DNA from: Bradyrhizobium sediminis
GTDB lineage: Bacteria; Pseudomonadota; Alphaproteobacteria; Rhizobiales; Xanthobacteraceae
Assembly: GCF_018736105.1 (NCBI RefSeq)
Contig: NZ_CP076135.1
Span: forward strand, 1,796,001 to 1,860,000
Length of the DNA stretch: 64,000 nucleotides
Reading direction: 5' to 3'
A model generated the notes under the pieces. That model did not search any database. It saw nothing but the letters and a program-made list of their open reading frames with translations, and was not told the origin of the DNA. Positions within the stretch are counted from its first letter, which is position 1. Every line of letters starts with the position of its first letter. Below are positions 1-64,000 of the stretch, in pieces. The position numbers and the translations under genes were made by a program.

Positions 1-242
1 TTGTGCAGGCCGACCAGCTTGCTCAGGTCTGCCAGCCCGATCCCGTCACGATGACGCGCAACTTCCTCGAGGATGGCGAAGGCACGGCCGAGCGACTGAA
101 CGCCACCGCCGCGCTGGCGGTCGTCCGCGTCGTCATCGATATCAGCCTGTGGAGTTTTCACCAGCTTGGCGATCGCTGACTTGCGCGGGCTTGCCGGCTT
201 CTCATTGGCCTTTGGCTTGGTACGCGGTCTCACAGATCTCAT
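1..242 (-). CDS. IclR-family transcriptional regulator, N-terminal part (cut by window edge)
   Basis: Reading leftward from an ATG at 242, the frame stays open to the window edge, giving about 80 residues. A basic, low-complexity leader of about 45 residues is followed by GGGVQSLGRAFAILEEVARH and GIGLADLSKLVGLH, which is the usual start of the IclR winged helix. The effector-binding half lies outside the window. The gene is divergent from the catabolic operon beginning at 443, the typical position of an IclR regulator relative to its target, so I infer that it controls that operon. The family assignment is firm for a fragment. The ligand is unknown. Confidence 0.75.
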   Translation of the reverse strand, partial: MRSVRPRTKPKANEKPASPRKSAIAKLVKTPQADIDDDADDRQRGGGVQSLGRAFAILEEVARHRDGIGLADLSKLVGLH

Positions 243-332
243 CTCCACGCGACGGTGCCGCACTCTATCAGGCCATCGGAACGGCTGAACAGCGCCCTGA
301 TCTTCCTCTTCAGCGTCGATGTTGAGCATACC

Positions 333-357
333 ACAATATCAATTGACGTACAGTATT
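333..357. promoter_or_regulatory. candidate IclR operator with split half-sites
   Basis: In the 200-bp space between the divergent IclR gene and the TPP-enzyme gene, ACAATAT (333-339) and ACAGTATT (350-357) are separated by ten bases. The same two words stand directly next to each other in the other IclR intergenic region at 9793. The shared words and the divergent context suggest a regulator binding site. No −35/−10 pair could be assigned with confidence. Confidence 0.3.
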
Positions 358-442
358 ATGAGAAATAGGTTTCGCGCGCCGGGCGGCAATGTCACAGACG
401 AGCCGCAGACTTGGGTAGTTGAGCGAGCAGGAGAGTAAGGCA

Positions 443-2245
443 ATGGTGGCAGGTAATACGCTCAATGGCGCCCAGGTTATCGTCGATTATCTGATCCAGG
501 AGAAGGTGCCGCAGGTGTTCGGCCTGTGCGGTCACGGCAATATCCAGTTCATCGACGCGCTCTATGAGCGCTCCGACGAACTCAAGACCATCTCGGTGCA
601 TCACGAGAGCGTCGCCGGCTTCATGGCGGACGTCTATTACCGTGTTTCGGGCCGGCCGACCGCCACCTTCACCTCCTGCGGCCCCGGCTCGGCGAACCTG
701 CCGATCTCGCTCGGCAATGCGTTTCTCGATTCGGTGCCGTTCCTGGCGGTGACCGGCAACGTGCCGACCAGCCAGTTCAACCGCGGTGCGTTCCAGGAAC
801 TGTACCGGCATTATCAGGCCGACTTTCCCTCCACGGTACGGTCCTATTGCAAGAAGGTGTTCCAGCCGACGCGCGGCGAGATGGTGCCGCTTGCGATGCG
901 GCAGGCCTGGAAGACCATGACGACGGGCCGTCCGGGGCCGGTGGTGCTGGATGTCCCCTTCGACGTCTTCATGGAATCGGCCGCCGAGGAGGCGCCGAAT
1001 GCGAAGGCCTGGAACGGCAATATTTCGAGCCGCTGCGGCGCTGATCCCGAAGGCGTGGTGAAGGCAGTCGACATGCTGCTCGGTGCCGAGCGGCCGGTCA
1101 TGATCGTCGGCCAGGGCGTGCGCTATGGCGGCGCGGCCGAGGAATTACTGAGTCTCGCGGAGCGACTGCAGATTCCTGTGGCGGCGTCCGCCTCGGGCCT
1201 CGGCGCCATCGACTGCAATCATCCGCTGGCGCTCGGTCTCGTCGCGCGCGCCGGCCATTACCAGGCCAATCATGCCACGCGCCAGGCCGACGTGCTGCTG
1301 GCGATAGGGATGCGCTTCGACGATCGCACCTCGAGTTCGTGGATTCCAGGCTATTCCTTCAACATTCCGCCAACGCAGCTCATTCACGTCGACATCGATC
1401 CGGACGAGATCGGCCGCAACTATCCGGTCGCGCTCGGCCTGATGGCCGATGTGCGCACCTTCCTGCGGCAGGTTCATGCCGAACTCGACCGCCGCGCCGA
1501 CCTCACCAAGCGCGCCGATGCCCGCAAGAAATGGCTGGCGCAGATCGACACCTATCGCCAGGAATGGGACAAGTTCGTCGCCCCCGGTTTTTCCGACGAC
1601 ACCACGCCGATCAACCCGCAGCGCGCCGCGCTCGAGATCGACAAGGCGCTGCCGGAAGACGCGATCCTGGTCTCCGACATCGGCGTGCACCACAACTGGC
1701 TCTTGAGTTTCTGCAAGCCGAAGCGGCCGGACTCGCTGATCGGTTCGATGGGGTTCGGTCCGATGGGATTCGGCGTCGCCGGCGTGATGGGTGCGAAGTT
1801 TGCGGCCCCCGACCGGCCCTGCGTGTCGGTGTGCGGCGACGGCGCGTTTTTCATGCATGCCAATGTGCTGGGAACGGCGGTCGAATATAATCTGCCGGTG
1901 GTCTGGGTGGTCTGGAACAACTACGCCTATGCTTCGATCCGCGGCCTGCAGCGCGGCTATCTCGGCGGCCGCGAACTCGCCACCGACTTCCACGATCCGA
2001 CCACCGGCGCGCGTTACAATCCGGATTTCGCCGCCATGGCGCGCTCCTGCGGCGTCGAAGGCGTCCGCGTCGATCGCGCCGGCGATATCGGCGAAGCCAT
2101 CCGCACGGGCATCGCCGCCAACAAGCCCTATCTGATCGACGTCGATATCGCCGCCGACATCAACCCCGCCGGCGCCGGCATCTGGGAGCTTCCGGGTCTC
2201 GGCCGAAGCAAGCCGGGCATCGGGACGCGATTCGATCCGACCTGA
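443..2245 (+). CDS. thiamine-pyrophosphate-dependent enzyme, acetolactate synthase / benzoylformate decarboxylase family
   Basis: 600 residues with the three-domain layout of the POX/AHAS family: N-terminal Pyr domain, central domain and C-terminal PP domain. The cofactor-activating glutamate is in VHHES (E55). That argues against glyoxylate carboligase, which has valine there. The TPP motif runs from CGDGAFF to VVWNN near residues 465-495. A TTG codon at 419 is in frame, but AGGAGAG sits eight bases before the ATG at 443, so I use 443. It is first in a tight same-strand cluster with an SDR, a cupin, a flavoprotein and a TIM-barrel isomerase, so a catabolic C-C bond cleavage or ligation is likely. 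Specific substrate unknown; a biosynthetic IlvB is unlikely because no IlvH-type small-subunit gene is adjacent. Confidence 0.8.
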   Translation: MVAGNTLNGAQVIVDYLIQEKVPQVFGLCGHGNIQFIDALYERSDELKTISVHHESVAGFMADVYYRVSGRPTATFTSCGPGSANLPISLGNAFLDSVPFLAVTGNVPTSQFNRGAFQELYRHYQADFPSTVRSYCKKVFQPTRGEMVPLAMRQAWKTMTTGRPGPVVLDVPFDVFMESAAEEAPNAKAWNGNISSRCGADPEGVVKAVDMLLGAERPVMIVGQGVRYGGAAEELLSLAERLQIPVAASASGLGAIDCNHPLALGLVARAGHYQANHATRQADVLLAIGMRFDDRTSSSWIPGYSFNIPPTQLIHVDIDPDEIGRNYPVALGLMADVRTFLRQVHAELDRRADLTKRADARKKWLAQIDTYRQEWDKFVAPGFSDDTTPINPQRAALEIDKALPEDAILVSDIGVHHNWLLSFCKPKRPDSLIGSMGFGPMGFGVAGVMGAKFAAPDRPCVSVCGDGAFFMHANVLGTAVEYNLPVVWVVWNNYAYASIRGLQRGYLGGRELATDFHDPTTGARYNPDFAAMARSCGVEGVRVDRAGDIGEAIRTGIAANKPYLIDVDIAADINPAGAGIWELPGLGRSKPGIGTRFDPT

Positions 2246-2304
2246 TCAAGTTCGCACCGATGCGGTTCTCTATTCCGCCAACAACATAACATCGAGGAAA
2301 CAGC

Positions 2305-3009
2305 ATGTTGCTTGCAGGCAAGAAGGTCGTCGTCGTCGGAGGTTCGTCCGGTATCGGTCTTGCGACCGCCGAACTCGCCAAGCGGGAAGGCGCCGATGTC
2401 GTCATTGCCTCCCGCAATGCCGAGCGCCTCAATGCGGTTGCGGAGAAATCGGGGGTGAAGGCGATCCCGGCGGATGTCACCAGTGACGAGAGCGTCGCCA
2501 GCCTTTTCCGCGCCTGCGGCCAAGTCGACCATGTCGTCGTCACGGCAGCGCAACTGCGCACCGGCCCGTTCAAGACGGTCGCGATGGAAGACGTGCGTGC
2601 CACCATGGAAGGCAAGTTCTGGGGCGCCTGGCGCGTGGCCCGATCGGCCGACATCCGCCCCGGCGGATCGCTGACGCTGGTCTCGGGATTCCTGAGTGTC
2701 CGTCCGCGGCCGAACTCCGCCATTGTCGGCGCCGCCAATGGCGCGATCGAATCGCTGGCCCGAAGCCTCGCGCTCGAGCTCGCGCCGGTGCGGGTCAATG
2801 CCGTGTCGCCGGGGATCATCGATACGCCGATCCGCGCCGCGATGCCGGAAGAAGCGCGCCGCGACATGCTGGCCAAGACGGCGGCCGGCCTTCCCGTCGG
2901 ACGCGTCGGCGTCGGCGAGGATATTGCGCGCCAGATCCTGGCGTTCATGACGATCGGCTTTGCGACGGGGTCGATCGTCTATATCGATGGGGGCGCGCTG
3001 ATCGCCTGA
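2305..3009 (+). CDS. short-chain dehydrogenase/reductase-like protein with altered catalytic motif
   Basis: 234 residues with a Rossmann fold. The nucleotide-binding motif GGSSGIG is near residue 12, a serine lies in LVSGF, and the typical VNAVSPGIIDTP segment and C-terminal GSIVYIDGG follow. The usual YxxxK dyad is missing: where other family members read Y..SK, this protein reads VGAAN. The nucleotide sequence is clear there (GTC GGC GCC GCC AAT). It may therefore be a non-classical SDR or catalyse something other than alcohol oxidation. The start follows GAGGAAAC at good spacing. It sits 59 bp after the TPP enzyme and 22 bp before the cupin gene, almost certainly in one operon. Confidence 0.75.
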   Translation: MLLAGKKVVVVGGSSGIGLATAELAKREGADVVIASRNAERLNAVAEKSGVKAIPADVTSDESVASLFRACGQVDHVVVTAAQLRTGPFKTVAMEDVRATMEGKFWGAWRVARSADIRPGGSLTLVSGFLSVRPRPNSAIVGAANGAIESLARSLALELAPVRVNAVSPGIIDTPIRAAMPEEARRDMLAKTAAGLPVGRVGVGEDIARQILAFMTIGFATGSIVYIDGGALIA

Positions 3010-3031
3010 TCCTGGAAAAGGAATTACGACC

Positions 3032-3415
3032 ATGGCCTCAGAAAGTAACGGCGCCTTCATCCGCAACATCGCCGAAGTACCCTGGCGCGAATTCCCCAAT
3101 CATTTCGGCGGCGCCCTGTCGAAGCCTCTGGTGATGCCGGAGACGGCGGGCTCGCGTCACCTCGATTACCGGATCTCGATGTATCAGCCGATGGCGCATG
3201 TCGCGAGGCACAAGCATCAGGTTCAGGAGCAGATCTATCACGTGCTCGAAGGCGAAGGGCTGATGGAGATCGCCGGCAAGAACCACGTCGTGCGCAAGCA
3301 CGATTTCATCTTCCTGCCGCCCGGCGTCGAGCATGCCATCTCGAATTCGGGCCTGGTCGATCTGGTGTTTCTGGTGATCACTTCGCCGGTTACCGATGAA
3401 GGCAAAGCCGTCTAG
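3032..3415 (+). CDS. small cupin-domain protein
   Basis: 127 residues forming a single double-stranded beta-helix. The first cupin motif carries likely metal ligands in ARHKHQVQEQIYHVLEG (two His and a Glu), and the second motif has a His in PPGVEHAIS. No DNA-binding domain is attached. Small single-domain cupins in catabolic operons are often isomerases, lyases or decarboxylation helpers, but the sequence does not say which. Start at 3032 is preceded by AAAGGAATT. It lies between the SDR and the FAD oxidoreductase, with short gaps on both sides. Confidence 0.75.
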   Translation: MASESNGAFIRNIAEVPWREFPNHFGGALSKPLVMPETAGSRHLDYRISMYQPMAHVARHKHQVQEQIYHVLEGEGLMEIAGKNHVVRKHDFIFLPPGVEHAISNSGLVDLVFLVITSPVTDEGKAV

Positions 3416-3442
3416 CTGCATCTTCAACTGCGCGGTCCAAGC

Positions 3443-5167
3443 ATGATGCCGGCTTCCGACGCTTACGATGTCATCGTTATTGGCGCCGGTGCCGGTGGCA
3501 TGACGGCCGCTGCGGTCGCCGCCGCGGAGGGGCTGAGCGTTCTCCTGATCGAGAAGACCGAATTTGTCGGGGGAACGACGGCGTGGTCGGGCGGGATGAT
3601 CTGGATCCCTGATAATGCCCTGATGATGCGGGCGGGCTTGCCCGACAGTCCGTCCGATGCCGCCAAATATCTCGCCAGCACCGTCCCCGAAATCGAAAAC
3701 GCCGAGCTGCGGGAGACCTTTCTTTCGCGCGGCCCCGAGGCGATCGAGTATCTCGAAGCGAACACCGAAATCCGGCTGCAGCCGGTGAAGGTCTATCCCG
3801 ACTATTATCCGGACAAGCCGGGCGCCACGGCCGGTGGCCGCGTGCTTGAGCCCGTCAGCTTCGACGGCGCAAGGCTCAGGGAGAAGTTTGGGCGGCTGCG
3901 TCCGCCGTTGCCGGAATTCACGCTGTTCGGCGGCATGATGGTCAATCGGCTCGACATTCCGCACCTGCGCAGGATCGGGCGTTCGCTGCGCTCCACCCTG
4001 CGTTCGCTGCGCCTGATTTCGCAATATGCGATGCAGCGGCTTCACTCGCCCCGAGGAACCACGCTGCATCTGGGCAATGCGCTGGCGGCGCGTCTCTATG
4101 CTTCGCTGCTCGCGCGAAACGTCGACATCCTGTTCGGTACAGATGTCGAGCAGCTCTCGATCGACGGCGATGCCGTTCGCGGCGTGCGGATCAAAGGTGC
4201 GTCTGGCGCCCGGTCGATCGCCGCGCACAGGGGCGTCGTGCTGGCAACTGGGGGATTCTCCCATGATGCGGAGCTTCGCAGACGTTTCTTTCCTGATGCC
4301 GCAGGTTTCATTTCCGCGACGTCGCCGGCCGGGACCGGCGACGGTTTGCGTCTTGCCATGGCCGGCGGCGCTGACATCGGCACCAGCGTTGCGGATCCGG
4401 CCTATTGGGTGCCAGCGTCGCTGTTCCGGCGCGCGGACGGCAGTTGGGGCGTTTTCCCGCATACCGTTACCGACCGGGCGAAGCCCGGCGTGATTGCGGT
4501 CAATGCGTCGGGCAGGCGCTTCGTCAACGAAGCGCTGTCCTATCACGAGTTCGTCCGCGCCATGCTCTCCGACGGCAACGACCCCACGGGGCGGCCGTTC
4601 CACCTCATCTGCGACCGCCAGTTTCTCTGGACCTACGGACTTGGCCGTATCAGGCCCTTCAGCTGGCGGATCCGGCGATACATCGGAACTGGCGAGTTGA
4701 TCGAAGCGTCGAGCATTGAGGCGCTTGCCGACTTGATCGGCGTCGAGAAATCGGCACTCTCGGGAACCGTGGACAAGTACAACGCGGGTGCGCGGCAGGG
4801 GCTCGACCCGGAATTCGGGCGCGGCAGCACCATCTATCAGCGCCATCTCGGCGACGCCGGCCATCTGCCCAATCCCTGCGTCGCGCCGATCGAGCAAGCG
4901 CCATTCTACGCGCTGCGCATCTATCCGGCGGATCTCGGCACCGCCGTTGGCCTCAAGACGGATATTCATGCGAGAGTCCTGGGCAAGAATGACGCTCCGA
5001 TCGCTGGCCTTTATGCTTGCGGCAACGACATGGGATCGATCATGAACGGAAACTATCCGGGGCCCGGCATCACGCTCGGGCCGGCTCTGACATTCGGCTA
5101 CGTCGTCGGGCGTCACCTCGCACAGACCGATGCAACGCCGTCCATGCGGCAAGGAGGACAAGCATGA
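3443..5167 (+). CDS. FAD-dependent oxidoreductase, fumarate reductase / 3-ketosteroid dehydrogenase-like
   Basis: 574 residues. The N-terminal dinucleotide-binding motif GAGAGGMTAA is near residue 13, followed by the acidic residue of LLIEK and GGTTAWSGGM, which is characteristic of flavoprotein dehydrogenases of the FrdA/KstD group. The C-terminus carries the family's second FAD-contact segment (LYACGNDMGSIMNG, then NYPGPGITLGPA). Members oxidise or reduce C=C bonds next to a carbonyl. The next gene starts inside its stop codon (ATGA), so the two are translationally coupled. ATG codons at 3443 and 3446 are both possible starts. Substrate not predictable; a steroid is not implied by the neighbours. 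Confidence 0.8.
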   Translation: MMPASDAYDVIVIGAGAGGMTAAAVAAAEGLSVLLIEKTEFVGGTTAWSGGMIWIPDNALMMRAGLPDSPSDAAKYLASTVPEIENAELRETFLSRGPEAIEYLEANTEIRLQPVKVYPDYYPDKPGATAGGRVLEPVSFDGARLREKFGRLRPPLPEFTLFGGMMVNRLDIPHLRRIGRSLRSTLRSLRLISQYAMQRLHSPRGTTLHLGNALAARLYASLLARNVDILFGTDVEQLSIDGDAVRGVRIKGASGARSIAAHRGVVLATGGFSHDAELRRRFFPDAAGFISATSPAGTGDGLRLAMAGGADIGTSVADPAYWVPASLFRRADGSWGVFPHTVTDRAKPGVIAVNASGRRFVNEALSYHEFVRAMLSDGNDPTGRPFHLICDRQFLWTYGLGRIRPFSWRIRRYIGTGELIEASSIEALADLIGVEKSALSGTVDKYNAGARQGLDPEFGRGSTIYQRHLGDAGHLPNPCVAPIEQAPFYALRIYPADLGTAVGLKTDIHARVLGKNDAPIAGLYACGNDMGSIMNGNYPGPGITLGPALTFGYVVGRHLAQTDATPSMRQGGQA

Positions 5168-5991
5168 CCAGCATGGCCGCGGGCTTTGGCGTGAACACAT
5201 ACTCCTACATCTTTAGCGGCAGTGCCGCCGATGCTGTCGCGCGACTCGCGGATCAGGGTTACGGTGGCGTCGAACTGATGTTTTTTCCGGGCCATCTATG
5301 GCCGGCGGAACTCGACGCCGCTTCGCTCCGCAACTTGCGCAATCTCTGCGAAGCGCGGCTACGGCTGGTGTCCGTCAACATGCCGAACGTCGACATGAAT
5401 ATAGCCGCGGCCGCGGAGGAAATGCGGGCCCATACCCTCGGTCTCCTGGTTCAGTTCGTCCGCTGCGCCGGTGAGCTCGGCGCCGGCGGGATCATTATCG
5501 GCCCCGGCAAGCCCAATCCGTTGTTTCCGATGCCGCGTGACCGCATGGTCTCCCATTTCTATCGCGCGCTGGACCGGCTTGCGCCGCTGGCGCGGGAGGT
5601 CGGCACGAAGCTCCTGATCGAGAACATGCCGTTTGCGTTCCTGCCCGACGCGGAGTCGTTGATGAACATCGTCGATGGTTACGGGGACGACAGCATCCGC
5701 GCCATCTACGACGTTGCGAATGCTCATTTCATCGGCGAATCGCCCGTGGAAGGATTGCAGCGTGTCTGTGACCGCGTCAGCCTCGTGCATTTCTCCGATA
5801 CGACCCGGCAAAGCTACAAGCACGATCCCCTCGGATGCGGCGACGTTCCGCTGACGGGCATCGCCGATGTCATGAAGGAGATCGGCTGCACCGAGCTGCC
5901 GATGCTGGAAGTGATCTCGCACACACCGGATGCCGATATTGCCGATAGCTGCAGGCGGCTCCGGCAGGCGGGATTTGGCGCCAACGCATGA
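5164..5991 (+). CDS. TIM-barrel sugar-phosphate isomerase/epimerase family protein (hydroxypyruvate isomerase-like)
   Basis: 275 residues of the xylose isomerase-like TIM barrel superfamily. Recognisable strands end in metal-ligand candidates: the Glu of LLIENMP, the Asp of IYDVANAHF, the His of LVHFSD and the Glu of MLEVISH. The reading frame is open further upstream, but the ATG at 5164 follows AGGAGG at ideal spacing and overlaps the stop of the flavoprotein gene, so this is the start. Hydroxypyruvate isomerases belong to this superfamily and often accompany TPP carboligases. Here the TPP enzyme has the AHAS-type glutamate, so the glyoxylate pathway is not proven. Last gene of the operon. 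Confidence 0.75.
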   Translation: MTSMAAGFGVNTYSYIFSGSAADAVARLADQGYGGVELMFFPGHLWPAELDAASLRNLRNLCEARLRLVSVNMPNVDMNIAAAAEEMRAHTLGLLVQFVRCAGELGAGGIIIGPGKPNPLFPMPRDRMVSHFYRALDRLAPLAREVGTKLLIENMPFAFLPDAESLMNIVDGYGDDSIRAIYDVANAHFIGESPVEGLQRVCDRVSLVHFSDTTRQSYKHDPLGCGDVPLTGIADVMKEIGCTELPMLEVISHTPDADIADSCRRLRQAGFGANA

Positions 5992-6002
5992 GACCCGGCA
6001 TG

Positions 6003-6224
6003 TCAGGCCGCCACGTCCCAAAGCTGCGGTGAACCTCGCAGCAGCACGCTGCGGCCTTTGGGCGTGATGACCGGGCAATCGCCGTTGATGGCCGCAAGCT
6101 GCAGCGCGATGAGGCTCTCGATGACCCGGCGGTTTACAATTTGGCGTTCCGCCGCAGGCAGGCGAATCGCCTTCAGCGCTTCCCATTGATCCCGCGTCAG
6201 GTCGTAGTCGAGTTCCGCGTTCAT
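6003..6224 (-). CDS. small protein of unknown function
   Basis: 73 residues from an ATG preceded by GAGG six bases upstream; a longer in-frame start at 6311 has no such site. It begins MNAELDYDLTRDQWEALKAI and looks helical, followed by a short segment resembling the small winged-helix-like proteins that end in ITPKGRSVLLRGSPQLWD. No membrane segment or signal peptide. It is convergent with the catabolic operon, only 11 bp from its last stop. Function not recognised. Good ribosome binding site and codon use support it as real. Confidence 0.55.
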   Translation of the reverse strand: MNAELDYDLTRDQWEALKAIRLPAAERQIVNRRVIESLIALQLAAINGDCPVITPKGRSVLLRGSPQLWDVAA

Positions 6225-6685
6225 GATCGCCTCAAAGAGGATTATTCTGCGCGTGTCGTACAGAGACACCATGAACGGGATGCGACGACATTGAGTCCGG
6301 ATTTCGATCAAGCCGCTGTTTGGAATCGTTGTGGATTGAAATGGACGGTAACGCAGCGGTCACAATAAATTGTCTAGGGAGACAGATCATCCTGATCCAA
6401 CTCGCGACACTCATCCTGGGTGTCCATTGTGACGCCGTCGCTGATCTTTCCGCCGGTCTGCGGATTCGCGGTCACGGCAGCGACCGGGCTATCGTCGAAA
6501 TTCTGCAAGCGAATGTCGCTTTTGTCCCCGCAGTGGCTCATCAGGCGTTGAGATCGCCCGGCAACAACGGTCGGCTCATGTGGTAAACGCTCATTTAATT
6601 GTCGGTTCCGATAAAATTTGATCGACCTGCGAGGCCGTAGCTTTACGGCTTTGCCTTAACGTGCGGCTCCAGGATTGGGGGCTAC
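6225..6685. other. 461-bp intergenic stretch without a recognised gene
   Basis: The only frame of note (6320-6586, +) has no ribosome binding site and no recognisable motif. I see no tRNA, clear terminator or repeat family here. Promoters for the small leftward gene and the rightward GGDEF gene presumably lie in it. Confidence 0.4.
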
Positions 6686-7860
6686 ATGTTTTCTGCCATG
6701 AAATTTGGCCGTCGGGCCGGCCCTGTTCCGGATGCGGTGTATTCGGAGATCATCGCCACGCTCTATGGCACGCTGGTCCCGATCGTGTTCGCAGGCGTGG
6801 CACAGGCCATTGTCGGAATGATCACCGCGCGGGAGACCGGAGACATCGTTACCGCGGCACTGGCGGCCGTTGGCGTGATGGCTGCCGCCGTACGCACCCT
6901 TGACGTCCTCGCCTACCGGCGGCGCATCGGCGAAGCGCCTTCAATTGATCGGGCCGAAGCGGTCAGGTGGGAGTGGCGCTATGCCGCCGGAAGCGTCGTC
7001 ACGGCGCTGATCGTCGGGCTTGCCGCCGCGCGCGGCCTGATGCTCGATGATGCCATTTGTTCGGTGATGGCGATCGGCGTCGCCTTTGGATTTGGCGCCG
7101 GCGTCGTCGCGCGCCTTTCGCTTCGTCCGGCTGTCGCCATTGCCGATCTGCTCGCGACCGGTCTGCCCGTCATCATCGTGACCCTGACGGTGCCGGATCT
7201 TCGTCACTTCGGACTTGGAGTCCTGCTGGCGATCTATCTGGGGTGCAGCCTGGAAATGGTCCGGCTAAGCTATAGATCCACCATCAGCCAGATCACGCTG
7301 AAGCAGCAATTCGAACAGCTCGCGCGGCTCGATCCGATGACCGGCGTTTTCAACCGCTCCGTGCTGGACACGGAGCTGGTCGAAATGGCTGCCGGGCGAG
7401 AGACAGGCGTCGCAGTCCATGCCATCGATCTCGATCACTTCAAGGCCGCCAACGACCGCTTCGGCCATCCCGTAGGCGATGCCTTGCTCAAACAGAACGG
7501 CTGAAGTCGATTGCCCAGCCGGGCGATCTTATCGTTCGCATGGGCGGTGACGAATTCATTCTTGTGCAGAAATATGTTCCCAGCCGCCAGGATGCGGAAG
7601 CGATGGCGCGGCGAATCTTCGAGTCAGTTTGCGCGCCTTATCGTGTCGGCGGCCATGAAATCGTGATCGGCGCCAGCATCGGCGTGGCGCTGTCGCCCGA
7701 CGACGGCCAGTCGGTCGAGGCATTGCTGGTGAGTTCCGACGCGGCCCTCTACCAGGCCAAGGAAAACCGCGGCGGCTATGTCTTTGCTGACAAGCTGCTT
7801 GCCGAGGTCAGGGCGAGGGCTGGATCGGCCAAAGCCGCCGATCGCGAGCTTGCCGCCTGA
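6686..7860 (+). pseudogene. membrane-anchored diguanylate cyclase (GGDEF), frameshifted
   Basis: The first segment (6686-7504) encodes about six membrane helices and the front of a GGDEF domain (LARLDPMTGVFNRSVLDTE, then IDLDHFKAANDRFGHPVGDALLKQ), then runs into a stop. The rest of the domain (LKSIAQPGDLIVRMGGDEF through ENRGGYVFAD) continues in another frame from about 7495 to 7860. The break is near 7493-7500. A net loss of one base (or one plus a multiple of three) restores the frame, and the signature GGDEF lies only 15 residues beyond it. As it stands the product would be membrane-bound and inactive. Either a true pseudogene or a sequencing error. Confidence 0.75.
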
Positions 7861-7897
7861 GGCGGCCCGCGCGGTGCGATGACATCGTGACATCGTC

Positions 7898-8878
7898 TCA
7901 TTGCGGCGTCATGCCGGAGGCCTTGACGACGGAAGTCAGCTTGTCGTAGTCGGCCTTCATCAGGGCAGCGAGTTCCTTCAGCGACGTCGGCTTGCCCGGG
8001 ATGTCGGCCACCGCGAGCTGGCGCTGAACGTCGGGATTGACCAGCGCCTTGTTGATGGCCTGATTGATTTGCTCGGCGAGCGCGTCCGGCGTCGCCGAAG
8101 GCACATAGATCCCGTACCAGGAGACGTAGTGGGCCCCGGGGTAGCCTGCCTCGGCGATCGTCGGCACATCGGGCAAGTCGGCGATGCGTTTCTCCGTGAA
8201 CACCGCGAGCGGCTTGATGGTGCCTTGCCTGATATGCGGCAGCGCGAGCGCCAGCGATACGATCTCGAAATGCATCAGGTTGGTGATGAGATCGATCAGC
8301 GCCGGCGGCTGGCCCTTGTAGCCGACATTGGTCAGCTTGATGCCGGTGGTCTGGAACAGTTTCTGCGCGGTCAGGTCGATCGACGAGCCGGTGCCGGGAT
8401 TGCCGAAATTGTAGTGGCCAGGTTTGCTTCGCGCCAGTTCCACGAACTCGCCGAGGGTCTTGACCGGCAGCGATGAGTTCACGACGGCCACGCTCTGATT
8501 CCAGATCGCCAGACCGACGCATTTGAAACCCTGCATCGCATCCCAGCCGGCATCCTTGTACAGGGTGGGATTGACCAGCACCGCCGGTCCCGTGACCAGC
8601 CAGGTGTAGCCGTCAGGCTCGCTGCGCGCGACCGATGCGGTGCCGATGTTGCTGTTGCCGCCGGGCCTTGCCTCCACGACGATCGCCTGCTTCAGGTCGC
8701 GACCGATCTGCTCGGTCACGGTGCGGGCGACGATGTCGACGATGCCGCCGGCGGGGTAGGGCACCACGATGTGGATCGGCCGGTTCGGATAATTGCCCTG
8801 CGCCTGCGCGTCAGCGCCGATGCCCAGCAGCACGCCGGCTGCGCCGGCGGCAAGGCCGAAGGCCCGGATTCCTCTCAT
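7898..8878 (-). CDS. Bug/TctC-type periplasmic solute-binding protein
   Basis: 326 residues. A signal peptide (MRGIRAFGLAAGAAGVLLG, cleaved after ADAQA) is followed by YPNRPIHIVVPYPAGG, the typical entry of the tripartite tricarboxylate transporter receptor (Bug) family. The next blocks, ARTVTEQIG and VVEARPGGNSNIGT, also match. An upstream in-frame ATG at 8899 is possible, but GGGAGGGG lies just before 8878. Bug proteins bind small carboxylates and usually occur without their permease; no TctA/TctB gene is nearby here. It is transcribed in the same direction as the IclR regulator gene at 8957-9778, and may deliver a ligand of the neighbouring degradation locus. Confidence 0.85.
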   Translation of the reverse strand: MRGIRAFGLAAGAAGVLLGIGADAQAQGNYPNRPIHIVVPYPAGGIVDIVARTVTEQIGRDLKQAIVVEARPGGNSNIGTASVARSEPDGYTWLVTGPAVLVNPTLYKDAGWDAMQGFKCVGLAIWNQSVAVVNSSLPVKTLGEFVELARSKPGHYNFGNPGTGSSIDLTAQKLFQTTGIKLTNVGYKGQPPALIDLITNLMHFEIVSLALALPHIRQGTIKPLAVFTEKRIADLPDVPTIAEAGYPGAHYVSWYGIYVPSATPDALAEQINQAINKALVNPDVQRQLAVADIPGKPTSLKELAALMKADYDKLTSVVKASGMTPQ

Positions 8879-8956
8879 TCTCCCCTCCCATCGTTTCATT
8901 TCATTCCGGCCGTTGTGGCGCGATTGTCCCGCGCTCTGGACCGATGCGGCGTTTCC

Positions 8957-9778
8957 TCAAACGTTGGTGACAAGCGACCTGATGCTGCGGGCGAGGCCGA
9001 GGATGCGCGGCCCGCATTCGCGCTCGATCTGCTCGGCGCTGAAACGAAACGAGGGAATGCCGCAATTCACGGACAGACAATCGCCGGCCGGCGTGCGGTA
9101 GAGCGGTGCGGCGACGCCGAAGATTTCACGCCGCCATTCGCCGAGCGAAACCGCGAAACCCCGCTCCTTGCAGAGCTCCATGTCGGGCAAGGTCCGCGAC
9201 TGCACGTATTTCAACTCCTCCGGACGTTCTGCCTTCACGGCTTGCAAATAGGCCTGCAATTCATCCTTGGTGTACAGCGACAGCAGCGCGCGGCCGACCG
9301 CGGTGGTCGCCATCGTTCCGGTAAAGCCGACATCGGGAACGTGCGGCACGGCGTCGGTGGTGCGCAGCGTCTCGACATAGATGAAGTCGAGCCCGAACGG
9401 CATCGCGATCGAAACCGTGCCGCCGGTGTAGGCCGCAAAATCGCGCATCAGCGGGCGCGCCAGCTGCCGGACTTTGAGTGCCGAAAGCACGGGGTAGGCG
9501 GCGGCCAGGATGCCGAGGCCGAGCTCGAAGCGTCCCTTGGCGTCGCGCTTGAGGTAGCCGAGCTGCGCCAGCGTGTGCGTCAGCCGCGACACGGTCGGCC
9601 GCGACAGGCCGGTGCTGGCAGCGAGATCCGCATTCGACAGCGAGCCGGTGCTGTTGCGGAAGGCGGCGAGCACGTCGAGCCCATGCGCCAGCGTCGTCGC
9701 AAACGACGGATCGTTTTGATCTGCCTCGGCTTTCGGCCGGGTAGCCGCGGATCGGCTCAAGGACGATGTCGATGCCAT
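8957..9778 (-). CDS. IclR-family transcriptional regulator
   Basis: 273 residues from ATG 9778; an upstream start at 9796 would run into the palindrome at 9793. The N-terminal winged helix covers about residues 22-85, with TTLAHGLDVLAAF and SNADLAASTGLSRPTVSRL as the recognition helix region. It is followed by the IclR effector-binding GAF-like domain (YVETLRTTDAVPH, TATTAVGRALLSL, FAVSLGEW, APLYRTPAG, VNCGIPSFRFS). It is divergent from the acyl-CoA dehydrogenase gene and probably controls it, the downstream alkylsulfatase gene and itself. The inverted repeat at 9793-9809, 15 bp before its start codon, is the obvious operator candidate. Confidence 0.9.
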   Translation of the reverse strand: MASTSSLSRSAATRPKAEADQNDPSFATTLAHGLDVLAAFRNSTGSLSNADLAASTGLSRPTVSRLTHTLAQLGYLKRDAKGRFELGLGILAAAYPVLSALKVRQLARPLMRDFAAYTGGTVSIAMPFGLDFIYVETLRTTDAVPHVPDVGFTGTMATTAVGRALLSLYTKDELQAYLQAVKAERPEELKYVQSRTLPDMELCKERGFAVSLGEWRREIFGVAAPLYRTPAGDCLSVNCGIPSFRFSAEQIERECGPRILGLARSIRSLVTNV

Positions 9779-9792
9779 GCGAAATATTGGAC

Positions 9793-9809
9793 ACAATATA
9801 CAGTATTGT
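9793..9809. promoter_or_regulatory. inverted repeat ACAATA-N5-TATTGT, candidate IclR operator
   Basis: ACAATATACAGTATTGT is a perfect 6-bp inverted repeat with a five-base spacer in the 93-bp divergent space between the IclR gene and the acyl-CoA dehydrogenase gene. It lies close to the IclR start codon, as expected for autorepression, and its two words recur at 333-357 beside the other IclR gene. Assignment to IclR is inference from position. Confidence 0.5.
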
Positions 9810-9871
9810 CAATATATCGAAACAAATTTGCAATTCATTTCGACATACGTTTAGATGCCCTGGGAGGCAGT

Positions 9872-11149
9872 ATGGATTTCGATCTATCGGAGCGGTCGGA
9901 GCAGTGGCGGAAACGGCTTTCCGCGTTCTTCGATTCCGAAGTGCTGCCGCGCCATCGCGTCTGGCTCGAACACACCGCAGCCAGCCGCGAAACTCCGCCG
10001 TTCATCGCCGAGCTGCAGCAGAAGGCGCGCGCGGCGGGATTGTGGAACCTCGGCCTGCCCGAGCTGGCGCCCGACGAGCCGGGGACACGGCTTTCAAATC
10101 TCGAATATGCGCCGCTCGCCGAGATCATGGGACGGCTGTTCTGGGCTTCCGAGGTCTTCAACTGTCAGGCGCCCGACGTGCCCAACATGATCGCGCTGCA
10201 GAACTGCGCGACGCCGGAACAGAAGGCGCGCTGGCTGCGGCCGCTGCTCGAGGCCAGGACCCGCTCTGCCTTCGGCATGACCGAGCCCGATGTGGCCTCG
10301 TCGGATGCGACCAATATCGCCACCCGCATGGTGCGCGACGGCGACGACTACGTCATCAACGGCCGCAAATGGTTCATCACCGGTGCTGCGCATCCGCGCT
10401 GCAGCTTCCTGATCGTGATGGGGGTGACCAATTCCGACGCCGAGCGTACCCGCCGCCATTCCTGCATCATCGTGCCGATGGACGCGCCCGGCCTCCGCCT
10501 GGTGCGACCGCTGCGCTGGATGGGCTGCGAGGATCACACCGCTCCGATCGGCGAGCTCGCCTTCGACAATGTCCGCGTTTCCGCGGCGAACCTGCTCGGC
10601 GCCGAAGGCGAGGGCTTCAAGGTGGCGCAGATCCGCCTCGGGCCGGCGCGAATTCATCATTGCATGCGCTCGATCGGGCTGTGCGAACTGCTGATCGAGC
10701 TGATGATGGTGCGCTCGGCCGAGCGCTCCGCATTCGGACGCAGCGTCATTCAGTACGACACCGTGCAGCGCTGGATCGCCGAGTCCCGCGTCGAACTCGA
10801 GCAGGCGCGGCTGCTGGCCTATCGCTGCGCGTGGCGGCTTGACCAGGCCGGCCACCACGGCGCAAGTTCTTCAACTAAGAATTGGCGCGACGTCTCGCTG
10901 ATCAAGGTCGCGGTCCCCGCGATGCTGCAGCGGATCGCCGACCGCGCCCTGCAGGTGTTCGGCGCGATGGGCGGATCCGATGATGCGCCGATCCACCAGG
11001 CGCTGGCCTGGGGACGGCTGCTCCGGATCGGTGATGGGCCGGATGAAGTGCACCTGCGGCAGATTTTCCGGATGGAGGCGATGCCGCCCTGGTCGATCGC
11101 GGACTCGCCCTATCTCGCGGCGCATCCATCGCAAAGAAACCAACTCTGA
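9872..11149 (+). CDS. acyl-CoA dehydrogenase family protein
   Basis: 425 residues from ATG 9872, preceded by GGGAGGC; the open frame extends far upstream without meaning. Acyl-CoA dehydrogenase layout: N-terminal helical domain, FAD-contacting middle domain (FGMTEPDVASSDATNIAT, then INGRKWFITGAAHPRC) and C-terminal helical domain (RSAFGRSVIQYDTVQRWIAE, QVFGAMGGSDDAPIHQ, a quinone-pocket-like region). Length is slightly above the typical 380, which fits the long-chain/ACAD10-11-like group. It is followed after 28 bp by an alkylsulfatase, so oxidation of the fatty acyl-CoA derived from an alkyl alcohol is a reasonable role. Substrate chain length is not deducible. Confidence 0.88.
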   Translation: MDFDLSERSEQWRKRLSAFFDSEVLPRHRVWLEHTAASRETPPFIAELQQKARAAGLWNLGLPELAPDEPGTRLSNLEYAPLAEIMGRLFWASEVFNCQAPDVPNMIALQNCATPEQKARWLRPLLEARTRSAFGMTEPDVASSDATNIATRMVRDGDDYVINGRKWFITGAAHPRCSFLIVMGVTNSDAERTRRHSCIIVPMDAPGLRLVRPLRWMGCEDHTAPIGELAFDNVRVSAANLLGAEGEGFKVAQIRLGPARIHHCMRSIGLCELLIELMMVRSAERSAFGRSVIQYDTVQRWIAESRVELEQARLLAYRCAWRLDQAGHHGASSSTKNWRDVSLIKVAVPAMLQRIADRALQVFGAMGGSDDAPIHQALAWGRLLRIGDGPDEVHLRQIFRMEAMPPWSIADSPYLAAHPSQRNQL

Positions 11150-11177
11150 TTTTCGCTACGCGAGGGAGGGCAATAAC

Positions 11178-13124
11178 ATGACCCAGACGGCAACCATCGA
11201 AACACCCAGGGAAACACCGAAGGAAGCCTCGGCACCGGTCGTGGCGCAGCATGCGGCGACGCTGAAAGCACTTCCATTTTCGGATACGCGCGATTTCGAT
11301 GAAGCGGCCCGCGGCTTTCTCGGCACGGTGGAAAATGCGCGGATTGCTTCGGCGCAGGGCAGGGTGATCTGGAGCCTCGAGCCCTATGCTTTCCTCTCGG
11401 GCGAACAAAATCCCCCGACGGTCGACCCGAGCCTGTGGCGGCAGTCGCGCCTCAACATGCATCACGGACTGTTCGAGGTGGTGCCCGGCGTCTATCAGGT
11501 GCGCGGCCTCGACATCGCCAACATGACCCTGATCGAGGGCGACAGGGGCGTGATCGTGGTGGATACCTTGACCTCGATCGAAGGCGCGCGCGCCGCGATG
11601 GAGCTGTATTTCAAGCACCGCGGCCTGCGGCCGGTGGTGGCCGTCATCTTCACCCACACCCATACCGACCACTGGGGCGGCGCGCGCGGCGTGCTCGAAG
11701 AGGACGTACTGGCGAGCGGCAGCGTCCCGATCATCGCGCCGAATCTGTTCATGGAACATGCGGTTTCGGAAAACATCATCGCCGGCCCGGCGATGCTGCG
11801 GCGGGCGCAATATCAGTTCGGGCCGCTGCTGGCCAAGGGTCCGCGCGGGCAGATCGATTGCGGCCTCGGCAAGTCGATGGCGGCAGGCTCGGTCGCGCTG
11901 TTGCGCCCCTCGGATCTGATCATGGCGACCGGCGACAGGCGCACCATCGACGGGGTCGAATTCGAATTCCAGATGGCGCCGAACTCCGAGGCGCCGGCGG
12001 AAATGCATTTCTTCATTCCGCGCTACAAGCTCCTGAACCTGGCCGAGAACTGCACGCATAATTTCCACAATCTGCTGCCGTTCCGCGGCGCCGATGTGCG
12101 CGACGCGCTCGCCTGGTCGAAATATCTCGGCGAAGCCCTGCAGATGTGGGGCGGCAAGGCGGATGCGATGTGCGGCCAGCACCACTGGCCGGTCTGGGGC
12201 CGGGAACGCATCGACACCATGATCCGGCAGCAGCGCGACCTCTATAAATTCGCGCATGACCAGACCATCCGCCTGATGAACCATGGCCTCACCGCCACCG
12301 AGATCGCCGAGACCATCAAGCTGCCGGCGAGCCTCGACGGCGCCTGGCATGCGCGGGGTTACTACGGCCACATCCGGCATAATGTGAAGGCGATCTACCA
12401 GAAATATCTCGGCTGGTACGACGCCAATCCGGTCAACCTCGATCCGCTGCCGCCGGTCGAGGCCGGCAGGAAATATGTCGAATACATGGGCGGCGCCGAC
12501 GCGATCCTGGCGCGCGCGGCCAAGGACTTCGCCAAGGGCGAATTTCGCTTCGTCGCGCAGGCGCTGAGCCATCTGGTGTTTGCGGACCCCGACAATCAGA
12601 CGGCCCGCGCGTTGCTCGCCGACACCTTCGAGCAACTCGGCTATGCCGCGGAGAGCGCGACCTGGCGCAACGCCTATCTGTTCGGGGCGCAGGAGCTGCG
12701 GCAGGGCATGCCGAAGGTGCCGCCGCGCGCGCCGATGCCGCGCGAAACGCTGGCGGCCTTGCGGTCAGAGCAATTGTGGGACGTGCTGGGGGTCCGGCTC
12801 AACGGCCCCAAGGCCGAAGGCAAGCACATCGTGCTCAACTGGAACTTCAGCGATACCGGCGAGACCTTCGTTCTCACCCTGGAGAACAGCGCGCTGACCT
12901 ACGTTGCGGGCGCGCAGGCAGCTGTTGCGGACGCCGGATTCACGCTGCCGCGCGGCGTGCTCGACGAGGTGATTGCCAAGCTGACGTCGTTCCCGGAAGC
13001 AGTGGCTGCCGGCAAGATCAAGGTCAGCGGCAATCCGATGCGGCTGGCGGAACTGATGGGGCTGATGGACGAATTCCCGCGGATGTTCGAGATCGTCGAA
13101 CCGAAGCGGACGCCGGTAAGCTAG
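11178..13124 (+). CDS. class III (metallo-beta-lactamase fold) alkylsulfatase
   Basis: 648 residues from ATG 11178, which follows GAGGGAGGG. The metal-binding motif THTHTDHWGG (H160, H162, D164, H165) identifies the metallo-beta-lactamase fold. The N-terminal LNMHHGLFEVVPGVYQVRG, the helical dimerisation part (ATEIAETIKLP, HIRHNVKAIYQKYLGWYDANPV) and a C-terminal SCP2-like lipid-binding domain from about residue 530 match SdsA1/Bds1-type primary or secondary alkylsulfatases. These hydrolyse alkyl sulfate esters to alcohol and sulfate. Unlike the Pseudomonas SdsA1 enzyme, no signal peptide is visible, so it should act in the cytoplasm. It is in a unit with an acyl-CoA dehydrogenase and followed by a strong terminator. 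Confidence 0.9.
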   Translation: MTQTATIETPRETPKEASAPVVAQHAATLKALPFSDTRDFDEAARGFLGTVENARIASAQGRVIWSLEPYAFLSGEQNPPTVDPSLWRQSRLNMHHGLFEVVPGVYQVRGLDIANMTLIEGDRGVIVVDTLTSIEGARAAMELYFKHRGLRPVVAVIFTHTHTDHWGGARGVLEEDVLASGSVPIIAPNLFMEHAVSENIIAGPAMLRRAQYQFGPLLAKGPRGQIDCGLGKSMAAGSVALLRPSDLIMATGDRRTIDGVEFEFQMAPNSEAPAEMHFFIPRYKLLNLAENCTHNFHNLLPFRGADVRDALAWSKYLGEALQMWGGKADAMCGQHHWPVWGRERIDTMIRQQRDLYKFAHDQTIRLMNHGLTATEIAETIKLPASLDGAWHARGYYGHIRHNVKAIYQKYLGWYDANPVNLDPLPPVEAGRKYVEYMGGADAILARAAKDFAKGEFRFVAQALSHLVFADPDNQTARALLADTFEQLGYAAESATWRNAYLFGAQELRQGMPKVPPRAPMPRETLAALRSEQLWDVLGVRLNGPKAEGKHIVLNWNFSDTGETFVLTLENSALTYVAGAQAAVADAGFTLPRGVLDEVIAKLTSFPEAVAAGKIKVSGNPMRLAELMGLMDEFPRMFEIVEPKRTPVS

Positions 13125-13203
13125 GCTGCGAGCCGATACGCACGGGTGCGTTCAATGCACCGGTATCAATCCTCGGCGCGGGCCCGAGGGGAGAGCGAAA
13201 CAA

Positions 13204-13240
13204 ACATGCCCAGAGATATCGTCTCTGGGCATGTCTTTTT
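13204..13240. terminator. intrinsic terminator between alkylsulfatase and fixK
   Basis: A perfect 13-bp stem (ACATGCCCAGAGA / TCTCTGGGCATGT) with a five-base loop is followed on the + strand by CTTTTT. The two flanking genes converge here. On the minus strand the stem is followed by TTTGTTTC, so it may also end fixK transcription. Confidence 0.85.
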
Positions 13241-13262
13241 GGGGAGAGGGAGGAGCAGATGC

Positions 13263-13952
13263 TCAGGCGTCCATATTGTGCAGGCGCTGGCGGTTGCGCA
13301 GCACGATCTGGCGGGCGCCGGAAAATCCGAGCACGCCCTGGGCGTGGAGCTGCGAAAGTGCGCGCGAGACCGTTTCCAGCGTCAGGCCGAGATAATCGCC
13401 GATATCGCGGCGGCACATCGGCAGTGCCATCATGCCTGCGACGGCCAGCCGGCGGTCCATTTCCAGAAGGAAGGTGGCGACCCGCTCCATCGCGGTCTTG
13501 CGTCCGAGCAGCAGCATGTGATCTTCGGCGTGGCGGAGGTCGCCGGCGGTCATGGTCCAGAGGTTGCGCGCGACCTTGACGTCAACGCCCGCGGCCTGTT
13601 CCAGGCTGCGGCGCTTCACCAGCCGCACGGTGGTGTCGATAATGGCTTCCGCGGCGAGCCGATGGGAGGCTCCCGATTCGAGCCCGAAAACGTCGCCCGG
13701 CAGATGGAATGCGCCGATCTGACGGCGTCCGTCGGAAAGCAGCTTGTAGCTGCGGACCGCGCCGGAAATCACCTGATAGACGTATTCCGCAGGTTCATCC
13801 TCACCGTAGATTTCCTCATCCTTCTTGTAGCTGAATTCGGTGGCGATCAGGCCGGCATGTCCGGTGACCGCGCCAAACTGGTCGAGAGCGGGGTAGGGGA
13901 GCGGGCTTACTCGGCTGGCGACTGCGGAAGTGGTGAGGGACTGGGTGAGCAT
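13263..13952 (-). CDS. fixK: Crp/Fnr-family regulator FixK (FixK2 type)
   Basis: 229 residues: cyclic-nucleotide-like beta-barrel (about 25-130), dimer helix (about 140-170) and winged helix with recognition segment LGLTLETVSRALSQLH. There is no N-terminal cysteine set for an FNR-type iron-sulfur cluster. The only cysteine, C180 in LPMCRRDIGDYLG, occupies the place of the redox-sensitive C183 of Bradyrhizobium FixK2. The protein activates microoxic genes through TTGA-N6-TCAA boxes, three of which lie in this window. It is the last of four leftward genes of the fixLJ group, and its own 104-bp upstream region holds a palindrome, where FixJ is expected to act. Confidence 0.93.
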   Translation of the reverse strand: MLTQSLTTSAVASRVSPLPYPALDQFGAVTGHAGLIATEFSYKKDEEIYGEDEPAEYVYQVISGAVRSYKLLSDGRRQIGAFHLPGDVFGLESGASHRLAAEAIIDTTVRLVKRRSLEQAAGVDVKVARNLWTMTAGDLRHAEDHMLLLGRKTAMERVATFLLEMDRRLAVAGMMALPMCRRDIGDYLGLTLETVSRALSQLHAQGVLGFSGARQIVLRNRQRLHNMDA

Positions 13953-14036
13953 TGGTCATCTCCTTGCGGCGGATGGCCAATTGCTACGGGGAATGATCGA
14001 GTCTGAAAATTTCGTGCGATATCTTAAGGGGGTTTA

Positions 14037-14056
14037 CCTACGTATATTCCCGTAGG
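14037..14056. promoter_or_regulatory. palindrome in the fixK upstream region
   Basis: CCTACG-N8-CGTAGG is a perfect inverted repeat abutting the stop codon of the upstream response regulator gene, about 85-105 bp before the fixK start. FixJ is known to activate fixK2 in Bradyrhizobium, and this is the most conspicuous candidate site. The match to a FixJ consensus is by eye only. Confidence 0.35.
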
Positions 14057-14464
14057 TCACAGCCCGGTTCCGGGGCCGGCGGTGGGGCCGCCGTCCTGTA
14101 TTGCCCCTCGAATCCGCGTCACCAGGCTCTCTTCGAGCAGGGGTTTCAGCAGCACATCGCGCACGCCTGCCGCCGCAGCCCTGGCCGAGATGTTCTCGTC
14201 GGGGTAGCCGGTAATGAGAATGATCGGCGCCATCATGTCCCGGTTGCGCAGGCGCCTGGCCAGATCGATGCCGTTGATATCGGGCATCTTGTAGTCGATC
14301 ACAAAGCAGTCCACGCCGGTCGAACGGACGGCACTCAGCAGCGCCGCGCCGTTCCTGAAGGTGCGGACGTTGAAGCCGTCCGTTTCAAGGAGAAAGCGCA
14401 GCGAGCCGAGGACATCGGCGTCGTCGTCGACCACGTAGACAGTAGGTTTTGCGGGTGCCGACAT
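14057..14464 (-). CDS. single-domain response regulator between fixJ and fixK
   Basis: 135 residues consisting of one receiver domain: VYVVDDDADVLGSL, phospho-acceptor Asp in CFVIDYKMPDINGIDL, then LITGYPD and LLKPLLEESL. No output domain follows. A GTG at 14521 would add 19 residues. The FixK box at 14541-14554 predicts transcription starting near 14506, downstream of that GTG, so the ATG at 14464 is preferred. The position corresponds to the FixK2-dependent receiver protein known next to fixLJ in Bradyrhizobium diazoefficiens. It could feed back on FixL phosphotransfer, but the role is inference. Confidence 0.85.
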   Translation of the reverse strand: MSAPAKPTVYVVDDDADVLGSLRFLLETDGFNVRTFRNGAALLSAVRSTGVDCFVIDYKMPDINGIDLARRLRNRDMMAPIILITGYPDENISARAAAAGVRDVLLKPLLEESLVTRIRGAIQDGGPTAGPGTGL

Positions 14465-14540
14465 CCTGGAATCCCCGCCCCCCGAGTGCAAATCTGATTG
14501 ATGCATGGAATAAGCTAACACCCATTCCGGGCAACATGGC

Positions 14541-14554
14541 TTGATTTAGCTCAA
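14541..14554 (-). promoter_or_regulatory. FixK/FNR box upstream of the single-domain response regulator
   Basis: TTGATTTAGCTCAA fits TTGA-N6-TCAA exactly. It lies in the 39-bp space between fixJ and the next leftward gene. A class II FixK promoter would start about 41 bp downstream of the box centre, near 14506. Confidence 0.75.
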
Positions 14555-14560
14555 TGATCT

Positions 14561-15178
14561 TCAGTCCTTGAGCAGGCCGGCCCGCATCGCCAGCCGCACC
14601 AACTCCGAGAGGCTATTGGCCTGCATCTTGGTCATCACGTTGGCCCGGTAGACCTCGATGGTGCGGGGACTGATGTCGTAGTCGCGGGCGATCAGCTTGT
14701 TGGAAAGCCCTGCGATCAGGCCTTCCATGACCTGACGTTCGCGCGGGCTGAGCGTCGCGACCCGCGCTGCGATGTCGTGGGTGACCGCCTCGTCCTTGGC
14801 CGCCGGCTCCGCCTGGCGGATGGCTGCCTCGATCATGCCGACCAGGCGGTCGTCCTCGAACGGCTTCTCGAGAAAGTCGACCGCTCCCAGTTTCATCGCC
14901 TCGACCGCCAGCGGGACATCGCCATGCCCGGTCATGATCAGAATCGGAAACGTGCTGTGGGTTGCCTTCAAGCGCTTGAGAAGCTCGATGCCGTCGATGC
15001 CCGGCATGCGCACGTCGGAGACCACGCATCCAAACTCGAGGCCCGGCAGCATATCGAGAAAATTCCGGGCGGTTTCGAACAGCGTGACGCTGAAGCCGGC
15101 CGAGTCGAGCAGGAAGTTCAGCGAATCCCGCATCGCCTCGTCGTCGTCGATGACATAAACTCTTCCCTTGTTCGGCAT
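14561..15178 (-). CDS. fixJ: two-component response regulator FixJ
   Basis: 205 residues. The receiver domain (1-120) has the acidic pair in VIDDDEA, phospho-acceptor D55 in CVVSDVRMPG, ILIMTGHGD and FLEKPF. The C-terminal LuxR-type helix-turn-helix (about 140-200) has LSPRERQVMEGLIAGLSNKLIARDYDISPRTIEVYRANVM in pieces typical of FixJ. Phosphorylated by FixL under low oxygen, it activates fixK. The gene starts 2 bp after the fixL stop, so the pair is translationally coupled. Confidence 0.95.
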   Translation of the reverse strand: MPNKGRVYVIDDDEAMRDSLNFLLDSAGFSVTLFETARNFLDMLPGLEFGCVVSDVRMPGIDGIELLKRLKATHSTFPILIMTGHGDVPLAVEAMKLGAVDFLEKPFEDDRLVGMIEAAIRQAEPAAKDEAVTHDIAARVATLSPRERQVMEGLIAGLSNKLIARDYDISPRTIEVYRANVMTKMQANSLSELVRLAMRAGLLKD

Positions 15179-15180
15179 GT

Positions 15181-16707
15181 TCAGCTCTCGTTTGGCGCTA
15201 CGGGCAGCGTGAAGCGGAACGTTGCGCCCCCCGCAGCGTTGCTTTCGGCCAACATCCGGCCGCCATGGGCTTCGATGATCGAGCGGCTGATGGAGAGTCC
15301 CACCCCCATCCCGGTCTCCTTTGTCGTAAAGAACGTCTGGAACAGGTTGGGCTTGACGTCATCCTGGAATCCGGACCCGGTATCGGACACTTCGACTTCG
15401 ACCATGTCGTCCGCCGCCTTGGCGTTGGTTACGGTCAGTTCCCGTCGCGGCGATTGCGCCATCGCCTCCAGCGCGTTGCGGAACAGGTTTACGAGCACCT
15501 GCTGAATCTGCACCCGATCCGCCAGCACCTGATCGCACTCCGGATCGAGATTGAAGCGAAGCTGGACGCTCTGTTCGCGGGCGCCCGCCAGGCCGAGCGC
15601 GCCGGCCTCTTCGATCAGTTTCGACAGGCTTTCGACGCGCTTCTCGGATTCCCCTCGCGAAACGAAGTCGCGCAGACGGCGTATGATCTGGCCGGCGCGA
15701 AGCGCCTGCTCGGCGGCGCGGTCCATGGCCGTTTCGATCTTCGGCGCATTTGGATCGGTGCTGCCGGCGAGCAGCCTGCGCGAGCCCTTCATGTAGTTGC
15801 TGATAGCGGCGAGGGGCTGATTGAGCTCATGGGCGAGCGCAGAGGCCATTTCTCCCATCGCGGTCAGCCGCGAGACGTGGACCAGTTCGGACTGCAATTC
15901 CTGCAGCCGTGCCTGGGTTTGCTGATGCTCGGTCAGGTCGCGCACGAAACCGGTAAAGTAGGGCTCGCCGCCGGACTGCATTTCGCCGATCGACAGGTGC
16001 ATCGGAAAAGTCGTGCCGTCCTTGCGTTTGCCCGTCACGATCCGCCCGATGCCGACGATGTGTCGCTCGCCTGTCGACCGGTAGCGCGCGAGATAGCTGT
16101 CGTGACGCGCGCTGTCCGGGTGGGGCATCAGCAAGCTGACATTTTGGCCAACGGCTTCCTGCTCGGAATATCCGAACTGGCGCTCGGCCGCGGCAGAGAA
16201 GAACTGGATGATGCCACGTCCGTCGATCACGATCATGGCGTCCGGGACCGTATCGAGGATCGAGCGGAGGTGGCTTTCCCGCGTCTTCAGCGCCTCTTCG
16301 AGCTGCTTCTCCTCGTCGAGATCGAGAACCAGTCCGCTGAGATGACGTGCGACCCCGGCCGCGTCCTTGACGAGGCCGCCGCGGATGCGAAGCCAGTGGC
16401 CGGGTTCGGCCGTTCCGCCGATCTTGAAGGAGACGTCCAGATTGCCGCCGGTCTCGACAACCCTCTTTATTGCCTGTTCGGTGCGCTCGCGGTCTTTCGG
16501 CTGGAGCAGCGAAAGGAACAGCTGGTAGGTCACTGGCGTGCCGCGGGCGATGCCGAACAGGCTCCGCGTGGTGTCGGACCAGTCCAAATCTCGGGTCGCG
16601 AGCTCAAGATCCCAGGTTCCGACCCCGAATCCCTCGATTTTGAGCCTGAAATGTTCATTTCCGGCGGAGTGGTCTGGCGACGATTGCGTTGTGCCGGTCA
16701 CGTCCAA
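15181..16707 (-). CDS. fixL: oxygen-sensing histidine kinase FixL
   Basis: 508 residues without membrane helices, as in Bradyrhizobium FixL. Two PAS domains (about 20-135 and 145-260) are followed by HisKA and HATPase_c. In the second PAS the haem-ligand histidine is H202 (SARHDSYLARY), and the regulatory arginine is R222 (VGIGRIVTGKRKDG). These match H200 and R220 of the B. japonicum protein. The phospho-accepting histidine is H293 in LAHELNQPLAAISNY. Nucleotide-binding segments follow (QQVLVNLFRNALEAM, VEVSDTGSGF, GMGVGLSISRSIIEAHGG). Oxygen binding to haem turns the kinase off. Confidence 0.95.
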   Translation of the reverse strand: MDVTGTTQSSPDHSAGNEHFRLKIEGFGVGTWDLELATRDLDWSDTTRSLFGIARGTPVTYQLFLSLLQPKDRERTEQAIKRVVETGGNLDVSFKIGGTAEPGHWLRIRGGLVKDAAGVARHLSGLVLDLDEEKQLEEALKTRESHLRSILDTVPDAMIVIDGRGIIQFFSAAAERQFGYSEQEAVGQNVSLLMPHPDSARHDSYLARYRSTGERHIVGIGRIVTGKRKDGTTFPMHLSIGEMQSGGEPYFTGFVRDLTEHQQTQARLQELQSELVHVSRLTAMGEMASALAHELNQPLAAISNYMKGSRRLLAGSTDPNAPKIETAMDRAAEQALRAGQIIRRLRDFVSRGESEKRVESLSKLIEEAGALGLAGAREQSVQLRFNLDPECDQVLADRVQIQQVLVNLFRNALEAMAQSPRRELTVTNAKAADDMVEVEVSDTGSGFQDDVKPNLFQTFFTTKETGMGVGLSISRSIIEAHGGRMLAESNAAGGATFRFTLPVAPNES

Positions 16708-16944
16708 GCCTTCACTTCAAGCCTTCACTTCCGCTATCCGGTCTCCCGCCAGCATGAACCGGCAAGATTCGGGTGTGGCGATCCTATACGAGATTGACGC
16801 CCGTGAGGGCGCCGACGGCCGCAACTGCGGCGCCGAACCGGCAATTTCGCCCGACGGCGACGCGGACGCAAGGCCTGCCCGGAGCCCCTTCCGAAAGACG
16901 GCCGGGTCGGCCGCCGCGCAAAATTCACTGCGGTTGGAGGCAGT

Positions 16945-16958
16945 TTGATCTATCTCAT
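16945..16958 (+). promoter_or_regulatory. imperfect FixK/FNR box before the universal stress protein gene
   Basis: TTGATCTATCTCAT differs from TTGA-N6-TCAA by one base. It lies 48 bp before the start codon at 17007, in the roughly 300-bp space after fixL. This would place the stress protein and CBS genes under microoxic control. The rest of this space (16708-16944) shows no gene. Confidence 0.35.
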
Positions 16959-17006
16959 CCTGGCCCCCGATTCCGGGCCTACAATTATTTGTAATGGAGA
17001 AATTGA

Positions 17007-17834
17007 ATGAGTTATGCGACCGTCATGGTCAATCTGGCGCTTGACCAGCCCAACGAGGCTCGTCTCGAAGCTGCCGGCCAGATCGCTGAGAAATTTGACG
17101 CAGGGATTGTCGGGATTGCGGCGTCGCAGTTCAGCCCGCCGCTCTATTTCACCTCGGGAGAGCAGGCCCAAAATCTGATCGACCAGGGTCAGGCGGCGCT
17201 GAAAAAGCGCATCTCGGAGCTGGAAGCGCAATTCCGCGGGTCGGTCAAGAATCGGGCCAAATTTGTCGAATGGCGCAGTGCTCTCGACTTTCCGGCGCGT
17301 TTCATCCTGCAGCAGGCGCGTTGCGCCGACCTCATCGTCAGCGGCGGGCACAGCGATGCGCTTTCCGATCCATTTGCGATGGCCAGCCCGAAGGATCTGG
17401 TGATGCAGGCGGGCCGCCCGCTGCTGGTGGTCCCCGACACCGCCAACTGGCTCGATTTGCGCAGCGTGCTGGTGGCGTGGAAGGACACCACCGAGGCACG
17501 GCGGGCGATCGCCGATTCGCTGCCGTTGCTGCGCAAGGCCAAATACGTCACCGTCGCGGAGGTCGTGGAAGCGGGGGACAGCCGTCCGGCCGCCGTCTTG
17601 CGGGTTCGCGATGTCGTGGCATGGCTGGTGCGCCACGGTGTCACCGCCACCGAACTGGTGCCGGAGAAGCACGGCGCCGCCACCGATCGGCTCGACGAAA
17701 TAGCCGCCGATGTCGGCGCCGGTGTTGTCGTCGCGGGTGCCTATGGCCATTCGCGATTCCGCGAACTGATTCTCGGCGGCATGACGCAGCATCTCATTAC
17801 CCAGACCACCCGTTGCGTGCTGCTGTCGCACTAG
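17007..17834 (+). CDS. universal stress protein, tandem UspA-type
   Basis: 275 residues, twice the usual UspA length, with two Usp folds. The second ends in the ATP-binding pattern AGAYGHSRFRELILGGMTQHLI, of the form G-x2-G-x9-G-[ST-like], followed by TRCVLLSH. The first half has lost a clear nucleotide motif. Start follows AATGGAGA. Located between the fix regulatory genes and the cbb3 oxidase genes, and 38 bp before a CBS-domain gene, so a role in low-oxygen adaptation is plausible but not shown. Confidence 0.85.
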   Translation: MSYATVMVNLALDQPNEARLEAAGQIAEKFDAGIVGIAASQFSPPLYFTSGEQAQNLIDQGQAALKKRISELEAQFRGSVKNRAKFVEWRSALDFPARFILQQARCADLIVSGGHSDALSDPFAMASPKDLVMQAGRPLLVVPDTANWLDLRSVLVAWKDTTEARRAIADSLPLLRKAKYVTVAEVVEAGDSRPAAVLRVRDVVAWLVRHGVTATELVPEKHGAATDRLDEIAADVGAGVVVAGAYGHSRFRELILGGMTQHLITQTTRCVLLSH

Positions 17835-17872
17835 GGCGATAGCGCAACGGCCAGAACCGACAGGATTGCGCC

Positions 17873-18304
17873 TTGTACAAATTTCTCGAGGAAACCGTCG
17901 CCGGCCACATGACGCGCGATGTCAGGACGGTGACGCGCGACCTCGGCGTGCGTGAACTGGGCGATCTGTTCGAGCGCGACGATTTCAACGCCTATCCGGT
18001 CGAGGAGGACGGGCAGATTATCGGCATCGTCACCAAGTTCGATTTCCTGAAGTGCTTTGCATTCACGCCGAACCAGATGGTTCCGCGCTACGACGATTTG
18101 ATGAAGCGAACCGTCGCCGACATCATGACGTCGGAGTTCATCTATGTGCGCTCCGACACCAAACTGACGCGGGTGCTGCAGCTGATGGTCGAGCATCGCT
18201 TCAGGAGCGTCCCCGCGATCGACAGCGGCCATCGATTGGCTGGCATTATTTCCCGTGAGGATATTCTCAGGGCGCTCGAGGCCTGCTCCGGCGGCGGCGC
18301 TTGA
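17873..18304 (+). CDS. CBS-domain pair protein
   Basis: 143 residues starting at a TTG preceded by ACAGGA nine bases upstream. Two CBS motifs fill the protein: GHMTRDVRTVTRDLGVRELGDLF with IIGIVTKFDFLKCF, and DIMTSEFIYVRSDTKLTRVLQLM with LAGIISREDILRAL. No effector domain is attached. CBS pairs bind adenine nucleotides and act as energy sensors. It forms a unit with the universal stress protein gene. Partner unknown. Confidence 0.85.
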   Translation: MYKFLEETVAGHMTRDVRTVTRDLGVRELGDLFERDDFNAYPVEEDGQIIGIVTKFDFLKCFAFTPNQMVPRYDDLMKRTVADIMTSEFIYVRSDTKLTRVLQLMVEHRFRSVPAIDSGHRLAGIISREDILRALEACSGGGA

Positions 18305-18403
18305 GTGAGCGGACGCTCAGGGCTCGCAGAGTCCTTGATACTTAGACCAAAGGCGACTGCCGTGCGTCGCTGGACTCGATGAAGATCACCAAACTTAACG
18401 AAA

Positions 18404-18417
18404 TTGATCTCGATCAA
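18404..18417 (+). promoter_or_regulatory. FixK box of the ccoNOQP operon
   Basis: TTGATCTCGATCAA is a full match to the FixK/FNR consensus. It ends 55 bp before the ccoN start codon, so a class II promoter would start near 18451. A TTG within the box is in frame with ccoN but is not a start. Confidence 0.9.
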
Positions 18418-18472
18418 ATCGCCGCCGGCGCGATTGTGGTTGTTAGATTCGTGTCCTCAAGAGAGATTCCAC

Positions 18473-20119
18473 ATGAGCCAAGCCGCTAGTTTGAAGAAGA
18501 TGACCATTGGTGAAAGTGGCTTGACGGTCGTATTCGCAGCGACCGCCTTTCTGTGCATGATCGGCGCAGCGAAAGCCCTTGATGCTCCCTTCGCATTCCA
18601 TGCCTCGCTCGGTGCCGCCGCCAGTCTCGCGGCGGTCTTTGCGATTCTGAACCGCTATTTCGATCGCCCGGCGACGCTGCCGCCGCAGGAAATCAACGGC
18701 AAGCCCAATTACAATCTGGGCCCGATCAAGTTCGCCTCCTTCATGGCGGTATTCTGGGGCATTGCCGGATTCACCGTCGGGTTGCTGATCGCTTCCCAGC
18801 TGGCGTGGCCGGCGCTCAATTTCGATCTGCCGTGGACGAGCTTCGGCCGGCTGCGGCCGCTGCATACCTCGGCCGTGATCTTCGCATTCGGCGGCAACGT
18901 CCTGCTCGCGACATCGTTCTATGTGGTGCAGAAGAGTTCGCGCGTGCGGCTGGCCGGCTACATCGCGCCGTGGTTCGTGGTGCTCGGCTACAACTTCTTC
19001 ATCGTGATCGCCGGGACCGGCTATCTGCTCGGCGTAACGCAGGGCAAGGAGTACGCGGAGCCGGAGTGGTATGCCGACCTCTGGCTGACCATCGTCTGGG
19101 TCGTGTACTTGCTGGTGTTCCTGGTGACGCTGATCAAGCGCAAGGAACCGCATATCTTCGTCGCCAACTGGTTCTACCTGGCGTTCATCGTGACGATCGC
19201 CGTGCTCCACCTCGGCAACAATCCGCCGCTGCCGGTGTCGGTGTTCGGCTCCAAGTCGTACATCGCCTGGGGCGGCGTGCAGGATGCGATGTTCCAGTGG
19301 TGGTATGGCCATAATGCGGTCGGCTTCTTCCTGACCGCCGGCTTCCTCGCCATCATGTACTACTTCGTTCCGAAACGCGCCGAGCGGCCGATCTACTCGT
19401 ACCGGCTGTCGATCATTCACTTCTGGGCGCTGATCTTCCTCTACATCTGGGCCGGTCCCCATCATCTGCACTACACCGCGCTGCCCGACTGGGCCCAGAC
19501 CCTGGGCATGACCTTCTCGATCATGCTCTGGATGCCCTCCTGGGGCGGCATGATCAACGGCCTGATGACGCTGTCGGGTGCCTGGGACAAGCTTCGCACC
19601 GATCCAGTGCTGCGCATGCTCGTGGTGTCGGTCGCCTTCTACGGCATGTCGACGTTCGAAGGTCCGATGATGTCGATCAAGGTCGTGAACTCGCTCAGCC
19701 ATTATACTGATTGGACTATCGGTCACGTCCATTCGGGTGCGCTGGGCTGGGTTGGGTTCGTCTCGTTCGGCGCGCTCTACTGCTTGGTTCCGTGGCTATG
19801 GGATCGCAAGCTGTACAGTCTCAAGCTCGTGAACTGGCACTTCTGGGTCGCGACCATCGGTATCGTCCTCTACATCTCCGCGATGTGGGTATCCGGGATC
19901 TTGCAGGGTCTGATGTGGCGTGCCTACACGTCGCTGGGCTTCCTCGAATACTCCTTCATCGAGACCGTGGAAGCGATGCATCCATTCTACATCATCCGCG
20001 CCGCTGGAGGAGCGTTGTTCCTGGTCGGGTCACTGATCATGGCGTACAATCTCTGGATGACGGTGCGCGCCGGCGAGGCGGAAGTGCAATCGCCCGTCGC
20101 TCTTCAGCCGGCGGAATGA
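18473..20119 (+). CDS. ccoN: cbb3-type cytochrome c oxidase subunit I
   Basis: 548 residues with about 12 membrane helices, the catalytic subunit of the high-affinity terminal oxidase (FixN in rhizobia). Low-spin haem ligand region [15 protein letters not shown], high-spin haem/copper region [30 protein letters not shown] and the C-terminal [12 protein letters not shown] are all present. ATG 18473 is the sensible start. It heads ccoNOQP and is preceded by a FixK box. It reduces oxygen to water at nanomolar concentrations, which supports microoxic or symbiotic respiration. Confidence 0.97.
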
Positions 20120-20130
20120 GGAGCGGTTAA

Positions 20131-20865
20131 ATGTCTTTCTGGACTCGACACCAAATTTTCGAAAAGAATTCGATCATTCTGATCGGAGGCATCCTTGCCA
20201 TGATCGCGGTTGGCGGTCTGGTCGAGATTACCCCGCTCTTCTACCTGAAGAGCACGATCGAGGTGGTCGATGGCGTCAGGCCGTACACTCCGCTGGAGCT
20301 CGCGGGGCGCAACATCTACGTCCGCGAGGGCTGTTATCTCTGCCACTCGCAGATGGTCCGCCCGCTGCGCGATGAGGTCGAGCGTTACGGTCACTTCTCG
20401 CTGGCGGCCGAGAGCATGTACGACCATCCGTTCCAGTGGGGATCGAAGCGGACCGGCCCCGATCTGGCCCGGGTCGGCGCAAAATATTCCGACGACTGGC
20501 ATGTGACGCATCTGGTCAATCCGCGTGCCATCGTGCCGCAGTCGGTGATGCCCGGATATCCCTATCTGGCCGCGACTGAAGTCGACGCCACCGGTATTGC
20601 AGACCATCTGCGGACCAACCGCATCATCGGCGTGCCCTATTCGGATGACCAGGTTGCCAACGCCGCCGCCGATATGAAGGCGCAGGCCGATCCCGACAAC
20701 GCCGGGGTGGAAGCATTCACCAAGCGCTATCCGAAGGCCGTCGCTCGCAACTTCGACGGCAAGGGCGGTGCTCCGACCGAGATGGACGCGCTGGTCGCGT
20801 ACCTGCAGATGCTCGGCACCCTCGTCGACTTCAAGCTTTACAACGAAAAAGCAAATCTTCGCTGA
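20131..20865 (+). CDS. ccoO: cbb3-type cytochrome c oxidase subunit II (mono-haem cytochrome c)
   Basis: 244 residues with one N-terminal membrane anchor (about 14-36) and a periplasmic cytochrome c domain. The haem-binding motif is CYLCH (C68, C71, H72) followed by the family-specific [16 protein letters not shown] methionine axial ligand is expected in VMPGYPYL. Accepts electrons from CcoP and hands them to CcoN. Starts 11 bp after ccoN with GAGGAG upstream. Confidence 0.97.
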
Positions 20866-20878
20866 GAAGGCTCAAACG

Positions 20879-21043
20879 ATGAAAGCAATCCTAACGGTCC
20901 AGAATATCACCTCGGATTTCGTCACGACCTTCTGGACGCCGATGTTCGTCGGGATATTTCTCGCAATCGTGACTTACGCACTCTGGCCCCGCAACAAGGC
21001 AACTTTCGACGAGGCGGCGAGAATGCCGTTGCGGGAGGAATAG
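20879..21043 (+). CDS. ccoQ: cbb3 oxidase small subunit CcoQ (FixQ)
   Basis: 54 residues with a single membrane helix (about 16-38: FWTPMFVGIFLAIVTYALW) and a short charged tail ending in MPLREE, the typical size and shape of FixQ. The frame is open upstream, but ATG 20879 lies 13 bp after the ccoO stop with GAGAAGG before it. Stabilises the assembled oxidase. Sits between ccoO and ccoP as in all fixNOQP operons. Confidence 0.92.
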   Translation: MKAILTVQNITSDFVTTFWTPMFVGIFLAIVTYALWPRNKATFDEAARMPLREE

Positions 21044-21046
21044 AAC

Positions 21047-21919
21047 ATGGCTGAGCACAATGAAATCGACCAAGTCACCGGTACCGCGACCACGGGTCAT
21101 CAGTGGGACGGCATCAAGGAACTGAACACCCCGCTGCCGCGCTGGTGGGTCATCACCTTCTACATCACGATCGTCTGGGCGATCGGTTACTGGATCGTCT
21201 ATCCGGCGTGGCCGCTGGTGGCGAGCCACACCACCGGTCTGTTCGGGTACTCGTCCCGGGCCGATGTCGCCGTCGAACTCGCCAACCTGGAAAAGATCCG
21301 CGGCGACAAGATGGTGAAGCTCGGGGCGGCGTCGCTGGTCGAAATCGAGAAGGATCCGGCGTTGCTCGCGCTCGCCCGCGCCCGCGGCAAGACGGTGTTT
21401 GGCGACAATTGCGCGCCGTGCCACGGCAGCGGCGGCGCCGGCGCCAAGGGCTATCCCAACCTGAACGACGACGAGTGGATCTGGGGCGGCTCGCTCGACA
21501 AGATCCTGGAGACGATTCAGTACGGCGCGCGCTCCGGGCACGCCAAAGCTCACGAAGGCGCCATGCTCGCCTTTGGCAAGGACGGCGTCCTGAAAAAGGA
21601 AGAGATCGTCACCGTCGCCAACTACGTCCGCTCGCTGTCCGGGCTGTCCACCGGCAAGGGATATGACGCCAAAGCAGGCGCCAAGATCTTCGCGGACAAC
21701 TGCGTCTCCTGTCACGGCGACGCCGGCAAGGGCAACCAGGAACTCGGTGCGCCGAATCTCACCGACAAGATCTGGCTCTATGGGTCCGACGAGGCCACCC
21801 TGGTCGAAACCATCAGCAACGGCCGTGCCGGCGTCATGCCCGCATGGGTGGGGCGTCTCGACCCCTCCACGATCAAGGCCTTGGCGGTGTACGTCCACTC
21901 GCTTGGCGGGGGCCAATAA
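21047..21919 (+). CDS. ccoP: cbb3-type cytochrome c oxidase subunit III (di-haem cytochrome c)
   Basis: 290 residues: a membrane helix at about 34-55 after the conserved PLPRWWVITFYITI, then two cytochrome c domains with CAPCH (C122, C125, H126) and CVSCH (C219, C222, H223). Electron entry subunit of the oxidase. It starts 3 bp after ccoQ with GGGAGG upstream, and ends the operon. The following 100 bp carry the FixK box of ccoG. Confidence 0.97.
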   Translation: MAEHNEIDQVTGTATTGHQWDGIKELNTPLPRWWVITFYITIVWAIGYWIVYPAWPLVASHTTGLFGYSSRADVAVELANLEKIRGDKMVKLGAASLVEIEKDPALLALARARGKTVFGDNCAPCHGSGGAGAKGYPNLNDDEWIWGGSLDKILETIQYGARSGHAKAHEGAMLAFGKDGVLKKEEIVTVANYVRSLSGLSTGKGYDAKAGAKIFADNCVSCHGDAGKGNQELGAPNLTDKIWLYGSDEATLVETISNGRAGVMPAWVGRLDPSTIKALAVYVHSLGGGQ

Positions 21920-21952
21920 GCCAGGATTCGGCTGGGAAATCCTGGATATCGT

Positions 21953-21966
21953 TTGAGCTGGATCAA
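21953..21966 (+). promoter_or_regulatory. FixK box of the ccoGHIS operon
   Basis: TTGAGCTGGATCAA matches TTGA-N6-TCAA. It ends 56 bp before the ccoG start, giving ccoGHIS its own microoxic promoter in addition to any read-through from ccoNOQP. Confidence 0.88.
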
Positions 21967-22022
21967 CTCCGCACGCGGAGTTGAGTCTAGGTTCAAACGA
22001 CAATGCGAGATAAATCCCTGCG

Positions 22023-23489
22023 ATGAACAAACCTGTTCCACCGACCGAGTTGCAACAATACGAAGACGACGCGCCGCTCTATGCGGCGCGCAAGAAGGTC
22101 TACCCGCAAAAGGTCTCCGGCACCTTCCGCCGCATCAAATGGGGCCTGATGGCGTTCTGCCTCGGGGTCTATTACCTGCTGCCGTTCGTGCGATGGAACC
22201 GCGGCCTCGGCGCGCCGGATCAGGCGGTACTGGTCGATCTTCCCAACAGCCGCTTCTACTTCTTCTTCATCGAGCTGTGGCCGCAGGAGGTATACTATTT
22301 TACCGGGCTGCTGATCGTCGCTGCCATTACCCTGTTCCTGATGAACTCGGTGGGCGGCCGGATCTGGTGCGGATATCTCTGCCCGCAGACGGTGTGGACT
22401 GATCTGTTCTACGCCGTCGAACGCCTGGTCGAGGGGGACCGGCGCGAGCGCATGCGCAAGGACGCCGCGGGCGGCACCATGAAGCTGCAGCGTTTCGCCG
22501 AGATCGGGCTGAAGCACGCAATCTGGCTGATGATCGCCTGGTGGACCGGCGGCGCCTGGGTTCTCTATTTCAACGACGCGCCGACGCTGGTGAAGCAACT
22601 CGTCTTCTTCCAGGCGCCGATGCTGGCCTATATCTGGATCGCGATCCTGACGGCGACGACCTATGTGCTGGCCGGTTTCATGCGCGAACAGGTCTGCGTC
22701 TACATGTGCCCGTGGCCGCGGATCCAGGCCGCGCTGACCGACGAATGGGCGCTGAACGTCACCTACAAATACGACCGGGGCGAAAAGCGGACCTCACTGA
22801 AGAAGGCAAAGGATTTGCGGGCGCTCGGTCAGCCGGTCGGCGACTGCATCGACTGCTATCAATGCGTCGCCGTCTGCCCCACCGGTATCGATATCCGCGA
22901 CGGCGCGCAGCTCGAGTGCATCCAGTGCGGCCTGTGCATCGATGCCTGCGATACCGTGATGAAGAAGATAGGCAGGGAAACCCGTCTGATCGGATACGAC
23001 AACGACATCAACATCCACCGGCGCCAGGCCGGCAAACCGCCGATCTACCGCTTCGTCCGGCCGCGCACCATCGTCTACAGCGCCATGATCGCTACCGTCG
23101 GTGCGATCATGCTGTACGCCATGTTGACGCGGTCGCTGCTCGACATCAACGTATTGCACGACCGCAATCCGGTCGCGATAAAACTGAGCGACGGATCGAT
23201 CCGCAACGCCTATACCGTTCGGCTCTTGAACAAGCGCGGCTTCGACCGGGTGATTGCGATCGACATCGACGGCCCGACCAATGCCACCGTTCATGTCGTC
23301 GGCGCCGATTCCGTGACTCCAGACCGTCCCATGATCATCCTCGGACGGGATCAGACCACCGAACTGCGGCTGCTGGTTACCGCACCCGCCGAGAACAACC
23401 CCGAGAAATCGATTCCGGTTCGGTTCCGGGTCACCGATATCGGGCTCGGCGAGGTGACGTCGGCGACCGATAATTTCGTCTCTCCGTGA
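22023..23489 (+). CDS. ccoG: cbb3 oxidase accessory protein CcoG (FixG), iron-sulfur membrane protein
   Basis: 488 residues with about five membrane helices. The NosR/RdxA-type GYLCPQTVWTD segment and a ferredoxin-like pair of four-cysteine motifs (CIDCYQCVAVCPTG and CIQCGLCIDACD, near residues 278-317) identify it. A periplasmic immunoglobulin-like C-terminal domain follows, as in RdxA/CcoG. CcoG is a cupric reductase thought to keep copper reduced for delivery to the oxidase. Usual rhizobial name fixG. First gene of ccoGHIS. Confidence 0.95.
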   Translation: MNKPVPPTELQQYEDDAPLYAARKKVYPQKVSGTFRRIKWGLMAFCLGVYYLLPFVRWNRGLGAPDQAVLVDLPNSRFYFFFIELWPQEVYYFTGLLIVAAITLFLMNSVGGRIWCGYLCPQTVWTDLFYAVERLVEGDRRERMRKDAAGGTMKLQRFAEIGLKHAIWLMIAWWTGGAWVLYFNDAPTLVKQLVFFQAPMLAYIWIAILTATTYVLAGFMREQVCVYMCPWPRIQAALTDEWALNVTYKYDRGEKRTSLKKAKDLRALGQPVGDCIDCYQCVAVCPTGIDIRDGAQLECIQCGLCIDACDTVMKKIGRETRLIGYDNDINIHRRQAGKPPIYRFVRPRTIVYSAMIATVGAIMLYAMLTRSLLDINVLHDRNPVAIKLSDGSIRNAYTVRLLNKRGFDRVIAIDIDGPTNATVHVVGADSVTPDRPMIILGRDQTTELRLLVTAPAENNPEKSIPVRFRVTDIGLGEVTSATDNFVSP

Positions 23490-23506
23490 TGGCAAGGAAG
23501 TTTACC

Positions 23507-24007
23507 ATGAGCAGACCGCCCGTTTCGCCGAAGCCGCTGACCGGGGGCAAGGTGCTCGTCATGCTCCTTGCATTCTTCGGCGTGGTGATCGGGGCCAACA
23601 TGATCATGATGCGGCTCGCGATCCAGACGCTGCCCGGCACCGAGGTCGACAGCGCCTACAGTGCGAGCCTCGCCTACGAGAAGGAGATCATGGCCGCCCA
23701 CGATCAGAACGCGCGCAACTGGAAGGTCGACGCCCGGATCCAGCGCGGTCCGAACGGCGGCGCGATGCTGCTGGTGGAGGCGCGGGACAACAATGGCCGG
23801 CCGATGACCGGGTTGAAATTCCTCGGGCGCTTCGAGCGGCCGACCGACCGCCGCGCCGATCAGCCGGTGGAACTCGCCGAAACCGGGATCGGCATCTATC
23901 GCGGCAACGCGGCGGCGATTGCGCCCGGTCAATGGGATCTGGTGCTCGAAGGCGACGCGGCGGGACGGCGGATGTTCCTTTCGAAGAACCGCGTATTGCT
24001 GAACTAA
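23507..24007 (+). CDS. ccoH: cbb3 oxidase assembly protein CcoH (FixH)
   Basis: 166 residues: one membrane helix (about 13-36, VLVMLLAFFGVVIGANMIMM) and a periplasmic beta-rich FixH domain. In-frame starts exist at 23486 (GTG, overlapping the ccoG stop) and 23489. I prefer ATG 23507 because AAGGAAG lies six bases before it. Interacts with CcoN during assembly. Followed after 13 bp by ccoI. Confidence 0.9.
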   Translation: MSRPPVSPKPLTGGKVLVMLLAFFGVVIGANMIMMRLAIQTLPGTEVDSAYSASLAYEKEIMAAHDQNARNWKVDARIQRGPNGGAMLLVEARDNNGRPMTGLKFLGRFERPTDRRADQPVELAETGIGIYRGNAAAIAPGQWDLVLEGDAAGRRMFLSKNRVLLN

Positions 24008-24020
24008 CGGAGACCGCATC

Positions 24021-26213
24021 ATGCAGGCGACGCGGGATTTTTCGCATTATGTGAAGGACGCCGGTTCGGGTCTCTCACATATCGATTTGGCTGTGGAAGG
24101 CGTCAGCTGTGCCGGATGCATGTCGAAGATCGAACGCGGGCTTTCGGCGTTACCCGATGTCACGCTGGCGCGCGTCAATCTGACCGACCGCCGCGTGGCG
24201 CTGGAATGGAAGCAGGGCGCGCTCGATCCCGCCCGTTTCATCGACCGGCTCGCCGAACTCGGATACAAAGCCTATCCGTTCGAAACCGCAGGCGCGGAAG
24301 CGGCCGAAGCCGAACAGTCGCGCTTTCTGCTGCGCTGCCTCGGTGTCGCGGCGTTCGCCACCATGAACGTAATGATGCTGTCGATTCCGGTGTGGTCCGG
24401 CAACGTCAGCGACATGATCCCCGAACAGCGCGATTTCTTCCATTGGCTGTCGGCGCTGATCGCGCTGCCAGCCGCGGCCTATGCCGGCCAGCCCTTCTTC
24501 AAATCGGCCTGGAGCGCACTGCGCACGGGCAACGTCAATATGGACGTGCCGATCTCGATCGGCGTTATCCTCGCGCTCGGCATGTCACTGGTGGAGACGG
24601 CAAACCACGCCGAGCATGCCTATTTCGATGCGGCGATCATGCTGCTGACCTTCCTGCTGGTGGGGCGCTATCTCGACCAGAGCATGCGGCGGCGGACCCG
24701 GGCGGTGGCGGGAAACCTCGCCGCGCTGAAGGCCGAGACCGCGACCAAGTTCGTCGGTGCCGACGAGATCACCGTCGTGCCTGTAGCGGCGATCGATCCC
24801 GGCGATATCGTGCTGCTGCGGCCGGGCGAGCGCTGCGCGGTCGACGGCACGGTCATCGAGGGCCGGTCCGAAATCGACCAGAGCCTGATTACCGGAGAGA
24901 CCCGCCACGTCGATGCGGAGCAGGGCACCTCGGTCTATGCGGGTTCCCTCAACATGACAGGAACCTTGCGGGTTCGCGTTTCGGCCGCGTCGGAAGGCAC
25001 GCTGCTGGCGGAGATCACCCGGCTGCTCGACAACGCGCTGCAGGCCCGCTCGCGCTACGTGCGCCTCGCCGACCGGGCATCGCGGCTTTACGCGCCGGTG
25101 GTGCATGCCACCGCGCTGCTGACGATCCTCGGTTGGGTTCTGGCGGGTGCGAGCTGGCACGACGCTATCGTCACCGGGGTCGCGGTTCTCATCATTACCT
25201 GTCCGTGTGCGCTTGGCCTTGCCATTCCCACCGTGCAGACAGTGGCGTCCGGCGCCATGTTCCGGGCCGGCGTGCTGCTCAATTCCGGCGATTCCATCGA
25301 ACGGCTCGCCGATGTCGACCATGTCATCTTTGACAAGACGGGAACGCTGACGCTGCCCGATCTCGAAGTCGTCAACGCATCAGGCATTCCCGATGACGTG
25401 TTCCGCCTTGCTGGGCAGCTTGCACTTGCGAGCCACCATCCGGTCGCAGCTGCCGTGGCGCGGGCCTCGGAGGCGAAAGCGCCGCTTGCCGGTGCAGTCG
25501 AGGAATCCGGCCAGGGTGTGCGCGCACTGCTCAACGGCAAGGAGCTCAGGCTCGGACGGCCGTCGTTCTGTGGGGCCGAGCAGCTGGCAGAGGACAGCCT
25601 GCGCCTCGATCCGGAAGCCTCCGCCGTGGCGTTCAGCAACGGCGATGCAAAATACGTGTTCTGCGTCCGGCAGGGCCTGCGCCCCGATGCGCAAGCCGTG
25701 ATCTCCGGGCTGCAGAAGCGCCACGTCAAGGTTGAAATTCTTTCGGGCGACCGCGAGCCCGCGGTTCGGGCGGCGGCGCGCGCGCTTGGCGTCAGCGACT
25801 GGCGGGCGGGCGTGACGCCGGCCGACAAGATCGCACGCATCGAAGAACTGAAGGGGCAGGGCTCCAGGGTGATGATGGTCGGTGACGGGCTGAACGATGC
25901 GCCGGCGCTGGCGGCAGCGCACGTCTCGATGTCGCCGATCAGTGCCGCGCATCTCAGTCAGGCGACCGCCGATCTGGTTTTTCTCGGCAAGCCGCTGGCC
26001 CCCGTGGTCGCGGCCATCGACTTCTCGCGCAAGGCGCTGCTGTTGATGCGGCAGAACCTCTGGCTCGCGGTCGGTTACAATTTCCTGGCGGTGCCGATTG
26101 CCATCAGCGGGGTGGTGACACCGCTGATTGCGGCGGCGGCGATGTCCGGCTCCTCGATCCTGGTCATGCTGAACGCGCTCCGCGCGCGCAGCGTCGCGAA
26201 CGGGAGGTCATGA
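24021..26213 (+). CDS. ccoI: copper-translocating P1B-type ATPase CcoI (FixI)
   Basis: 730 residues. N-terminal heavy-metal-associated domain with CAGC (C30, C33), membrane helices, actuator loop with SLITGET, the transmembrane metal site CPC (C394, C396 in TCPCALGLAIP), phosphorylation site DKTGTLT (D438), ATP-binding LASHHPVA and the hinge MVGDGLNDAPAL. It exports copper to the periplasm for insertion into the CuB site of CcoN. Its stop overlaps the ccoS start. Confidence 0.96.
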   Translation: MQATRDFSHYVKDAGSGLSHIDLAVEGVSCAGCMSKIERGLSALPDVTLARVNLTDRRVALEWKQGALDPARFIDRLAELGYKAYPFETAGAEAAEAEQSRFLLRCLGVAAFATMNVMMLSIPVWSGNVSDMIPEQRDFFHWLSALIALPAAAYAGQPFFKSAWSALRTGNVNMDVPISIGVILALGMSLVETANHAEHAYFDAAIMLLTFLLVGRYLDQSMRRRTRAVAGNLAALKAETATKFVGADEITVVPVAAIDPGDIVLLRPGERCAVDGTVIEGRSEIDQSLITGETRHVDAEQGTSVYAGSLNMTGTLRVRVSAASEGTLLAEITRLLDNALQARSRYVRLADRASRLYAPVVHATALLTILGWVLAGASWHDAIVTGVAVLIITCPCALGLAIPTVQTVASGAMFRAGVLLNSGDSIERLADVDHVIFDKTGTLTLPDLEVVNASGIPDDVFRLAGQLALASHHPVAAAVARASEAKAPLAGAVEESGQGVRALLNGKELRLGRPSFCGAEQLAEDSLRLDPEASAVAFSNGDAKYVFCVRQGLRPDAQAVISGLQKRHVKVEILSGDREPAVRAAARALGVSDWRAGVTPADKIARIEELKGQGSRVMMVGDGLNDAPALAAAHVSMSPISAAHLSQATADLVFLGKPLAPVVAAIDFSRKALLLMRQNLWLAVGYNFLAVPIAISGVVTPLIAAAAMSGSSILVMLNALRARSVANGRS

Positions 26214-26398
26214 TGGAAGTGCTCGTGATTCTGGTGCCGCTGGCACTGGCGCTTGGGCTGGTCGGCCTGCTCGCCTTTCTCTGGTCGCTGAAGAGCGGAC
26301 AGTATGACGATCTCGACGGCGCCGCCTGGCGTGCCATCGCGGATGACGAGCCGGCGCGGGAGCCGCCGCCGGCCGAGGCGAAGCCTTCGAAGGCCTGA
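26213..26398 (+). CDS. ccoS: cbb3 oxidase maturation protein CcoS (FixS)
   Basis: 61 residues: one membrane helix (EVLVILVPLALALGLVGLLAF) followed by the family signature FLWSLKSGQYDDLDGAAWR and a proline/alanine-rich tail. Two adjacent ATG codons (26210 and 26213) are possible; spacing from GGGAGG favours 26213. Required for cofactor insertion into the oxidase. Last gene of ccoGHIS. Confidence 0.93.
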   Translation: MEVLVILVPLALALGLVGLLAFLWSLKSGQYDDLDGAAWRAIADDEPAREPPPAEAKPSKA

Positions 26399-26432
26399 AG
26401 CCGGTTGCCCAGCCGCCACTTGGTCTCCGCGA

Positions 26433-26476
26433 CCGTCATGCCGTTCCATTCCTGCCAGCAGCGGCGCGGAATGACG
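26433..26476. terminator. possible hairpin between convergent ccoS and glycogen synthase genes
   Basis: CCGTCAT (26433-26439) and ATGACGG (26470-26476) form the outer arms of an imperfect inverted repeat in the 79-bp convergent gap. There is no T-tract. Could be a terminator or a dispersed palindromic repeat. Confidence 0.3.
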
Positions 26477-26477
26477 G

Positions 26478-27893
26478 CTAAGGCGACAACGCCTTCCGGT
26501 ACAGCGCGTCGTAGCAGGCGGCCGAAATATCCCAGCTGAACGACCGCGACATCGCGCTGCGGCGCATCGCATCGAGGCGGTCCTTCGCCATGAAGGCCGC
26601 GAACGCGCGCCTGATGCCGCCGAGAAAGGATTCGGTCGAGGGCCGGTCGAACAGAAATCCGGTCTCGCCGTCCCTGATGGTTTCGGCGAGGCCGCCGGTC
26701 TGGTGGCCGATCGGCAGCGATCCGAACCGCTGTGCATACATCTGGCTCAGGCCGCAGGGTTCGAACCGCGACGGCATCAGGGTGAAATCGCTGCCGGCGA
26801 AAATCCGCCGGGCCTGTCCGTCGTTGAAACCGATGGCGACGCCGATCGCATCCGGCCGGCGGCGATGCGCATCGACCAGCGCCTGCTCGATATCGGGTTC
26901 GCCGCTGCCGGTGACGATGATCTGGCCGCCGGCCTCGATGATCTCGTCCGCTGCCGCCAGCACGAGGTCGACGCCCTTCTGGTGCACGAGGCGGGCGACG
27001 AGGCCGAAGATCGGACCGCGCGACAGCGCCAGGCCGAACTGCTGGCGGACGTAATCGGCATTCGCCTGCTTGCCGTCCCAATCGCCGGCGCCGAACGGCT
27101 GCGCCAGTTGCGCGCAAACCCTGGGATCCCAGCTTTCGTCGATGCCGTTCAATATCCCCGTCAATTGCGCGGCCTCAGAACGCCGCCGAAGCAGGCCCTC
27201 GAGCCCGCAGCCGAGTTCCGAAGTGGTGATCTCCTTCGCATAGGTCTCGCTTACGGTCGTCAGATGGGACGCGTAGACCAGACCGCCCTTGAGGAAGGAG
27301 AGCTTGTCGTAGAATTCGAGGCCATCGATATGGAAGGAGTCTGCGGGAGCGCCGATCCGGCGCAACGACTCCTTCGGGAACAGTCCCTGATAGGCCAGAT
27401 TGTGGATGGTCAGAATGGTCGGGATCTTGACCGCGTTCCAGGCAAGATAGGCCGGCACCAGCGCGGCCTGCCAGTCATTGGCGTGAACCAGGTCAGCTGC
27501 CCAATTCTTGTCCAGCGTGCCTGCCGCCAATTGCGCAGCGGCGGAGGCAAGTCGCCCGAACCGCACGTCGTTGTCCGGCCAATCCCGGCCCGAAATATCG
27601 CCATAGGGATTGCCGGGGCGGTCATAAAGTTGCGGGCAGAGCAGGACGTAGACCGGCAGCCCATCCCGGGTGGAAGTCAGCCCCAGCGAGCAGGCCGGCA
27701 TGTCCGCCAGCGCGGCGCACTGACCGACGATCTGGATGTGCAGGAATTGTTCGACGACGTCCCGGTAACCGGGGAGGATGATCCGGACGTCGCTGAGGGA
27801 GCGCAAGGCCCGCGGCAGGGCCGCCGAAACGGCCGCGAGCCCGCCCACCCGGACGAAGTCATCCATCTCCGTGGTAGCGAACAGGACTCTCAA
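26478..27893 (-). CDS. glycogen/starch synthase-like glycosyltransferase (GT5)
   Basis: 471 residues with the two Rossmann-like domains of GT-B glycosyltransferases. N-terminal MRVLFATTEM and RVGGLAAVSAALPRAL correspond to the GT5 start KxGGLADV, with arginine in place of the ADP-glucose-binding lysine. LVHANDWQAAL, IPTILTIHNLAYQG, C-terminal LVARLVHQKGVDL, and the active-site segment MPSRFEPCGLSQMYAQRFGSLPI with TGGLAETI follow. The family transfers glucose from ADP-glucose to alpha-1,4-glucan. The Lys-to-Arg change and the isolated position, away from other glg genes, suggest a second, GlgA2-like enzyme rather than the housekeeping one. Confidence 0.85.
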   Translation of the reverse strand: MRVLFATTEMDDFVRVGGLAAVSAALPRALRSLSDVRIILPGYRDVVEQFLHIQIVGQCAALADMPACSLGLTSTRDGLPVYVLLCPQLYDRPGNPYGDISGRDWPDNDVRFGRLASAAAQLAAGTLDKNWAADLVHANDWQAALVPAYLAWNAVKIPTILTIHNLAYQGLFPKESLRRIGAPADSFHIDGLEFYDKLSFLKGGLVYASHLTTVSETYAKEITTSELGCGLEGLLRRRSEAAQLTGILNGIDESWDPRVCAQLAQPFGAGDWDGKQANADYVRQQFGLALSRGPIFGLVARLVHQKGVDLVLAAADEIIEAGGQIIVTGSGEPDIEQALVDAHRRRPDAIGVAIGFNDGQARRIFAGSDFTLMPSRFEPCGLSQMYAQRFGSLPIGHQTGGLAETIRDGETGFLFDRPSTESFLGGIRRAFAAFMAKDRLDAMRRSAMSRSFSWDISAACYDALYRKALSP

Positions 27894-28051
27894 GAAACGC
27901 CCTCGTACCAGCGCTAACTTGGACTATGCAAGAACGGTTCCAGTTTTTCGGCAGCGGCTCGCATTTGTAGGTGCCGGGAGAAACGCTTCCCAGGCCGGGC
28001 GGCGCAATTTAGGGTCTCGCCGCGCCGGGCAGCGCCTGGGAGGAATTTGCT

Positions 28052-29257
28052 ATGACAGTAGCTGAGCGCGATGAGGGTAATTTGACAAAGAGCTTCCATG
28101 GCCTGCGCGTACTCGATTTTTCGACCACCATTGCCGGCCCGCATTGCACGCGGATGCTGGCCGACATGGGGGCGGAGGTCATCAAGATCGAGACCGCCGA
28201 GGGCGAGACGATGCGTACCCGTCCGCCGGTCCGCAACATGTGCAGCACCGCCTTCGGCCAGCTCAATATCGGCAAGAACAGCCTCGTGCTCGATCTGAAG
28301 TCGCCTGAAGGGATCGAGGTCGTTCGCCGGCTGATCGCGAGCACCGACGTGCTCGTCGAGAACTTTCGTCCCGGTGTGATGCGGCGGCTGAAGCTGGATT
28401 ACGACTCGCTGCAATCGCTCAATCCGAAGCTGATCTATTGTTCGATCTCCGGATACGGCCAGACCGGGCCGTCGGCCGAACTGCCGGCCTACGCGCCGGT
28501 GATCCATGCCGCCTCGGGTTACGACATGGCCCACCTGGCCTATCAACCCGGACGAAGCCGGCCGGACTATTGCGGGATCTATCACGCCGACGTGCTCACC
28601 GGCGTCTATGCCTTCGGCGCCATTTCGGCGGCATTGTATCAGCGCCACCTCACGCAGCACGGCCAGCACATCGACGTCTCGATGCTGGAATCGATGTTGA
28701 GCCTGACGCTCAATGAATTGCAGTGGTCGCAATTCGAGGTGAAGCCGACCCAGCGTCCGATGTTCGGGCCGATCGCCACCGCGGACGGCTACGTGATGGT
28801 GGCCGTCGCCAGCGAGAAGACCTTTCAGGGCCTGATGAAGGTGATCGGCCATCCGGAGTGGGTCACCGATCCGCGTTTCGCCGTCTATGCCGATCGCCGC
28901 GACAACTGGGCGGACCTGATCAACGGCGTCGAAGCCTGGTCGCAGTCGGTGACGACCGAAAAATGCCTCGCCGCGCTGAACGGCGAGGGCGTTCCCAGTT
29001 CGGCCTACCGCACGGTGAACGAAGCCCTGAGCGATCCGCAGATCGCGCATCGCGGCGCTTTGGCCGAGGTGCAGGATGGCGGCGGCACGTTCAAGGTTCT
29101 CAACCTGCCGTTCCGCATGTCCGGAGCCAAGGTCTCGGCGGCGAAGCGGATGGCGACCCTGGGCGAACACACGGTCGCCTATCTCCGCGAGACCGGTCTG
29201 TCGGAAGATGAAATTGCGGCCTTCACGGGGAAGCGGCGGATGGCTGTACCGGGCTGA
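28052..29257 (+). CDS. class III CoA-transferase (CaiB/BaiF family)
   Basis: 401 residues. LRVLDFSTTIAGPHCTRMLADMGAEVIKIE is the usual N-terminus. FGQLNIGKNSLVLDLKSPEG, VENFRPGVM and SISGYGQTGP follow, and the catalytic aspartate is expected in the GIYHADVLTGVYAFGAI block. These enzymes move CoA between carboxylic acids, for example succinyl-CoA or formyl-CoA to an acceptor acid. It precedes an oligopeptide-type ABC importer by about 145 bp on the same strand, and may activate the imported acid. Substrate not predictable. Confidence 0.9.
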   Translation: MTVAERDEGNLTKSFHGLRVLDFSTTIAGPHCTRMLADMGAEVIKIETAEGETMRTRPPVRNMCSTAFGQLNIGKNSLVLDLKSPEGIEVVRRLIASTDVLVENFRPGVMRRLKLDYDSLQSLNPKLIYCSISGYGQTGPSAELPAYAPVIHAASGYDMAHLAYQPGRSRPDYCGIYHADVLTGVYAFGAISAALYQRHLTQHGQHIDVSMLESMLSLTLNELQWSQFEVKPTQRPMFGPIATADGYVMVAVASEKTFQGLMKVIGHPEWVTDPRFAVYADRRDNWADLINGVEAWSQSVTTEKCLAALNGEGVPSSAYRTVNEALSDPQIAHRGALAEVQDGGGTFKVLNLPFRMSGAKVSAAKRMATLGEHTVAYLRETGLSEDEIAAFTGKRRMAVPG

Positions 29258-29401
29258 CGCAACGCGTCGCCCCAAGGACCTGCGGCTTTTCATCCAGCGC
29301 CCATGATGCGGACTTGCCGCCGCCTGCGATTCCAGCCAATCTGCCGCGCAGTCATCGACGATCCGGAATACCGGACGTTCGGCATCTTGGAGGGAGCACC
29401 A

Positions 29402-30943
29402 ATGACAGCGGCAATCCGCGTGCGCACGCTTGCGCAGATATTTCATGTGGCGGCATTTGGCATTGCCTTGGCTGCAAGCCCCGCCAGCGCCCAGAAGCAG
29501 GGCGGCAGCATCACCATGGGGCTCGAGCTCGATATTCCCGGTTTCGATCCGCTGAAGGTCGGCGTGTTCGATACGGCCGCGGGATCGGCGGCCGCGGCGA
29601 TCTTCGACACGCTCACCTATCTCGACGACAAGGGCGTGGCGCAGCCGAAGCTGGCGCTGTCCTGGACGCACTCGGACGATTTCAAGACCTGGACGTTCAA
29701 GCTGCGGCCCGGCGTCAAGTTCCATGATGGCACGCCGTTCAATGCCCAGGCGGTCAAGGAGAATTACGACCGGCAGAAGGATCCGGCCAACAAGTGCCGA
29801 TGCGCGTTCTACGTCGCGTTCATCAACAATGTGCAGGCGCCTGACGAGCTGACTGTCGTATTCAATCTGAACGATCCGTCGGTAAATCTGCCCGCGATCG
29901 TTTCGCCTCCCGGTGCGAACTTCGTGGTCCAGTCGCCGACGGCGTGGAAGACCAAGGGCGCCGACTACAACCGCAATCCCGTCGGTACCGGTCCCTATAT
30001 CCCGAAGTCATGGATCGCTGGCGACCGCATGGTGCTGGAAAGGAATCCGGACTACTGGGACAAGGGCCGTATCTATCTTGACCGGATCATTCTGAAGCCG
30101 CTGCCGGATGCGCAGTCGCGCTTTGCCAGTCTGCAGTCGGGTGAGGCCGATATCGTCTGGGATGATGAGTACGACGCCGACAATATTCAGCGGGCGGAAA
30201 AGGATCCGAAGCTGAAGGTGCATACCTATGCGGGCTCCGGCGCCGCGGTCGCCGCTTTCAACACCAAGGTCGCGCCGTTGGACGATGTCCGCGTGCGCCA
30301 GGCGCTGGTGATGGCGCTTGATCGCAAGAAGATGTCGCAGGCGCTCACCAATGGCCTCGCCCGGCCGGCCTCCAACCCCTATGGCGACGGCTCGTGGGTG
30401 AAGTGCAAGGATGACGGCGCGCTGCCCTACGACCTTGAAAAGGCCAAGGCGCTGATCAAGGACTACGGCAAGCCGGTCGATTTCAAGATGCTCTTCACCG
30501 CAACGCCGCGCGGACGTGCCGGCGGTCAGGTTTTGCAGCAATTCTGGAAGCAGGCCGGCGCCAATATGGAGATCGAACAGGTCGACCAGGCCACGTTCCC
30601 TCCACGCGCCTTCATGCGCCAGTTCCAGGTGATAGGGTGGCGGATCATCGATCTCGCTGATCCCGACGTCCAGATGTATGCCAATTTCCACACCGGCAGC
30701 CCGGTCGCGCTGGCCAACTACTCGAATCCGGAGCTCGACAAACTGCTCGAGCATGCGCGGGTCACTGCCGATCAGGACAAGCGGATCGAGGATTACTGCG
30801 CGATCAGCCGGCACATCAACCAGCAGGCGCTCTGGTTCTGGACCTTCCAGAACACCTATTACGCGATGTCGAGTGCGAAGGTGAAAGGCCTGCCGAAGAT
30901 GTACAGCGGAGTGATCGACGTATCCCGCGTCTGGCTGGATTAA
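29402..30943 (+). CDS. ABC transporter substrate-binding protein, Dpp/Opp type (SBP family 5)
   Basis: 513 residues with a signal peptide cleaved after SPASA. The family 5 pattern follows: PGFDPLKVG, WTFKLRPGVKFHDGTPFNAQAV, GTGPYIPKSW, ALVMALDRKKM and a C-terminal KGLPKMYSGVIDV. The open frame extends upstream, but ATG 29402 follows TTGGAGGGAG. Such proteins bind peptides, nickel, opines or other small molecules; the ligand cannot be told here. First gene of a five-gene importer operon. Confidence 0.9.
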   Translation: MTAAIRVRTLAQIFHVAAFGIALAASPASAQKQGGSITMGLELDIPGFDPLKVGVFDTAAGSAAAAIFDTLTYLDDKGVAQPKLALSWTHSDDFKTWTFKLRPGVKFHDGTPFNAQAVKENYDRQKDPANKCRCAFYVAFINNVQAPDELTVVFNLNDPSVNLPAIVSPPGANFVVQSPTAWKTKGADYNRNPVGTGPYIPKSWIAGDRMVLERNPDYWDKGRIYLDRIILKPLPDAQSRFASLQSGEADIVWDDEYDADNIQRAEKDPKLKVHTYAGSGAAVAAFNTKVAPLDDVRVRQALVMALDRKKMSQALTNGLARPASNPYGDGSWVKCKDDGALPYDLEKAKALIKDYGKPVDFKMLFTATPRGRAGGQVLQQFWKQAGANMEIEQVDQATFPPRAFMRQFQVIGWRIIDLADPDVQMYANFHTGSPVALANYSNPELDKLLEHARVTADQDKRIEDYCAISRHINQQALWFWTFQNTYYAMSSAKVKGLPKMYSGVIDVSRVWLD

Positions 30944-30949
30944 CTCCGT

Positions 30950-31900
30950 ATGCTGTTCTTTGTCGCGCGAAAGTTCCTGTACCTGGTACCGGTCCTGATC
31001 GCGGTGTCGCTGCTGACATTCCTGATCGCCTCGCTTCTGCCGGGCGATCTCGCCTACACGATCCTCGGCGATCAGGCGACACCGGAAACGGTCGCGGCGT
31101 TGCGCCGCGACATGGGGTTGGATCAACCGATCTGGATCCGCTATTTCGGCTGGCTCGGTCACGTCCTGCAGGGTGACTTCGGCCGGTCGTTCCGCACCGG
31201 GCAAACCGTGTTGCAGGCGGTGTCCGAGCGGCTTCCGATCTCGTTCGAACTGATGATCCTGGCCGAGATCATGTGCCTCGCGATCGGCATTCCGCTGGCG
31301 ATTGTTTGCGCGGCGCGCAGCGGCGGCCCCTTCGATCGCTTCATGACCGGCACCGCCTTCGGCATGCTGTCGGTGCCGACCTTCCTGTCGGCGATCCTGC
31401 TGATCTATCTGTTCGCGGTCGAGCTTCGCTGGCTGCCGGCGACCGGATATGTCCCGTTCGGCGAGGATCCGGCCGCGAATCTGCGCTTCATGGTGTTGCC
31501 GGCCTTGACGCTGGCGCTCGCCGAGTGGCCGGGGATCATGCGTGTGCTGCGTTCCGACATGATCGCGACCCTGCAGGAGGACTATATCGCGCTGGCCAAG
31601 GCCAAGGGATTGAAGGCGTCGCGCATCCTGTTCGTGCATGCGCTCAAGCCCTCGTCGCTCACGCTGGTCACGATCACCGGAATCAACATTGGACGATTGA
31701 TCGGTGGCGCCGTGATCGTGGAGACGATTTTTGCGCTGCCGGGAATCGGCCGGCTTCTCGTCGGCGCGATCGCCACCCGCGACCTCATCATCCTGCAGGG
31801 CGTGGTGTTGCTGGTTGGAGCAGGATTCGTGCTGCTGAACTTCATCGTCGATATGCTCTACGCCGCTCTCGATCCAAGGATCCGTCATGGCCACGCTTGA
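30950..31900 (+). CDS. ABC transporter permease, DppB-like
   Basis: 316 residues, six membrane helices. The N-terminal KFLYLVPVLIAVSLLTFLIASLLPGD is typical of DppB/OppB, and the cytoplasmic EAA-like loop reads YIALAKAKGLKASRILFVHALKPS. Starts 6 bp after the binding-protein gene and overlaps the next permease gene by 14 bp. Confidence 0.92.
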   Translation: MLFFVARKFLYLVPVLIAVSLLTFLIASLLPGDLAYTILGDQATPETVAALRRDMGLDQPIWIRYFGWLGHVLQGDFGRSFRTGQTVLQAVSERLPISFELMILAEIMCLAIGIPLAIVCAARSGGPFDRFMTGTAFGMLSVPTFLSAILLIYLFAVELRWLPATGYVPFGEDPAANLRFMVLPALTLALAEWPGIMRVLRSDMIATLQEDYIALAKAKGLKASRILFVHALKPSSLTLVTITGINIGRLIGGAVIVETIFALPGIGRLLVGAIATRDLIILQGVVLLVGAGFVLLNFIVDMLYAALDPRIRHGHA

Positions 31901-32759
31901 ACTCAGCATCGACCAGGATGTTGCACAAGCGCCGACGCGGCGGGGCCGCCGGCTCGGACCGCTATTCTGGATCGCGATCGGCTGGGTGATCTTCGTGTTT
32001 GCAGTGGCGATATTCGCCGATGTGCTGCCGTTGCCGAGCCCGACCGACATGGACATGCTGGAGAAGCGCGCGCCGTTCTCGATGGCCCACTGGTTGGGCA
32101 CCGACGGCCTTGGCCGGGATGAATTGTCCCGGGTGATCCATGGAGCGCGGATATCGCTGGTCGTAGGGATTTGTGCACCGATCATCGGGCTCACGCTCGG
32201 CGGCGCGCTCGGAATGCTGGCGGGCTATTTCCGCGGCCGGTTCGAGTCGCTGGTGGTCGGCAGCATGGACGTGCTGCTGGCGTTTCCGCCGTTGATCCTG
32301 GCGCTGGCCGTGACCGCCTATCTCGGACAATCAATCCTGAACCTCACCTTTATTCTGGGCGTGCTCGGTATTCCTGCCTTCATGCGGGTGGCGCGCGCCA
32401 CCACGCTCACGCTGGCGCGGCGCGAATTCGTGATCGCGGCGCAGGCGCTCGGCGCGACGCATGCGCGCATCCTGCTGCGCGAGCTGTTGCCCAATGTCAT
32501 GCTGCCGCTGCTGGCGTTCTTTCTGCTCGGTGTCGCCGTCACCATCGTGGTGGAAGGGGCGCTGTCGTTCCTCGGCCTCGGCGTGCCGCCGCCGATATCG
32601 AGCTGGGGCAGCATGATCGGGGAGGGGCGCCAAAGTCTCGAGATGGCGCCCAGGCTCGCCTTCATTCCTGCGATCGCGATGTTCCTGACCGTGCTTGCCT
32701 TCAACCTGATCGGCGACACGCTGCGCGCCCTGACCGATCCGCGGCAGGGCGCGCTGTGA
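31887..32759 (+). CDS. ABC transporter permease, DppC-like
   Basis: 290 residues, six membrane helices. HWLGTDGLGRDELSRVIHGARISL is the DppC/OppC hallmark, with the coupling loop EFVIAAQALGATHARILLRELLPN and GVPPPISSWGSMIGEGRQ near the end. Pairs with the DppB-like permease to form the channel. Its stop overlaps the start of the first ATPase gene. Confidence 0.92.
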   Translation: MATLELSIDQDVAQAPTRRGRRLGPLFWIAIGWVIFVFAVAIFADVLPLPSPTDMDMLEKRAPFSMAHWLGTDGLGRDELSRVIHGARISLVVGICAPIIGLTLGGALGMLAGYFRGRFESLVVGSMDVLLAFPPLILALAVTAYLGQSILNLTFILGVLGIPAFMRVARATTLTLARREFVIAAQALGATHARILLRELLPNVMLPLLAFFLLGVAVTIVVEGALSFLGLGVPPPISSWGSMIGEGRQSLEMAPRLAFIPAIAMFLTVLAFNLIGDTLRALTDPRQGAL

Positions 32760-33751
32760 CCGGATCCGTGCTGCTTTCGGTCGAGGGGGTTGCGGTCGAT
32801 CTGCCGACGCCGCGCGGCAATCTTCGCGCCGTGGATCAGGTCGACCTCGTGGTCGGCGCCGGGCGGACGCTGGGTATCGTCGGCGAATCCGGTTGCGGCA
32901 AGACCATGCTGTCGCGCGCTATCCTGCAACTGCTGCCGAAGAAGGCAAAGCTTTCCGGCCGCGTGATGTTCGACGGGCAGAACCTCGTGGGCATGGATCC
33001 CGAACGCCTGCGCAAGCTGCGTGGACGGTCGCTCGCGGTGGTCTTCCAGGACCCGATGACCTCGCTCAATCCGGTGCTGACCATCGGCACGCAACTGATC
33101 GAGACGCTGCAGGAGCATCTCGAACTCGATGGCCAGGCCGCGAAAATGCGCAGCATCGAGTTGCTCGCGGCGGTCGGCATCCCCGCGCCGGAACAGCGAC
33201 TGATGCAATACCCGCATCAGCTCTCCGGCGGCATGCGGCAGCGGGTGGCGATTGCGATCGCGCTGTCCTGCGAACCGAAGCTGTTGATCGCCGACGAGCC
33301 GACCACCGCGCTCGACGTCACCATCCAGGCGCAGATCCTCGATCTCCTGGCGCGCGAGCAGCGCCGCCGCCACATGGCGATGATCATCATCACCCATGAC
33401 CTCGGCGTGGTGGCCGGCCGCACCGACGAGGTCGCGGTGATGTATGCCGGCCGCGTCGTCGAGCGCGCGCCGACGCCCGACCTGTTCAAGAAGATGCACA
33501 TGCCCTACACCGAGGCGCTGCTGGCGGCGATCCCGAAGCTCGATACCGCGCCGCATACGCCGCTGCCGGCGATTTCCGGACGTCCGCCGGACCCGACCCG
33601 GCCGATCAAGGGCTGCTCGTTCTCGCCGCGTTGCCGCTATGCCGCCGGGCTCTGTCATCAGGAGAAACCCCGGCTCACGGTTGCGGAAACTCCCGACCAC
33701 CAATTCGCCTGCTTCCACCCGATTCTGGCGCCGGCAGGAGCTGGCGTGTGA
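32756..33751 (+). CDS. ABC transporter ATP-binding protein, DppD-like
   Basis: 331 residues from GTG 32756, which overlaps the permease stop (GTGA). Walker [10 protein letters not shown]-loop [17 protein letters not shown], signature [15 protein letters not shown] and Walker [15 protein letters not shown]. The C-terminal oligopeptide-type extension has cysteines in [15 protein letters not shown], which often bind an iron-sulfur cluster in this subfamily. The open frame upstream of 32756 belongs to the permease region. Confidence 0.92.
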
Positions 33752-34737
33752 TGCAGGAAAGCAAGGAGTCCCTTTCGCGCGATCCGCTGCTCAAGGTCGA
33801 GCATCTGGTCGTCGAATATGCGGTCGGCGGCCACGTCGTCCACGCGGTGTCGGACGTCAGTCTCGAAGTCGCGCGCGGAGAGACGCTTGGCCTGGTCGGC
33901 GAATCCGGCTGCGGCAAGTCGACGCTCGGCCGCGCGGTGCTGCAGTTGCGCAGGGCTCAATCCGGCCGCGTCCTGTTCGACGGCCATGATCTCACCGCGA
34001 TGCATGGCGATGCCTTGCGCAAGATGCGCCAGCGCGTGCAACTGATCTTCCAGGATCCGATCGCCTCGCTCAATCCGCGGCGGCGGATCGGCGATATCGT
34101 CGCCGAGCCGCTGGTGATCGCGGGCGTTAAGGATCCGGAGAAGCGCCACCAGATGGTGTGCGACGTGCTCGGCGCGGTCGGCCTCGATCCCAATCTGGTG
34201 ATGGGACGGCTGCCGCACGAATTTTCCGGCGGACAATGCCAGCGCATCTGCATCGCGCGTGCACTGGTGCTCAATCCCGAATTCATCATCTGCGACGAGC
34301 CGGTGTCGGCGCTCGACGTGTCGATCCGTGCCCAGATCCTGAATCTGCTGGAAGACATGAAGGCGCGGTTCGGGCTGACGCTGCTGTTCATCGCCCACGA
34401 TCTCGCGGTCGTGAAAGCGGTCAGCGACCGGGTGGCGGTGATGTATCTCGGCCGGCTCTGCGAGGTCGGCCCGTCCGAGCAGTTGTTCGCCCAGCCCGCG
34501 CATCCCTATACCGCGCTGCTGCTCGAAGCGATCCCGGTGCCGGATCCCGACGTCCGCCCGGCCGAAAGCGTGGCGGTCGGCGAGCCGCCGTCGCCGATTG
34601 CGCCGCCTTCCGGCTGCCGTTTTCGCACCCGTTGCCCGCGGGCGGACCAGCGCTGCAGCATTGAGGTCCCGGAACTTCGCGAGGTGGCCGCACGCCAGTT
34701 CGTGGCCTGCCATCATCCATTGATCGGGGCGGACTAA
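33751..34737 (+). CDS. ABC transporter ATP-binding protein, DppF-like
   Basis: 328 residues. Walker [11 protein letters not shown]-loop [19 protein letters not shown], signature [15 protein letters not shown] and Walker [15 protein letters not shown]. The C-terminal extension has [14 protein letters not shown]. Start ATG 33751 overlaps the previous stop; a GTG three bases upstream is also possible. Completes the importer. Confidence 0.92.
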
Positions 34738-34771
34738 GCGTCTAACAACGGTCGAAGCATTTTGTTTTGAT

Positions 34772-34815
34772 GCGTTTTCCCAGCGCGAACCGGTGCCCAC
34801 TTCGCTCGAAAACGC
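34772..34815. repeat. dispersed palindromic intergenic repeat
   Basis: GCGTTTTC (34772-34779) and GAAAACGC (34808-34815) bracket CGCGAACCGGTGCCCACTTCG, a sequence I recognise as a common short palindromic repeat of Bradyrhizobium-type genomes. It fills most of the 120-bp gap after the importer operon. Confidence 0.6.
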
Positions 34816-34857
34816 CATGCTATCAGGCCAAAAGCAAGAACCATCGGGAGAGACGCG

Positions 34858-35922
34858 ATGAAGAGTTTCCAGGTTGCCGATTTCAACGCCCCCTTGAAGG
34901 AAGTGGACCAGCCGACGCCGCAACCATCCGGCACGCAGGTCCTGGTCAAGGTGAAGGCGGCCGGCGTCTGCCACAGCGACCTGCACATCTGGGAAGGCGG
35001 CTACGATCTCGGCCACGGCCGCAAGCCGCTGTCGCTCAGGGATCGCGGCGTGTCGCTGCCGCGCACGATGGGACATGAGACCGTCGGCGAGGTGGTGGCG
35101 TTCGGGCCGGATGCCAAGGCCGACACCGCAGGCCTCAAGGTAGGCGATGTCGCGCTGGTCTATCCCTGGCTCGGCTGCGGCAAATGCGAAACCTGCCTCG
35201 CCGGCGACGAGAATATGTGCCTGAAGCCGAATTCGCTCGGCGTCTACTGCGACGGCGGCTATGCCGATCACATGACGGTGCCGCATCCGAAATATCTGCT
35301 CAATTTGAAGGGGCTCGATCCCGTCACCGCGGCGCCTTACGCCTGCTCGGGCGTCACCACCTACAGCGCGCTGAAGAAGGTGGAGAAGGATTTCAACACG
35401 CCGATCGTCATCATCGGCGCCGGCGGTCTCGGCCTGATGGCGCTGTCGCTGTTGAAGGCGATGGGCGGCAAGGGCGCCATCGTCGTCGACATCGATGCGC
35501 GCAAGCGCGAAGCCGCCGAGAAGGCCGGCGCGCTCGCGACCGTCGATGGTGGCGCGCCCGACGCGCTGGAGCAGCTCGCGCAAAAGGCCGGCGGCCCGAT
35601 CCGGGCGGTGATTGATCTCGTCGGCAACGCCAAGACCACGCAGCTCGGCTTCGACTGCCTGAGCAAGGGCGGCAAGCTCGTCATCGTCGGCCTGTTCGGC
35701 GGCGGCGCCACCTTTGCGCTGCCGCTGATTCCGATCAAGGCGATCACCATCCAGGGCAGTTATGTCGGTAACCTCCGCGAGACCCAGGAACTGCTCGATC
35801 TCGTACGCGACAAGAAAGTGCCGCCGATCCCGGTGACCCCGATGCCGCTCGCCAGGGCCAATGATGCGCTGGTCGACCTGCAGAAGGGCCGGCTGGTCGG
35901 CCGCGCGGTATTGACGCCGTAG
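34858..35922 (+). CDS. zinc-dependent alcohol dehydrogenase (MDR superfamily)
   Basis: 354 residues. Catalytic-zinc residues in AGVCHSDLH and GHETVGEV, structural-zinc cysteines in LGCGKCETCLAGDENMC, Rossmann motif IGAGGLGLMAL near residue 187 and acidic VVDIDARK, which favours NAD. Compared with common alcohol dehydrogenases, there is an insertion after DLHIWEGGY (DLGHGRKPLSLRDRGVSLP). That insertion is typical of a group that includes 6-hydroxycyclohex-1-ene-1-carbonyl-CoA and related dehydrogenases. Start preceded by GGGAGAG. Substrate unassigned. Confidence 0.88.
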   Translation: MKSFQVADFNAPLKEVDQPTPQPSGTQVLVKVKAAGVCHSDLHIWEGGYDLGHGRKPLSLRDRGVSLPRTMGHETVGEVVAFGPDAKADTAGLKVGDVALVYPWLGCGKCETCLAGDENMCLKPNSLGVYCDGGYADHMTVPHPKYLLNLKGLDPVTAAPYACSGVTTYSALKKVEKDFNTPIVIIGAGGLGLMALSLLKAMGGKGAIVVDIDARKREAAEKAGALATVDGGAPDALEQLAQKAGGPIRAVIDLVGNAKTTQLGFDCLSKGGKLVIVGLFGGGATFALPLIPIKAITIQGSYVGNLRETQELLDLVRDKKVPPIPVTPMPLARANDALVDLQKGRLVGRAVLTP

Positions 35923-35938
35923 GGGACATTTCAAGTAC

Positions 35939-36049
35939 GGTGGCTTCATCCTTCGAGACGCGGCCAAATGGTCGCTCCTCAGGATGAGGTCCATCACCCT
36001 CATGGTGAGGAGCGCGGCAACGGCGCGTGTCTCGAACCATGAGGCCACC
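35939..36049. repeat. dispersed inverted-repeat element
   Basis: The arms GGTGGCTTCATCCTTCGAGAC (from 35939) and GTCTCGAACCATGAGGCCACC (to 36049) are near-perfect inverted complements. They enclose CTCCTCAGGATGAGG and CATGGTGAGGAGCGCGG. Elements of this type are common between genes in Bradyrhizobiaceae. It fills the gap between two dehydrogenase genes and may form an RNA hairpin. Confidence 0.65.
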
Positions 36050-36075
36050 GACACTCGTAATTCTGAGGAAACCCC

Positions 36076-37155
36076 ATGTCCGCCAACGACGCGCTCCACA
36101 TCGCCGTGCTTGCCGGCGACGGTATCGGCCCTGAAGTGATGGCTCCGGCGCTGGAAGTGCTGCGCAAGATCGAGTCGAAGTCGGATCTCAAATTCCGCTT
36201 CACCGACGCGCCGGCCGGCGCCAACCATTATCGCGAGACCGGCAAGTCGATGCCGGACTCTACCGTGCGGCTGTGCGACGAGGCCGACGCCGTCCTGCTC
36301 GGCGCCTGCGGCCTGCCGTCGGTGCGCTACCCCGACAACACCGAGATAGCGCCGCAGATCGAGCTGCGCGTTCATTTCGATCTCTATGCCGGGGTGCGGC
36401 CGGCACGGCTCGTTCCCGGCGTGCCGAGCCCGATCGTCGGCGCGGATACGCGCGGCATCGATCTCATCGTGATCCGGGAATCCACCGAGGGGCTGTTCGC
36501 CTCGATGGGCAAGGGCGTCGTCACCGACAGCGAGGCGCGCGAGACGCTGGTGATCACGCGAAAAACCTCGGAGCGGCTGTTCGAGTTCTCCTTCCGCTTC
36601 GCCGAACGCCGCAAGGCGCGCGGCAAGCCCGGCGCACTGGCCTGCGTCGACAAGGCCAACGTGTTCAAGGCGTTCGCCTTCTTCCGCGGGATGTTCGACG
36701 AAGCCGCCAAGCGTCACCCCGGGGTCAAGGCCGATCGCATGTATGTCGACGCCTGCTCGGCGCTGCTGGTGAAGCGGCCCTGGGACTTCGACGTCATGGT
36801 GACGGAAAACATGTTCGGCGACATTCTCTCCGACCTGACCGCCGGCCTGATCGGTGGCATGGGCATGGCGCCGTCGGCCGACATCGGCGACCGCCACGCC
36901 GTGTTCCAGCCCTGCCACGGCACCGCGCCCGACATCATGGGGCAGGGCAAAGCCAACCCCACCGGGATGATCCTGTCCACCGCGATGATGCTGGACTGGC
37001 TCGCCGACAAGCACGGCATCGAGGCCGCCGCCGAGGCCGCTGAAAGCATCGAGCGCGCCGTCGACAAGGTCTATGCGGGAGGAATCAAGCCGATGGAATT
37101 CGGCGGCAGCAACGGCACCGCGGAAATCGCGAAGGCGGTGATCGAGGCGCTGTAG
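36076..37155 (+). CDS. beta-decarboxylating dehydrogenase (isopropylmalate/tartrate dehydrogenase family)
   Basis: 359 residues. AVLAGDGIGPEVM at the N-terminus, substrate-binding arginines in ELRVHFDLYAGVRPARL and VIRESTEGLF, CVDKANVFKAFAFF, metal-binding aspartates in DVMVTENMFGDILSDLTAGLIGGMGMAPSADIG (pieces), and FQPCHGTAPDIMGQGKANPTGMI. It oxidatively decarboxylates a 2-hydroxy acid with NAD. The ESTEG loop differs from housekeeping LeuB, and the catabolic neighbours argue for a tartrate or methyl-malate type substrate. Not certain. Confidence 0.85.
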   Translation: MSANDALHIAVLAGDGIGPEVMAPALEVLRKIESKSDLKFRFTDAPAGANHYRETGKSMPDSTVRLCDEADAVLLGACGLPSVRYPDNTEIAPQIELRVHFDLYAGVRPARLVPGVPSPIVGADTRGIDLIVIRESTEGLFASMGKGVVTDSEARETLVITRKTSERLFEFSFRFAERRKARGKPGALACVDKANVFKAFAFFRGMFDEAAKRHPGVKADRMYVDACSALLVKRPWDFDVMVTENMFGDILSDLTAGLIGGMGMAPSADIGDRHAVFQPCHGTAPDIMGQGKANPTGMILSTAMMLDWLADKHGIEAAAEAAESIERAVDKVYAGGIKPMEFGGSNGTAEIAKAVIEAL

Positions 37156-37243
37156 GCGGGGGCCCACATAGCCGGCAAACGATCCCGTGCCTGGAAAAGA
37201 AAAAAGATGAGTGAGGGGCGTCGCCTCGCCACAGCCCGTCTTC

Positions 37244-37333
37244 GCCCGGCTCGACCGGGCGATCCAGTACGCCGCGGCTTCTCGATTGAACATGACCGTC
37301 TCTGGAATGCTGGGTCGCCCGGTCGAGCCGGGC
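37244..37333. repeat. inverted repeat, Bradyrhizobium-type intergenic element
   Basis: GCCCGGCTCGACCGGGC (37244-37260) and its exact inverted complement GCCCGGTCGAGCCGGGC (37317-37333) enclose about 55 bp. This is a familiar dispersed element of these genomes. It begins the long non-coding stretch 37156-38010. Confidence 0.65.
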
Positions 37334-37499
37334 GATGACAACGGAGAGTGTGGTGCGCCATCGCCGGCAGGTTCACGCTCGAACACACAGCTTCACGATC
37401 TCGCGGCGCAAGGCGCCCGAGCTTTGCCATCGATTTCCTTACCCCCCATTTAGAGGGCGCAGGGAATGCCGGGCGCCCGATGCGCCCGATAGCCGCGCG

Positions 37500-37990
37500 T
37501 GCAATGGTAGTAGGTAGAACGCACACGCGTTAGTCAGGTCACACCGGAATCACCCGGCATTCCCCACGCAATGGTTTACGGCTTATACGTGATCTCCCCG
37601 GCGACCGGGCTTTCTTGCCACCGTCGCCCCTGAGAAGCTTGCTTCTCAAGAACTTGACACCAGCGTCGGGGTGTCAGGACCACACGACTTCGCCGTCCGC
37701 TTCAAGCGCCCTCGTCAGGAGCGCCATCCGCGTCCACCGCATCCCCTTCCGCGTCGTTGACGTTGCGCAACGCCCCTCTGTGGACGGGACGGGCGACTCT
37801 GTAAAAGTGATTTGCCCGACGGGTTAAGCGAAATCTTTTTCGCAAAGGGACTGGACACGCCGCAATCGCAAGGCGAACTGATTTGCCCGTCGGGTAGTCA
37901 CACAGCTGCAGCCGATCGCAGGATGGGTCGAGCGCTTCGCGAAACGCTTCGCGTCGTCAAGGGCCAGAAGGTGACATGCTGGTAACGAAG
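37500..37990. repeat. long dispersed intergenic repeat region
   Basis: The run containing GGTCACACCGGAATCACCCG, ACGGCTTATACGTGATCTCC, CTTGCCACCGTCGCCCC and the phrase GATTTGCCCGACGGGTTAAG (with GATTTGCCCGTCGGGTAG again at about 37880) is one I recognise as a long repeat found in many copies in Bradyrhizobium and Rhodopseudomonas genomes. Short frames within it (for example 37615-37827) are not genes. With the element at 37244 it accounts for most of the 855 bp between the two flanking genes. Confidence 0.6.
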
Positions 37991-38010
37991 CATGAGTGGA
38001 TGCCTCCAAC

Positions 38011-39120
38011 TCAAAACAGGTCTAATTGCAGTTGGTTTGGTGATCGTTGGATTAGCTTGGGGCGCGAGAGTCTCTTGGTCGTGTCCCTGATAAGTTGAAC
38101 AAACACTCCGGTGTCTAGGAAATAGTTCGGATACGCCTTACGAACTGCGTCCAGTGAGTCGACTGAAACAAGAACTGCCTCGGCTCCCGCAGTATTTTTT
38201 AGCTTCTTTTCGACCTCCAAGTACTTTTGATTGGCAATCGTAGATTCGCTAAATTTGAAAGTGGTCACCTGGATGGACATCTGGGCAGGATTCATCTCCA
38301 GCAAGAAGTAATGATTATCGCTTCGCCCATGCTGAGGGTTAGAAAGAAATCTCATTGCATGGCCATAAGCCTGCAGCCGCTTCTCCAAGTCCAAGCTTCT
38401 TGCGAAATCGCGAAGTTCAGCGATCAAATCGCGATAACGAACGGGCGTTCCAGGCACGGGAGCTGTTCCTTCGCGAAATGCGAAGGCGCTGCTTGCAAGT
38501 GCAAAAAATCTTAGCCAGTCTCTTTCGCCTTGGCTGGATTTGAGTGCTTGCTGTTGAAGGGTTCCAACCGTCTCCACGGCGGTCGCCCACGCATGTTGGA
38601 GCTGCGACCGAATCTGGATTTCAATCTTTAACGTATTGTAATCGGTCTTTCTGTCGGAGAAATACTTATAGACAAGGTGTGTTCCTCGGTAACCAGATTC
38701 TTTCGGGGATGCGATATAATCATCATTCGCTGCTAGTTCGTGCTTTATTTCGCTTGAGGCATAGGCTTCGCAGAGTTGTTTGACGCTTGCTGCTGAGCGC
38801 ATAATTGCCCGGCATCCGCCTATATCCTGCATCTGCGATAGGGTCATTGTTTTGAAGCGCGACAATTTTGCTTCTATAGAAGATAGGCGCTTGATCCGCT
38901 GTGCTGTTATTATGCCCCTGTCGATCAGCTTGCCTCGCCGCTTGAGTCCTACGTGAAACGTATTCAATGGGAAGTTATGAGAAGATCTCCAATTGTTCAC
39001 GATGTCGAGGGCGTCTAGATACGCCAAGTGGTCGTCGAAGCTTCCGCTAGAGTAATCAGCGATTACCGAGCCAGCATCGTTGACCCAGCGTTTTGGATAT
39101 TCAGGCGTAGCCCAGACCAT
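38011..39120 (-). CDS. stand-alone RelA/SpoT synthetase-domain protein with unknown C-terminal domain
   Basis: 369 residues. The synthetase core spans about 60-190 with every catalytic landmark: R75, K77 and K85 in RIKRLSSIEAKL, D99 in MQDIGGCRAIM, Y144 and H148 in GYRGTHLVYKY, E167 in IEIQIRSQLQHAWATAVE. The HD hydrolase, TGS and ACT domains of long RelA/SpoT enzymes are absent. A C-terminal part (about 200-369) is not recognised. It may be a small alarmone synthetase, or a toxin-like enzyme of the toxSAS kind that modifies nucleotides or tRNA. The gene is visibly more AT-rich than all neighbours and follows a long repeat region, signs of acquisition. ATG 39120 has TAGG about eight bases upstream. 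Confidence 0.8.
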   Translation of the reverse strand: MVWATPEYPKRWVNDAGSVIADYSSGSFDDHLAYLDALDIVNNWRSSHNFPLNTFHVGLKRRGKLIDRGIITAQRIKRLSSIEAKLSRFKTMTLSQMQDIGGCRAIMRSAASVKQLCEAYASSEIKHELAANDDYIASPKESGYRGTHLVYKYFSDRKTDYNTLKIEIQIRSQLQHAWATAVETVGTLQQQALKSSQGERDWLRFFALASSAFAFREGTAPVPGTPVRYRDLIAELRDFARSLDLEKRLQAYGHAMRFLSNPQHGRSDNHYFLLEMNPAQMSIQVTTFKFSESTIANQKYLEVEKKLKNTAGAEAVLVSVDSLDAVRKAYPNYFLDTGVFVQLIRDTTKRLSRPKLIQRSPNQLQLDLF

Positions 39121-39278
39121 AATGGCCTACTTGTTGGAGGTGTGCTTATTCTGTCGCTATCAGGGAAATGAAGCTCTAAATTGTACGGTCTGCAAGGATT
39201 ATCGACTTAAGCAGCGTATGGGTATCACCCACCGATCAAGCAGTTTTGTTGACATGCTGGCCCGCAGCACAGCGCCCG

Positions 39279-40100
39279 CTACCTTCCCTTGAACTGCGGC
39301 TTGCGCTTCTCCATGAACGCCTGCCTTCCTTCGCGGAAATCTTCCGAGTCCATGCAGGCGTTGCCGATCTTCTTGATCGCGTTCATGTCGCGCTTGCTTT
39401 CGTCTTTCAAGACCTGCGCGATGGTGATCTTGGCGGCCTGAATGGCGAGCGGGGCGTTGGCCGAGATGGTGCGGGCGATCTCCAGCGTCGCGTCCCACAG
39501 CTCGATGTCCGATATCACGCGGTCGACCAGCCCGATCCGCAGCGCCTCTGCGGAATCGATCCGCATCCCCGTATACATCAACAGCCGCGCCCAGGACGGG
39601 CCGACCAGCGACACCAGATGCTTCAGGCCGTCATAGCCATAGGCGATGCCGAGCCTGGCGGCGGGAATGCCGAACTGGCTGTAGTCGGAAGCGATGCGGA
39701 TATCGGCGAGCATCGCCACCTGCATGCCGCCGCCGAGGCAGAAGCCGCGGATGCAGGCGATCGTCGGCTTCGGATAATCCGCCAGCAGCGCGCGCTGCGC
39801 GGCGCTCTTCTTGGCATATTCTTCCCCTGCCTCGGCGTTGTGGCGGGTCTTCTCGAACTGGCTGATATCGGCGCCGGAGACGAACGCCTTGTCGCCGGCG
39901 CCGACCATGATCACCACGCGCACCTCGGGATCGTCGCGCAATTCGACCAGCGCGTGGCCGAGCCCTTCCCACATGTCGAGCGACATGGCGTTGCGCTTTT
40001 CCGGATTGTTGAAGGTGATGACGCCGACGCCGTCGCTGACGCTCTGCAGGATCTTGCCGTCGGCAAAGGATTTTTCTGTTGTCTTGGGGGCGTCCAGCAT
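39279..40100 (-). CDS. enoyl-CoA hydratase/isomerase (crotonase) family protein
   Basis: 273 residues. Oxyanion-hole segments FVSGADISQF and CIRGFCLGGGMQVAM are intact, so acyl-CoA binding is likely. The two glutamates of classical hydratases are missing: the PE of PEILIG-type motifs reads PAARLG, and the second site in SWARLLMYTG carries leucine. It may thus be an isomerase, decarboxylase, hydrolase or lyase of the crotonase fold rather than a hydratase. The stop codon is about 160 bp from the RelA/SpoT gene. Confidence 0.85.
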   Translation of the reverse strand: MLDAPKTTEKSFADGKILQSVSDGVGVITFNNPEKRNAMSLDMWEGLGHALVELRDDPEVRVVIMVGAGDKAFVSGADISQFEKTRHNAEAGEEYAKKSAAQRALLADYPKPTIACIRGFCLGGGMQVAMLADIRIASDYSQFGIPAARLGIAYGYDGLKHLVSLVGPSWARLLMYTGMRIDSAEALRIGLVDRVISDIELWDATLEIARTISANAPLAIQAAKITIAQVLKDESKRDMNAIKKIGNACMDSEDFREGRQAFMEKRKPQFKGR

Positions 40101-40525
40101 CGGTGCGCTTTCGTGAAGTATCGAGGTGGTCCGGCCTCAGGACGTGAGGAAAGGGCCGGTCGTCGCCCGCGTGGAAGCCGGACGCGCCGGTAATTTAGCC
40201 GAGCATTCGGCCGCAGTGTCTCTCCCCGGCCGGACCGGGGAGAGCGGCTCCAGCGCGCAATCGTCAGAGCGCAATCATCGTCAGCTTGTCACGCTTCGCC
40301 GGATCGGCAATCGGCTTGCTCGAGGCTGCGGCCCGCAACAGCGCCGCTTGCCATGGCGTCGGGCTCGTCCTGTCGCGCCCGGACCCGCATGCGGCCTGGC
40401 GCGTCGATGGTTTGCCGGCCGATCCGCTTGCGCCGATCGAACGTATCCGCAGTGCTGCGAATCGAAAGCTCGCGCTGCAAACCCCAGGGAGAACTCCAAG
40501 GGAACCCCGAGGGGTCGCAACGGCT
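40101..40525. other. 425-bp intergenic stretch
   Basis: No convincing gene: frames on both strands lack ribosome binding sites and motifs. It contains the hairpin at 40221-40243 and presumably the promoter of the crotonase gene. Confidence 0.4.
40221..40243. terminator. GC-rich hairpin without T-tract
   Basis: TCTCCCCGG and CCGGGGAGA form a perfect 9-bp stem with loop CCGGA. It lies between two leftward genes and could end transcription of the XRE gene. No run of T follows on either strand. Confidence 0.4.
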
Positions 40526-40921
40526 CTAGTCTTCGTTCGCGGCGATCGATTCCATCAAGGACACCAGCTGACGCTGCACGGTCTGGTCCTTGATCTTGCT
40601 GTAAGCCCGGAGCAACCGGAGGCTGAACGCGCTGTCGAGGAACAGCAGGCTTTCGACCTCCCGCGCCTTGCCGTCGCCGTCATAGAAGAAGGTGACGGGG
40701 ACATCGAGCGCAGTGGCGATGGCTTGAAGACGGGCGGCGCCGACACGATTGACGCCCTTCTCGTACTTCTGCACCTGTTGGAAGCTGACGCCGAGTTTGT
40801 CGCCAAGTTCCGCCTGCGAGATCTTCTGCTCAACGCGCCGCAGCCGGATTCGTTTGCCCAATTCGATGTCGGGTTTTCCAGCACTGCGCTGCTTCATTTT
40901 CTTCGCTGCTGATTTCATCAT
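40526..40921 (-). CDS. XRE-family transcriptional regulator
   Basis: 131 residues. After a basic N-terminus, a Cro/C1-type helix-turn-helix occupies about 20-75 (LGKRIRLRRVEQKISQAELGDKLGVSFQQVQKYEKGVNRVGAARLQAIA in pieces). A short helical tail (LLRAYSKIKDQTVQRQLVSLMESI) follows. Small XRE proteins of this exact plan are numerous in Bradyrhizobium, and several control motility or stress traits. No adjacent toxin gene: its upstream neighbour, 7 bp away, is a LysR regulator read in the same direction. Confidence 0.85.
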   Translation of the reverse strand: MMKSAAKKMKQRSAGKPDIELGKRIRLRRVEQKISQAELGDKLGVSFQQVQKYEKGVNRVGAARLQAIATALDVPVTFFYDGDGKAREVESLLFLDSAFSLRLLRAYSKIKDQTVQRQLVSLMESIAANED

Positions 40922-40928
40922 CCTGCCT

Positions 40929-41978
40929 TTACCGTCCTTCGTCGGTCGAGAAGCCCCCGAATAAATGGGTCAGGGATTCACCCTTGTATACCGCGTTGAA
41001 TTCGCATGGATGGACGAACTCGTCCTTGAACCACGGGAATCTCACGGGATTGAAAGCCTCCACCAGCCAGTCGATCATCCGCCGCACCCGGGGGATGCGG
41101 CCGCTGCCGGGATGGTAGGAGAGCCAGATGTCGAACGGCTGGCGCAACGGAATCTCGAGCGGCACGATCTTGCCGCCGAGTGCGTAGCCGTAGGTCGGAA
41201 ACACGCCGATCCCCGCGCCGTTGGCGACGGCCCAGTAGTGGGCGCTGCTGACGTTGGTTTTCATCACCAGCAAGTCCCGCTGCGAATAGCCGGGAAACCA
41301 GCTTTCGAACGTCTCCTTGGCGGCGATCTCATCGGCGACCTGCATCACCAGCCGGTGCTTGACCAGCTCTTCCGTGGTCTTCGGCGCGCCGAATCTCTCG
41401 ATGTATTTCTCGCCGGCAAAGAACATCAGGTGCATGCGGCCGAGCCGGACCAGCTTGACGTCGAGCGCGGCCGGCCGCGACAAATGGATCGCAATGTCGG
41501 CCTCATGCCGCGACACGTCGGCGGATCGCATCGCGCAGTGCAGATCGACCCGGATGTTCGGGAACGATTGCTGGAATTCGACCAGGCGCGGGGCCAGCCA
41601 GAAGGTGCCGAGTCCCTCGGTGACGGCAACGCGGACTTCGCCCGACAGTGTATTGGTGACGGAATTGCCGGCGCGCAGCAGGTCGAACGACGCGGCCTCC
41701 ATGCGTTCCACCGCGGAGACGACCAGCGAGCCTTCGTCGGTCAGCCTTGTGCCGTGAACGTCGCGCGTGAACAGGGTGGCGCCGACCTGGCGCTCGAAAT
41801 CGTCGATGCGCCGGCGCACGACGTTGATGGACAGGTCGAGCCGCTCGGCCGCGGACCTGAAGCTGCCGCAGCGGACCACCTCCAGGAAAACCCTGGCGGC
41901 GTCCCAGTCGGTGAGACTGCCTATCGCGACCTTTTGGCGTTCCTCCTGCGGAACGCCCCTTTCCACGACCAGACGCAT
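40929..41978 (-). CDS. LysR-family transcriptional regulator
   Basis: 349 residues from ATG 41978, preceded by AAAGGACG; the frame is open to 42029 without a better start. N-terminal winged helix DWDAARVFLEVVRCGSFRSAAERLDLSINVVRRRIDDFERQVG (pieces), then the periplasmic-binding-like effector domain (VRVAVTEGLGTFWLAPRL, DLHCAMRSADVSRHEADIAIHL). Unusually long by about 40 residues, at both ends. Divergent from the truncated cysteine-hydrolase gene, which may have been its original target. Confidence 0.9.
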   Translation of the reverse strand: MRLVVERGVPQEERQKVAIGSLTDWDAARVFLEVVRCGSFRSAAERLDLSINVVRRRIDDFERQVGATLFTRDVHGTRLTDEGSLVVSAVERMEAASFDLLRAGNSVTNTLSGEVRVAVTEGLGTFWLAPRLVEFQQSFPNIRVDLHCAMRSADVSRHEADIAIHLSRPAALDVKLVRLGRMHLMFFAGEKYIERFGAPKTTEELVKHRLVMQVADEIAAKETFESWFPGYSQRDLLVMKTNVSSAHYWAVANGAGIGVFPTYGYALGGKIVPLEIPLRQPFDIWLSYHPGSGRIPRVRRMIDWLVEAFNPVRFPWFKDEFVHPCEFNAVYKGESLTHLFGGFSTDEGR

Positions 41979-42071
41979 ACATCGTCCTTTCTGCGCGCTA
42001 AACTTGGCAGAATATGCCCGAAAGTACAACCACTGCGGGTTTCAGTCTCCGGATTCCGACGCCTATGCTTA

Positions 42072-42114
42072 CCCCGCAGGCCCCCCTCCGGACCCCGCAG
42101 GCCCCCCCTCCGGA
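42072..42114. repeat. tandem duplication of a C-rich 21-bp unit
   Basis: CCCCGCAGGCCCCCCTCCGG occurs at 42072 and again from 42093 with one extra C. It lies in the divergent space between the LysR gene and the hydrolase remnant, where it alters promoter spacing. Confidence 0.7.
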
Positions 42115-42163
42115 ACCCCCTGATACCGTCAGGCTGGCGTTCGGACCTGAAAAGGGGCCCCAA

Positions 42164-42466
42164 ATGACGTCAGCGGTCAGCCTGCGGACCTTAGCCAACT
42201 GCTCCAGCGCCCCAATCGTCGTCTTTGTGGATATGCTGCAGGAGTACCTGGCGAAGCCGCGGCGGCTGGCCTTCCACCACAACCACGAGGTTACTTTTCT
42301 GTGGGCCGCGTCGGCCGGCCATGCTCTCGACGACATGTCGGCGGATGACGTCCATCGGGCCGTATCGCGAATATCGGGACTTTATGGAGAGGTGTATGAA
42401 ACGACCGACTGGATCGCCTCCGCTCTACCTCGCAAGCTCGGTTACGGAAAGAACGCTGGTGGCTAA
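42164..42466 (+). pseudogene. internally deleted isochorismatase-like cysteine hydrolase
   Basis: The frame encodes 100 residues where the family normally has about 200. The first 36 (…SSAPIVVFVDMLQEYLAKPR) match the N-terminus with the catalytic aspartate (D23). The remainder (AFHHNHEVTFLWAASAGHAL, then VHRAVSRISGLYGEVYETTDWI) matches the C-terminal strand and helix (AF-x-R-G-H-x-V-x-D-A-S-A-S-H-A-like). The middle, with the catalytic lysine and cysteine, is absent, yet the frame is kept. I read this as an in-frame deletion that removed activity. The comparison is from memory of the family and was not aligned. Confidence 0.55.
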
Positions 42467-42728
42467 TTCGGAAGAACGACTGCATTCGATTCTTGCAACG
42501 CTGGAGCAGTGCCGGGCGGCGCTGGTCAAGGGCGGCCGTCCGGAGACGGCCAAGCTGGTGTCGCTGGCGATTCTCGACCTCCGGATCGACCTCAGCAAGA
42601 TTCCGGATTCGGATCTGAAAGCCCTGTGCGATGCGATGACGCCGGATGACGACGCGGCGGAACGGTCGAACGATCCGAAATCGACCGCCGGCCAGCGCCG
42701 GCGGGCCGTGCTGAAGCTGGTGAAATAG
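42459..42728 (+). CDS. small helical protein of unknown function
   Basis: 89 residues from GTG 42459, with GGAAAG seven bases upstream and the start overlapping the end of the preceding remnant. An ATG at 42396 is also in frame but would overlap the remnant by 71 bp. The sequence (ANSEERLHSILATLEQCRAALV, then TAKLVSLAILDLRIDLSKIPDSDLKALCDAM) is amphipathic helical with a basic C-terminal RRRAVLKLVK. No motif recognised and no membrane segment. Conserved-looking small proteins of this kind occur in Bradyrhizobium. Confidence 0.55.
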   Translation: MANSEERLHSILATLEQCRAALVKGGRPETAKLVSLAILDLRIDLSKIPDSDLKALCDAMTPDDDAAERSNDPKSTAGQRRRAVLKLVK

Positions 42729-42841
42729 CCGCGCGCTTTCGAAGCCTCACCCGGATTTTTCGACGCTGCGCCCGGGACGGCGTTGTCTTCGGCATTTGCC
42801 GCGACAAAAATAATCTTGCCTGATGGCGCGGTGGCTGCAAT

Positions 42842-42885
42842 CTGATCCCCACCTCGAGGAGCACTGATCCTCACCTCGAGGAGCA
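42842..42885 (+). repeat. tandem duplication of a 22-bp unit carrying a ribosome-binding-like sequence
   Basis: Two adjacent copies, differing at one base, each contain CACCTCGAGGAGCA. The second copy ends 13 bp before the DUF3830 start codon and supplies its GAGGAG; the first duplicates it 22 bp upstream. Confidence 0.8.
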
Positions 42886-42898
42886 GGAAAGCCATCCC

Positions 42899-43312
42899 AT
42901 GAGCCAACTCATTGTCCGCGCCGGCGACTTCACGTTCGACGCGCGTTTCGAGGAACAACTGGCGCCGAAGACCTGCGCCGCGTTCCGCCGCGCGATGCCG
43001 TTCGAAAGCCGGATGGTGCATGTGCGCTGGAGCGGCGAGGCGGTGTGGCTTCCGCTCGGCGATCTCGACTTCGGCGTCGGCTATGAAAACCACACCAGCT
43101 ATCCCGCGCCGGGCCAGATCATCCTCTATCCCGGCGGCATCAGCGAGACCGAGATCCTGCTGGCCTATGGCGGGGTGCACTTCGCCAGCAAGATGGGTCA
43201 GCTCGCCGGCAACCATTTCATCACCCTGACCTCGGGGCTCGACCGGCTGCCGGAGCTCGGCAAGACCGTGCTGTGGAAGGGCGCGCAGAAGGTCCGGTTC
43301 GAGGCGGCTTGA
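42899..43312 (+). CDS. DUF3830 family protein (cyclophilin-like fold)
   Basis: 137 residues. The DUF3830 pattern is clear: LAPKTCAAFRRAMPF, HVRWSGEAVWLPLG, GYENHTSYPAPGQIILYPGGISETEILLAYG and GQLAGNHFITLTSGLDRLPELG. Members have a cyclophilin-like barrel, and their genes often sit beside amidohydrolases or transporters for small nitrogen compounds. Biochemical role unknown. Followed without gap by a 42-codon ORF and an M20 hydrolase. Confidence 0.85.
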   Translation: MSQLIVRAGDFTFDARFEEQLAPKTCAAFRRAMPFESRMVHVRWSGEAVWLPLGDLDFGVGYENHTSYPAPGQIILYPGGISETEILLAYGGVHFASKMGQLAGNHFITLTSGLDRLPELGKTVLWKGAQKVRFEAA

Positions 43313-43441
43313 ATGGCTGACGCCTCCTATCCCCGCGATCCCGCCTCGGAAGCCTTTTTGTCCGATGTGCTCGGCGCGCAGCCCTGGCTGGGACGGCGCC
43401 ACGCCGATATCGAATCGATGTTCGAATACGGATCGCCGTGA
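43313..43441 (+). CDS. 42-residue ORF coupled between DUF3830 and M20 hydrolase genes
   Basis: The ATG immediately follows the DUF3830 stop (TGA ATG), and the TGA shares bases with the next ATG (ATGA). The product starts MADASYPRDPASEAFLSD and ends SMFEYGSP. Such exact packing on both sides suggests a translated gene or the remnant of one. No known domain, membrane segment or signal peptide. It could be the shortened N-terminus of a lost enzyme of this operon. Confidence 0.45.
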   Translation: MADASYPRDPASEAFLSDVLGAQPWLGRRHADIESMFEYGSP

Positions 43442-44718
43442 TGGCGCAGGCAACCGACGGCGCCGGCGATCTCGGGCGGGAAATCGTCCGCCGCATCGAC
43501 GCGCTCGGCGCGATCTCCGAGACTTCCGGTCATCTGACGCGGATCTTTCTCACCCCCGAGCACCGCGCCGCGGCCGATCTGCTGTTGGCGTGGATGCAGG
43601 ACGCCGGCATGGCCGCGCAGCTCGACGCCATCGGCAATGTCTGCGGCCGCTACGAAGGCGGGCAGGCGGGGTTGCCCTGCCTGATGCTGGGCTCGCATTA
43701 CGACACCGTGCGCGACGCCGGCAAATGGGACGGGCCGCTCGGGCTCGTCACCGCGATTTCCTGCGTCGGAGATCTCAACCGGCGCGGCAAGCGATTGCCC
43801 TTCGCGGTCGAGGTGACCGGCTTTGCCGATGAGGAAGGTGTCCGCTTCGCATCGACCCTGCTCGGCAGCCGCGCCGTGGCCGGCACCTTCGACGATCGTG
43901 TGCTTGAGGCCAGGGACACGGGCGGCATCACGATGCGCGACGCCCTGCTGCGGTTCGGCCTCGATCCCGGCCGCATTTGTGCCGCGGCGCGGAGGCGAGG
44001 CGAGCTGCACGGCTATCTCGAACTGCATATCGAGCAGGGGCCGGTTTTGGAAAACCAGGGCCTGCCGGTCGGGGTGGTGACGGCGATCTCGGGCGCGACC
44101 CGGCTTTCGGTCGCGCTGTCGGGCATGGCCGGCCACGCCGGCACGGTGCCGATGGCGCTGCGGCGCGATGCGCTGGCGGGCGCCTCCGAATGCATTCTCG
44201 CCGTCGAGGCCCGTTGCCGGGCCGAGCCCGGGCTGGTCGGCACCGTCGGCTCCATCAGCGCGATGCCGGGAGCGACCAATGTCGTTCCCGGAAAGGCCGT
44301 GTTTACGATCGACGTCCGCGCCGCATCGGACCAGCAGCGCACAGGCGCGGTCGCCGAAATCACCGATCGGATCAGGACGATCGCCGGGCGGCGAAATCTG
44401 GTTGCCGCGATCGATGTGACCCATGAGAACCGCACCGTACCCTGCGCCCCCTGGCTCAGGCAGCAGGTGGCCGGGGCCATCGCAGGCGAGGGCTATCGGG
44501 TGTTCGAACTGCCGAGCGGGGCCGGCCACGACGGCATGGCGATGATCGATATCGCCGATGTGGCCATGCTGTTCGTGCGCTGCCGCGGCGGCGTCAGCCA
44601 TCATCCGGCCGAGCACGTCGATCCGGCCGACGCCGACGCCGGCGCGCGCGTCCTGCTGCGCCTGATCGAGGATTTTCGCCCGCGGCAGCCGGGCGATCCG
44701 GACCTGAACGAAAAGTGA
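43441..44718 (+). CDS. M20-family amidohydrolase (allantoate / N-carbamoyl-amino-acid hydrolase type)
   Basis: 425 residues. Metal ligands of the two-zinc site: H in LGSHYDTVRDAGKWDGPLG (with the bridging Asp), EE of GFADEEGVRF, H of ELHIEQGPVLE and H of GVSHHPAEHVD. The lid/dimerisation insert contains GMAGHAGTVPM and PGATNVVPG. This pattern separates the allantoate amidohydrolase / beta-ureidopropionase / L-carbamoylase group from peptidases. Releases ammonia and CO2 from a carbamoyl or ureido compound. Start ATG 43441 (GTG 43438 also possible). In one operon with DUF3830. Confidence 0.85.
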   Translation: MAQATDGAGDLGREIVRRIDALGAISETSGHLTRIFLTPEHRAAADLLLAWMQDAGMAAQLDAIGNVCGRYEGGQAGLPCLMLGSHYDTVRDAGKWDGPLGLVTAISCVGDLNRRGKRLPFAVEVTGFADEEGVRFASTLLGSRAVAGTFDDRVLEARDTGGITMRDALLRFGLDPGRICAAARRRGELHGYLELHIEQGPVLENQGLPVGVVTAISGATRLSVALSGMAGHAGTVPMALRRDALAGASECILAVEARCRAEPGLVGTVGSISAMPGATNVVPGKAVFTIDVRAASDQQRTGAVAEITDRIRTIAGRRNLVAAIDVTHENRTVPCAPWLRQQVAGAIAGEGYRVFELPSGAGHDGMAMIDIADVAMLFVRCRGGVSHHPAEHVDPADADAGARVLLRLIEDFRPRQPGDPDLNEK

Positions 44719-44767
44719 GCGATAGAGCGGCTTTCGTGCGGTTCCGGCGGTCACGGAGATGCTAGAC

Positions 44768-45559
44768 ATGGGCCGGCCTCCCGATCGAATCCACCAGCCG
44801 GACAGCAACGATGGCAATGACTGCATGATTCAAGATGTCACGATCCCCGCGGCGCTGATTGCCGGTCTGGTCAGCTTCATGTCGCCCTGCGTGCTGCCTC
44901 TGGTGCCGCCCTATCTGATCTACCTCACCGGCGCGACCATCGAGCATGTCGCCAATGACGAGACGGAAACGGCCTCGAAGCGTGCGGTGATGATTTCGGC
45001 CGGCATGTTCGTGCTCGGCTTCTCCACCGTGTTCGTGGCGCTCGGCGCCAGCGCCTCCCTGATCGGCGGCCTGATCCGCGCCTGGTCGGCGGAGCTTTCC
45101 ATCGTCGCCGGCATCGTCATCATGGTCATGGGCCTGCACTTTCTCGGCCTGACGCGGATTGGATTTTTGATGCGGGAGGGGCGGCTGCCGATTCCGAAGC
45201 CGGTAGGTCTGTGGGGCGCCTATGCGATGGGGCTCGCCTTTGCGTTCGGCTGGACGCCCTGCATCGGCCCGATCCTCGCCGCCATCCTGTCGGTCGCCGC
45301 CACCGAGGCGACGGTGACCAAGGGGGCGGGCCTGCTCGCGATCTATTCGGCGGGGCTCGGAATTCCCTTCCTGATCGCGGCTTTCATGGTCGAGCAATTC
45401 TCCTCGCTGTTTGCGCGGATGAAGCGGCATCTTCCCGCGGTCGAGCGCGCGATGGGCGTGCTGATGGTCGTCACCGGCATCGGTTTTCTCACCGGCGCGG
45501 TATCCGGCGTCAGCATCTGGCTGCTGGAGGCGTTTCCGGCGCTGCAGAGCTTTGGCTAG
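44768..45559 (+). CDS. ccdA: cytochrome c biogenesis protein CcdA
   Basis: 263 residues with six membrane helices. SFMSPCVLPLVPPYLIYLTGA holds the first redox cysteine and FGWTPCIGPILAAILS the second, as in CcdA/DsbD core proteins. It carries reducing power from cytoplasmic thioredoxin to periplasmic thiols for cytochrome c maturation, relevant to the haem-c oxidase genes in this window. Start uncertain: ATG 44768 has GGAG nine bases upstream, while ATG 44825 would begin right at MIQDVTIPAALIAG as in shorter homologues. Confidence 0.88.
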   Translation: MGRPPDRIHQPDSNDGNDCMIQDVTIPAALIAGLVSFMSPCVLPLVPPYLIYLTGATIEHVANDETETASKRAVMISAGMFVLGFSTVFVALGASASLIGGLIRAWSAELSIVAGIVIMVMGLHFLGLTRIGFLMREGRLPIPKPVGLWGAYAMGLAFAFGWTPCIGPILAAILSVAATEATVTKGAGLLAIYSAGLGIPFLIAAFMVEQFSSLFARMKRHLPAVERAMGVLMVVTGIGFLTGAVSGVSIWLLEAFPALQSFG

Positions 45560-45659
45560 AGATGCGGTGACCAAAGGCGTCCACCTGCGGCGGGCTCACA
45601 TCGAGGGTCGCCGCAGGCATGGTCTTTGCCTTGTCCGGGTCGTCTCTCAGAGGTGGAAT

Positions 45660-45923
45660 ATGCTGAGAATACCGCGCCGGTTCAGCCATTTCGTTTATGG
45701 CGTGATTCAATCCGGGCTTACATGCGCAATTGCGGCGGGGATCGCGAGTTTCCCCTTCATTGCGACCGGCACTTTCGTCACCCATTGGGCCCGATCGTGG
45801 GTTTTCGCCTGGGTCATCATGCTGCCGGTCGTGCTTTTCGCAGCCCCGGCGATCCGGAGGCTGTCGTACCTCCTGACGCGAGGTGAGGACGATCCCGGCC
45901 AGATCAACAAGGCCGCGAACTGA
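45660..45923 (+). CDS. DUF2798-type two-helix membrane protein
   Basis: 87 residues from ATG 45660, preceded by GAGGTGG. Two membrane helices, FVYGVIQSGLTCAIAAGIASF and WVFAWVIMLPVVLFAAPAI, are separated by a short loop TGTFVTHWARS, the arrangement of the DUF2798 family. Function unknown. Convergent with the kinase gene 21 bp further on. Confidence 0.7.
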   Translation: MLRIPRRFSHFVYGVIQSGLTCAIAAGIASFPFIATGTFVTHWARSWVFAWVIMLPVVLFAAPAIRRLSYLLTRGEDDPGQINKAAN

Positions 45924-45944
45924 TGGGGCCGGTAATTTTTCCGG

Positions 45945-47480
45945 CTATGCCTGGCCGACATCCTCCAGCGTGCAGGTCACGGTGTAGACCACGCCATGGG
46001 GCAGGAACTCGACGGTAGCTTCGCCGCCGAGCTGGTCGCGGGCGCTGCGCTCGATCAGCCGCGATCCGAAGCCGCGCTGTTCCGGCTTGGTGACATGAGG
46101 ACCGCCGGACTCGGTCCAGATCAGCCGCAGCTGCGGTTTGACGTCTTCCGTGATCACTTCCCAGTCCAGCTCGACCTTGCCGGTGTCGTTGGACAGCGCG
46201 CCATACTTCGCGGCGTTGGTCGCAATCTCGTGCAGGATCATCGACAGCACCACCGACAGCCGCGGCGACAGCGGCACGTCCGGTCCGGACATTCGCAGCC
46301 GCTCCGGCGTGTTGAACAGATAGGGCTGCACCACACGGCCGATGACGTCCCTGAGTTCTGAACTCTGCCACTTCTCCTGGCTCAGCAGATTGTGTGCCTC
46401 CGCCAGCGCGCCGAGCCGGCCCTCGAATTTTTCGCGCTCGGCCCGGCTTGCGCTGCGAAACGTCTGCGTGGCGATCGACTGCAGGATGGCCAGCGTGTTC
46501 TTGACGCGGTGATTGAGTTCCTCGATCAGGAGATCATGCAGCATCTCGCCGCGGGCGATCGCGGTTGCCATCCGCACCGCGAAGGCGAGGCCGATCAGGA
46601 GCAGAATGCCGCCGATCAGGCTGGTGATGGCGAGGTTGCGCCAGAGCGGTCCGACCAGCGAGCTTTCCGCGATCCCGGCGGCCACGGTCCAGCTGGTCAG
46701 CGAGGACCGCGCATAGCTCGTGATCAGCTGTGCCCCTTCGCGCGATACGGTCTGCAAGGTGGCTTCCGGTGCGCGGGACATCGCGTCGTACAGCGTCGGC
46801 GAGGCGCGCTTGCCGAGCGTCTCCTGCGGGTTCGGCACCTGCGCGAAATTGATGCCGTCGCCGTCGAAGATCGAGATCGTCCAGTCCTGGCTCGGACGCT
46901 GTTTTTCGATGATGGCCTGGAAAATCTCGGCCGGCGGGCTGAAGGAAATATCGTACAGCACCTCGCCGTCGCGAACCATCGGCACCTCGACCGTCACGAT
47001 CAGTTGCTGCTTCACCGCACCGAAGAACAGGTTGGAGTATTGCGGGCTCCTGGTTGCGAACACCTTGTCCACGATGGCAAGATTGTTACGCGGCGGCAGA
47101 TTGGCGGTGTCCGCGGTGATCGAGGAAAACACCTGGCGGCCCTTGCGGTCGGCCACCAGCACGACGCCGTCCTTGCCATACTGCTCGAGAAAACCGGCGG
47201 CGATGCGGCGGAAGCCCTCGAAGTCGCGGTCCCGCAGCGCGTCGGTCAGCGACAGCACCTGAAGCCCGCCGGTCATCCGCTGCATCTCGGCATCGAGAAC
47301 GAGGCGGATGCTGCGCACGGTCTCGACCACGCGCTGCTTGGCATCCCTGCGGTGCTGCTCGTAATTGTTGAAAACGATCCCGGCCGCGAAAATGATCAGC
47401 GGCAGCGTGGTTCCCGCAACCAGCAGGGCGAGACGCACTGGCAGTGAGAGTTTTCGCACGGGGATCCCGGCTCGTGGCAT
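45945..47480 (-). CDS. membrane sensor histidine kinase of the HWE/HisKA_2 type
   Basis: About 511 residues. Two membrane helices (near the N-terminus and around residue 285) flank a periplasmic Cache-like domain. The phospho-acceptor box is EELNHRVKNTLAILQSIATQTF, followed by RLGALAEAHNLLS and the ATPase segments SMILHEIATNAAKYGALS and LIWTESGGP, with the shortened layout of HWE kinases common in Rhizobiales. Start uncertain: ATG 47480 lacks a clear Shine-Dalgarno sequence, and TTG 47534 would add 18 residues. No response regulator adjacent, so an orphan kinase. Confidence 0.82.
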   Translation of the reverse strand: MPRAGIPVRKLSLPVRLALLVAGTTLPLIIFAAGIVFNNYEQHRRDAKQRVVETVRSIRLVLDAEMQRMTGGLQVLSLTDALRDRDFEGFRRIAAGFLEQYGKDGVVLVADRKGRQVFSSITADTANLPPRNNLAIVDKVFATRSPQYSNLFFGAVKQQLIVTVEVPMVRDGEVLYDISFSPPAEIFQAIIEKQRPSQDWTISIFDGDGINFAQVPNPQETLGKRASPTLYDAMSRAPEATLQTVSREGAQLITSYARSSLTSWTVAAGIAESSLVGPLWRNLAITSLIGGILLLIGLAFAVRMATAIARGEMLHDLLIEELNHRVKNTLAILQSIATQTFRSASRAEREKFEGRLGALAEAHNLLSQEKWQSSELRDVIGRVVQPYLFNTPERLRMSGPDVPLSPRLSVVLSMILHEIATNAAKYGALSNDTGKVELDWEVITEDVKPQLRLIWTESGGPHVTKPEQRGFGSRLIERSARDQLGGEATVEFLPHGVVYTVTCTLEDVGQA

Positions 47481-47594
47481 CCGGCGGTAACGCCGAATGC
47501 CGGGAGCATAGGAGAAGCGCTTGAAATTCGCCAAGGATTTCGGCTGCGGCCGGGTTCCATTGCGGCTGGCGGGGCCGTGGAACCCGGCCCGTTC

Positions 47595-48869
47595 TCAGAG
47601 ATTGCTGTCGGTAATCGCCGAATACACCATGGTGCGAAGTTCGCGCCGCACCGGATAGGCGCTCGACGGCAGCACCTGGGTCATGAAAATGGCGATCAGG
47701 TCTTCCGCCGGATCGATCCAGAACGACGTCGTGGCGGCGCCGCCCCAGGCATACTCGCCGGCACTGCCCGGAATCAGCGTCAGCGCCGGGTTCATCGTGA
47801 CCGAGAAGCCGAGGCCGAAGCCGATGCCGTTATAGGTCGCCTCCGAGAACATCGACCGCGACATCGCCGGCAGGTCGCATCCGCCGGGCAGATGATTTGA
47901 CGTCATCAGCGCCAGCGTCTTCGGGCCGATCAGCCGGACGCCGCCGAGTTCGCCGCCATTGAGCAGCGCGCGGCAGAAGGTCAGATAGTCGGCCGCGGTC
48001 GAGCACAATCCGCCGCCGCCGGAAATGAACGACGGTGGCGACAGGTACGAGCTGGTGGCCGGGTCGTCCTGCAGCGTCAGGCCGCCCTTGCGGTCGGTGG
48101 CGTGGAAGGTCATGCCGCCCTTCGGGTCGGCCGAGTAGCACGCCGCGAATCGGTGGGCCTTGTCGGCCGGCACGAAGAAGTCGGTGTCGTTCATGCCGAG
48201 CGGATTGAGGATGCGTTGCTTCAAGAACTGTTCGAACGGCATGCCGCTGATCTTGCCGACGAGGTAGCCGATCACGTCGGTGGAGACCGAATAGTTCCAG
48301 GCCTCGCCGGGGGAGAATTCAAGCGGAATCCCGGCGAGCTCGTCGATCATCGATTGCAGCGTACCCGCTGTCACGACCTCGCCGATCTTCTTTTCACGGT
48401 AGGCGGCGTCGACATTGGAGCGCTGCTGGAAGCCGTAGGTCAGTCCGGAAGTGTGCCGGAGCAGGTCGACGACCAGCATCGGCCGTGTCGGTGGCCTGGT
48501 CAGGAACGCCGGCGCGACGCCGGCCTGGAATACGCCGAGGTTCTTCCATTCCGGGATGTATTTGTGGACAGGCTCGTCGAGCGCGACGCGGCCTTCCTCC
48601 ACCAGCATCATGAAGGCCACCGATGTGATCGGCTTGGTCATCGAATAGATGCGGAAGATGGTGTCGTCCTTGACCGGCACCTTGCGCTCGAGGTCGGCAA
48701 AGCCCTGCACCGTCGAGTGGACGATCTTGCCGCGGCGGTAGACCAGAAGCTGCGTGCCCGGAAAACGGCCGGCATCGACATAGCGGTGCTTCAGGTGCGC
48801 TTCGACACGGTCGAAGGCGGCCTTGGACATGCCGGCGGATTCGGGGGAGGCGGGGGTGGGGGCTAGCAT
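47595..48869 (-). CDS. serine hydrolase of the beta-lactamase / EstB esterase family
   Basis: 424 residues from ATG 48869. The class C-like nucleophile motif is SMTK (S76, K79), followed by NYSVSTDVIGYL with the catalytic tyrosine. The C-terminal EYAWGGAATTSFWIDP stands for the third motif. No signal peptide is visible with this start, so a cytoplasmic esterase or D-amino-peptidase-like role is more likely than antibiotic resistance. It is divergent from the intradiol dioxygenase gene. Confidence 0.85.
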   Translation of the reverse strand: MLAPTPASPESAGMSKAAFDRVEAHLKHRYVDAGRFPGTQLLVYRRGKIVHSTVQGFADLERKVPVKDDTIFRIYSMTKPITSVAFMMLVEEGRVALDEPVHKYIPEWKNLGVFQAGVAPAFLTRPPTRPMLVVDLLRHTSGLTYGFQQRSNVDAAYREKKIGEVVTAGTLQSMIDELAGIPLEFSPGEAWNYSVSTDVIGYLVGKISGMPFEQFLKQRILNPLGMNDTDFFVPADKAHRFAACYSADPKGGMTFHATDRKGGLTLQDDPATSSYLSPPSFISGGGGLCSTAADYLTFCRALLNGGELGGVRLIGPKTLALMTSNHLPGGCDLPAMSRSMFSEATYNGIGFGLGFSVTMNPALTLIPGSAGEYAWGGAATTSFWIDPAEDLIAIFMTQVLPSSAYPVRRELRTMVYSAITDSNL

Positions 48870-49011
48870 CGGGGCGGGTCTCCGGGAGGCGGTCGCGGTC
48901 CGCCTTGATAGCCGAAAAGGGCGCCCCGTTCCAACCGCCCGCATGCTTACCCCGGGCGATCGGCTGGTGTAGGCTCACCCGCCATCGCGTAGCCCCCGCA
49001 GGACAGCCCAA

Positions 49012-49923
49012 ATGCCTCAATTCAACGACACCGAACTGACCGCCGCCGTGATCAAGAGTTTTGAGGGCACGCCGAATCCGCGCGCCAAATTCCTGCTGCA
49101 GGAGCTGGTGAAATCGCTGCACGAATATGTGCGCAAGACCGATCTCACCTTCGAGGAGTGGGACTATGCGATCGATTTCCTGACCCGCACCGGCCAGAAA
49201 TGCACCCCGATCCGGCAGGAGTTCATCCTGCTGTCGGACGTGCTCGGGGTTTCCATGCTGGTCGATGCCGTCAACCATCGCGAGCGCGACGGCGCCACCG
49301 AGACCACCGTGCTCGGCCCGTTCTATGTCGGCGAGCACAAGGAGACGCCGCACGGCACCGATATTTCCGCCACCCTGGAAGGAGAGCGGATGTTCGTGCA
49401 GAGCCGCGTCACCGACCTCAAGGGCAAGCCGCTGGCGGGTGTCCCGGTCGACGTCTGGCACGCCGACGATGACGGCTTCTACGATTCGCAAAAGCCGACC
49501 TATGCGACGCAGGGCCCGTCATCGCGGGCGCGGTTCATCACCGACGCCGACGGCCGGTTCTTCTTTCGCACCATCCTGCCGTGCAGCTATCCGATCCCGA
49601 CCGATGGTCCTGCCGGGGAAATGATCCTGCAGGTCGGCCGCCACGCGATGCGGCCGGCCCATGTGCATTTCCTGGTCAATGCACCCGGCTACGAGCCGCT
49701 GATCACCCACGTCTTCATCGAGGGCGACAAATATCTGGATTCCGACGTGGTGTTCGGGGTCAAGGACGAACTCGTCGCCCATATCGAAAAGCGGACAGAT
49801 CCGGTGATGCCGGACGGCAAGCCGGCGCCCGCGCCCTGGCACCTGATGACCTATGAATTCCGCATCAAGCCGGGCCAGGGAATGGCGCCGAAGCCGTTGA
49901 TGGCGGCGACCGAGAACGCCTGA
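49012..49923 (+). CDS. intradiol ring-cleavage dioxygenase (hydroxyquinol/catechol 1,2-dioxygenase type)
   Basis: 303 residues: helical N-terminal dimerisation domain (about 1-95) and catalytic beta-domain. The non-haem Fe(III) ligands are Y157 (DDGFYD), Y193 (CSYPIPTDGP), H217 and H219 (MRPAHVHF). VLGPFYVGEHKETPHG is typical of hydroxyquinol or chlorocatechol dioxygenases rather than classical CatA. Opens an aromatic diol ring to a muconate or maleylacetate product. No maleylacetate reductase is next to it, so the pathway is incomplete here. Confidence 0.88.
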   Translation: MPQFNDTELTAAVIKSFEGTPNPRAKFLLQELVKSLHEYVRKTDLTFEEWDYAIDFLTRTGQKCTPIRQEFILLSDVLGVSMLVDAVNHRERDGATETTVLGPFYVGEHKETPHGTDISATLEGERMFVQSRVTDLKGKPLAGVPVDVWHADDDGFYDSQKPTYATQGPSSRARFITDADGRFFFRTILPCSYPIPTDGPAGEMILQVGRHAMRPAHVHFLVNAPGYEPLITHVFIEGDKYLDSDVVFGVKDELVAHIEKRTDPVMPDGKPAPAPWHLMTYEFRIKPGQGMAPKPLMAATENA

Positions 49924-49950
49924 AACACGTCCTCCGAGGCGCCTGCTTAT

Positions 49951-49971
49951 TTCTTGTGCGGCGCACAAGAA
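49951..49971. promoter_or_regulatory. palindrome TTGTGCGGCGCACAA, candidate operator (or dioxygenase terminator)
   Basis: Nine-base arms around GGC form a perfect inverted repeat 28 bp after the dioxygenase stop. It lies about 120 bp upstream of the predicted sigma-54 promoter of nrtA, a distance suited to an enhancer. No T-tract follows, so a terminator is less likely. The core TGTGC-N3-GCACA recurs before urtA at 61729. Confidence 0.5.
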
Positions 49972-50008
49972 ATGGGCCACGCGCAAATTTCGGATGCAAT
50001 ATTGGGCA

Positions 50009-50025
50009 TGCATATAAATTATGCA
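50009..50025. promoter_or_regulatory. AT-rich inverted repeat TGCATA-N5-TATGCA
   Basis: A perfect 6-bp inverted repeat 48 bp before the predicted −24 element of nrtA, in a markedly AT-rich upstream region (about 49980-50065). A second regulator or IHF could bind here. Confidence 0.4.
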
Positions 50026-50072
50026 ATTTCTGTAACTATCTAAAAAATATACGATTTTTGTAATCTGGCCGC

Positions 50073-50090
50073 TTGGCACGAAGCTTGAAT
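50073..50090 (+). promoter_or_regulatory. sigma-54 type −24/−12 promoter of nrtA
   Basis: TTGGCACGAAGCTTGAAT fits YTGGCACG-N4-TTGCW with correct spacing, except that the −12 GC is GA. Transcription would start near 50101, leaving an approximately 140-base leader before nrtA. The neighbouring palindromes and nitrogen genes support NtrC-type control. The rest of the 317-bp gap 49924-50240 holds no gene. Confidence 0.55.
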
Positions 50091-50240
50091 AGTTCGTGCC
50101 GACGCCATTGAAGCCGTCCCTCGAGACCAATCATCCGAATTGTGACACCGCCGGACTGGGGCCTCCCCAGGACGTGCCTCTATGCGCTCAGCGCGGTGAC
50201 ACCGGACGGACGGCCATACACACAAAGGACGCCTGCACCC

Positions 50241-51557
50241 ATGACGACGCGCATTGACCAGACTTCCCGCAACGGCCTCAGCCGCCGTCAGATCCTCAAG
50301 GCCACCGCGGGATCGGCCGCGCTGCTCGCCGCCGCCAGGCTGAGTTTCCCTGCCGGCGCCTTTGCGCAAGGAGCGGGCCCGGAAGTGAAGGGCGCCAAGC
50401 TCGGCTTCATCGCGCTCAGCGATGCCGGCCCGCTGTTCGTTGCCAAGGACAAGGGCTTCTTCGCCAAGCACGGCATGCCCGATGTCGAAGTGCAGAAGCA
50501 GGCGTCATGGGGCACCACGCGCGACAACCTCGTGCTCGGCTCGGAAGGCAACGGCATCGACGGCGCGCATATCCTGACCCCGATGCCGTATTTGATCTCG
50601 TCCGGCAAGGTGACGCAGAACAACGTGCCGACGCCGATGTACATCCTGGCGCGGCTCAATCTCGATGCGCAGTGCATCTCGGTCGCCAAGGAATACGCCG
50701 ACCTCAAGGTCGGGATCGACGTCAAGTCGTTCAAGGAAGCGCTGGAAAAGAAGAAGGCCGCCGGCAAATCGATCAAGGCCGCAATGACATTTCCCGGCGG
50801 CACCCACGATCTGTGGCTGCGCTACTGGCTCGCCGCCGGCGGCATCGACCCCGACAAGGACATTGAAACCATTACGGTGCCGCCGCCGCAGATGGTCGCC
50901 AACATGAAGGTTGGCACCATGGACTGCTTCTGCGTCGGCGAGCCGTGGCCCGGCCAGCTCGTGCATCAGGGCATCGGCTACACGGCGGTCAACACCGGCG
51001 AGATCTGGAGCAAGCACCCCGAGAAATCCCTGGCCATGCGCGCCGCCTGGGTCGACAAGAATCCGAAGGCTGCGCAGGCCATCACCATGGCGGTCCAGGA
51101 AGCCCAGCAGTGGGCCGACAAGGCCGAGAACAAGGAAGAACTCGCCACCATCATGGGCAAGCGGCAGTGGATCAACTGCCCGGTCGAGGACATTCTCGAT
51201 CGCGCCAAGGGCAAGTTCGACTACGGCACCGGCAAGGTGGTCGAGAACAGCCCTCACATCATGAAGTACTGGCGCGACTTCGCCTCCTATCCGTTCCAGA
51301 GCCACGATCTCTGGTTCATGACCGAGGATATCCGCTGGGGCAAGTTCGAGCCCGGGTTCGATTCCAAGGCGCTGATCGCCAAGGTCAACCGCGAGGATAT
51401 CTGGCGCGACGCCGCCAAGGCCCTCGGCGTCGCCGCCTCCGATATCCCCACCTCGAAGTCGCGCGGCAAGGAAACCTTCTTCGACGGCAAGGTGTTCGAT
51501 CCGGAAAATCCGGCGGCCTACCTGAAGTCGCTGTCCATCAAGCGTGCTGACGTCTGA
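50241..51557 (+). CDS. nrtA: nitrate/nitrite ABC transporter substrate-binding protein (NrtA-like)
   Basis: 438 residues from ATG 50241. A Tat-type signal (SRRQILKATAG) precedes the NrtA/CmpA fold: KLGFIALSDAGPLFVAKDKGFFAKHG, DGAHILTPMPYLIS, TFPGGTHDLWLRYWLAAGGIDPD, and VGEPWPGQLV. Binds nitrate (nitrite) in the periplasm and delivers it to NrtB. Tat export fits the family's folded secretion. Followed by a strong hairpin and then nrtB. Confidence 0.9.
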   Translation: MTTRIDQTSRNGLSRRQILKATAGSAALLAAARLSFPAGAFAQGAGPEVKGAKLGFIALSDAGPLFVAKDKGFFAKHGMPDVEVQKQASWGTTRDNLVLGSEGNGIDGAHILTPMPYLISSGKVTQNNVPTPMYILARLNLDAQCISVAKEYADLKVGIDVKSFKEALEKKKAAGKSIKAAMTFPGGTHDLWLRYWLAAGGIDPDKDIETITVPPPQMVANMKVGTMDCFCVGEPWPGQLVHQGIGYTAVNTGEIWSKHPEKSLAMRAAWVDKNPKAAQAITMAVQEAQQWADKAENKEELATIMGKRQWINCPVEDILDRAKGKFDYGTGKVVENSPHIMKYWRDFASYPFQSHDLWFMTEDIRWGKFEPGFDSKALIAKVNREDIWRDAAKALGVAASDIPTSKSRGKETFFDGKVFDPENPAAYLKSLSIKRADV

Positions 51558-51565
51558 TCCAAACC

Positions 51566-51591
51566 GGGCCGCACGCTTGCGTGCGGCCCGC
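51566..51591 (+). terminator. hairpin between nrtA and nrtB
   Basis: CGGGCCGCACGC and GCGTGCGGCCCG form a perfect 12-bp stem with a two-base loop, 8 bp after the nrtA stop. No T-tract. Probably limits read-through or protects the nrtA message, so that binding protein exceeds permease. Confidence 0.6.
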
Positions 51592-51617
51592 CCATCGAAC
51601 CCGGAGACACACTCCCG

Positions 51618-52529
51618 ATGAATATGCATGCCATGAAAGCCGAACCCGATGCCGTGGCAATTCCGGTTACCGCCGCGCCGGTCACCGCGGCGCCGGTCGT
51701 CGCGATGACGCCGAAGCAGCCGCCGCGCGCCGAGAAATACATCAAGATGGCGAAGGAGACCGCGGTGCGCGTGGTGCCGCCGCTGATCGTGCTGGCACTC
51801 GGCATGCTGTTCTGGGAATTGGTGTGCCGGCGCGCCGGCTCGACCCTGCCACCGCCGTCGCGGGTGTTCAAGGAAACCAAGGAACTGATCTTCGATCCGT
51901 TCTTCGATCGCGGCGGCATCGACAAGGGGTTGTTCTGGCATCTCTCCGCCAGTCTGCAGCGCGTCGCGCTCGGCTATTCGCTGGCGGCAGTCGCCGGCAT
52001 CGCGCTCGGCACCCTGGTCGGACAATCGGTCTGGGCGATGCGCGGGCTCGACCCGATCTTCCAGGTGCTTCGCACCATCCCGCCGCTGGCCTGGCTGCCG
52101 CTGTCGCTGGCGGCATTCCGGGACGGCCAGCCCTCGGCGATCTTCGTGATCTTCATCACCTCGATCTGGCCGATCATCATCAACACCGCGGTCGGCATCC
52201 GCAACATCCCGCAGGACTACCGCAACGTCGCAGCCGTGGTTCAGCTCAACCCGCTGGAGTTCTTCTGGAAGATCATGATCCCGGCGGCGGCGCCCTACAT
52301 CTTCACCGGCCTGCGCATCGGCATCGGCCTGTCCTGGCTTGCCATCGTGGCGGCGGAGATGCTGATCGGCGGCGTCGGCATCGGCTTCTTCATCTGGGAT
52401 GCGTGGAATTCCTCGCATATCAGCGAAATCGTCCTGGCGCTGTTCTACGTCGGCATCATCGGCTTCGTGCTCGACCGCATGATCGCGGGGATGGCGAAGA
52501 TTGTGACCCGCGGCACCGCGCTGAACTGA
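51618..52529 (+). CDS. nrtB: nitrate ABC transporter permease (NrtB-like)
   Basis: 303 residues. After an alanine/proline-rich N-terminal extension of about 45 residues come six membrane helices of the NrtB/SsuC type: LFWELVCRRAGSTLPPPSRVF, FQVLRTIPPLAWLPLSLAAF, and the coupling loop NVAAVVQLNPLEFFWKIMIPAAAPYIFTGLRIGIGLSW in pieces. Overall plan and neighbours fit nitrate uptake. Start follows ACACTCCCG with weak GGAGAC. Confidence 0.9.
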   Translation: MNMHAMKAEPDAVAIPVTAAPVTAAPVVAMTPKQPPRAEKYIKMAKETAVRVVPPLIVLALGMLFWELVCRRAGSTLPPPSRVFKETKELIFDPFFDRGGIDKGLFWHLSASLQRVALGYSLAAVAGIALGTLVGQSVWAMRGLDPIFQVLRTIPPLAWLPLSLAAFRDGQPSAIFVIFITSIWPIIINTAVGIRNIPQDYRNVAAVVQLNPLEFFWKIMIPAAAPYIFTGLRIGIGLSWLAIVAAEMLIGGVGIGFFIWDAWNSSHISEIVLALFYVGIIGFVLDRMIAGMAKIVTRGTALN

Positions 52530-52540
52530 AGGGAACCGTC

Positions 52541-53332
52541 ATGACCTATCTGAAGCTCGATCACATCGACAAGGTCTTCACCCGCGGCAATGCCTCGACC
52601 GAGGTGCTGAAGGACATCAACCTGACGATCGACAAGGGCGAATATGTCTCGATCATCGGACATTCCGGCTGCGGCAAGTCGACCCTGCTCAACATCGTGG
52701 CAGGCCTGACCTCGGCCACGATGGGCGGCGTGCTGCTGGAAAACCGCGAGGTCAACTCGCCGGGTCCGGATCGCGCGGTGGTGTTCCAGAACCACAGCCT
52801 GCTGCCCTGGCTCACGGTCTATGAAAACGTCAGGCTCGGCGTCGACAAGGTGTTCGCATCGAGCAAGACCCGCGAGGAGCGTGACGCCTGGACCATGCAC
52901 AATCTCAATCTGGTGCAGATGACGCACGCCAAGGACAAGCGGCCTGCGGAAATTTCCGGCGGCATGAAGCAGCGCGTCGGCATCGCGCGGGCGCTGGCGA
53001 TGGAGCCGAAGGTGCTGCTGCTCGACGAGCCGTTCGGCGCGCTCGACGCGCTGACCCGTGCGCATCTGCAGGATTCGGTGATGGCGCTGCACCAGAAGCT
53101 CGGCAACACCATCCTGATGATCACGCACGATGTCGACGAGGCGGTGCTGCTGTCGGACCGCATCGTGATGATGACCAACGGGCCGAGCGCGCGGATCGGC
53201 GAGGTGCTCGAGGTGCCGCTGGCGCGGCCGCGCAAGCGGCTCGAACTCGCCACCAATGCCGGCTACCTGAAATGCCGGCAGCGCGTGCTCGAATTCCTCT
53301 ACGAGCGGCATCGGTTTGTCGAGGCGGCGTAG
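52541..53332 (+). CDS. nrtC: nitrate ABC transporter ATP-binding protein (NrtC/NrtD-like)
   Basis: 263 residues. Walker A GHSGCGKST, Q-loop VVFQNHSLLPWLTVYENV, signature ISGGMKQRVGIARAL and Walker B VLLLDEPFGALDALT, then H-loop MITHDVDEAV. It corresponds to NrtD in size: the regulatory C-terminal binding domain of cyanobacterial NrtC is absent. Starts 11 bp after nrtB with AAGGGAAC before it. Confidence 0.9.
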   Translation: MTYLKLDHIDKVFTRGNASTEVLKDINLTIDKGEYVSIIGHSGCGKSTLLNIVAGLTSATMGGVLLENREVNSPGPDRAVVFQNHSLLPWLTVYENVRLGVDKVFASSKTREERDAWTMHNLNLVQMTHAKDKRPAEISGGMKQRVGIARALAMEPKVLLLDEPFGALDALTRAHLQDSVMALHQKLGNTILMITHDVDEAVLLSDRIVMMTNGPSARIGEVLEVPLARPRKRLELATNAGYLKCRQRVLEFLYERHRFVEAA

Positions 53333-53352
53333 TTTTCGAGTGAGGATACCTC

Positions 53353-54570
53353 GTGAGCGAACCGCTGGTCATCGTCGGCAATGGAATGGCCGCCGCGCGT
53401 CTGGTCGACGAACTGACGAAGGCCGCACTCGGGCGTTACGCCATTGCCGTGATCGGCGACGAACCGCGGCTCGCCTATAACCGCGTGCTGCTGTCGTCGG
53501 TGCTCGCGGGCGAGATCGCCTCCCACGACATCGAACTCCGGCCGGCTTCGTGGTGGCGCGACCGCGGCGTCACCCTGAAATATGGCTGCGTCGCCACCGG
53601 GATCGACGTCGGCCGCCGCGAACTCAAGATCGCGGGCGACGAGAGCATCACGTTTTCGAAGCTGGTGCTCGCCACCGGCTCGACGCCGCTGCGGCTCAAC
53701 GTGCCCGGCGCCGAACTCGCCGGCGTCCATACCTTTCGCGACAGCCGCGACGTCGATCTGTTGTTGACGCTGGCGGCCCGCAGGAAACGCGTCGTCGTGG
53801 TCGGCGGCGGATTGCTCGGACTCGAGGCGGCCTACGGCCTCGCCAAGGCCGGCGCCCCGGTGACCCTGGTTCATCTGATGGACCGGCTGATGGAGCGGCA
53901 GCTCGATGCGCCGGCGGCGGAGCTGTTGAAGTCGCTGGTCGAACGCAAGGGCATCGAGATCCTGCTCAATGCCAATACCGCGCGCATCCACGGCGAGACC
54001 CATGTCGAGGGCGTCGAACTGGCGGACGGCCGCCGGATCGATGCCGACGCGGTGATCTTCGCGGCCGGCATTCGGCCGAACACCGCGCTGGCGAAGGAGG
54101 CCGGCATATCGGTCAATCGCGGCGTCGTCGTCGACGACCATCTGCAGACCGGCGCGGCGGATGTGTTCGCGATCGGCGAATGCGCCGAGCATCGCGGCAT
54201 TTGCTATGGCCTGGTCGAGCCGGCCTACGAGCAGGCCCGCGTGCTGGCGCAGCATCTTGCGGGCCGGGCGGCCGGCTATCGCGGCAGCGTGGTGGCGACC
54301 AATCTCAAGGTCTCCGGCGTCAGCGTGTTCTCGGCCGGCGACTTCATGGGCGCCGACGGCAGCGAAGCCATCGTGCTCAAGGACCTCAGGCGCGGCACCT
54401 ACAAGAAGCTGGTGATCTCGGCTGGCCGGCTCACCGGCGCGGTGCTGGTCGGCGATGTCGCCGGCGCACTCTGGTATCTCGAACTGATCCGGGACCGCAA
54501 ATCCATTGCGGGCATCCGTGCCGACATGATGTTCGGGCGCTCGCTGGCGCTTGCCTCGGAGGCGGCGTGA
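53353..54570 (+). CDS. FAD/NAD(P)-binding oxidoreductase of the assimilatory nitrate reduction operon
   Basis: 405 residues from GTG 53353. Class II pyridine-nucleotide oxidoreductase: IVGNGMAAARLVDEL at the N-terminus, LAYNRVLLSSVLAGE (the NirB-type variant), LATGSTPL, second Rossmann motif VVGGGLLGLEAAYGL near residue 155 and VFAIGECAEHRG. It equals the N-terminal FAD half of nitrite reductase NirB without the sirohaem domains. Best interpreted as the electron-donating flavoprotein for NasA, whose gene follows after 13 bp. Confidence 0.88.
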   Translation: MSEPLVIVGNGMAAARLVDELTKAALGRYAIAVIGDEPRLAYNRVLLSSVLAGEIASHDIELRPASWWRDRGVTLKYGCVATGIDVGRRELKIAGDESITFSKLVLATGSTPLRLNVPGAELAGVHTFRDSRDVDLLLTLAARRKRVVVVGGGLLGLEAAYGLAKAGAPVTLVHLMDRLMERQLDAPAAELLKSLVERKGIEILLNANTARIHGETHVEGVELADGRRIDADAVIFAAGIRPNTALAKEAGISVNRGVVVDDHLQTGAADVFAIGECAEHRGICYGLVEPAYEQARVLAQHLAGRAAGYRGSVVATNLKVSGVSVFSAGDFMGADGSEAIVLKDLRRGTYKKLVISAGRLTGAVLVGDVAGALWYLELIRDRKSIAGIRADMMFGRSLALASEAA

Positions 54571-54583
54571 CCCGGTTGCTGAC

Positions 54584-57328
54584 ATGACGGCCGTCGATCC
54601 CGCATGGAGTTTATCATCGGGCCGCGCTCCGCGCGGACCCGTTGGCGCCATCAGCACCACCTGCGCCTATTGCGGCGTCGGCTGCGGCGTGCTGGCGACG
54701 CCCGATGGCCGCGGCGGTGCGGCGATCTCGGGCGATCCCGAACATCCCGCCAATTTCGGCCGGCTGTGCTCGAAGGGCTCGGCGCTCGGCGAAACCCTCG
54801 GGCTCGAAGACCGGCTGCTCTATCCGATGATCCGCTGCAGCAAGGGCACCATGGAGCAGGTGGCCTGGAGCGACGCGCTCGACCATGTCGCCAATCGTTT
54901 CGCGCACATCGTCAAGCGTGACGGCCCCGGCGCGGTCGCGTTCTATCTCTCCGGGCAACTCCTGACCGAGGATTACTACGTCGCCAACAAGCTGATGAAG
55001 GGATTCATCGGCAGCGCCAATGTCGATACCAATTCGCGGCTGTGCATGTCCTCCTCGGTCGCCGGTCACCGCCGCGCGTTCGGCGCCGATACCGTGCCCG
55101 GCTGCTATGAGGATCTCGAGCAGGCCGACCTGCTGGTGCTGGTCGGCTCCAACGCGGCATGGTGCCATCCGGTTCTGTACCAGCGCATGCTCGCCAACAA
55201 GCAGAAGCGCGGCGCCCGCATGGTTGTGATCGACCCGCGGCGGACCGATACCGCCGGTGATGCCGAGCTGTTTCTGGGCCTGAAGCCCGGCACCGACACC
55301 GCGCTGTTCTCGGGCCTGCTGGTGCATCTTGCCGACAGCGGCGCGCTCGATTCAGATTACATCGAACGATACACCGGCGGTTTCGACGAGGCGCTGGCGC
55401 GGGCGCGCTGCATCGCCGGCAGCGTCGGCGCGACCGCGCTGGCGACCGGCCTTTCCGAACAGGACGTGGCGGACTTCTTCCGGATCTTCGCCGCGACCCC
55501 GCGCGTGGTGACGCTGTACTCGCAGGGCGTCAACCAGTCGGCGCAGGGCACCGACAAGGTCAATGCCATCATCAACTGCCATCTCGCGACCGGGCGGATC
55601 GGCAAGCCGGGCGCGTCGCCGTTCTCGCTGACCGGGCAACCCAATGCGATGGGCGGCCGCGAGGTCGGCGGACTCGCCAACCAACTCGCTGCCCATATGG
55701 GCTTTTCGCCGCCCGACATCGACCGCGTGCGCCGGTTCTGGAAGGCCCCGCGCATCGCCACCCATGAGGGACTGAAGGCGGTCCAGATGTTCGAGGCGAT
55801 CGCGCGCGGCGAGATCAAGGCGCTGTGGGTGATCGGCACCAATCCGGCGGTGTCGTTGCCGGACGCCGACGCCGCCCGCGCCGCGCTGAAGAAACTCGAG
55901 CTGTTCGTGGTCTCGGAGAATGTGCGTTCCAACGACACCGTGAACGCCGGAGCGCATGTGCTGCTGCCGGCGCAGGCCTGGGGCGAGAAGTCCGGCACGG
56001 TGACCAATTCGGAACGCCGGATATCGCGGCAGCGCGCCTTCCTCGCGCCGGCGGGCGAGGCCAGGCCGGACTGGTGGATCCTCAGTGAAGTGGCGAAACG
56101 GCTCGGCTTCGGCGCGGCGTTCGATTTCAACTCCGCCGCCGAAATATTCCGCGAGCACGCCGCCTTGTCTGCGTTCGAGAACAACGGCGGCCGCGATTTC
56201 GACATCGGCGCCCTGCAGTCGCTGTCGGATCAGGCCTTCGATGCGCTGACGCCGGTGCAGTGGCCGACGCGCCAGGACAACAGCCAGCCGCAGCCGCGCT
56301 TTTTTGCCAATGGCGGCTTCTTTTCAAGCGACTTCAAGGCGCGTTTCATCGCGCCGGAGATCCCCGCGCTGCGCACGGAGACCACCGCCGGCCGGCCGCT
56401 GCGGCTGAATACCGGCCGCATCAGGGATCAATGGCACACCATGACCCGCAGCGGCCTCAGTCCGCGGCTGGGCCAGCATCTGCCGGAGCCGTTCGTCGAG
56501 GTTCATCCCGACGACGCGCTGAAATTCGGCGTGACCGACGGCAGCTTCGCGCGCGTCACCACCGATCACGGACAATGCACGCTCAAGGTCGTGGTCAGCG
56601 AACGGCAGCAGCGCGGCATGCTGTTCGCGCCGATCCACTGGAGCGAGGCGACCGCGACCGGCTCGCGCGTCGGCGCGCTGGTGGCGCCGTTCACCGACCC
56701 ATTCTCCGGCCAGCCCGAGAACAAGGCGACGCCGGCGTCGATCACGCCTTACGAATTCGTGTTCCGGGGCTTTGCGCTGTCGCGCGCCCCGCTCGCCTTG
56801 CCCGACCATGCCTGGTGGGCGCGCGTGGCGGTGCCCGGCGGCTACGGCTATCTCTTGGCCGACAATGCCGATCTCAGGGGATGGCAGTCCTGGCTGCGTT
56901 CGGTGGCCGGCGAGGATCTTGCCGAATACAAGGATTTCGGCGGTGGCGTTTACCGCGCCGCGTGCTTTGCCGCCGACCGTATCGAGGCCTGCCTGTTCAT
57001 CGGGCCGGCGCAGGACGCCGGCGACTGGAACGTCGTCAAGCAGTTGTTCGCGGCCGACAGGCTCGACGACGAGCAGCGCCGCATGCTGCTGTCGGGCAAA
57101 TCGACCGACGGGCTGGCCAGCGCCGGACCGATCGTCTGCGCCTGTTTCGGCGTCGGCCGCACCACCATCTGCGACAGCATCGCCGGCGGGGCGCGCACCG
57201 CCGCCGAGATCGGCGCCAGGCTGAAAGCCGGCACCAATTGCGGCTCGTGCATTCCGGAACTGAAACGGCTGATCGCGCAGGCCGGCTCCACCGATCCCGA
57301 ACAACGGCAGCTGGCGGCGGCCAATTAG
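54584..57328 (+). CDS. nasA: assimilatory nitrate reductase catalytic subunit (molybdopterin)
   Basis: 914 residues from ATG 54584. An N-terminal [4Fe-4S] site (C27, C30, C34 in CAYCGVGC, and the later LCSKGSALG) is followed by the bis-MGD domains: SGQLLTEDYYVANKLMKGFIG, NTDSRLCMSS-like NTNSRLCMSSSVAG, VIDPRRTDTA, VTLYSQGVNQSAQGTDKVNAI, TGQPNAMGGREVGGLANQLAAH. A molydopterin dinucleotide-binding domain with TGRIRDQWHTMTRSG follows. The C-terminus adds a BFD-like [2Fe-2S] domain (CACFGVGRTTICDSI, NCGSCIPELKRLI). Cytoplasmic; reduces nitrate to nitrite using electrons from the adjacent flavoprotein. No nitrite reductase gene follows in the window. Confidence 0.95.
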   Translation: MTAVDPAWSLSSGRAPRGPVGAISTTCAYCGVGCGVLATPDGRGGAAISGDPEHPANFGRLCSKGSALGETLGLEDRLLYPMIRCSKGTMEQVAWSDALDHVANRFAHIVKRDGPGAVAFYLSGQLLTEDYYVANKLMKGFIGSANVDTNSRLCMSSSVAGHRRAFGADTVPGCYEDLEQADLLVLVGSNAAWCHPVLYQRMLANKQKRGARMVVIDPRRTDTAGDAELFLGLKPGTDTALFSGLLVHLADSGALDSDYIERYTGGFDEALARARCIAGSVGATALATGLSEQDVADFFRIFAATPRVVTLYSQGVNQSAQGTDKVNAIINCHLATGRIGKPGASPFSLTGQPNAMGGREVGGLANQLAAHMGFSPPDIDRVRRFWKAPRIATHEGLKAVQMFEAIARGEIKALWVIGTNPAVSLPDADAARAALKKLELFVVSENVRSNDTVNAGAHVLLPAQAWGEKSGTVTNSERRISRQRAFLAPAGEARPDWWILSEVAKRLGFGAAFDFNSAAEIFREHAALSAFENNGGRDFDIGALQSLSDQAFDALTPVQWPTRQDNSQPQPRFFANGGFFSSDFKARFIAPEIPALRTETTAGRPLRLNTGRIRDQWHTMTRSGLSPRLGQHLPEPFVEVHPDDALKFGVTDGSFARVTTDHGQCTLKVVVSERQQRGMLFAPIHWSEATATGSRVGALVAPFTDPFSGQPENKATPASITPYEFVFRGFALSRAPLALPDHAWWARVAVPGGYGYLLADNADLRGWQSWLRSVAGEDLAEYKDFGGGVYRAACFAADRIEACLFIGPAQDAGDWNVVKQLFAADRLDDEQRRMLLSGKSTDGLASAGPIVCACFGVGRTTICDSIAGGARTAAEIGARLKAGTNCGSCIPELKRLIAQAGSTDPEQRQLAAAN

Positions 57329-57348
57329 ACCGTAGCCCCGTCAGGCAC

Positions 57349-58272
57349 TCACGATTTTCGGTGCGTCGCGTTGACGGCGATGGCGGCGGCCGCGGTGCGG
57401 TTCTCGACGCCGAGTTTCGAGTAGATCTGTTCGAGGTGCTTGTCGACCGTTCGCGGGCTCAGGCCCAGGATCTGCGCGATGTCGCGGTTGGTCTTGCCCT
57501 TGCTGAGCCATGACAGCACTTCGCCCTCCCGGGTAGTCAGGCCCAAATCCTTGCTGAACTCCTGCGGCAGGCCGGCGCCGTTGTCCTTGGCAAGGCGCAA
57601 CAGGAATTCATTGGGGCCGAGCTTGCCCATATATTGCAGCCGCAGCGCCTCGTTGTTCGGGAACGAGGCGAGCGCAGGGGTCTTCGCCCCGGCCTTGCCC
57701 TTTTGCGCAGCATCGAGCCACTGCAGCATCGGTTGCGGCAATTCCAGTTCATCGCCGGCCCCGAGATTGTCTGACAGCAGCTTCTGCGCCTGCGGCGTCG
57801 CCCACATGATCTTGCCCTGGCGGCTCACCGCCATCAGGAAGCGGCCGGAGACGTCGAGCGCAGTCTGCGCGCTCTGCGTCATCCTGGCGTTGGCGAGGTG
57901 AACCCTGATCCGGGCCAGCATTTCCTCGATCACGATCGGCTTGGTCACGTAATCGACGCCGCCGGCCTCCAGGCCGCGCACGATGTGCTCGGTTTCGGCG
58001 AGCCCGGTCATGAAGATCACCGGCACGTTGGCGAGGCCGGCGTCCCGCTTCAGCCGCCGGCAGGTTTCAAAACCGTCCATGCCGGGCATCACGGCGTCGA
58101 GCAGGACGATGTCCGGCGTGATCTGATCGACGATCCGCATCGCGGCGGCGCCGTCCATCGCCACCATCACGGTCATCCCCGCGCCATCGAGCGCGTCGGT
58201 CAGGAGCCGTAGCGTCTCCGGGGAATCGTCGACGACGAGCGCGACGTCGCGTTTGCTGGGGTCAGTGGTCAT
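57349..58272 (-). CDS. response regulator with LuxR-type output, partner of the NCS1-type hybrid kinase
   Basis: 307 residues. Receiver domain at about 8-125 (LVVDDSPETLRLL, phospho-acceptor D59 in IVLLDAVMPGMDGFE, VIFMTGL, VTKPI). A middle part of about 100 residues resembles a degenerate PAS. The LuxR helix-turn-helix lies at about 236-295 (LTTREGEVLSWLSKGKTNRDIAQILGLSPRTVDKHLEQIY in pieces). Its ATG overlaps the end of the hybrid kinase gene by 11 bp, so they are translationally coupled. It converges on nasA, 20 bp away, and is a good candidate to control the nrt/nas and urt genes; this is inference. Confidence 0.9.
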   Translation of the reverse strand: MTTDPSKRDVALVVDDSPETLRLLTDALDGAGMTVMVAMDGAAAMRIVDQITPDIVLLDAVMPGMDGFETCRRLKRDAGLANVPVIFMTGLAETEHIVRGLEAGGVDYVTKPIVIEEMLARIRVHLANARMTQSAQTALDVSGRFLMAVSRQGKIMWATPQAQKLLSDNLGAGDELELPQPMLQWLDAAQKGKAGAKTPALASFPNNEALRLQYMGKLGPNEFLLRLAKDNGAGLPQEFSKDLGLTTREGEVLSWLSKGKTNRDIAQILGLSPRTVDKHLEQIYSKLGVENRTAAAAIAVNATHRKS

Positions 58273-61200
58273 AGCTGTGCAATGTCTTCAATGTGGCCAT
58301 GAACTGATCGAGGTCGAAGCGATCGATCAGCGCGCGCATCTGGGTGACGAAATCGGCATGCTCGGGGTGGTCGGCGCCGATTTCGGCGAGCTTGACCTGA
58401 ATGGCCCGGATGTAGCCCATCTGTCCGAGGCTGATGAGTTCCTCGATGTGCCGCAGCGGCGGTCGCGATCCCGAGTCCGGCTGCCAGCAGGAAGCCGGAA
58501 CCTGGTCGGTCTCATATTGCCATTCGATCTTGAGCAACTGCCGGATCAATTCCAGCAGCTTTGGAATATCGATCGGCTTCATCAGATAGCCGTCATGAAA
58601 TGGCTGCGCCAGGGGGGTGCCGTGCGCCTCCAGCGCGCTGGCGGAAACCATGAGGATGCGGGCCTGGTGATGGCCGGTGGCGCGCAGCGTTTCCGCTACC
58701 GTCCAGCCGTCCATGCCGGCCATCGAGATATCCAGCAGGAACAGATCGGGCCGGCAATGCTGGGCGAGCGTCAGACAGGCGGGTCCGTCCGGCGCGCTCA
58801 GCAGGATGAAGCCAAGCGGCGTCAGCACCTCGCGCAACAGATCGCGCTGGGTCGGATCGTCGTCGGTGATCAGAATGGTCTTGCGCGGGCCGTGATAGCC
58901 GAAGATCGGCGCGTCGACCGGCGCGATCCGGGTCGGGTTGGTGACTTCCGACAACAAGAGCTTGACGCGGAAGGTAGAGCCCTTGCCGACCGTGCTCACG
59001 ACCTGGATGTCGCCGCCCATCACGCCTGCGAGCAGGCGGCTGATCGTCAAGCCCAGACCGGTGCCGGTCTGCGGCTGCGATACGCCGAGCGCGCCGCGTT
59101 CGAACGGCGCAAAGATGCGCTCGAGGTCGGAAGCCTGGATGCCGGGGCCGGTGTCGATCACTTCGAACTCGGCGACCGGGCTGCGGTAATGCACGATGAA
59201 CTGCACGCTGCCCACTTGCGTGAACTTGATGGCGTTCGACAACAGGTTGATCAGAATCTGGCGCAGGCGCTTCTCGTCGGCGAACACCACGAAGGGCAGC
59301 ACCGTCGGTCGCTTGAACACGAAGTCGATGCCCTTGGCGGCGGCCTGCAGGCGGAACATGCCGACCAGCTGGTCGAGAAATTCGCTGAGGCGAACCTCGT
59401 CCCGCGACAGATACAGCCGGCCGGCCTCGATCTTGGAGATATCGAGAATGCCGTCGATCAGCCCGGACAGGTGATCGGCGCTGCGGCGGACCACGCGCAC
59501 CTGATCGCGCGGCTTGGGCAAGAGGCTCGAATCCTGCTCCAGCAGCTGGGCGTAGCCGGAGATCGCGTTCAGCGGCGAGCGCAGTTCGTGGCTGAGGCCG
59601 ACGACATAGCGGCTTTTCGCAAGGTTGGCCGATTCGGCGACCTCCTTGGCGCGCTGCAGTTCGGCGTCGGTTCGCTTGTGTGCGTCGATCTCCTGGATCA
59701 GGAGCGCGGTCTGCCGTCTCGTTTCGGCTTCCGCCGCGCTCCGGCTCTGCTGCGCCAGTACGAACAGCCAGGCGACCACGCCGATGATGATGGTCAGCGC
59801 GAAGAACACTTTCCACAACACGTCCGATAGCTGCAGATTGTCGGCGTGCACCGTCGCCGAGGTCTGCAGATAGATCAGGGCGAGCGTCAGCCCGACCAAT
59901 CCGGCGGAGACCGCGAACACGCCGAGATAGTGTCCGAGCTGCGAATTGATCCGGGCATAGATCGGCTGCGGCAGCAGCTTGCCCAGCGTCTCCGACACCT
60001 GTGCCTGGATCCGCGCATGCGGCTTGCAGAGATCATGGCAGCGGGCGTCGAGCGAGCAGCACAGCGAGCAGATCGGGCCGGCATAGGCGGGGCAGGAGGC
60101 CATATCCTCCGGCTCGAAGGTATGCTCGCAAATACAGCACTGGATCGCCTCGATATTCTGCCAGCTCCGCTTCGGCTTCCGCGCGATGTAGTACTTGCCG
60201 TCGGTGGCCCAGGCGATCAGGGGTGCTGTGACGAAGGCCACCGCCAGCGCAACGAACGGCGCCAGCGCCTTCGCGGTCGGTCCGAACAGGCCGTAGAACG
60301 CGCTGATCGAGACGATGGTGGCGATGCTCATGGCGCCGACGCCGACCGGATTGATGTCGTAGAGATGCGCGCGCTTGAACTCCATCTGCTGCGGGCGCAG
60401 GCCGAACGGCTTGTTGACCACGAGATCGGCGACCAGTGCGCCGACCCAGGCGATGGCGACGTTGGAGTACAGCGCCAGCGTCTGCTCCAGCGCCTTGTAG
60501 ACGCCGATCTCCATCAAGAGCAGCGCGACCAGCACGTTGAACACCAGCCAGACCACGCGGCCGGGATGGCTGTGGGTGAGGCGGGAGAAGAAATTCGACC
60601 AGGCGATCGAACCGGCATAGGCGTTGGTGACGTTGATCTTGATTTGCGCCAGCACCACGAACGTTCCGGTCAGGGCCAGCGCGAGGTCCGGCTGCGACAG
60701 CACGTAGTGAAAGGCCTCGAGATACATGTGCGCCGGCTCGGCGGCATGTTCGGCCGATACGCCGTGGCTGAGTGCGAAAAAGGCGAGGAACGATCCCGCC
60801 AGCAACTTGATGGCTCCGACGACGATCCAGCCGGGACCGGCGCTGAGCATCGCGATCCACCACGATGTCCTGGAACTTCGCCGGTCGCGCGGCAGGAAGC
60901 GCAGGAAGTCGACCTGCTCGCCGATCTGCGCGATCAGCGAGAACACGACCGAGGCCGCGGTTCCAAACAACAGCAGGTCGAGATGGCCGTTGGGATCGCC
61001 GTGCTCGCCGGGAAATTTGGTCCACTCCACGAAGGAATGCCGGCTGGCAAGCGCGATGGCGGCGAACGGCAGGATGTTGAGCACGAACCAGATCGGCTGC
61101 GTCCACAGCTGGAAGCGGCTGATCAGGGTGATGCCGTATGTGACCAGGGGGATGATGACGATCGCACTGATGAGATAGCCGACGGGCCGCGGGATTCCGA

Positions 61201-61633
61201 GACAAAGTTCGAGCGCGGTGGCGAGGATGACGGCTTCGATCGCGAAGAAGATGAAGGTGAAGGAGGCGTAGATCAGCGAGGTGATGGTCGAGCCGATGTA
61301 ACCGAAGCCGGCGCCGCGCGTCAGCAGGTCGATGTCGATGCCGCATTTGGCGGCGTGGTAGGCGATCGGCAGGCCGCAGCAGAAGATGATGACGCTGACC
61401 ACCAGGATCGCGGCAGTGGCGTTGGTGACGCCGTAATTGAGGGTGATGGTGCCGCCGATCGCTTCCAGCGCCAGGAACGAAATCGCGCCCAGCGCGGTGT
61501 TGGCGACCCGGGCCGCGGACCAGCGCCGCGCGCTCTTGGCCGTGAAGCGCAGCGCGTAGTCTTCCAGCGTCTGGTTGGCAACCCACTGATTATATTGGCG
61601 CCTGACGCGGTCTATCCGCTGCCGCCCTGCCAC
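58262..61633 (-). CDS. hybrid sensor kinase with an N-terminal NCS1-type permease module
   Basis: 1123 residues from GTG 61633, which has AGGAG seven bases upstream; the TTG at 61681 lacks one. Order of parts: a complete NCS1 (cytosine/purine/hydantoin permease-like) transporter with about 12 helices (30-485; marker ALGAISFLALEAIGGTITLNYG, GIDIDLLTRGAGFGYIGS); a nine-cysteine cluster at 499-536 (CCIC, C-x7-C, SLCC, CHDLC), probably metal-binding; two further helices (about 570-628); HisKA with H682 in GLSHELRSPLNAISGY; HATPase_c (INLLSNAIKF, VIDTGPGIQ, GTGLGLTISRLLAGVMGG); receiver with D968 (LFLLDISMAGMDGW); and a helical C-terminal domain of about 90 residues. Probably senses or transports a nitrogen compound, as it is divergent from urtA. 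Confidence 0.85.
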   Translation of the reverse strand: MAGRQRIDRVRRQYNQWVANQTLEDYALRFTAKSARRWSAARVANTALGAISFLALEAIGGTITLNYGVTNATAAILVVSVIIFCCGLPIAYHAAKCGIDIDLLTRGAGFGYIGSTITSLIYASFTFIFFAIEAVILATALELCLGIPRPVGYLISAIVIIPLVTYGITLISRFQLWTQPIWFVLNILPFAAIALASRHSFVEWTKFPGEHGDPNGHLDLLLFGTAASVVFSLIAQIGEQVDFLRFLPRDRRSSRTSWWIAMLSAGPGWIVVGAIKLLAGSFLAFFALSHGVSAEHAAEPAHMYLEAFHYVLSQPDLALALTGTFVVLAQIKINVTNAYAGSIAWSNFFSRLTHSHPGRVVWLVFNVLVALLLMEIGVYKALEQTLALYSNVAIAWVGALVADLVVNKPFGLRPQQMEFKRAHLYDINPVGVGAMSIATIVSISAFYGLFGPTAKALAPFVALAVAFVTAPLIAWATDGKYYIARKPKRSWQNIEAIQCCICEHTFEPEDMASCPAYAGPICSLCCSLDARCHDLCKPHARIQAQVSETLGKLLPQPIYARINSQLGHYLGVFAVSAGLVGLTLALIYLQTSATVHADNLQLSDVLWKVFFALTIIIGVVAWLFVLAQQSRSAAEAETRRQTALLIQEIDAHKRTDAELQRAKEVAESANLAKSRYVVGLSHELRSPLNAISGYAQLLEQDSSLLPKPRDQVRVVRRSADHLSGLIDGILDISKIEAGRLYLSRDEVRLSEFLDQLVGMFRLQAAAKGIDFVFKRPTVLPFVVFADEKRLRQILINLLSNAIKFTQVGSVQFIVHYRSPVAEFEVIDTGPGIQASDLERIFAPFERGALGVSQPQTGTGLGLTISRLLAGVMGGDIQVVSTVGKGSTFRVKLLLSEVTNPTRIAPVDAPIFGYHGPRKTILITDDDPTQRDLLREVLTPLGFILLSAPDGPACLTLAQHCRPDLFLLDISMAGMDGWTVAETLRATGHHQARILMVSASALEAHGTPLAQPFHDGYLMKPIDIPKLLELIRQLLKIEWQYETDQVPASCWQPDSGSRPPLRHIEELISLGQMGYIRAIQVKLAEIGADHPEHADFVTQMRALIDRFDLDQFMATLKTLHSYDH

Positions 61634-61698
61634 TTCTGCACTCCTGACCCGAAGCCCGTGCACATGCAAGGCCCGGTCCAAAACCTACGTCGCTATTT

Positions 61699-61741
61699 TG
61701 CGGTGCAATATACGCGATCTTGCGTATCTGTGCACCGCACA
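61699..61741. promoter_or_regulatory. nested palindromes in the divergent kinase/urtA promoter region
   Basis: TGCGGTGCA (61699-61707) and TGCACCGCA (61731-61739) are exact inverted complements, and inside them ATACGC-N6-GCGTAT (61710-61727) is a second perfect inverted repeat. The right edge also forms TGTGC-ACC-GCACA (61729-61741), the motif seen before nrtA. Position between divergent genes suggests regulator binding for one or both. Confidence 0.55.
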
Positions 61742-61797
61742 AATTCAGCAATCCTCGCCTGACCAAAAAGCGCGTTCTCAAACAAAATGGGGTGCTC

Positions 61798-63057
61798 ATG
61801 TCAGACGAGATCAAACGGGGCCTGCAGTCTCCGCTTCGCCGCAAACTGCTGATGGGAGCGGCCGCTCTGCCAGCCATGGCGCTGCTGCCGCGGGTATCAT
61901 TCGGTGCCGGGCCGGCGACTTCGGCCGTCAACACCACGGGACTTGCGGTGACCGACACCGAAGTCACGGTCGGCATCCTGCATTCCGCGACCGGCACGAT
62001 GGCGATCTCCGAAACCGGCTCGATCCAGGCCGAAAAGCTGGCCATCGAGCAGATCAACGCCATGGGTGGTGTGCTTGGCCGCAAGATAAAGATCATTCAG
62101 GAAGACGGCGCCTCTGACTGGCCGACTTTCGCGGAGAAGGCCAAGAAGTTGCTGGTTAACGACAAGGTGGCCTCGATCATGGGCTGCTGGACCTCGGCGT
62201 CGCGCAAGGCGGTGCTGCCGGTGATGGAGCAGTACAACGGCATGCTCTATTACCCTACCTTCTATGAAGGGCTCGAGCAGTCCAAGAACGTGATCTACAC
62301 CGGCCAGGAAGCGACTCAGCAAATTCTCGCCGGCATCGACTGGATCACCAAGGAGAAGAACGCCAAATCGTTCTACTTCATTGGTTCCGACTACATCTGG
62401 CCGCGTACCTCGAACAAGATCGCGCGCAAGCACATCGAGAACTTCCTGAAGCTGAAGGTCGTCGGCGAGGAATACTTCCCGCTCGGCCACACCCAGTTCA
62501 ACTCGGTGATCAACAAGCTGAAGCTGACCAAGCCCGATGTGATCTTCACCGACGTTGTCGGCGGTTCCAACGTCGCGTTCTACAAGCAGCTCAAGGCGGC
62601 CGGCATCGACCTGTCGAAGCAGACCCTTCTGACCATCTCGGTCACCGAGGACGAGATCGACGGCATCGGCGGCGAGAACATTGCCGGCGCCTACGCCTGC
62701 ATGAAGTACTTCCAGTCGCTGAAGAACGAGAACAACGAAAAGTTTGTTGCCGCGTTCAAGAAGATGTGGGGCGAGAAGACGGTGATCGGCGACGTGACGC
62801 AGGCCGCTTATCTCGGCCCGTGGCTGTGGAAGGCCACCGTCGAGAAGGCGGGTTCCTTCGACGTCGACAAGGTTGCGGCGGCTTCGCCCGGCATCGAGTT
62901 CAAGGGTGCGCCGGAAGGCTATGTCCGGATCCACGAAAACCACCATCTGTGGTCGAAGACCCGCGTGGGCAAAGCCAAGCTGGACGGGCAATTCGAGGTG
63001 GTGTTCGAGACCGCCGACCTGATCCAGCCGGATCCGTTCCCCAAGGGCTATCAATAA
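61798..63057 (+). CDS. urtA: urea ABC transporter substrate-binding protein
   Basis: 419 residues from ATG 61798. A Tat-like leader (LRRKLLMGAAALPAMALLP) is followed by the family 6 binding-protein fold: TVGILHSATGTMAISETGSIQAEKLAIEQINAMGGVLGRK in pieces, GCWTSASRKAVLPV, YYPTFYEGLEQSKNVIYTG, GSDYIWPRTSNKIARKH and GDVTQAAYLGPWLWK, all strongly typical of UrtA. Binds urea, or short-chain amides in the FmdD relatives. First gene of the urt operon; the permease gene follows after a hairpin. Confidence 0.94.
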   Translation: MSDEIKRGLQSPLRRKLLMGAAALPAMALLPRVSFGAGPATSAVNTTGLAVTDTEVTVGILHSATGTMAISETGSIQAEKLAIEQINAMGGVLGRKIKIIQEDGASDWPTFAEKAKKLLVNDKVASIMGCWTSASRKAVLPVMEQYNGMLYYPTFYEGLEQSKNVIYTGQEATQQILAGIDWITKEKNAKSFYFIGSDYIWPRTSNKIARKHIENFLKLKVVGEEYFPLGHTQFNSVINKLKLTKPDVIFTDVVGGSNVAFYKQLKAAGIDLSKQTLLTISVTEDEIDGIGGENIAGAYACMKYFQSLKNENNEKFVAAFKKMWGEKTVIGDVTQAAYLGPWLWKATVEKAGSFDVDKVAAASPGIEFKGAPEGYVRIHENHHLWSKTRVGKAKLDGQFEVVFETADLIQPDPFPKGYQ

Positions 63058-63127
63058 GGGCTCGCGCACAAATCCTGCGCTTTCCCAGCCTCTCCCTGGC
63101 GTGGACCGTCAATCCGCGCCCAACACC

Positions 63128-63157
63128 CCCGCGTCGCGAACCTGCTCGCGACGCGGG
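63128..63157 (+). terminator. hairpin between urtA and urtB
   Basis: CCCGCGTCGCGA and TCGCGACGCGGG form a perfect 12-bp stem with a six-base loop, 23 bp before urtB. No T-tract. Likely attenuates read-through or stabilises the urtA message, as in the nrtA-nrtB gap. Confidence 0.65.
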
Positions 63158-63180
63158 ACTTCCCCGACGGAGAAACATCG

Positions 63181-64000
63181 ATGTTCGGCGACTATTCGAT
63201 TGGCGATCTGGGCTCCATTTTCGTCATGCAGGGCTTCGCGGGCCTGATCCTGTTTTCCGTCTACGTGCTGATGGCGCTCGGGCTTGCGATCATCTTCGGC
63301 CAGATGGGCGTCATCAACATGGCGCATGGCGAGTTCATGATCCTAGGCGCCTACGTCACCTGGCTCACCTCCAGCGCTTTTCAGCACTACTTGCCGTCGC
63401 TGTTTTCCGGATACTTCTTTATCGCGATGGCGCTGGCCTTCGTCGCCTCCGGTTCGCTCGGCATGCTGGTCGAATGGGCGCTGATCCGGCATCTCTACAA
63501 GCGCCCGCTGGATACGCTGCTCGCCACCTGGGGGTTGAGCCTTATCCTGCAGCAGGCCTATCGATCGATTTTCGGTGCCCGTGAAGTCGGCGTCGAGCTG
63601 CCGCAATGGATGCTGGGTTCGCTGCACGTCACCGAAAGCATCGAGGTCCCGATCAACGGCGTGTTCGTGATGGCTTTGACAGTGCTGATCACGGTCGCCG
63701 TGGCTTACGTCATGTACAAATCGCGCTGGGGCCGCCAGGTCCGCGCCGTGGTGCAGAACCGCATCATGGCCGGCGCGGTCGGCATCAACACCGAGAAGGT
63801 CGATCGCTACACCTTTGGCCTCGGCTGCGGCATCGCCGGTGTCGCCGGCAGCGCCTTCACGATGATCGGCTCAACGGGGCCGACTTCCGGCCAGCTCTAC
63901 ATCGTCGATACCTTCCTGGTGGTGGTGTTCGGCGGCGCAGCCAGCCTGATCGGCACCATCGCCTCGGCATTCAGCATCTCGCAGACACAATCCACGCTCG
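63181..64000 (+). CDS. urtB: urea ABC transporter permease UrtB (cut by window end)
   Basis: About 273 residues are visible before the window ends. A LivH-type branched-chain permease: VLMALGLAIIFGQMGVINMAHGEFMILGAYVTW in pieces, LLATWGLSLILQQAYRSIFG, SRWGRQVRAVVQNRIMAGAVGINTEKVDRYTFGLGCGIAG in pieces, and VVVFGGAASLIGTIASAF near the end. The expected last helix and tail lie outside. Start ATG 63181 is preceded by GACGGAGAAAC. Confidence 0.93.
   Translation, partial: MFGDYSIGDLGSIFVMQGFAGLILFSVYVLMALGLAIIFGQMGVINMAHGEFMILGAYVTWLTSSAFQHYLPSLFSGYFFIAMALAFVASGSLGMLVEWALIRHLYKRPLDTLLATWGLSLILQQAYRSIFGAREVGVELPQWMLGSLHVTESIEVPINGVFVMALTVLITVAVAYVMYKSRWGRQVRAVVQNRIMAGAVGINTEKVDRYTFGLGCGIAGVAGSAFTMIGSTGPTSGQLYIVDTFLVVVFGGAASLIGTIASAFSISQTQSTL

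Follow-up and report, generated by a model that had tools for sequence, protein, structure and literature searches.

Which signal does a sensor kinase read when a complete permease stands in front of it, and which genes does it control? The question is raised by a long open reading frame in the window, i.e., the whole 64,000-nucleotide stretch of Bradyrhizobium sediminis DNA analyzed here. Transporter-fused sensor kinases are known from the SSS (SLC5) family, namely CbrA, CrbS (MxtR) and PrlS (PMC7918813, PMC13022988), and Ks-Amt5 of Kuenenia is an Amt–histidine kinase fusion (PMC5764959), according to the accessible sections of these papers. We propose that the window kinase, which carries an NCS1-type permease domain, probably reports the presence of small amides or urea as nitrogen sources.

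Domain architecture of the kinase

The frame (58262..61633, minus strand) runs from a GTG start at 61633 to the stop at 58262 and encodes 1,123 residues in one fused reading frame, as an earlier note on this DNA had described. An alternative TTG start at 61681 is open as well; residue numbers given here count from GTG 61633 (Pfam positions are shifted by 16). Pfam found all three kinase modules that the note had named, i.e., HisKA at residues 673–738 (59420..59617) with the phospho-acceptor His682, HATPase_c at residues 786–894 (58952..59278) and a receiver (Response_reg) at residues 920–1030 (58544..58876) with Asp968, all on the minus strand. With these modules and both phosphorylation residues the protein is a hybrid histidine kinase. 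His682 is kept in 62/62 aligned relatives and Asp968 in 60/62, the remaining two rows being gapped there. The C-terminal helical region (58265..58468, minus strand) has no Pfam match, and a Pfam search of the kinase gave no PAS match.

The N-terminal part is a permease-like membrane domain of residues about 20–486 (60176..61576, minus strand), whose helix bundle extends to about residue 480. It is followed by two further membrane helices at residues about 565–627 (59753..59941, minus strand; 565–594 and 599–639 in the hydropathy analysis and the model). This order of transporter helices and two more helices had also been claimed before and was borne out by both methods.

Single-sequence searches recognized only the kinase half (HisKA, HATPase_c, receiver). 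The N-terminal 640 residues, searched within the whole protein, had no Pfam match at E ≤ 1; sequence searches gave no direct Pfam or PDB recognition of the N-terminus, and an intermediate was required. Residues 1–640 have at least 8,000 homologues at E ≤ 0.001, and because every candidate scored was homologous the frame is far from chance. Profile comparison found the membrane domain homologous to NCS1 proteins (TC 2.A.39), and its fold agrees with that of Mhp1 and CodB, which supports the NCS1-type permease proposed in the earlier note. The HMM search suggested there gave a divided answer: NCS1 homology emerged by profile, but the Pfam model Transp_cyt_pur (PF02133) matched none of 44 relatives at E ≤ 10, with a few chance-level matches to other families, and nothing in the own genome at E ≤ 1e-5. 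As the free-standing bridge permease does match PF02133 (35.9 bits), we conclude that the domain is NCS1-like by profile and fold, yet beyond the reach of the Pfam model. The nearest permeases found form a free-standing purine-cytosine permease family around P0121 with 27–30% identity; free-standing relatives are labelled cytosine or allantoin permease by their sources. An SSS identity was rejected (hhalign Prob 2.0; the SSS HMM matched 1/44 relatives, at E 0.42), and the PF00474 matches of the own genome are located elsewhere than in the window kinase.

Residues 499–536 (60026..60139, minus strand) hold nine cysteines, the number given in the earlier note. Eight of them (C499, C502, C514, C522, C525, C526, C532, C536) are invariant in 62/62 aligned relatives, and C500 is variable. 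This eight-cysteine domain has no confident PDB or Pfam match; its sequence weakly resembles zinc fingers and nothing else, and its cysteines most likely bind two zinc ions in a structural role. A profile of the domain gave 28 matches in 26/200 genomes, all within NCS1-kinase frames, an exclusiveness that refers to these 200 genomes with at most 29 first-look candidates each. The linker had no convincing Pfam match, though Pfam may hold no STAC model.

A probable LuxR-type partner and an amide or urea neighborhood

The likely partner is a response regulator of 307 residues (57349..58272, minus strand) with a receiver (Asp59) and a LuxR/GerE HTH, and its gene shares 11 bp with the kinase gene at the kinase stop. 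We collected 120 kinase loci: 39 from class and phylum genome samples, chosen for spread, 80 from a prokaryote-wide scan and the window; L056, a free-standing permease, was left out of kinase counts. The first 40 loci all contain a regulator homologue; in 38 it follows the kinase immediately and in the same orientation, overlapping it or lying at most 167 bp away. Among all loci the homologue was found in 113/120 with a strict cut and in 117/120 with a looser one; the four met only with the looser cut are shorter forms (L085, L168, L172, L181). L058 and L059 have a divergent regulator encoded in the opposite orientation, and at L137 the contig ends directly after the kinase. Overlap and constant pairing support the coupling to a LuxR-type regulator stated before.

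On the other side of the kinase lie genes for a UrtA-type substrate-binding protein of an amide/urea ABC transporter (61798..63057, plus strand, ATG 61798 being the likely start) and for the permease UrtB (63181..64000, plus strand), which runs off the window. Beyond the window follow urtC, urtE, fmdA (formamidase, 765.8 bits) and an aliphatic amidase (715 bits); of the urt operon in the own genome, UrtB, UrtC and UrtE could be assigned. The window UrtA passes the urea model TIGR03407 (540.8 bits vs a curated cut-off of 492.75), but the name may mislead on the substrate because the same operon carries a formamidase. The second UrtA of the genome is 37% identical to the window UrtA; some 6 kb separate it from the sole urease alpha gene over cut-off. 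The window copy thus counts as amide type despite a UrtA that scores above the urea cut-off. The urea acquisition genes of the earlier note hence exist as urt genes, but these form part of an amide operon that also encodes a formamidase and an aliphatic amidase.

We labelled a locus 'amide' if it contained FmdA or a UrtA with 60% identity or more to that of the window, and 'urea' if its UrtA was nearer to the genome's other UrtA (29/35) or urease was present (15/35), two overlapping criteria. This gave 78 amide-type loci, 35 urea-type loci and 7 without either label. FmdA is present in 70 of the 78 amide-type loci and urease in none of them. The proposed survey for urtA co-occurrence found a Urt-type UrtA in 105/120 loci (76 window-type, 29 second-type), and 113/120 carry formamidase-type, urt or urease genes. 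By genome, the kinase–UrtA link amounts to 52/53 vs 120/345 (Fisher p 2e-20, relatedness not corrected; the 53 kinase genomes include one fragment, G503). The earlier note had made its reading depend on a transporter family for the N-terminal helices and on nitrogen genes beside homologues, and both were found.

Its link to a urea-type transporter was right, but its nitrate genes proved incidental to the neighborhood: within flanks of up to 10 kb, NasA was found in 4/80 loci of the prokaryote-wide scan, all Bradyrhizobium, and NrtA in 0/80. In the window, a NirB-like FAD protein and then a molybdoenzyme that resembles nitrate reductase and ends in a BFD [2Fe-2S] domain occupy 53353–57328. Of the ligands proposed before, the 'urea-like' class fits the neighborhood; for nucleobase, hydantoin or allantoin, a non-systematic annotation of neighbors gave no gene. 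The formaldehyde sensors FlhS/RfdS were dropped as a precedent, as the neighbors proved to be urease genes.

A conserved palindrome between divergent promoters

Between the kinase and urtA, whose promoters diverge, sits an 18-bp palindrome, ATACGC-N6-GCGTAT (61710..61727), a putative operator. The listed UrtA start, TTG 61720, falls inside it, ATG 61798 being likelier; automatic start calls may thus hide an operator. We scanned for the core TACGY-N6-RCGTA (61711–61726 in the window) from 320 bp before to 30 bp after kinase starts in 119 of the 120 loci, leaving out one with less than 60 bp upstream. The exact palindrome is present in 62/119 loci (43 amide, 17 urea, 2 unlabelled), at a density of 1.64 per kb in the scanned region vs 0.013 per kb in the remainder of these loci; each of five other dyads has a copy in the scanned region of 0–6 loci. 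In a non-redundant set it was found in 31/83 loci vs 0.5% of 1,545 control pieces, and with at most one mismatch in 51/83 vs 4.3%. The own genome of 5.45 Mb contains three such palindromes in total. None of the six urease loci without UrtA (L057, L060, L061, L062, L090, L093) has an exact copy. As a separate observation, intergenic sequences resembling sigma-54 elements (TGG-N-AC-N5-TTGC) lie near many kinase starts and are common to Bradyrhizobium loci.

Distribution and changes of context

The NCS1-kinase is widespread, occurring in 53/398 sampled genomes of the phylum and 20/289 of the class, the own genome being in both samples. In the prokaryote-wide contig scan, we used the best 80 of 578 confirmed matches, and these are alpha-, beta- or gammaproteobacteria wherever the class was readable (78/80). 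A quick tree comprised 86 kinases and 4 permeases, and 80 of its rows had an amide or urea label; by parsimony this label changes 6 times, or 7 times with two pocket columns masked. The amide group alone requires 8 changes vs a shuffled mean of 27.4; context is therefore inherited, yet was switched repeatedly. Three two-copy genomes hold one kinase per context: G428 (L084, L057), G492 (L092, L093) and G513 (L088, L089).

The substrate pocket

Pocket positions were taken from an alignment of the window kinase with Mhp1 and CodB. F129 aligns with Mhp1 W117, E133 with Q121, N334 with N314 and N337 with N318, and K332 and I333 occupy the positions of S312 and T313, which we take to be the Na2 hydroxyl residues of Mhp1. 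CodB has Gly at the Q121 and Ala at the N318 position. E133, K332, N334 and N337 are identical in 113/113 labelled kinases, and conservation at pocket-facing positions ranks with the highest in the protein. The invariant lysine at the Na2 position suggests that binding is probably sodium-independent. A Lys or Arg there is not specific to the sensors; free-standing permeases share it, with Arg at the K332 position in 24/24. The TM3 tryptophan of Mhp1 and CodB, which presumably stacks on the substrate ring, is present in 38/40 NCS1 proteins, whereas NCS1-kinases have Phe or Leu.

Amide-type kinases keep F129 and T336 in 78/78 cases. Among the 35 urea-type kinases, F129 is replaced by Leu in 22 and T336 by Met in 19 or Ala in 2; one or both are changed in 24/35 and 11/35 are the same as the amide type. 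This association of context with F129 and T336 is not significant once relatedness is allowed for. Independent amide/urea pairs number 4 on supported branches (7 on all), of which 1–3 per residue go in the same direction and 0 in the opposite one.

Proposed signaling route and competing explanations

The route that we favor, and consider rather likely, is that a repurposed NCS1 permease senses short amides or urea and, via kinase, LuxR-type regulator and palindrome, controls the urt-fmdA-amidase operon. Formamide, acetamide or like short amides, and urea in the urea-type relatives, would occupy the old substrate pocket. The resulting conformational change would reach the kinase by way of the eight-cysteine domain, on the cytoplasmic side, and the final pair of membrane helices. 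Architecture, gene overlap and constant pairing point to the co-encoded LuxR-type regulator as the protein it phosphorylates, while the receiver within the kinase itself probably has a modulating or phosphate-relaying role. The conserved site suggests that the regulator binds the palindrome and would thereby switch on the operon. Amide or urea sensing is weakened by three adequately flanked loci without amide or urea genes (L070, L071, L164), and the operator model by the 57/119 loci lacking the exact palindrome. More tentatively, the NCS1 fold may serve as the proteobacterial receptor for the N–C=O group that urea and short amides share, with a pocket of E133, N334 and N337, K332 replacing sodium and the cysteine domain providing the coupling. 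It might have been re-aimed between amide and urea about six times by parsimony, or four times if well-supported branches alone are counted, through a small number of pocket substitutions (Leu for F129, Met or Ala for T336).

The kept NCS1 fold with its conserved TM3 and TM8 polar residues would also suit a domain that still transports amide or urea while the kinase reads the flux, as proposed for CbrA, which takes up histidine and signals in the accessible parts of its literature (PMC13022988, PMC7918813). We hold this to be unlikely, since a dedicated Urt-type ABC transporter in the same locus (105/120) makes a second carrier look redundant, and the comparable fusion Ks-Amt5 lost transport, as far as the available portion of its description goes (PMC5764959). 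It is improbable that the permease-like domain is a mere anchor, or reads UrtA with ligand, membrane potential or general nitrogen state, so that the regulator alone gives specificity: context switched 6 times in the quick tree with a constant sensor make-up, and 11/35 urea-type loci share both compared pocket residues with the amide type, but the strong conservation of pocket-facing residues and the one copy per context in G428, G492 and G513 oppose it.

Harder still to credit is a redox or metal switch (Fe-S, Zn, or Ni for urease) in the eight-cysteine domain itself, with the amide/urea genes as targets. The eight cysteines, conserved in 62/62 and without a match outside NCS1-kinases in 200 genomes, would suit it, and urease requires nickel; formamidase-type contexts dominate, however (78/120), with no evident link to nickel, and the weak zinc-finger resemblance is more like that of a structural site. 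Least probable is sensing of a nucleobase, hydantoin or allantoin, with amide/urea genes induced for downstream salvage. NCS1 homology and the cytosine or allantoin labels of free-standing relatives speak for it, but formamidase-type, urt or urease genes in 113/120 loci and the loss of the TM3 tryptophan to Phe or Leu speak against.

Comparison with known systems

Like the amide/urea sensor that we favor here, CbrA, CrbS (MxtR) and PrlS join a LeuT-fold permease to a sensor kinase, and in PrlS/PrlR the partner of the SSS hybrid kinase is a LuxR-type regulator, judging from the accessible parts of the reports (PMC7918813, PMC13022988). CbrA and CrbS have a STAC domain. In the window kinase, the eight-cysteine domain and two extra helices stand between permease and kinase. 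Its permease is NCS1 instead of SSS, a Pfam PAS match is absent, and its presumed target operons are for amide/urea, unlike theirs. Ks-Amt5 likewise turned a nitrogen-compound transporter into a kinase input domain, but transporter family and ligand are unrelated and the accessible portion describes no cysteine domain (PMC5764959). Mhp1 and CodB share the fold and a TM8 Asn with the window kinase; Mhp1 S312/T313, W117 and Q121 are K332/I333, F129 and E133 in the latter, which alone has the kinase fusion. The P0121-type permeases share the TM3 Glu and the TM8 (K/R)-I-N, without kinase and cysteine domain.

The presumed target operons are of the FmdDEF/UrtABCDE amide-urea type. For amiE-fmdA-fmdB-urtABCDE of P. 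veronii, urtABCDE beside fmdA has been proposed to import formamide (PMC13209695), and in Ectopseudomonas an HK/LuxR pair stands beside urtABCDE, with fmdA next in locus numbering (PMC13296017); the available portions of both papers do not describe the permease domain of the sensor or a ligand role. In the literature searched, whose scope leaves out most subscription papers, we recognized no description of an NCS1-kinase fusion, although automatic annotation already labels some members 'signal transduction histidine kinase/purine-cytosine permease-like protein'. NCS1 thus joins SSS and Amt as a kinase-fused permease family. The window kinase offers a specific candidate for a receptor of urea and short amides, along with a putative operator sequence and a mutable pocket; how amides and urea induce genes in rhizobia and marine bacteria can therefore be tested directly.

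Variant loci

The unlabelled loci L133, L141, L162 and L171 have less than 1 kb before the kinase. At L164 (4659–7019) from Azospirillum, the NCS1-kinase adjoins chemotaxis genes (MCP, CheW), which may point to another ligand or to a connection with taxis; L070 and L171 belong to the same clade. Upstream of the kinase at L071 (G260) lie genes for a CHASE3 kinase and an AAA_33/APH protein, and the palindrome is present. Shorter NCS1-kinases beside formamidase are found at L058 (8002–10683) and L059 (8166–10862), with frames of 894 and 899 residues that end after the ATPase domain without a receiver (L058 by Pfam, L059 by length). At L085, L168, L172 and L181, the regulators are of a Pseudomonas/Stutzerimonas type that lacks the stretch separating receiver from HTH in the 307-residue window regulator, with open frames of 230–239 residues at the latter three. 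Each of these four loci, and also L136, carries two palindromes 22 bp apart.
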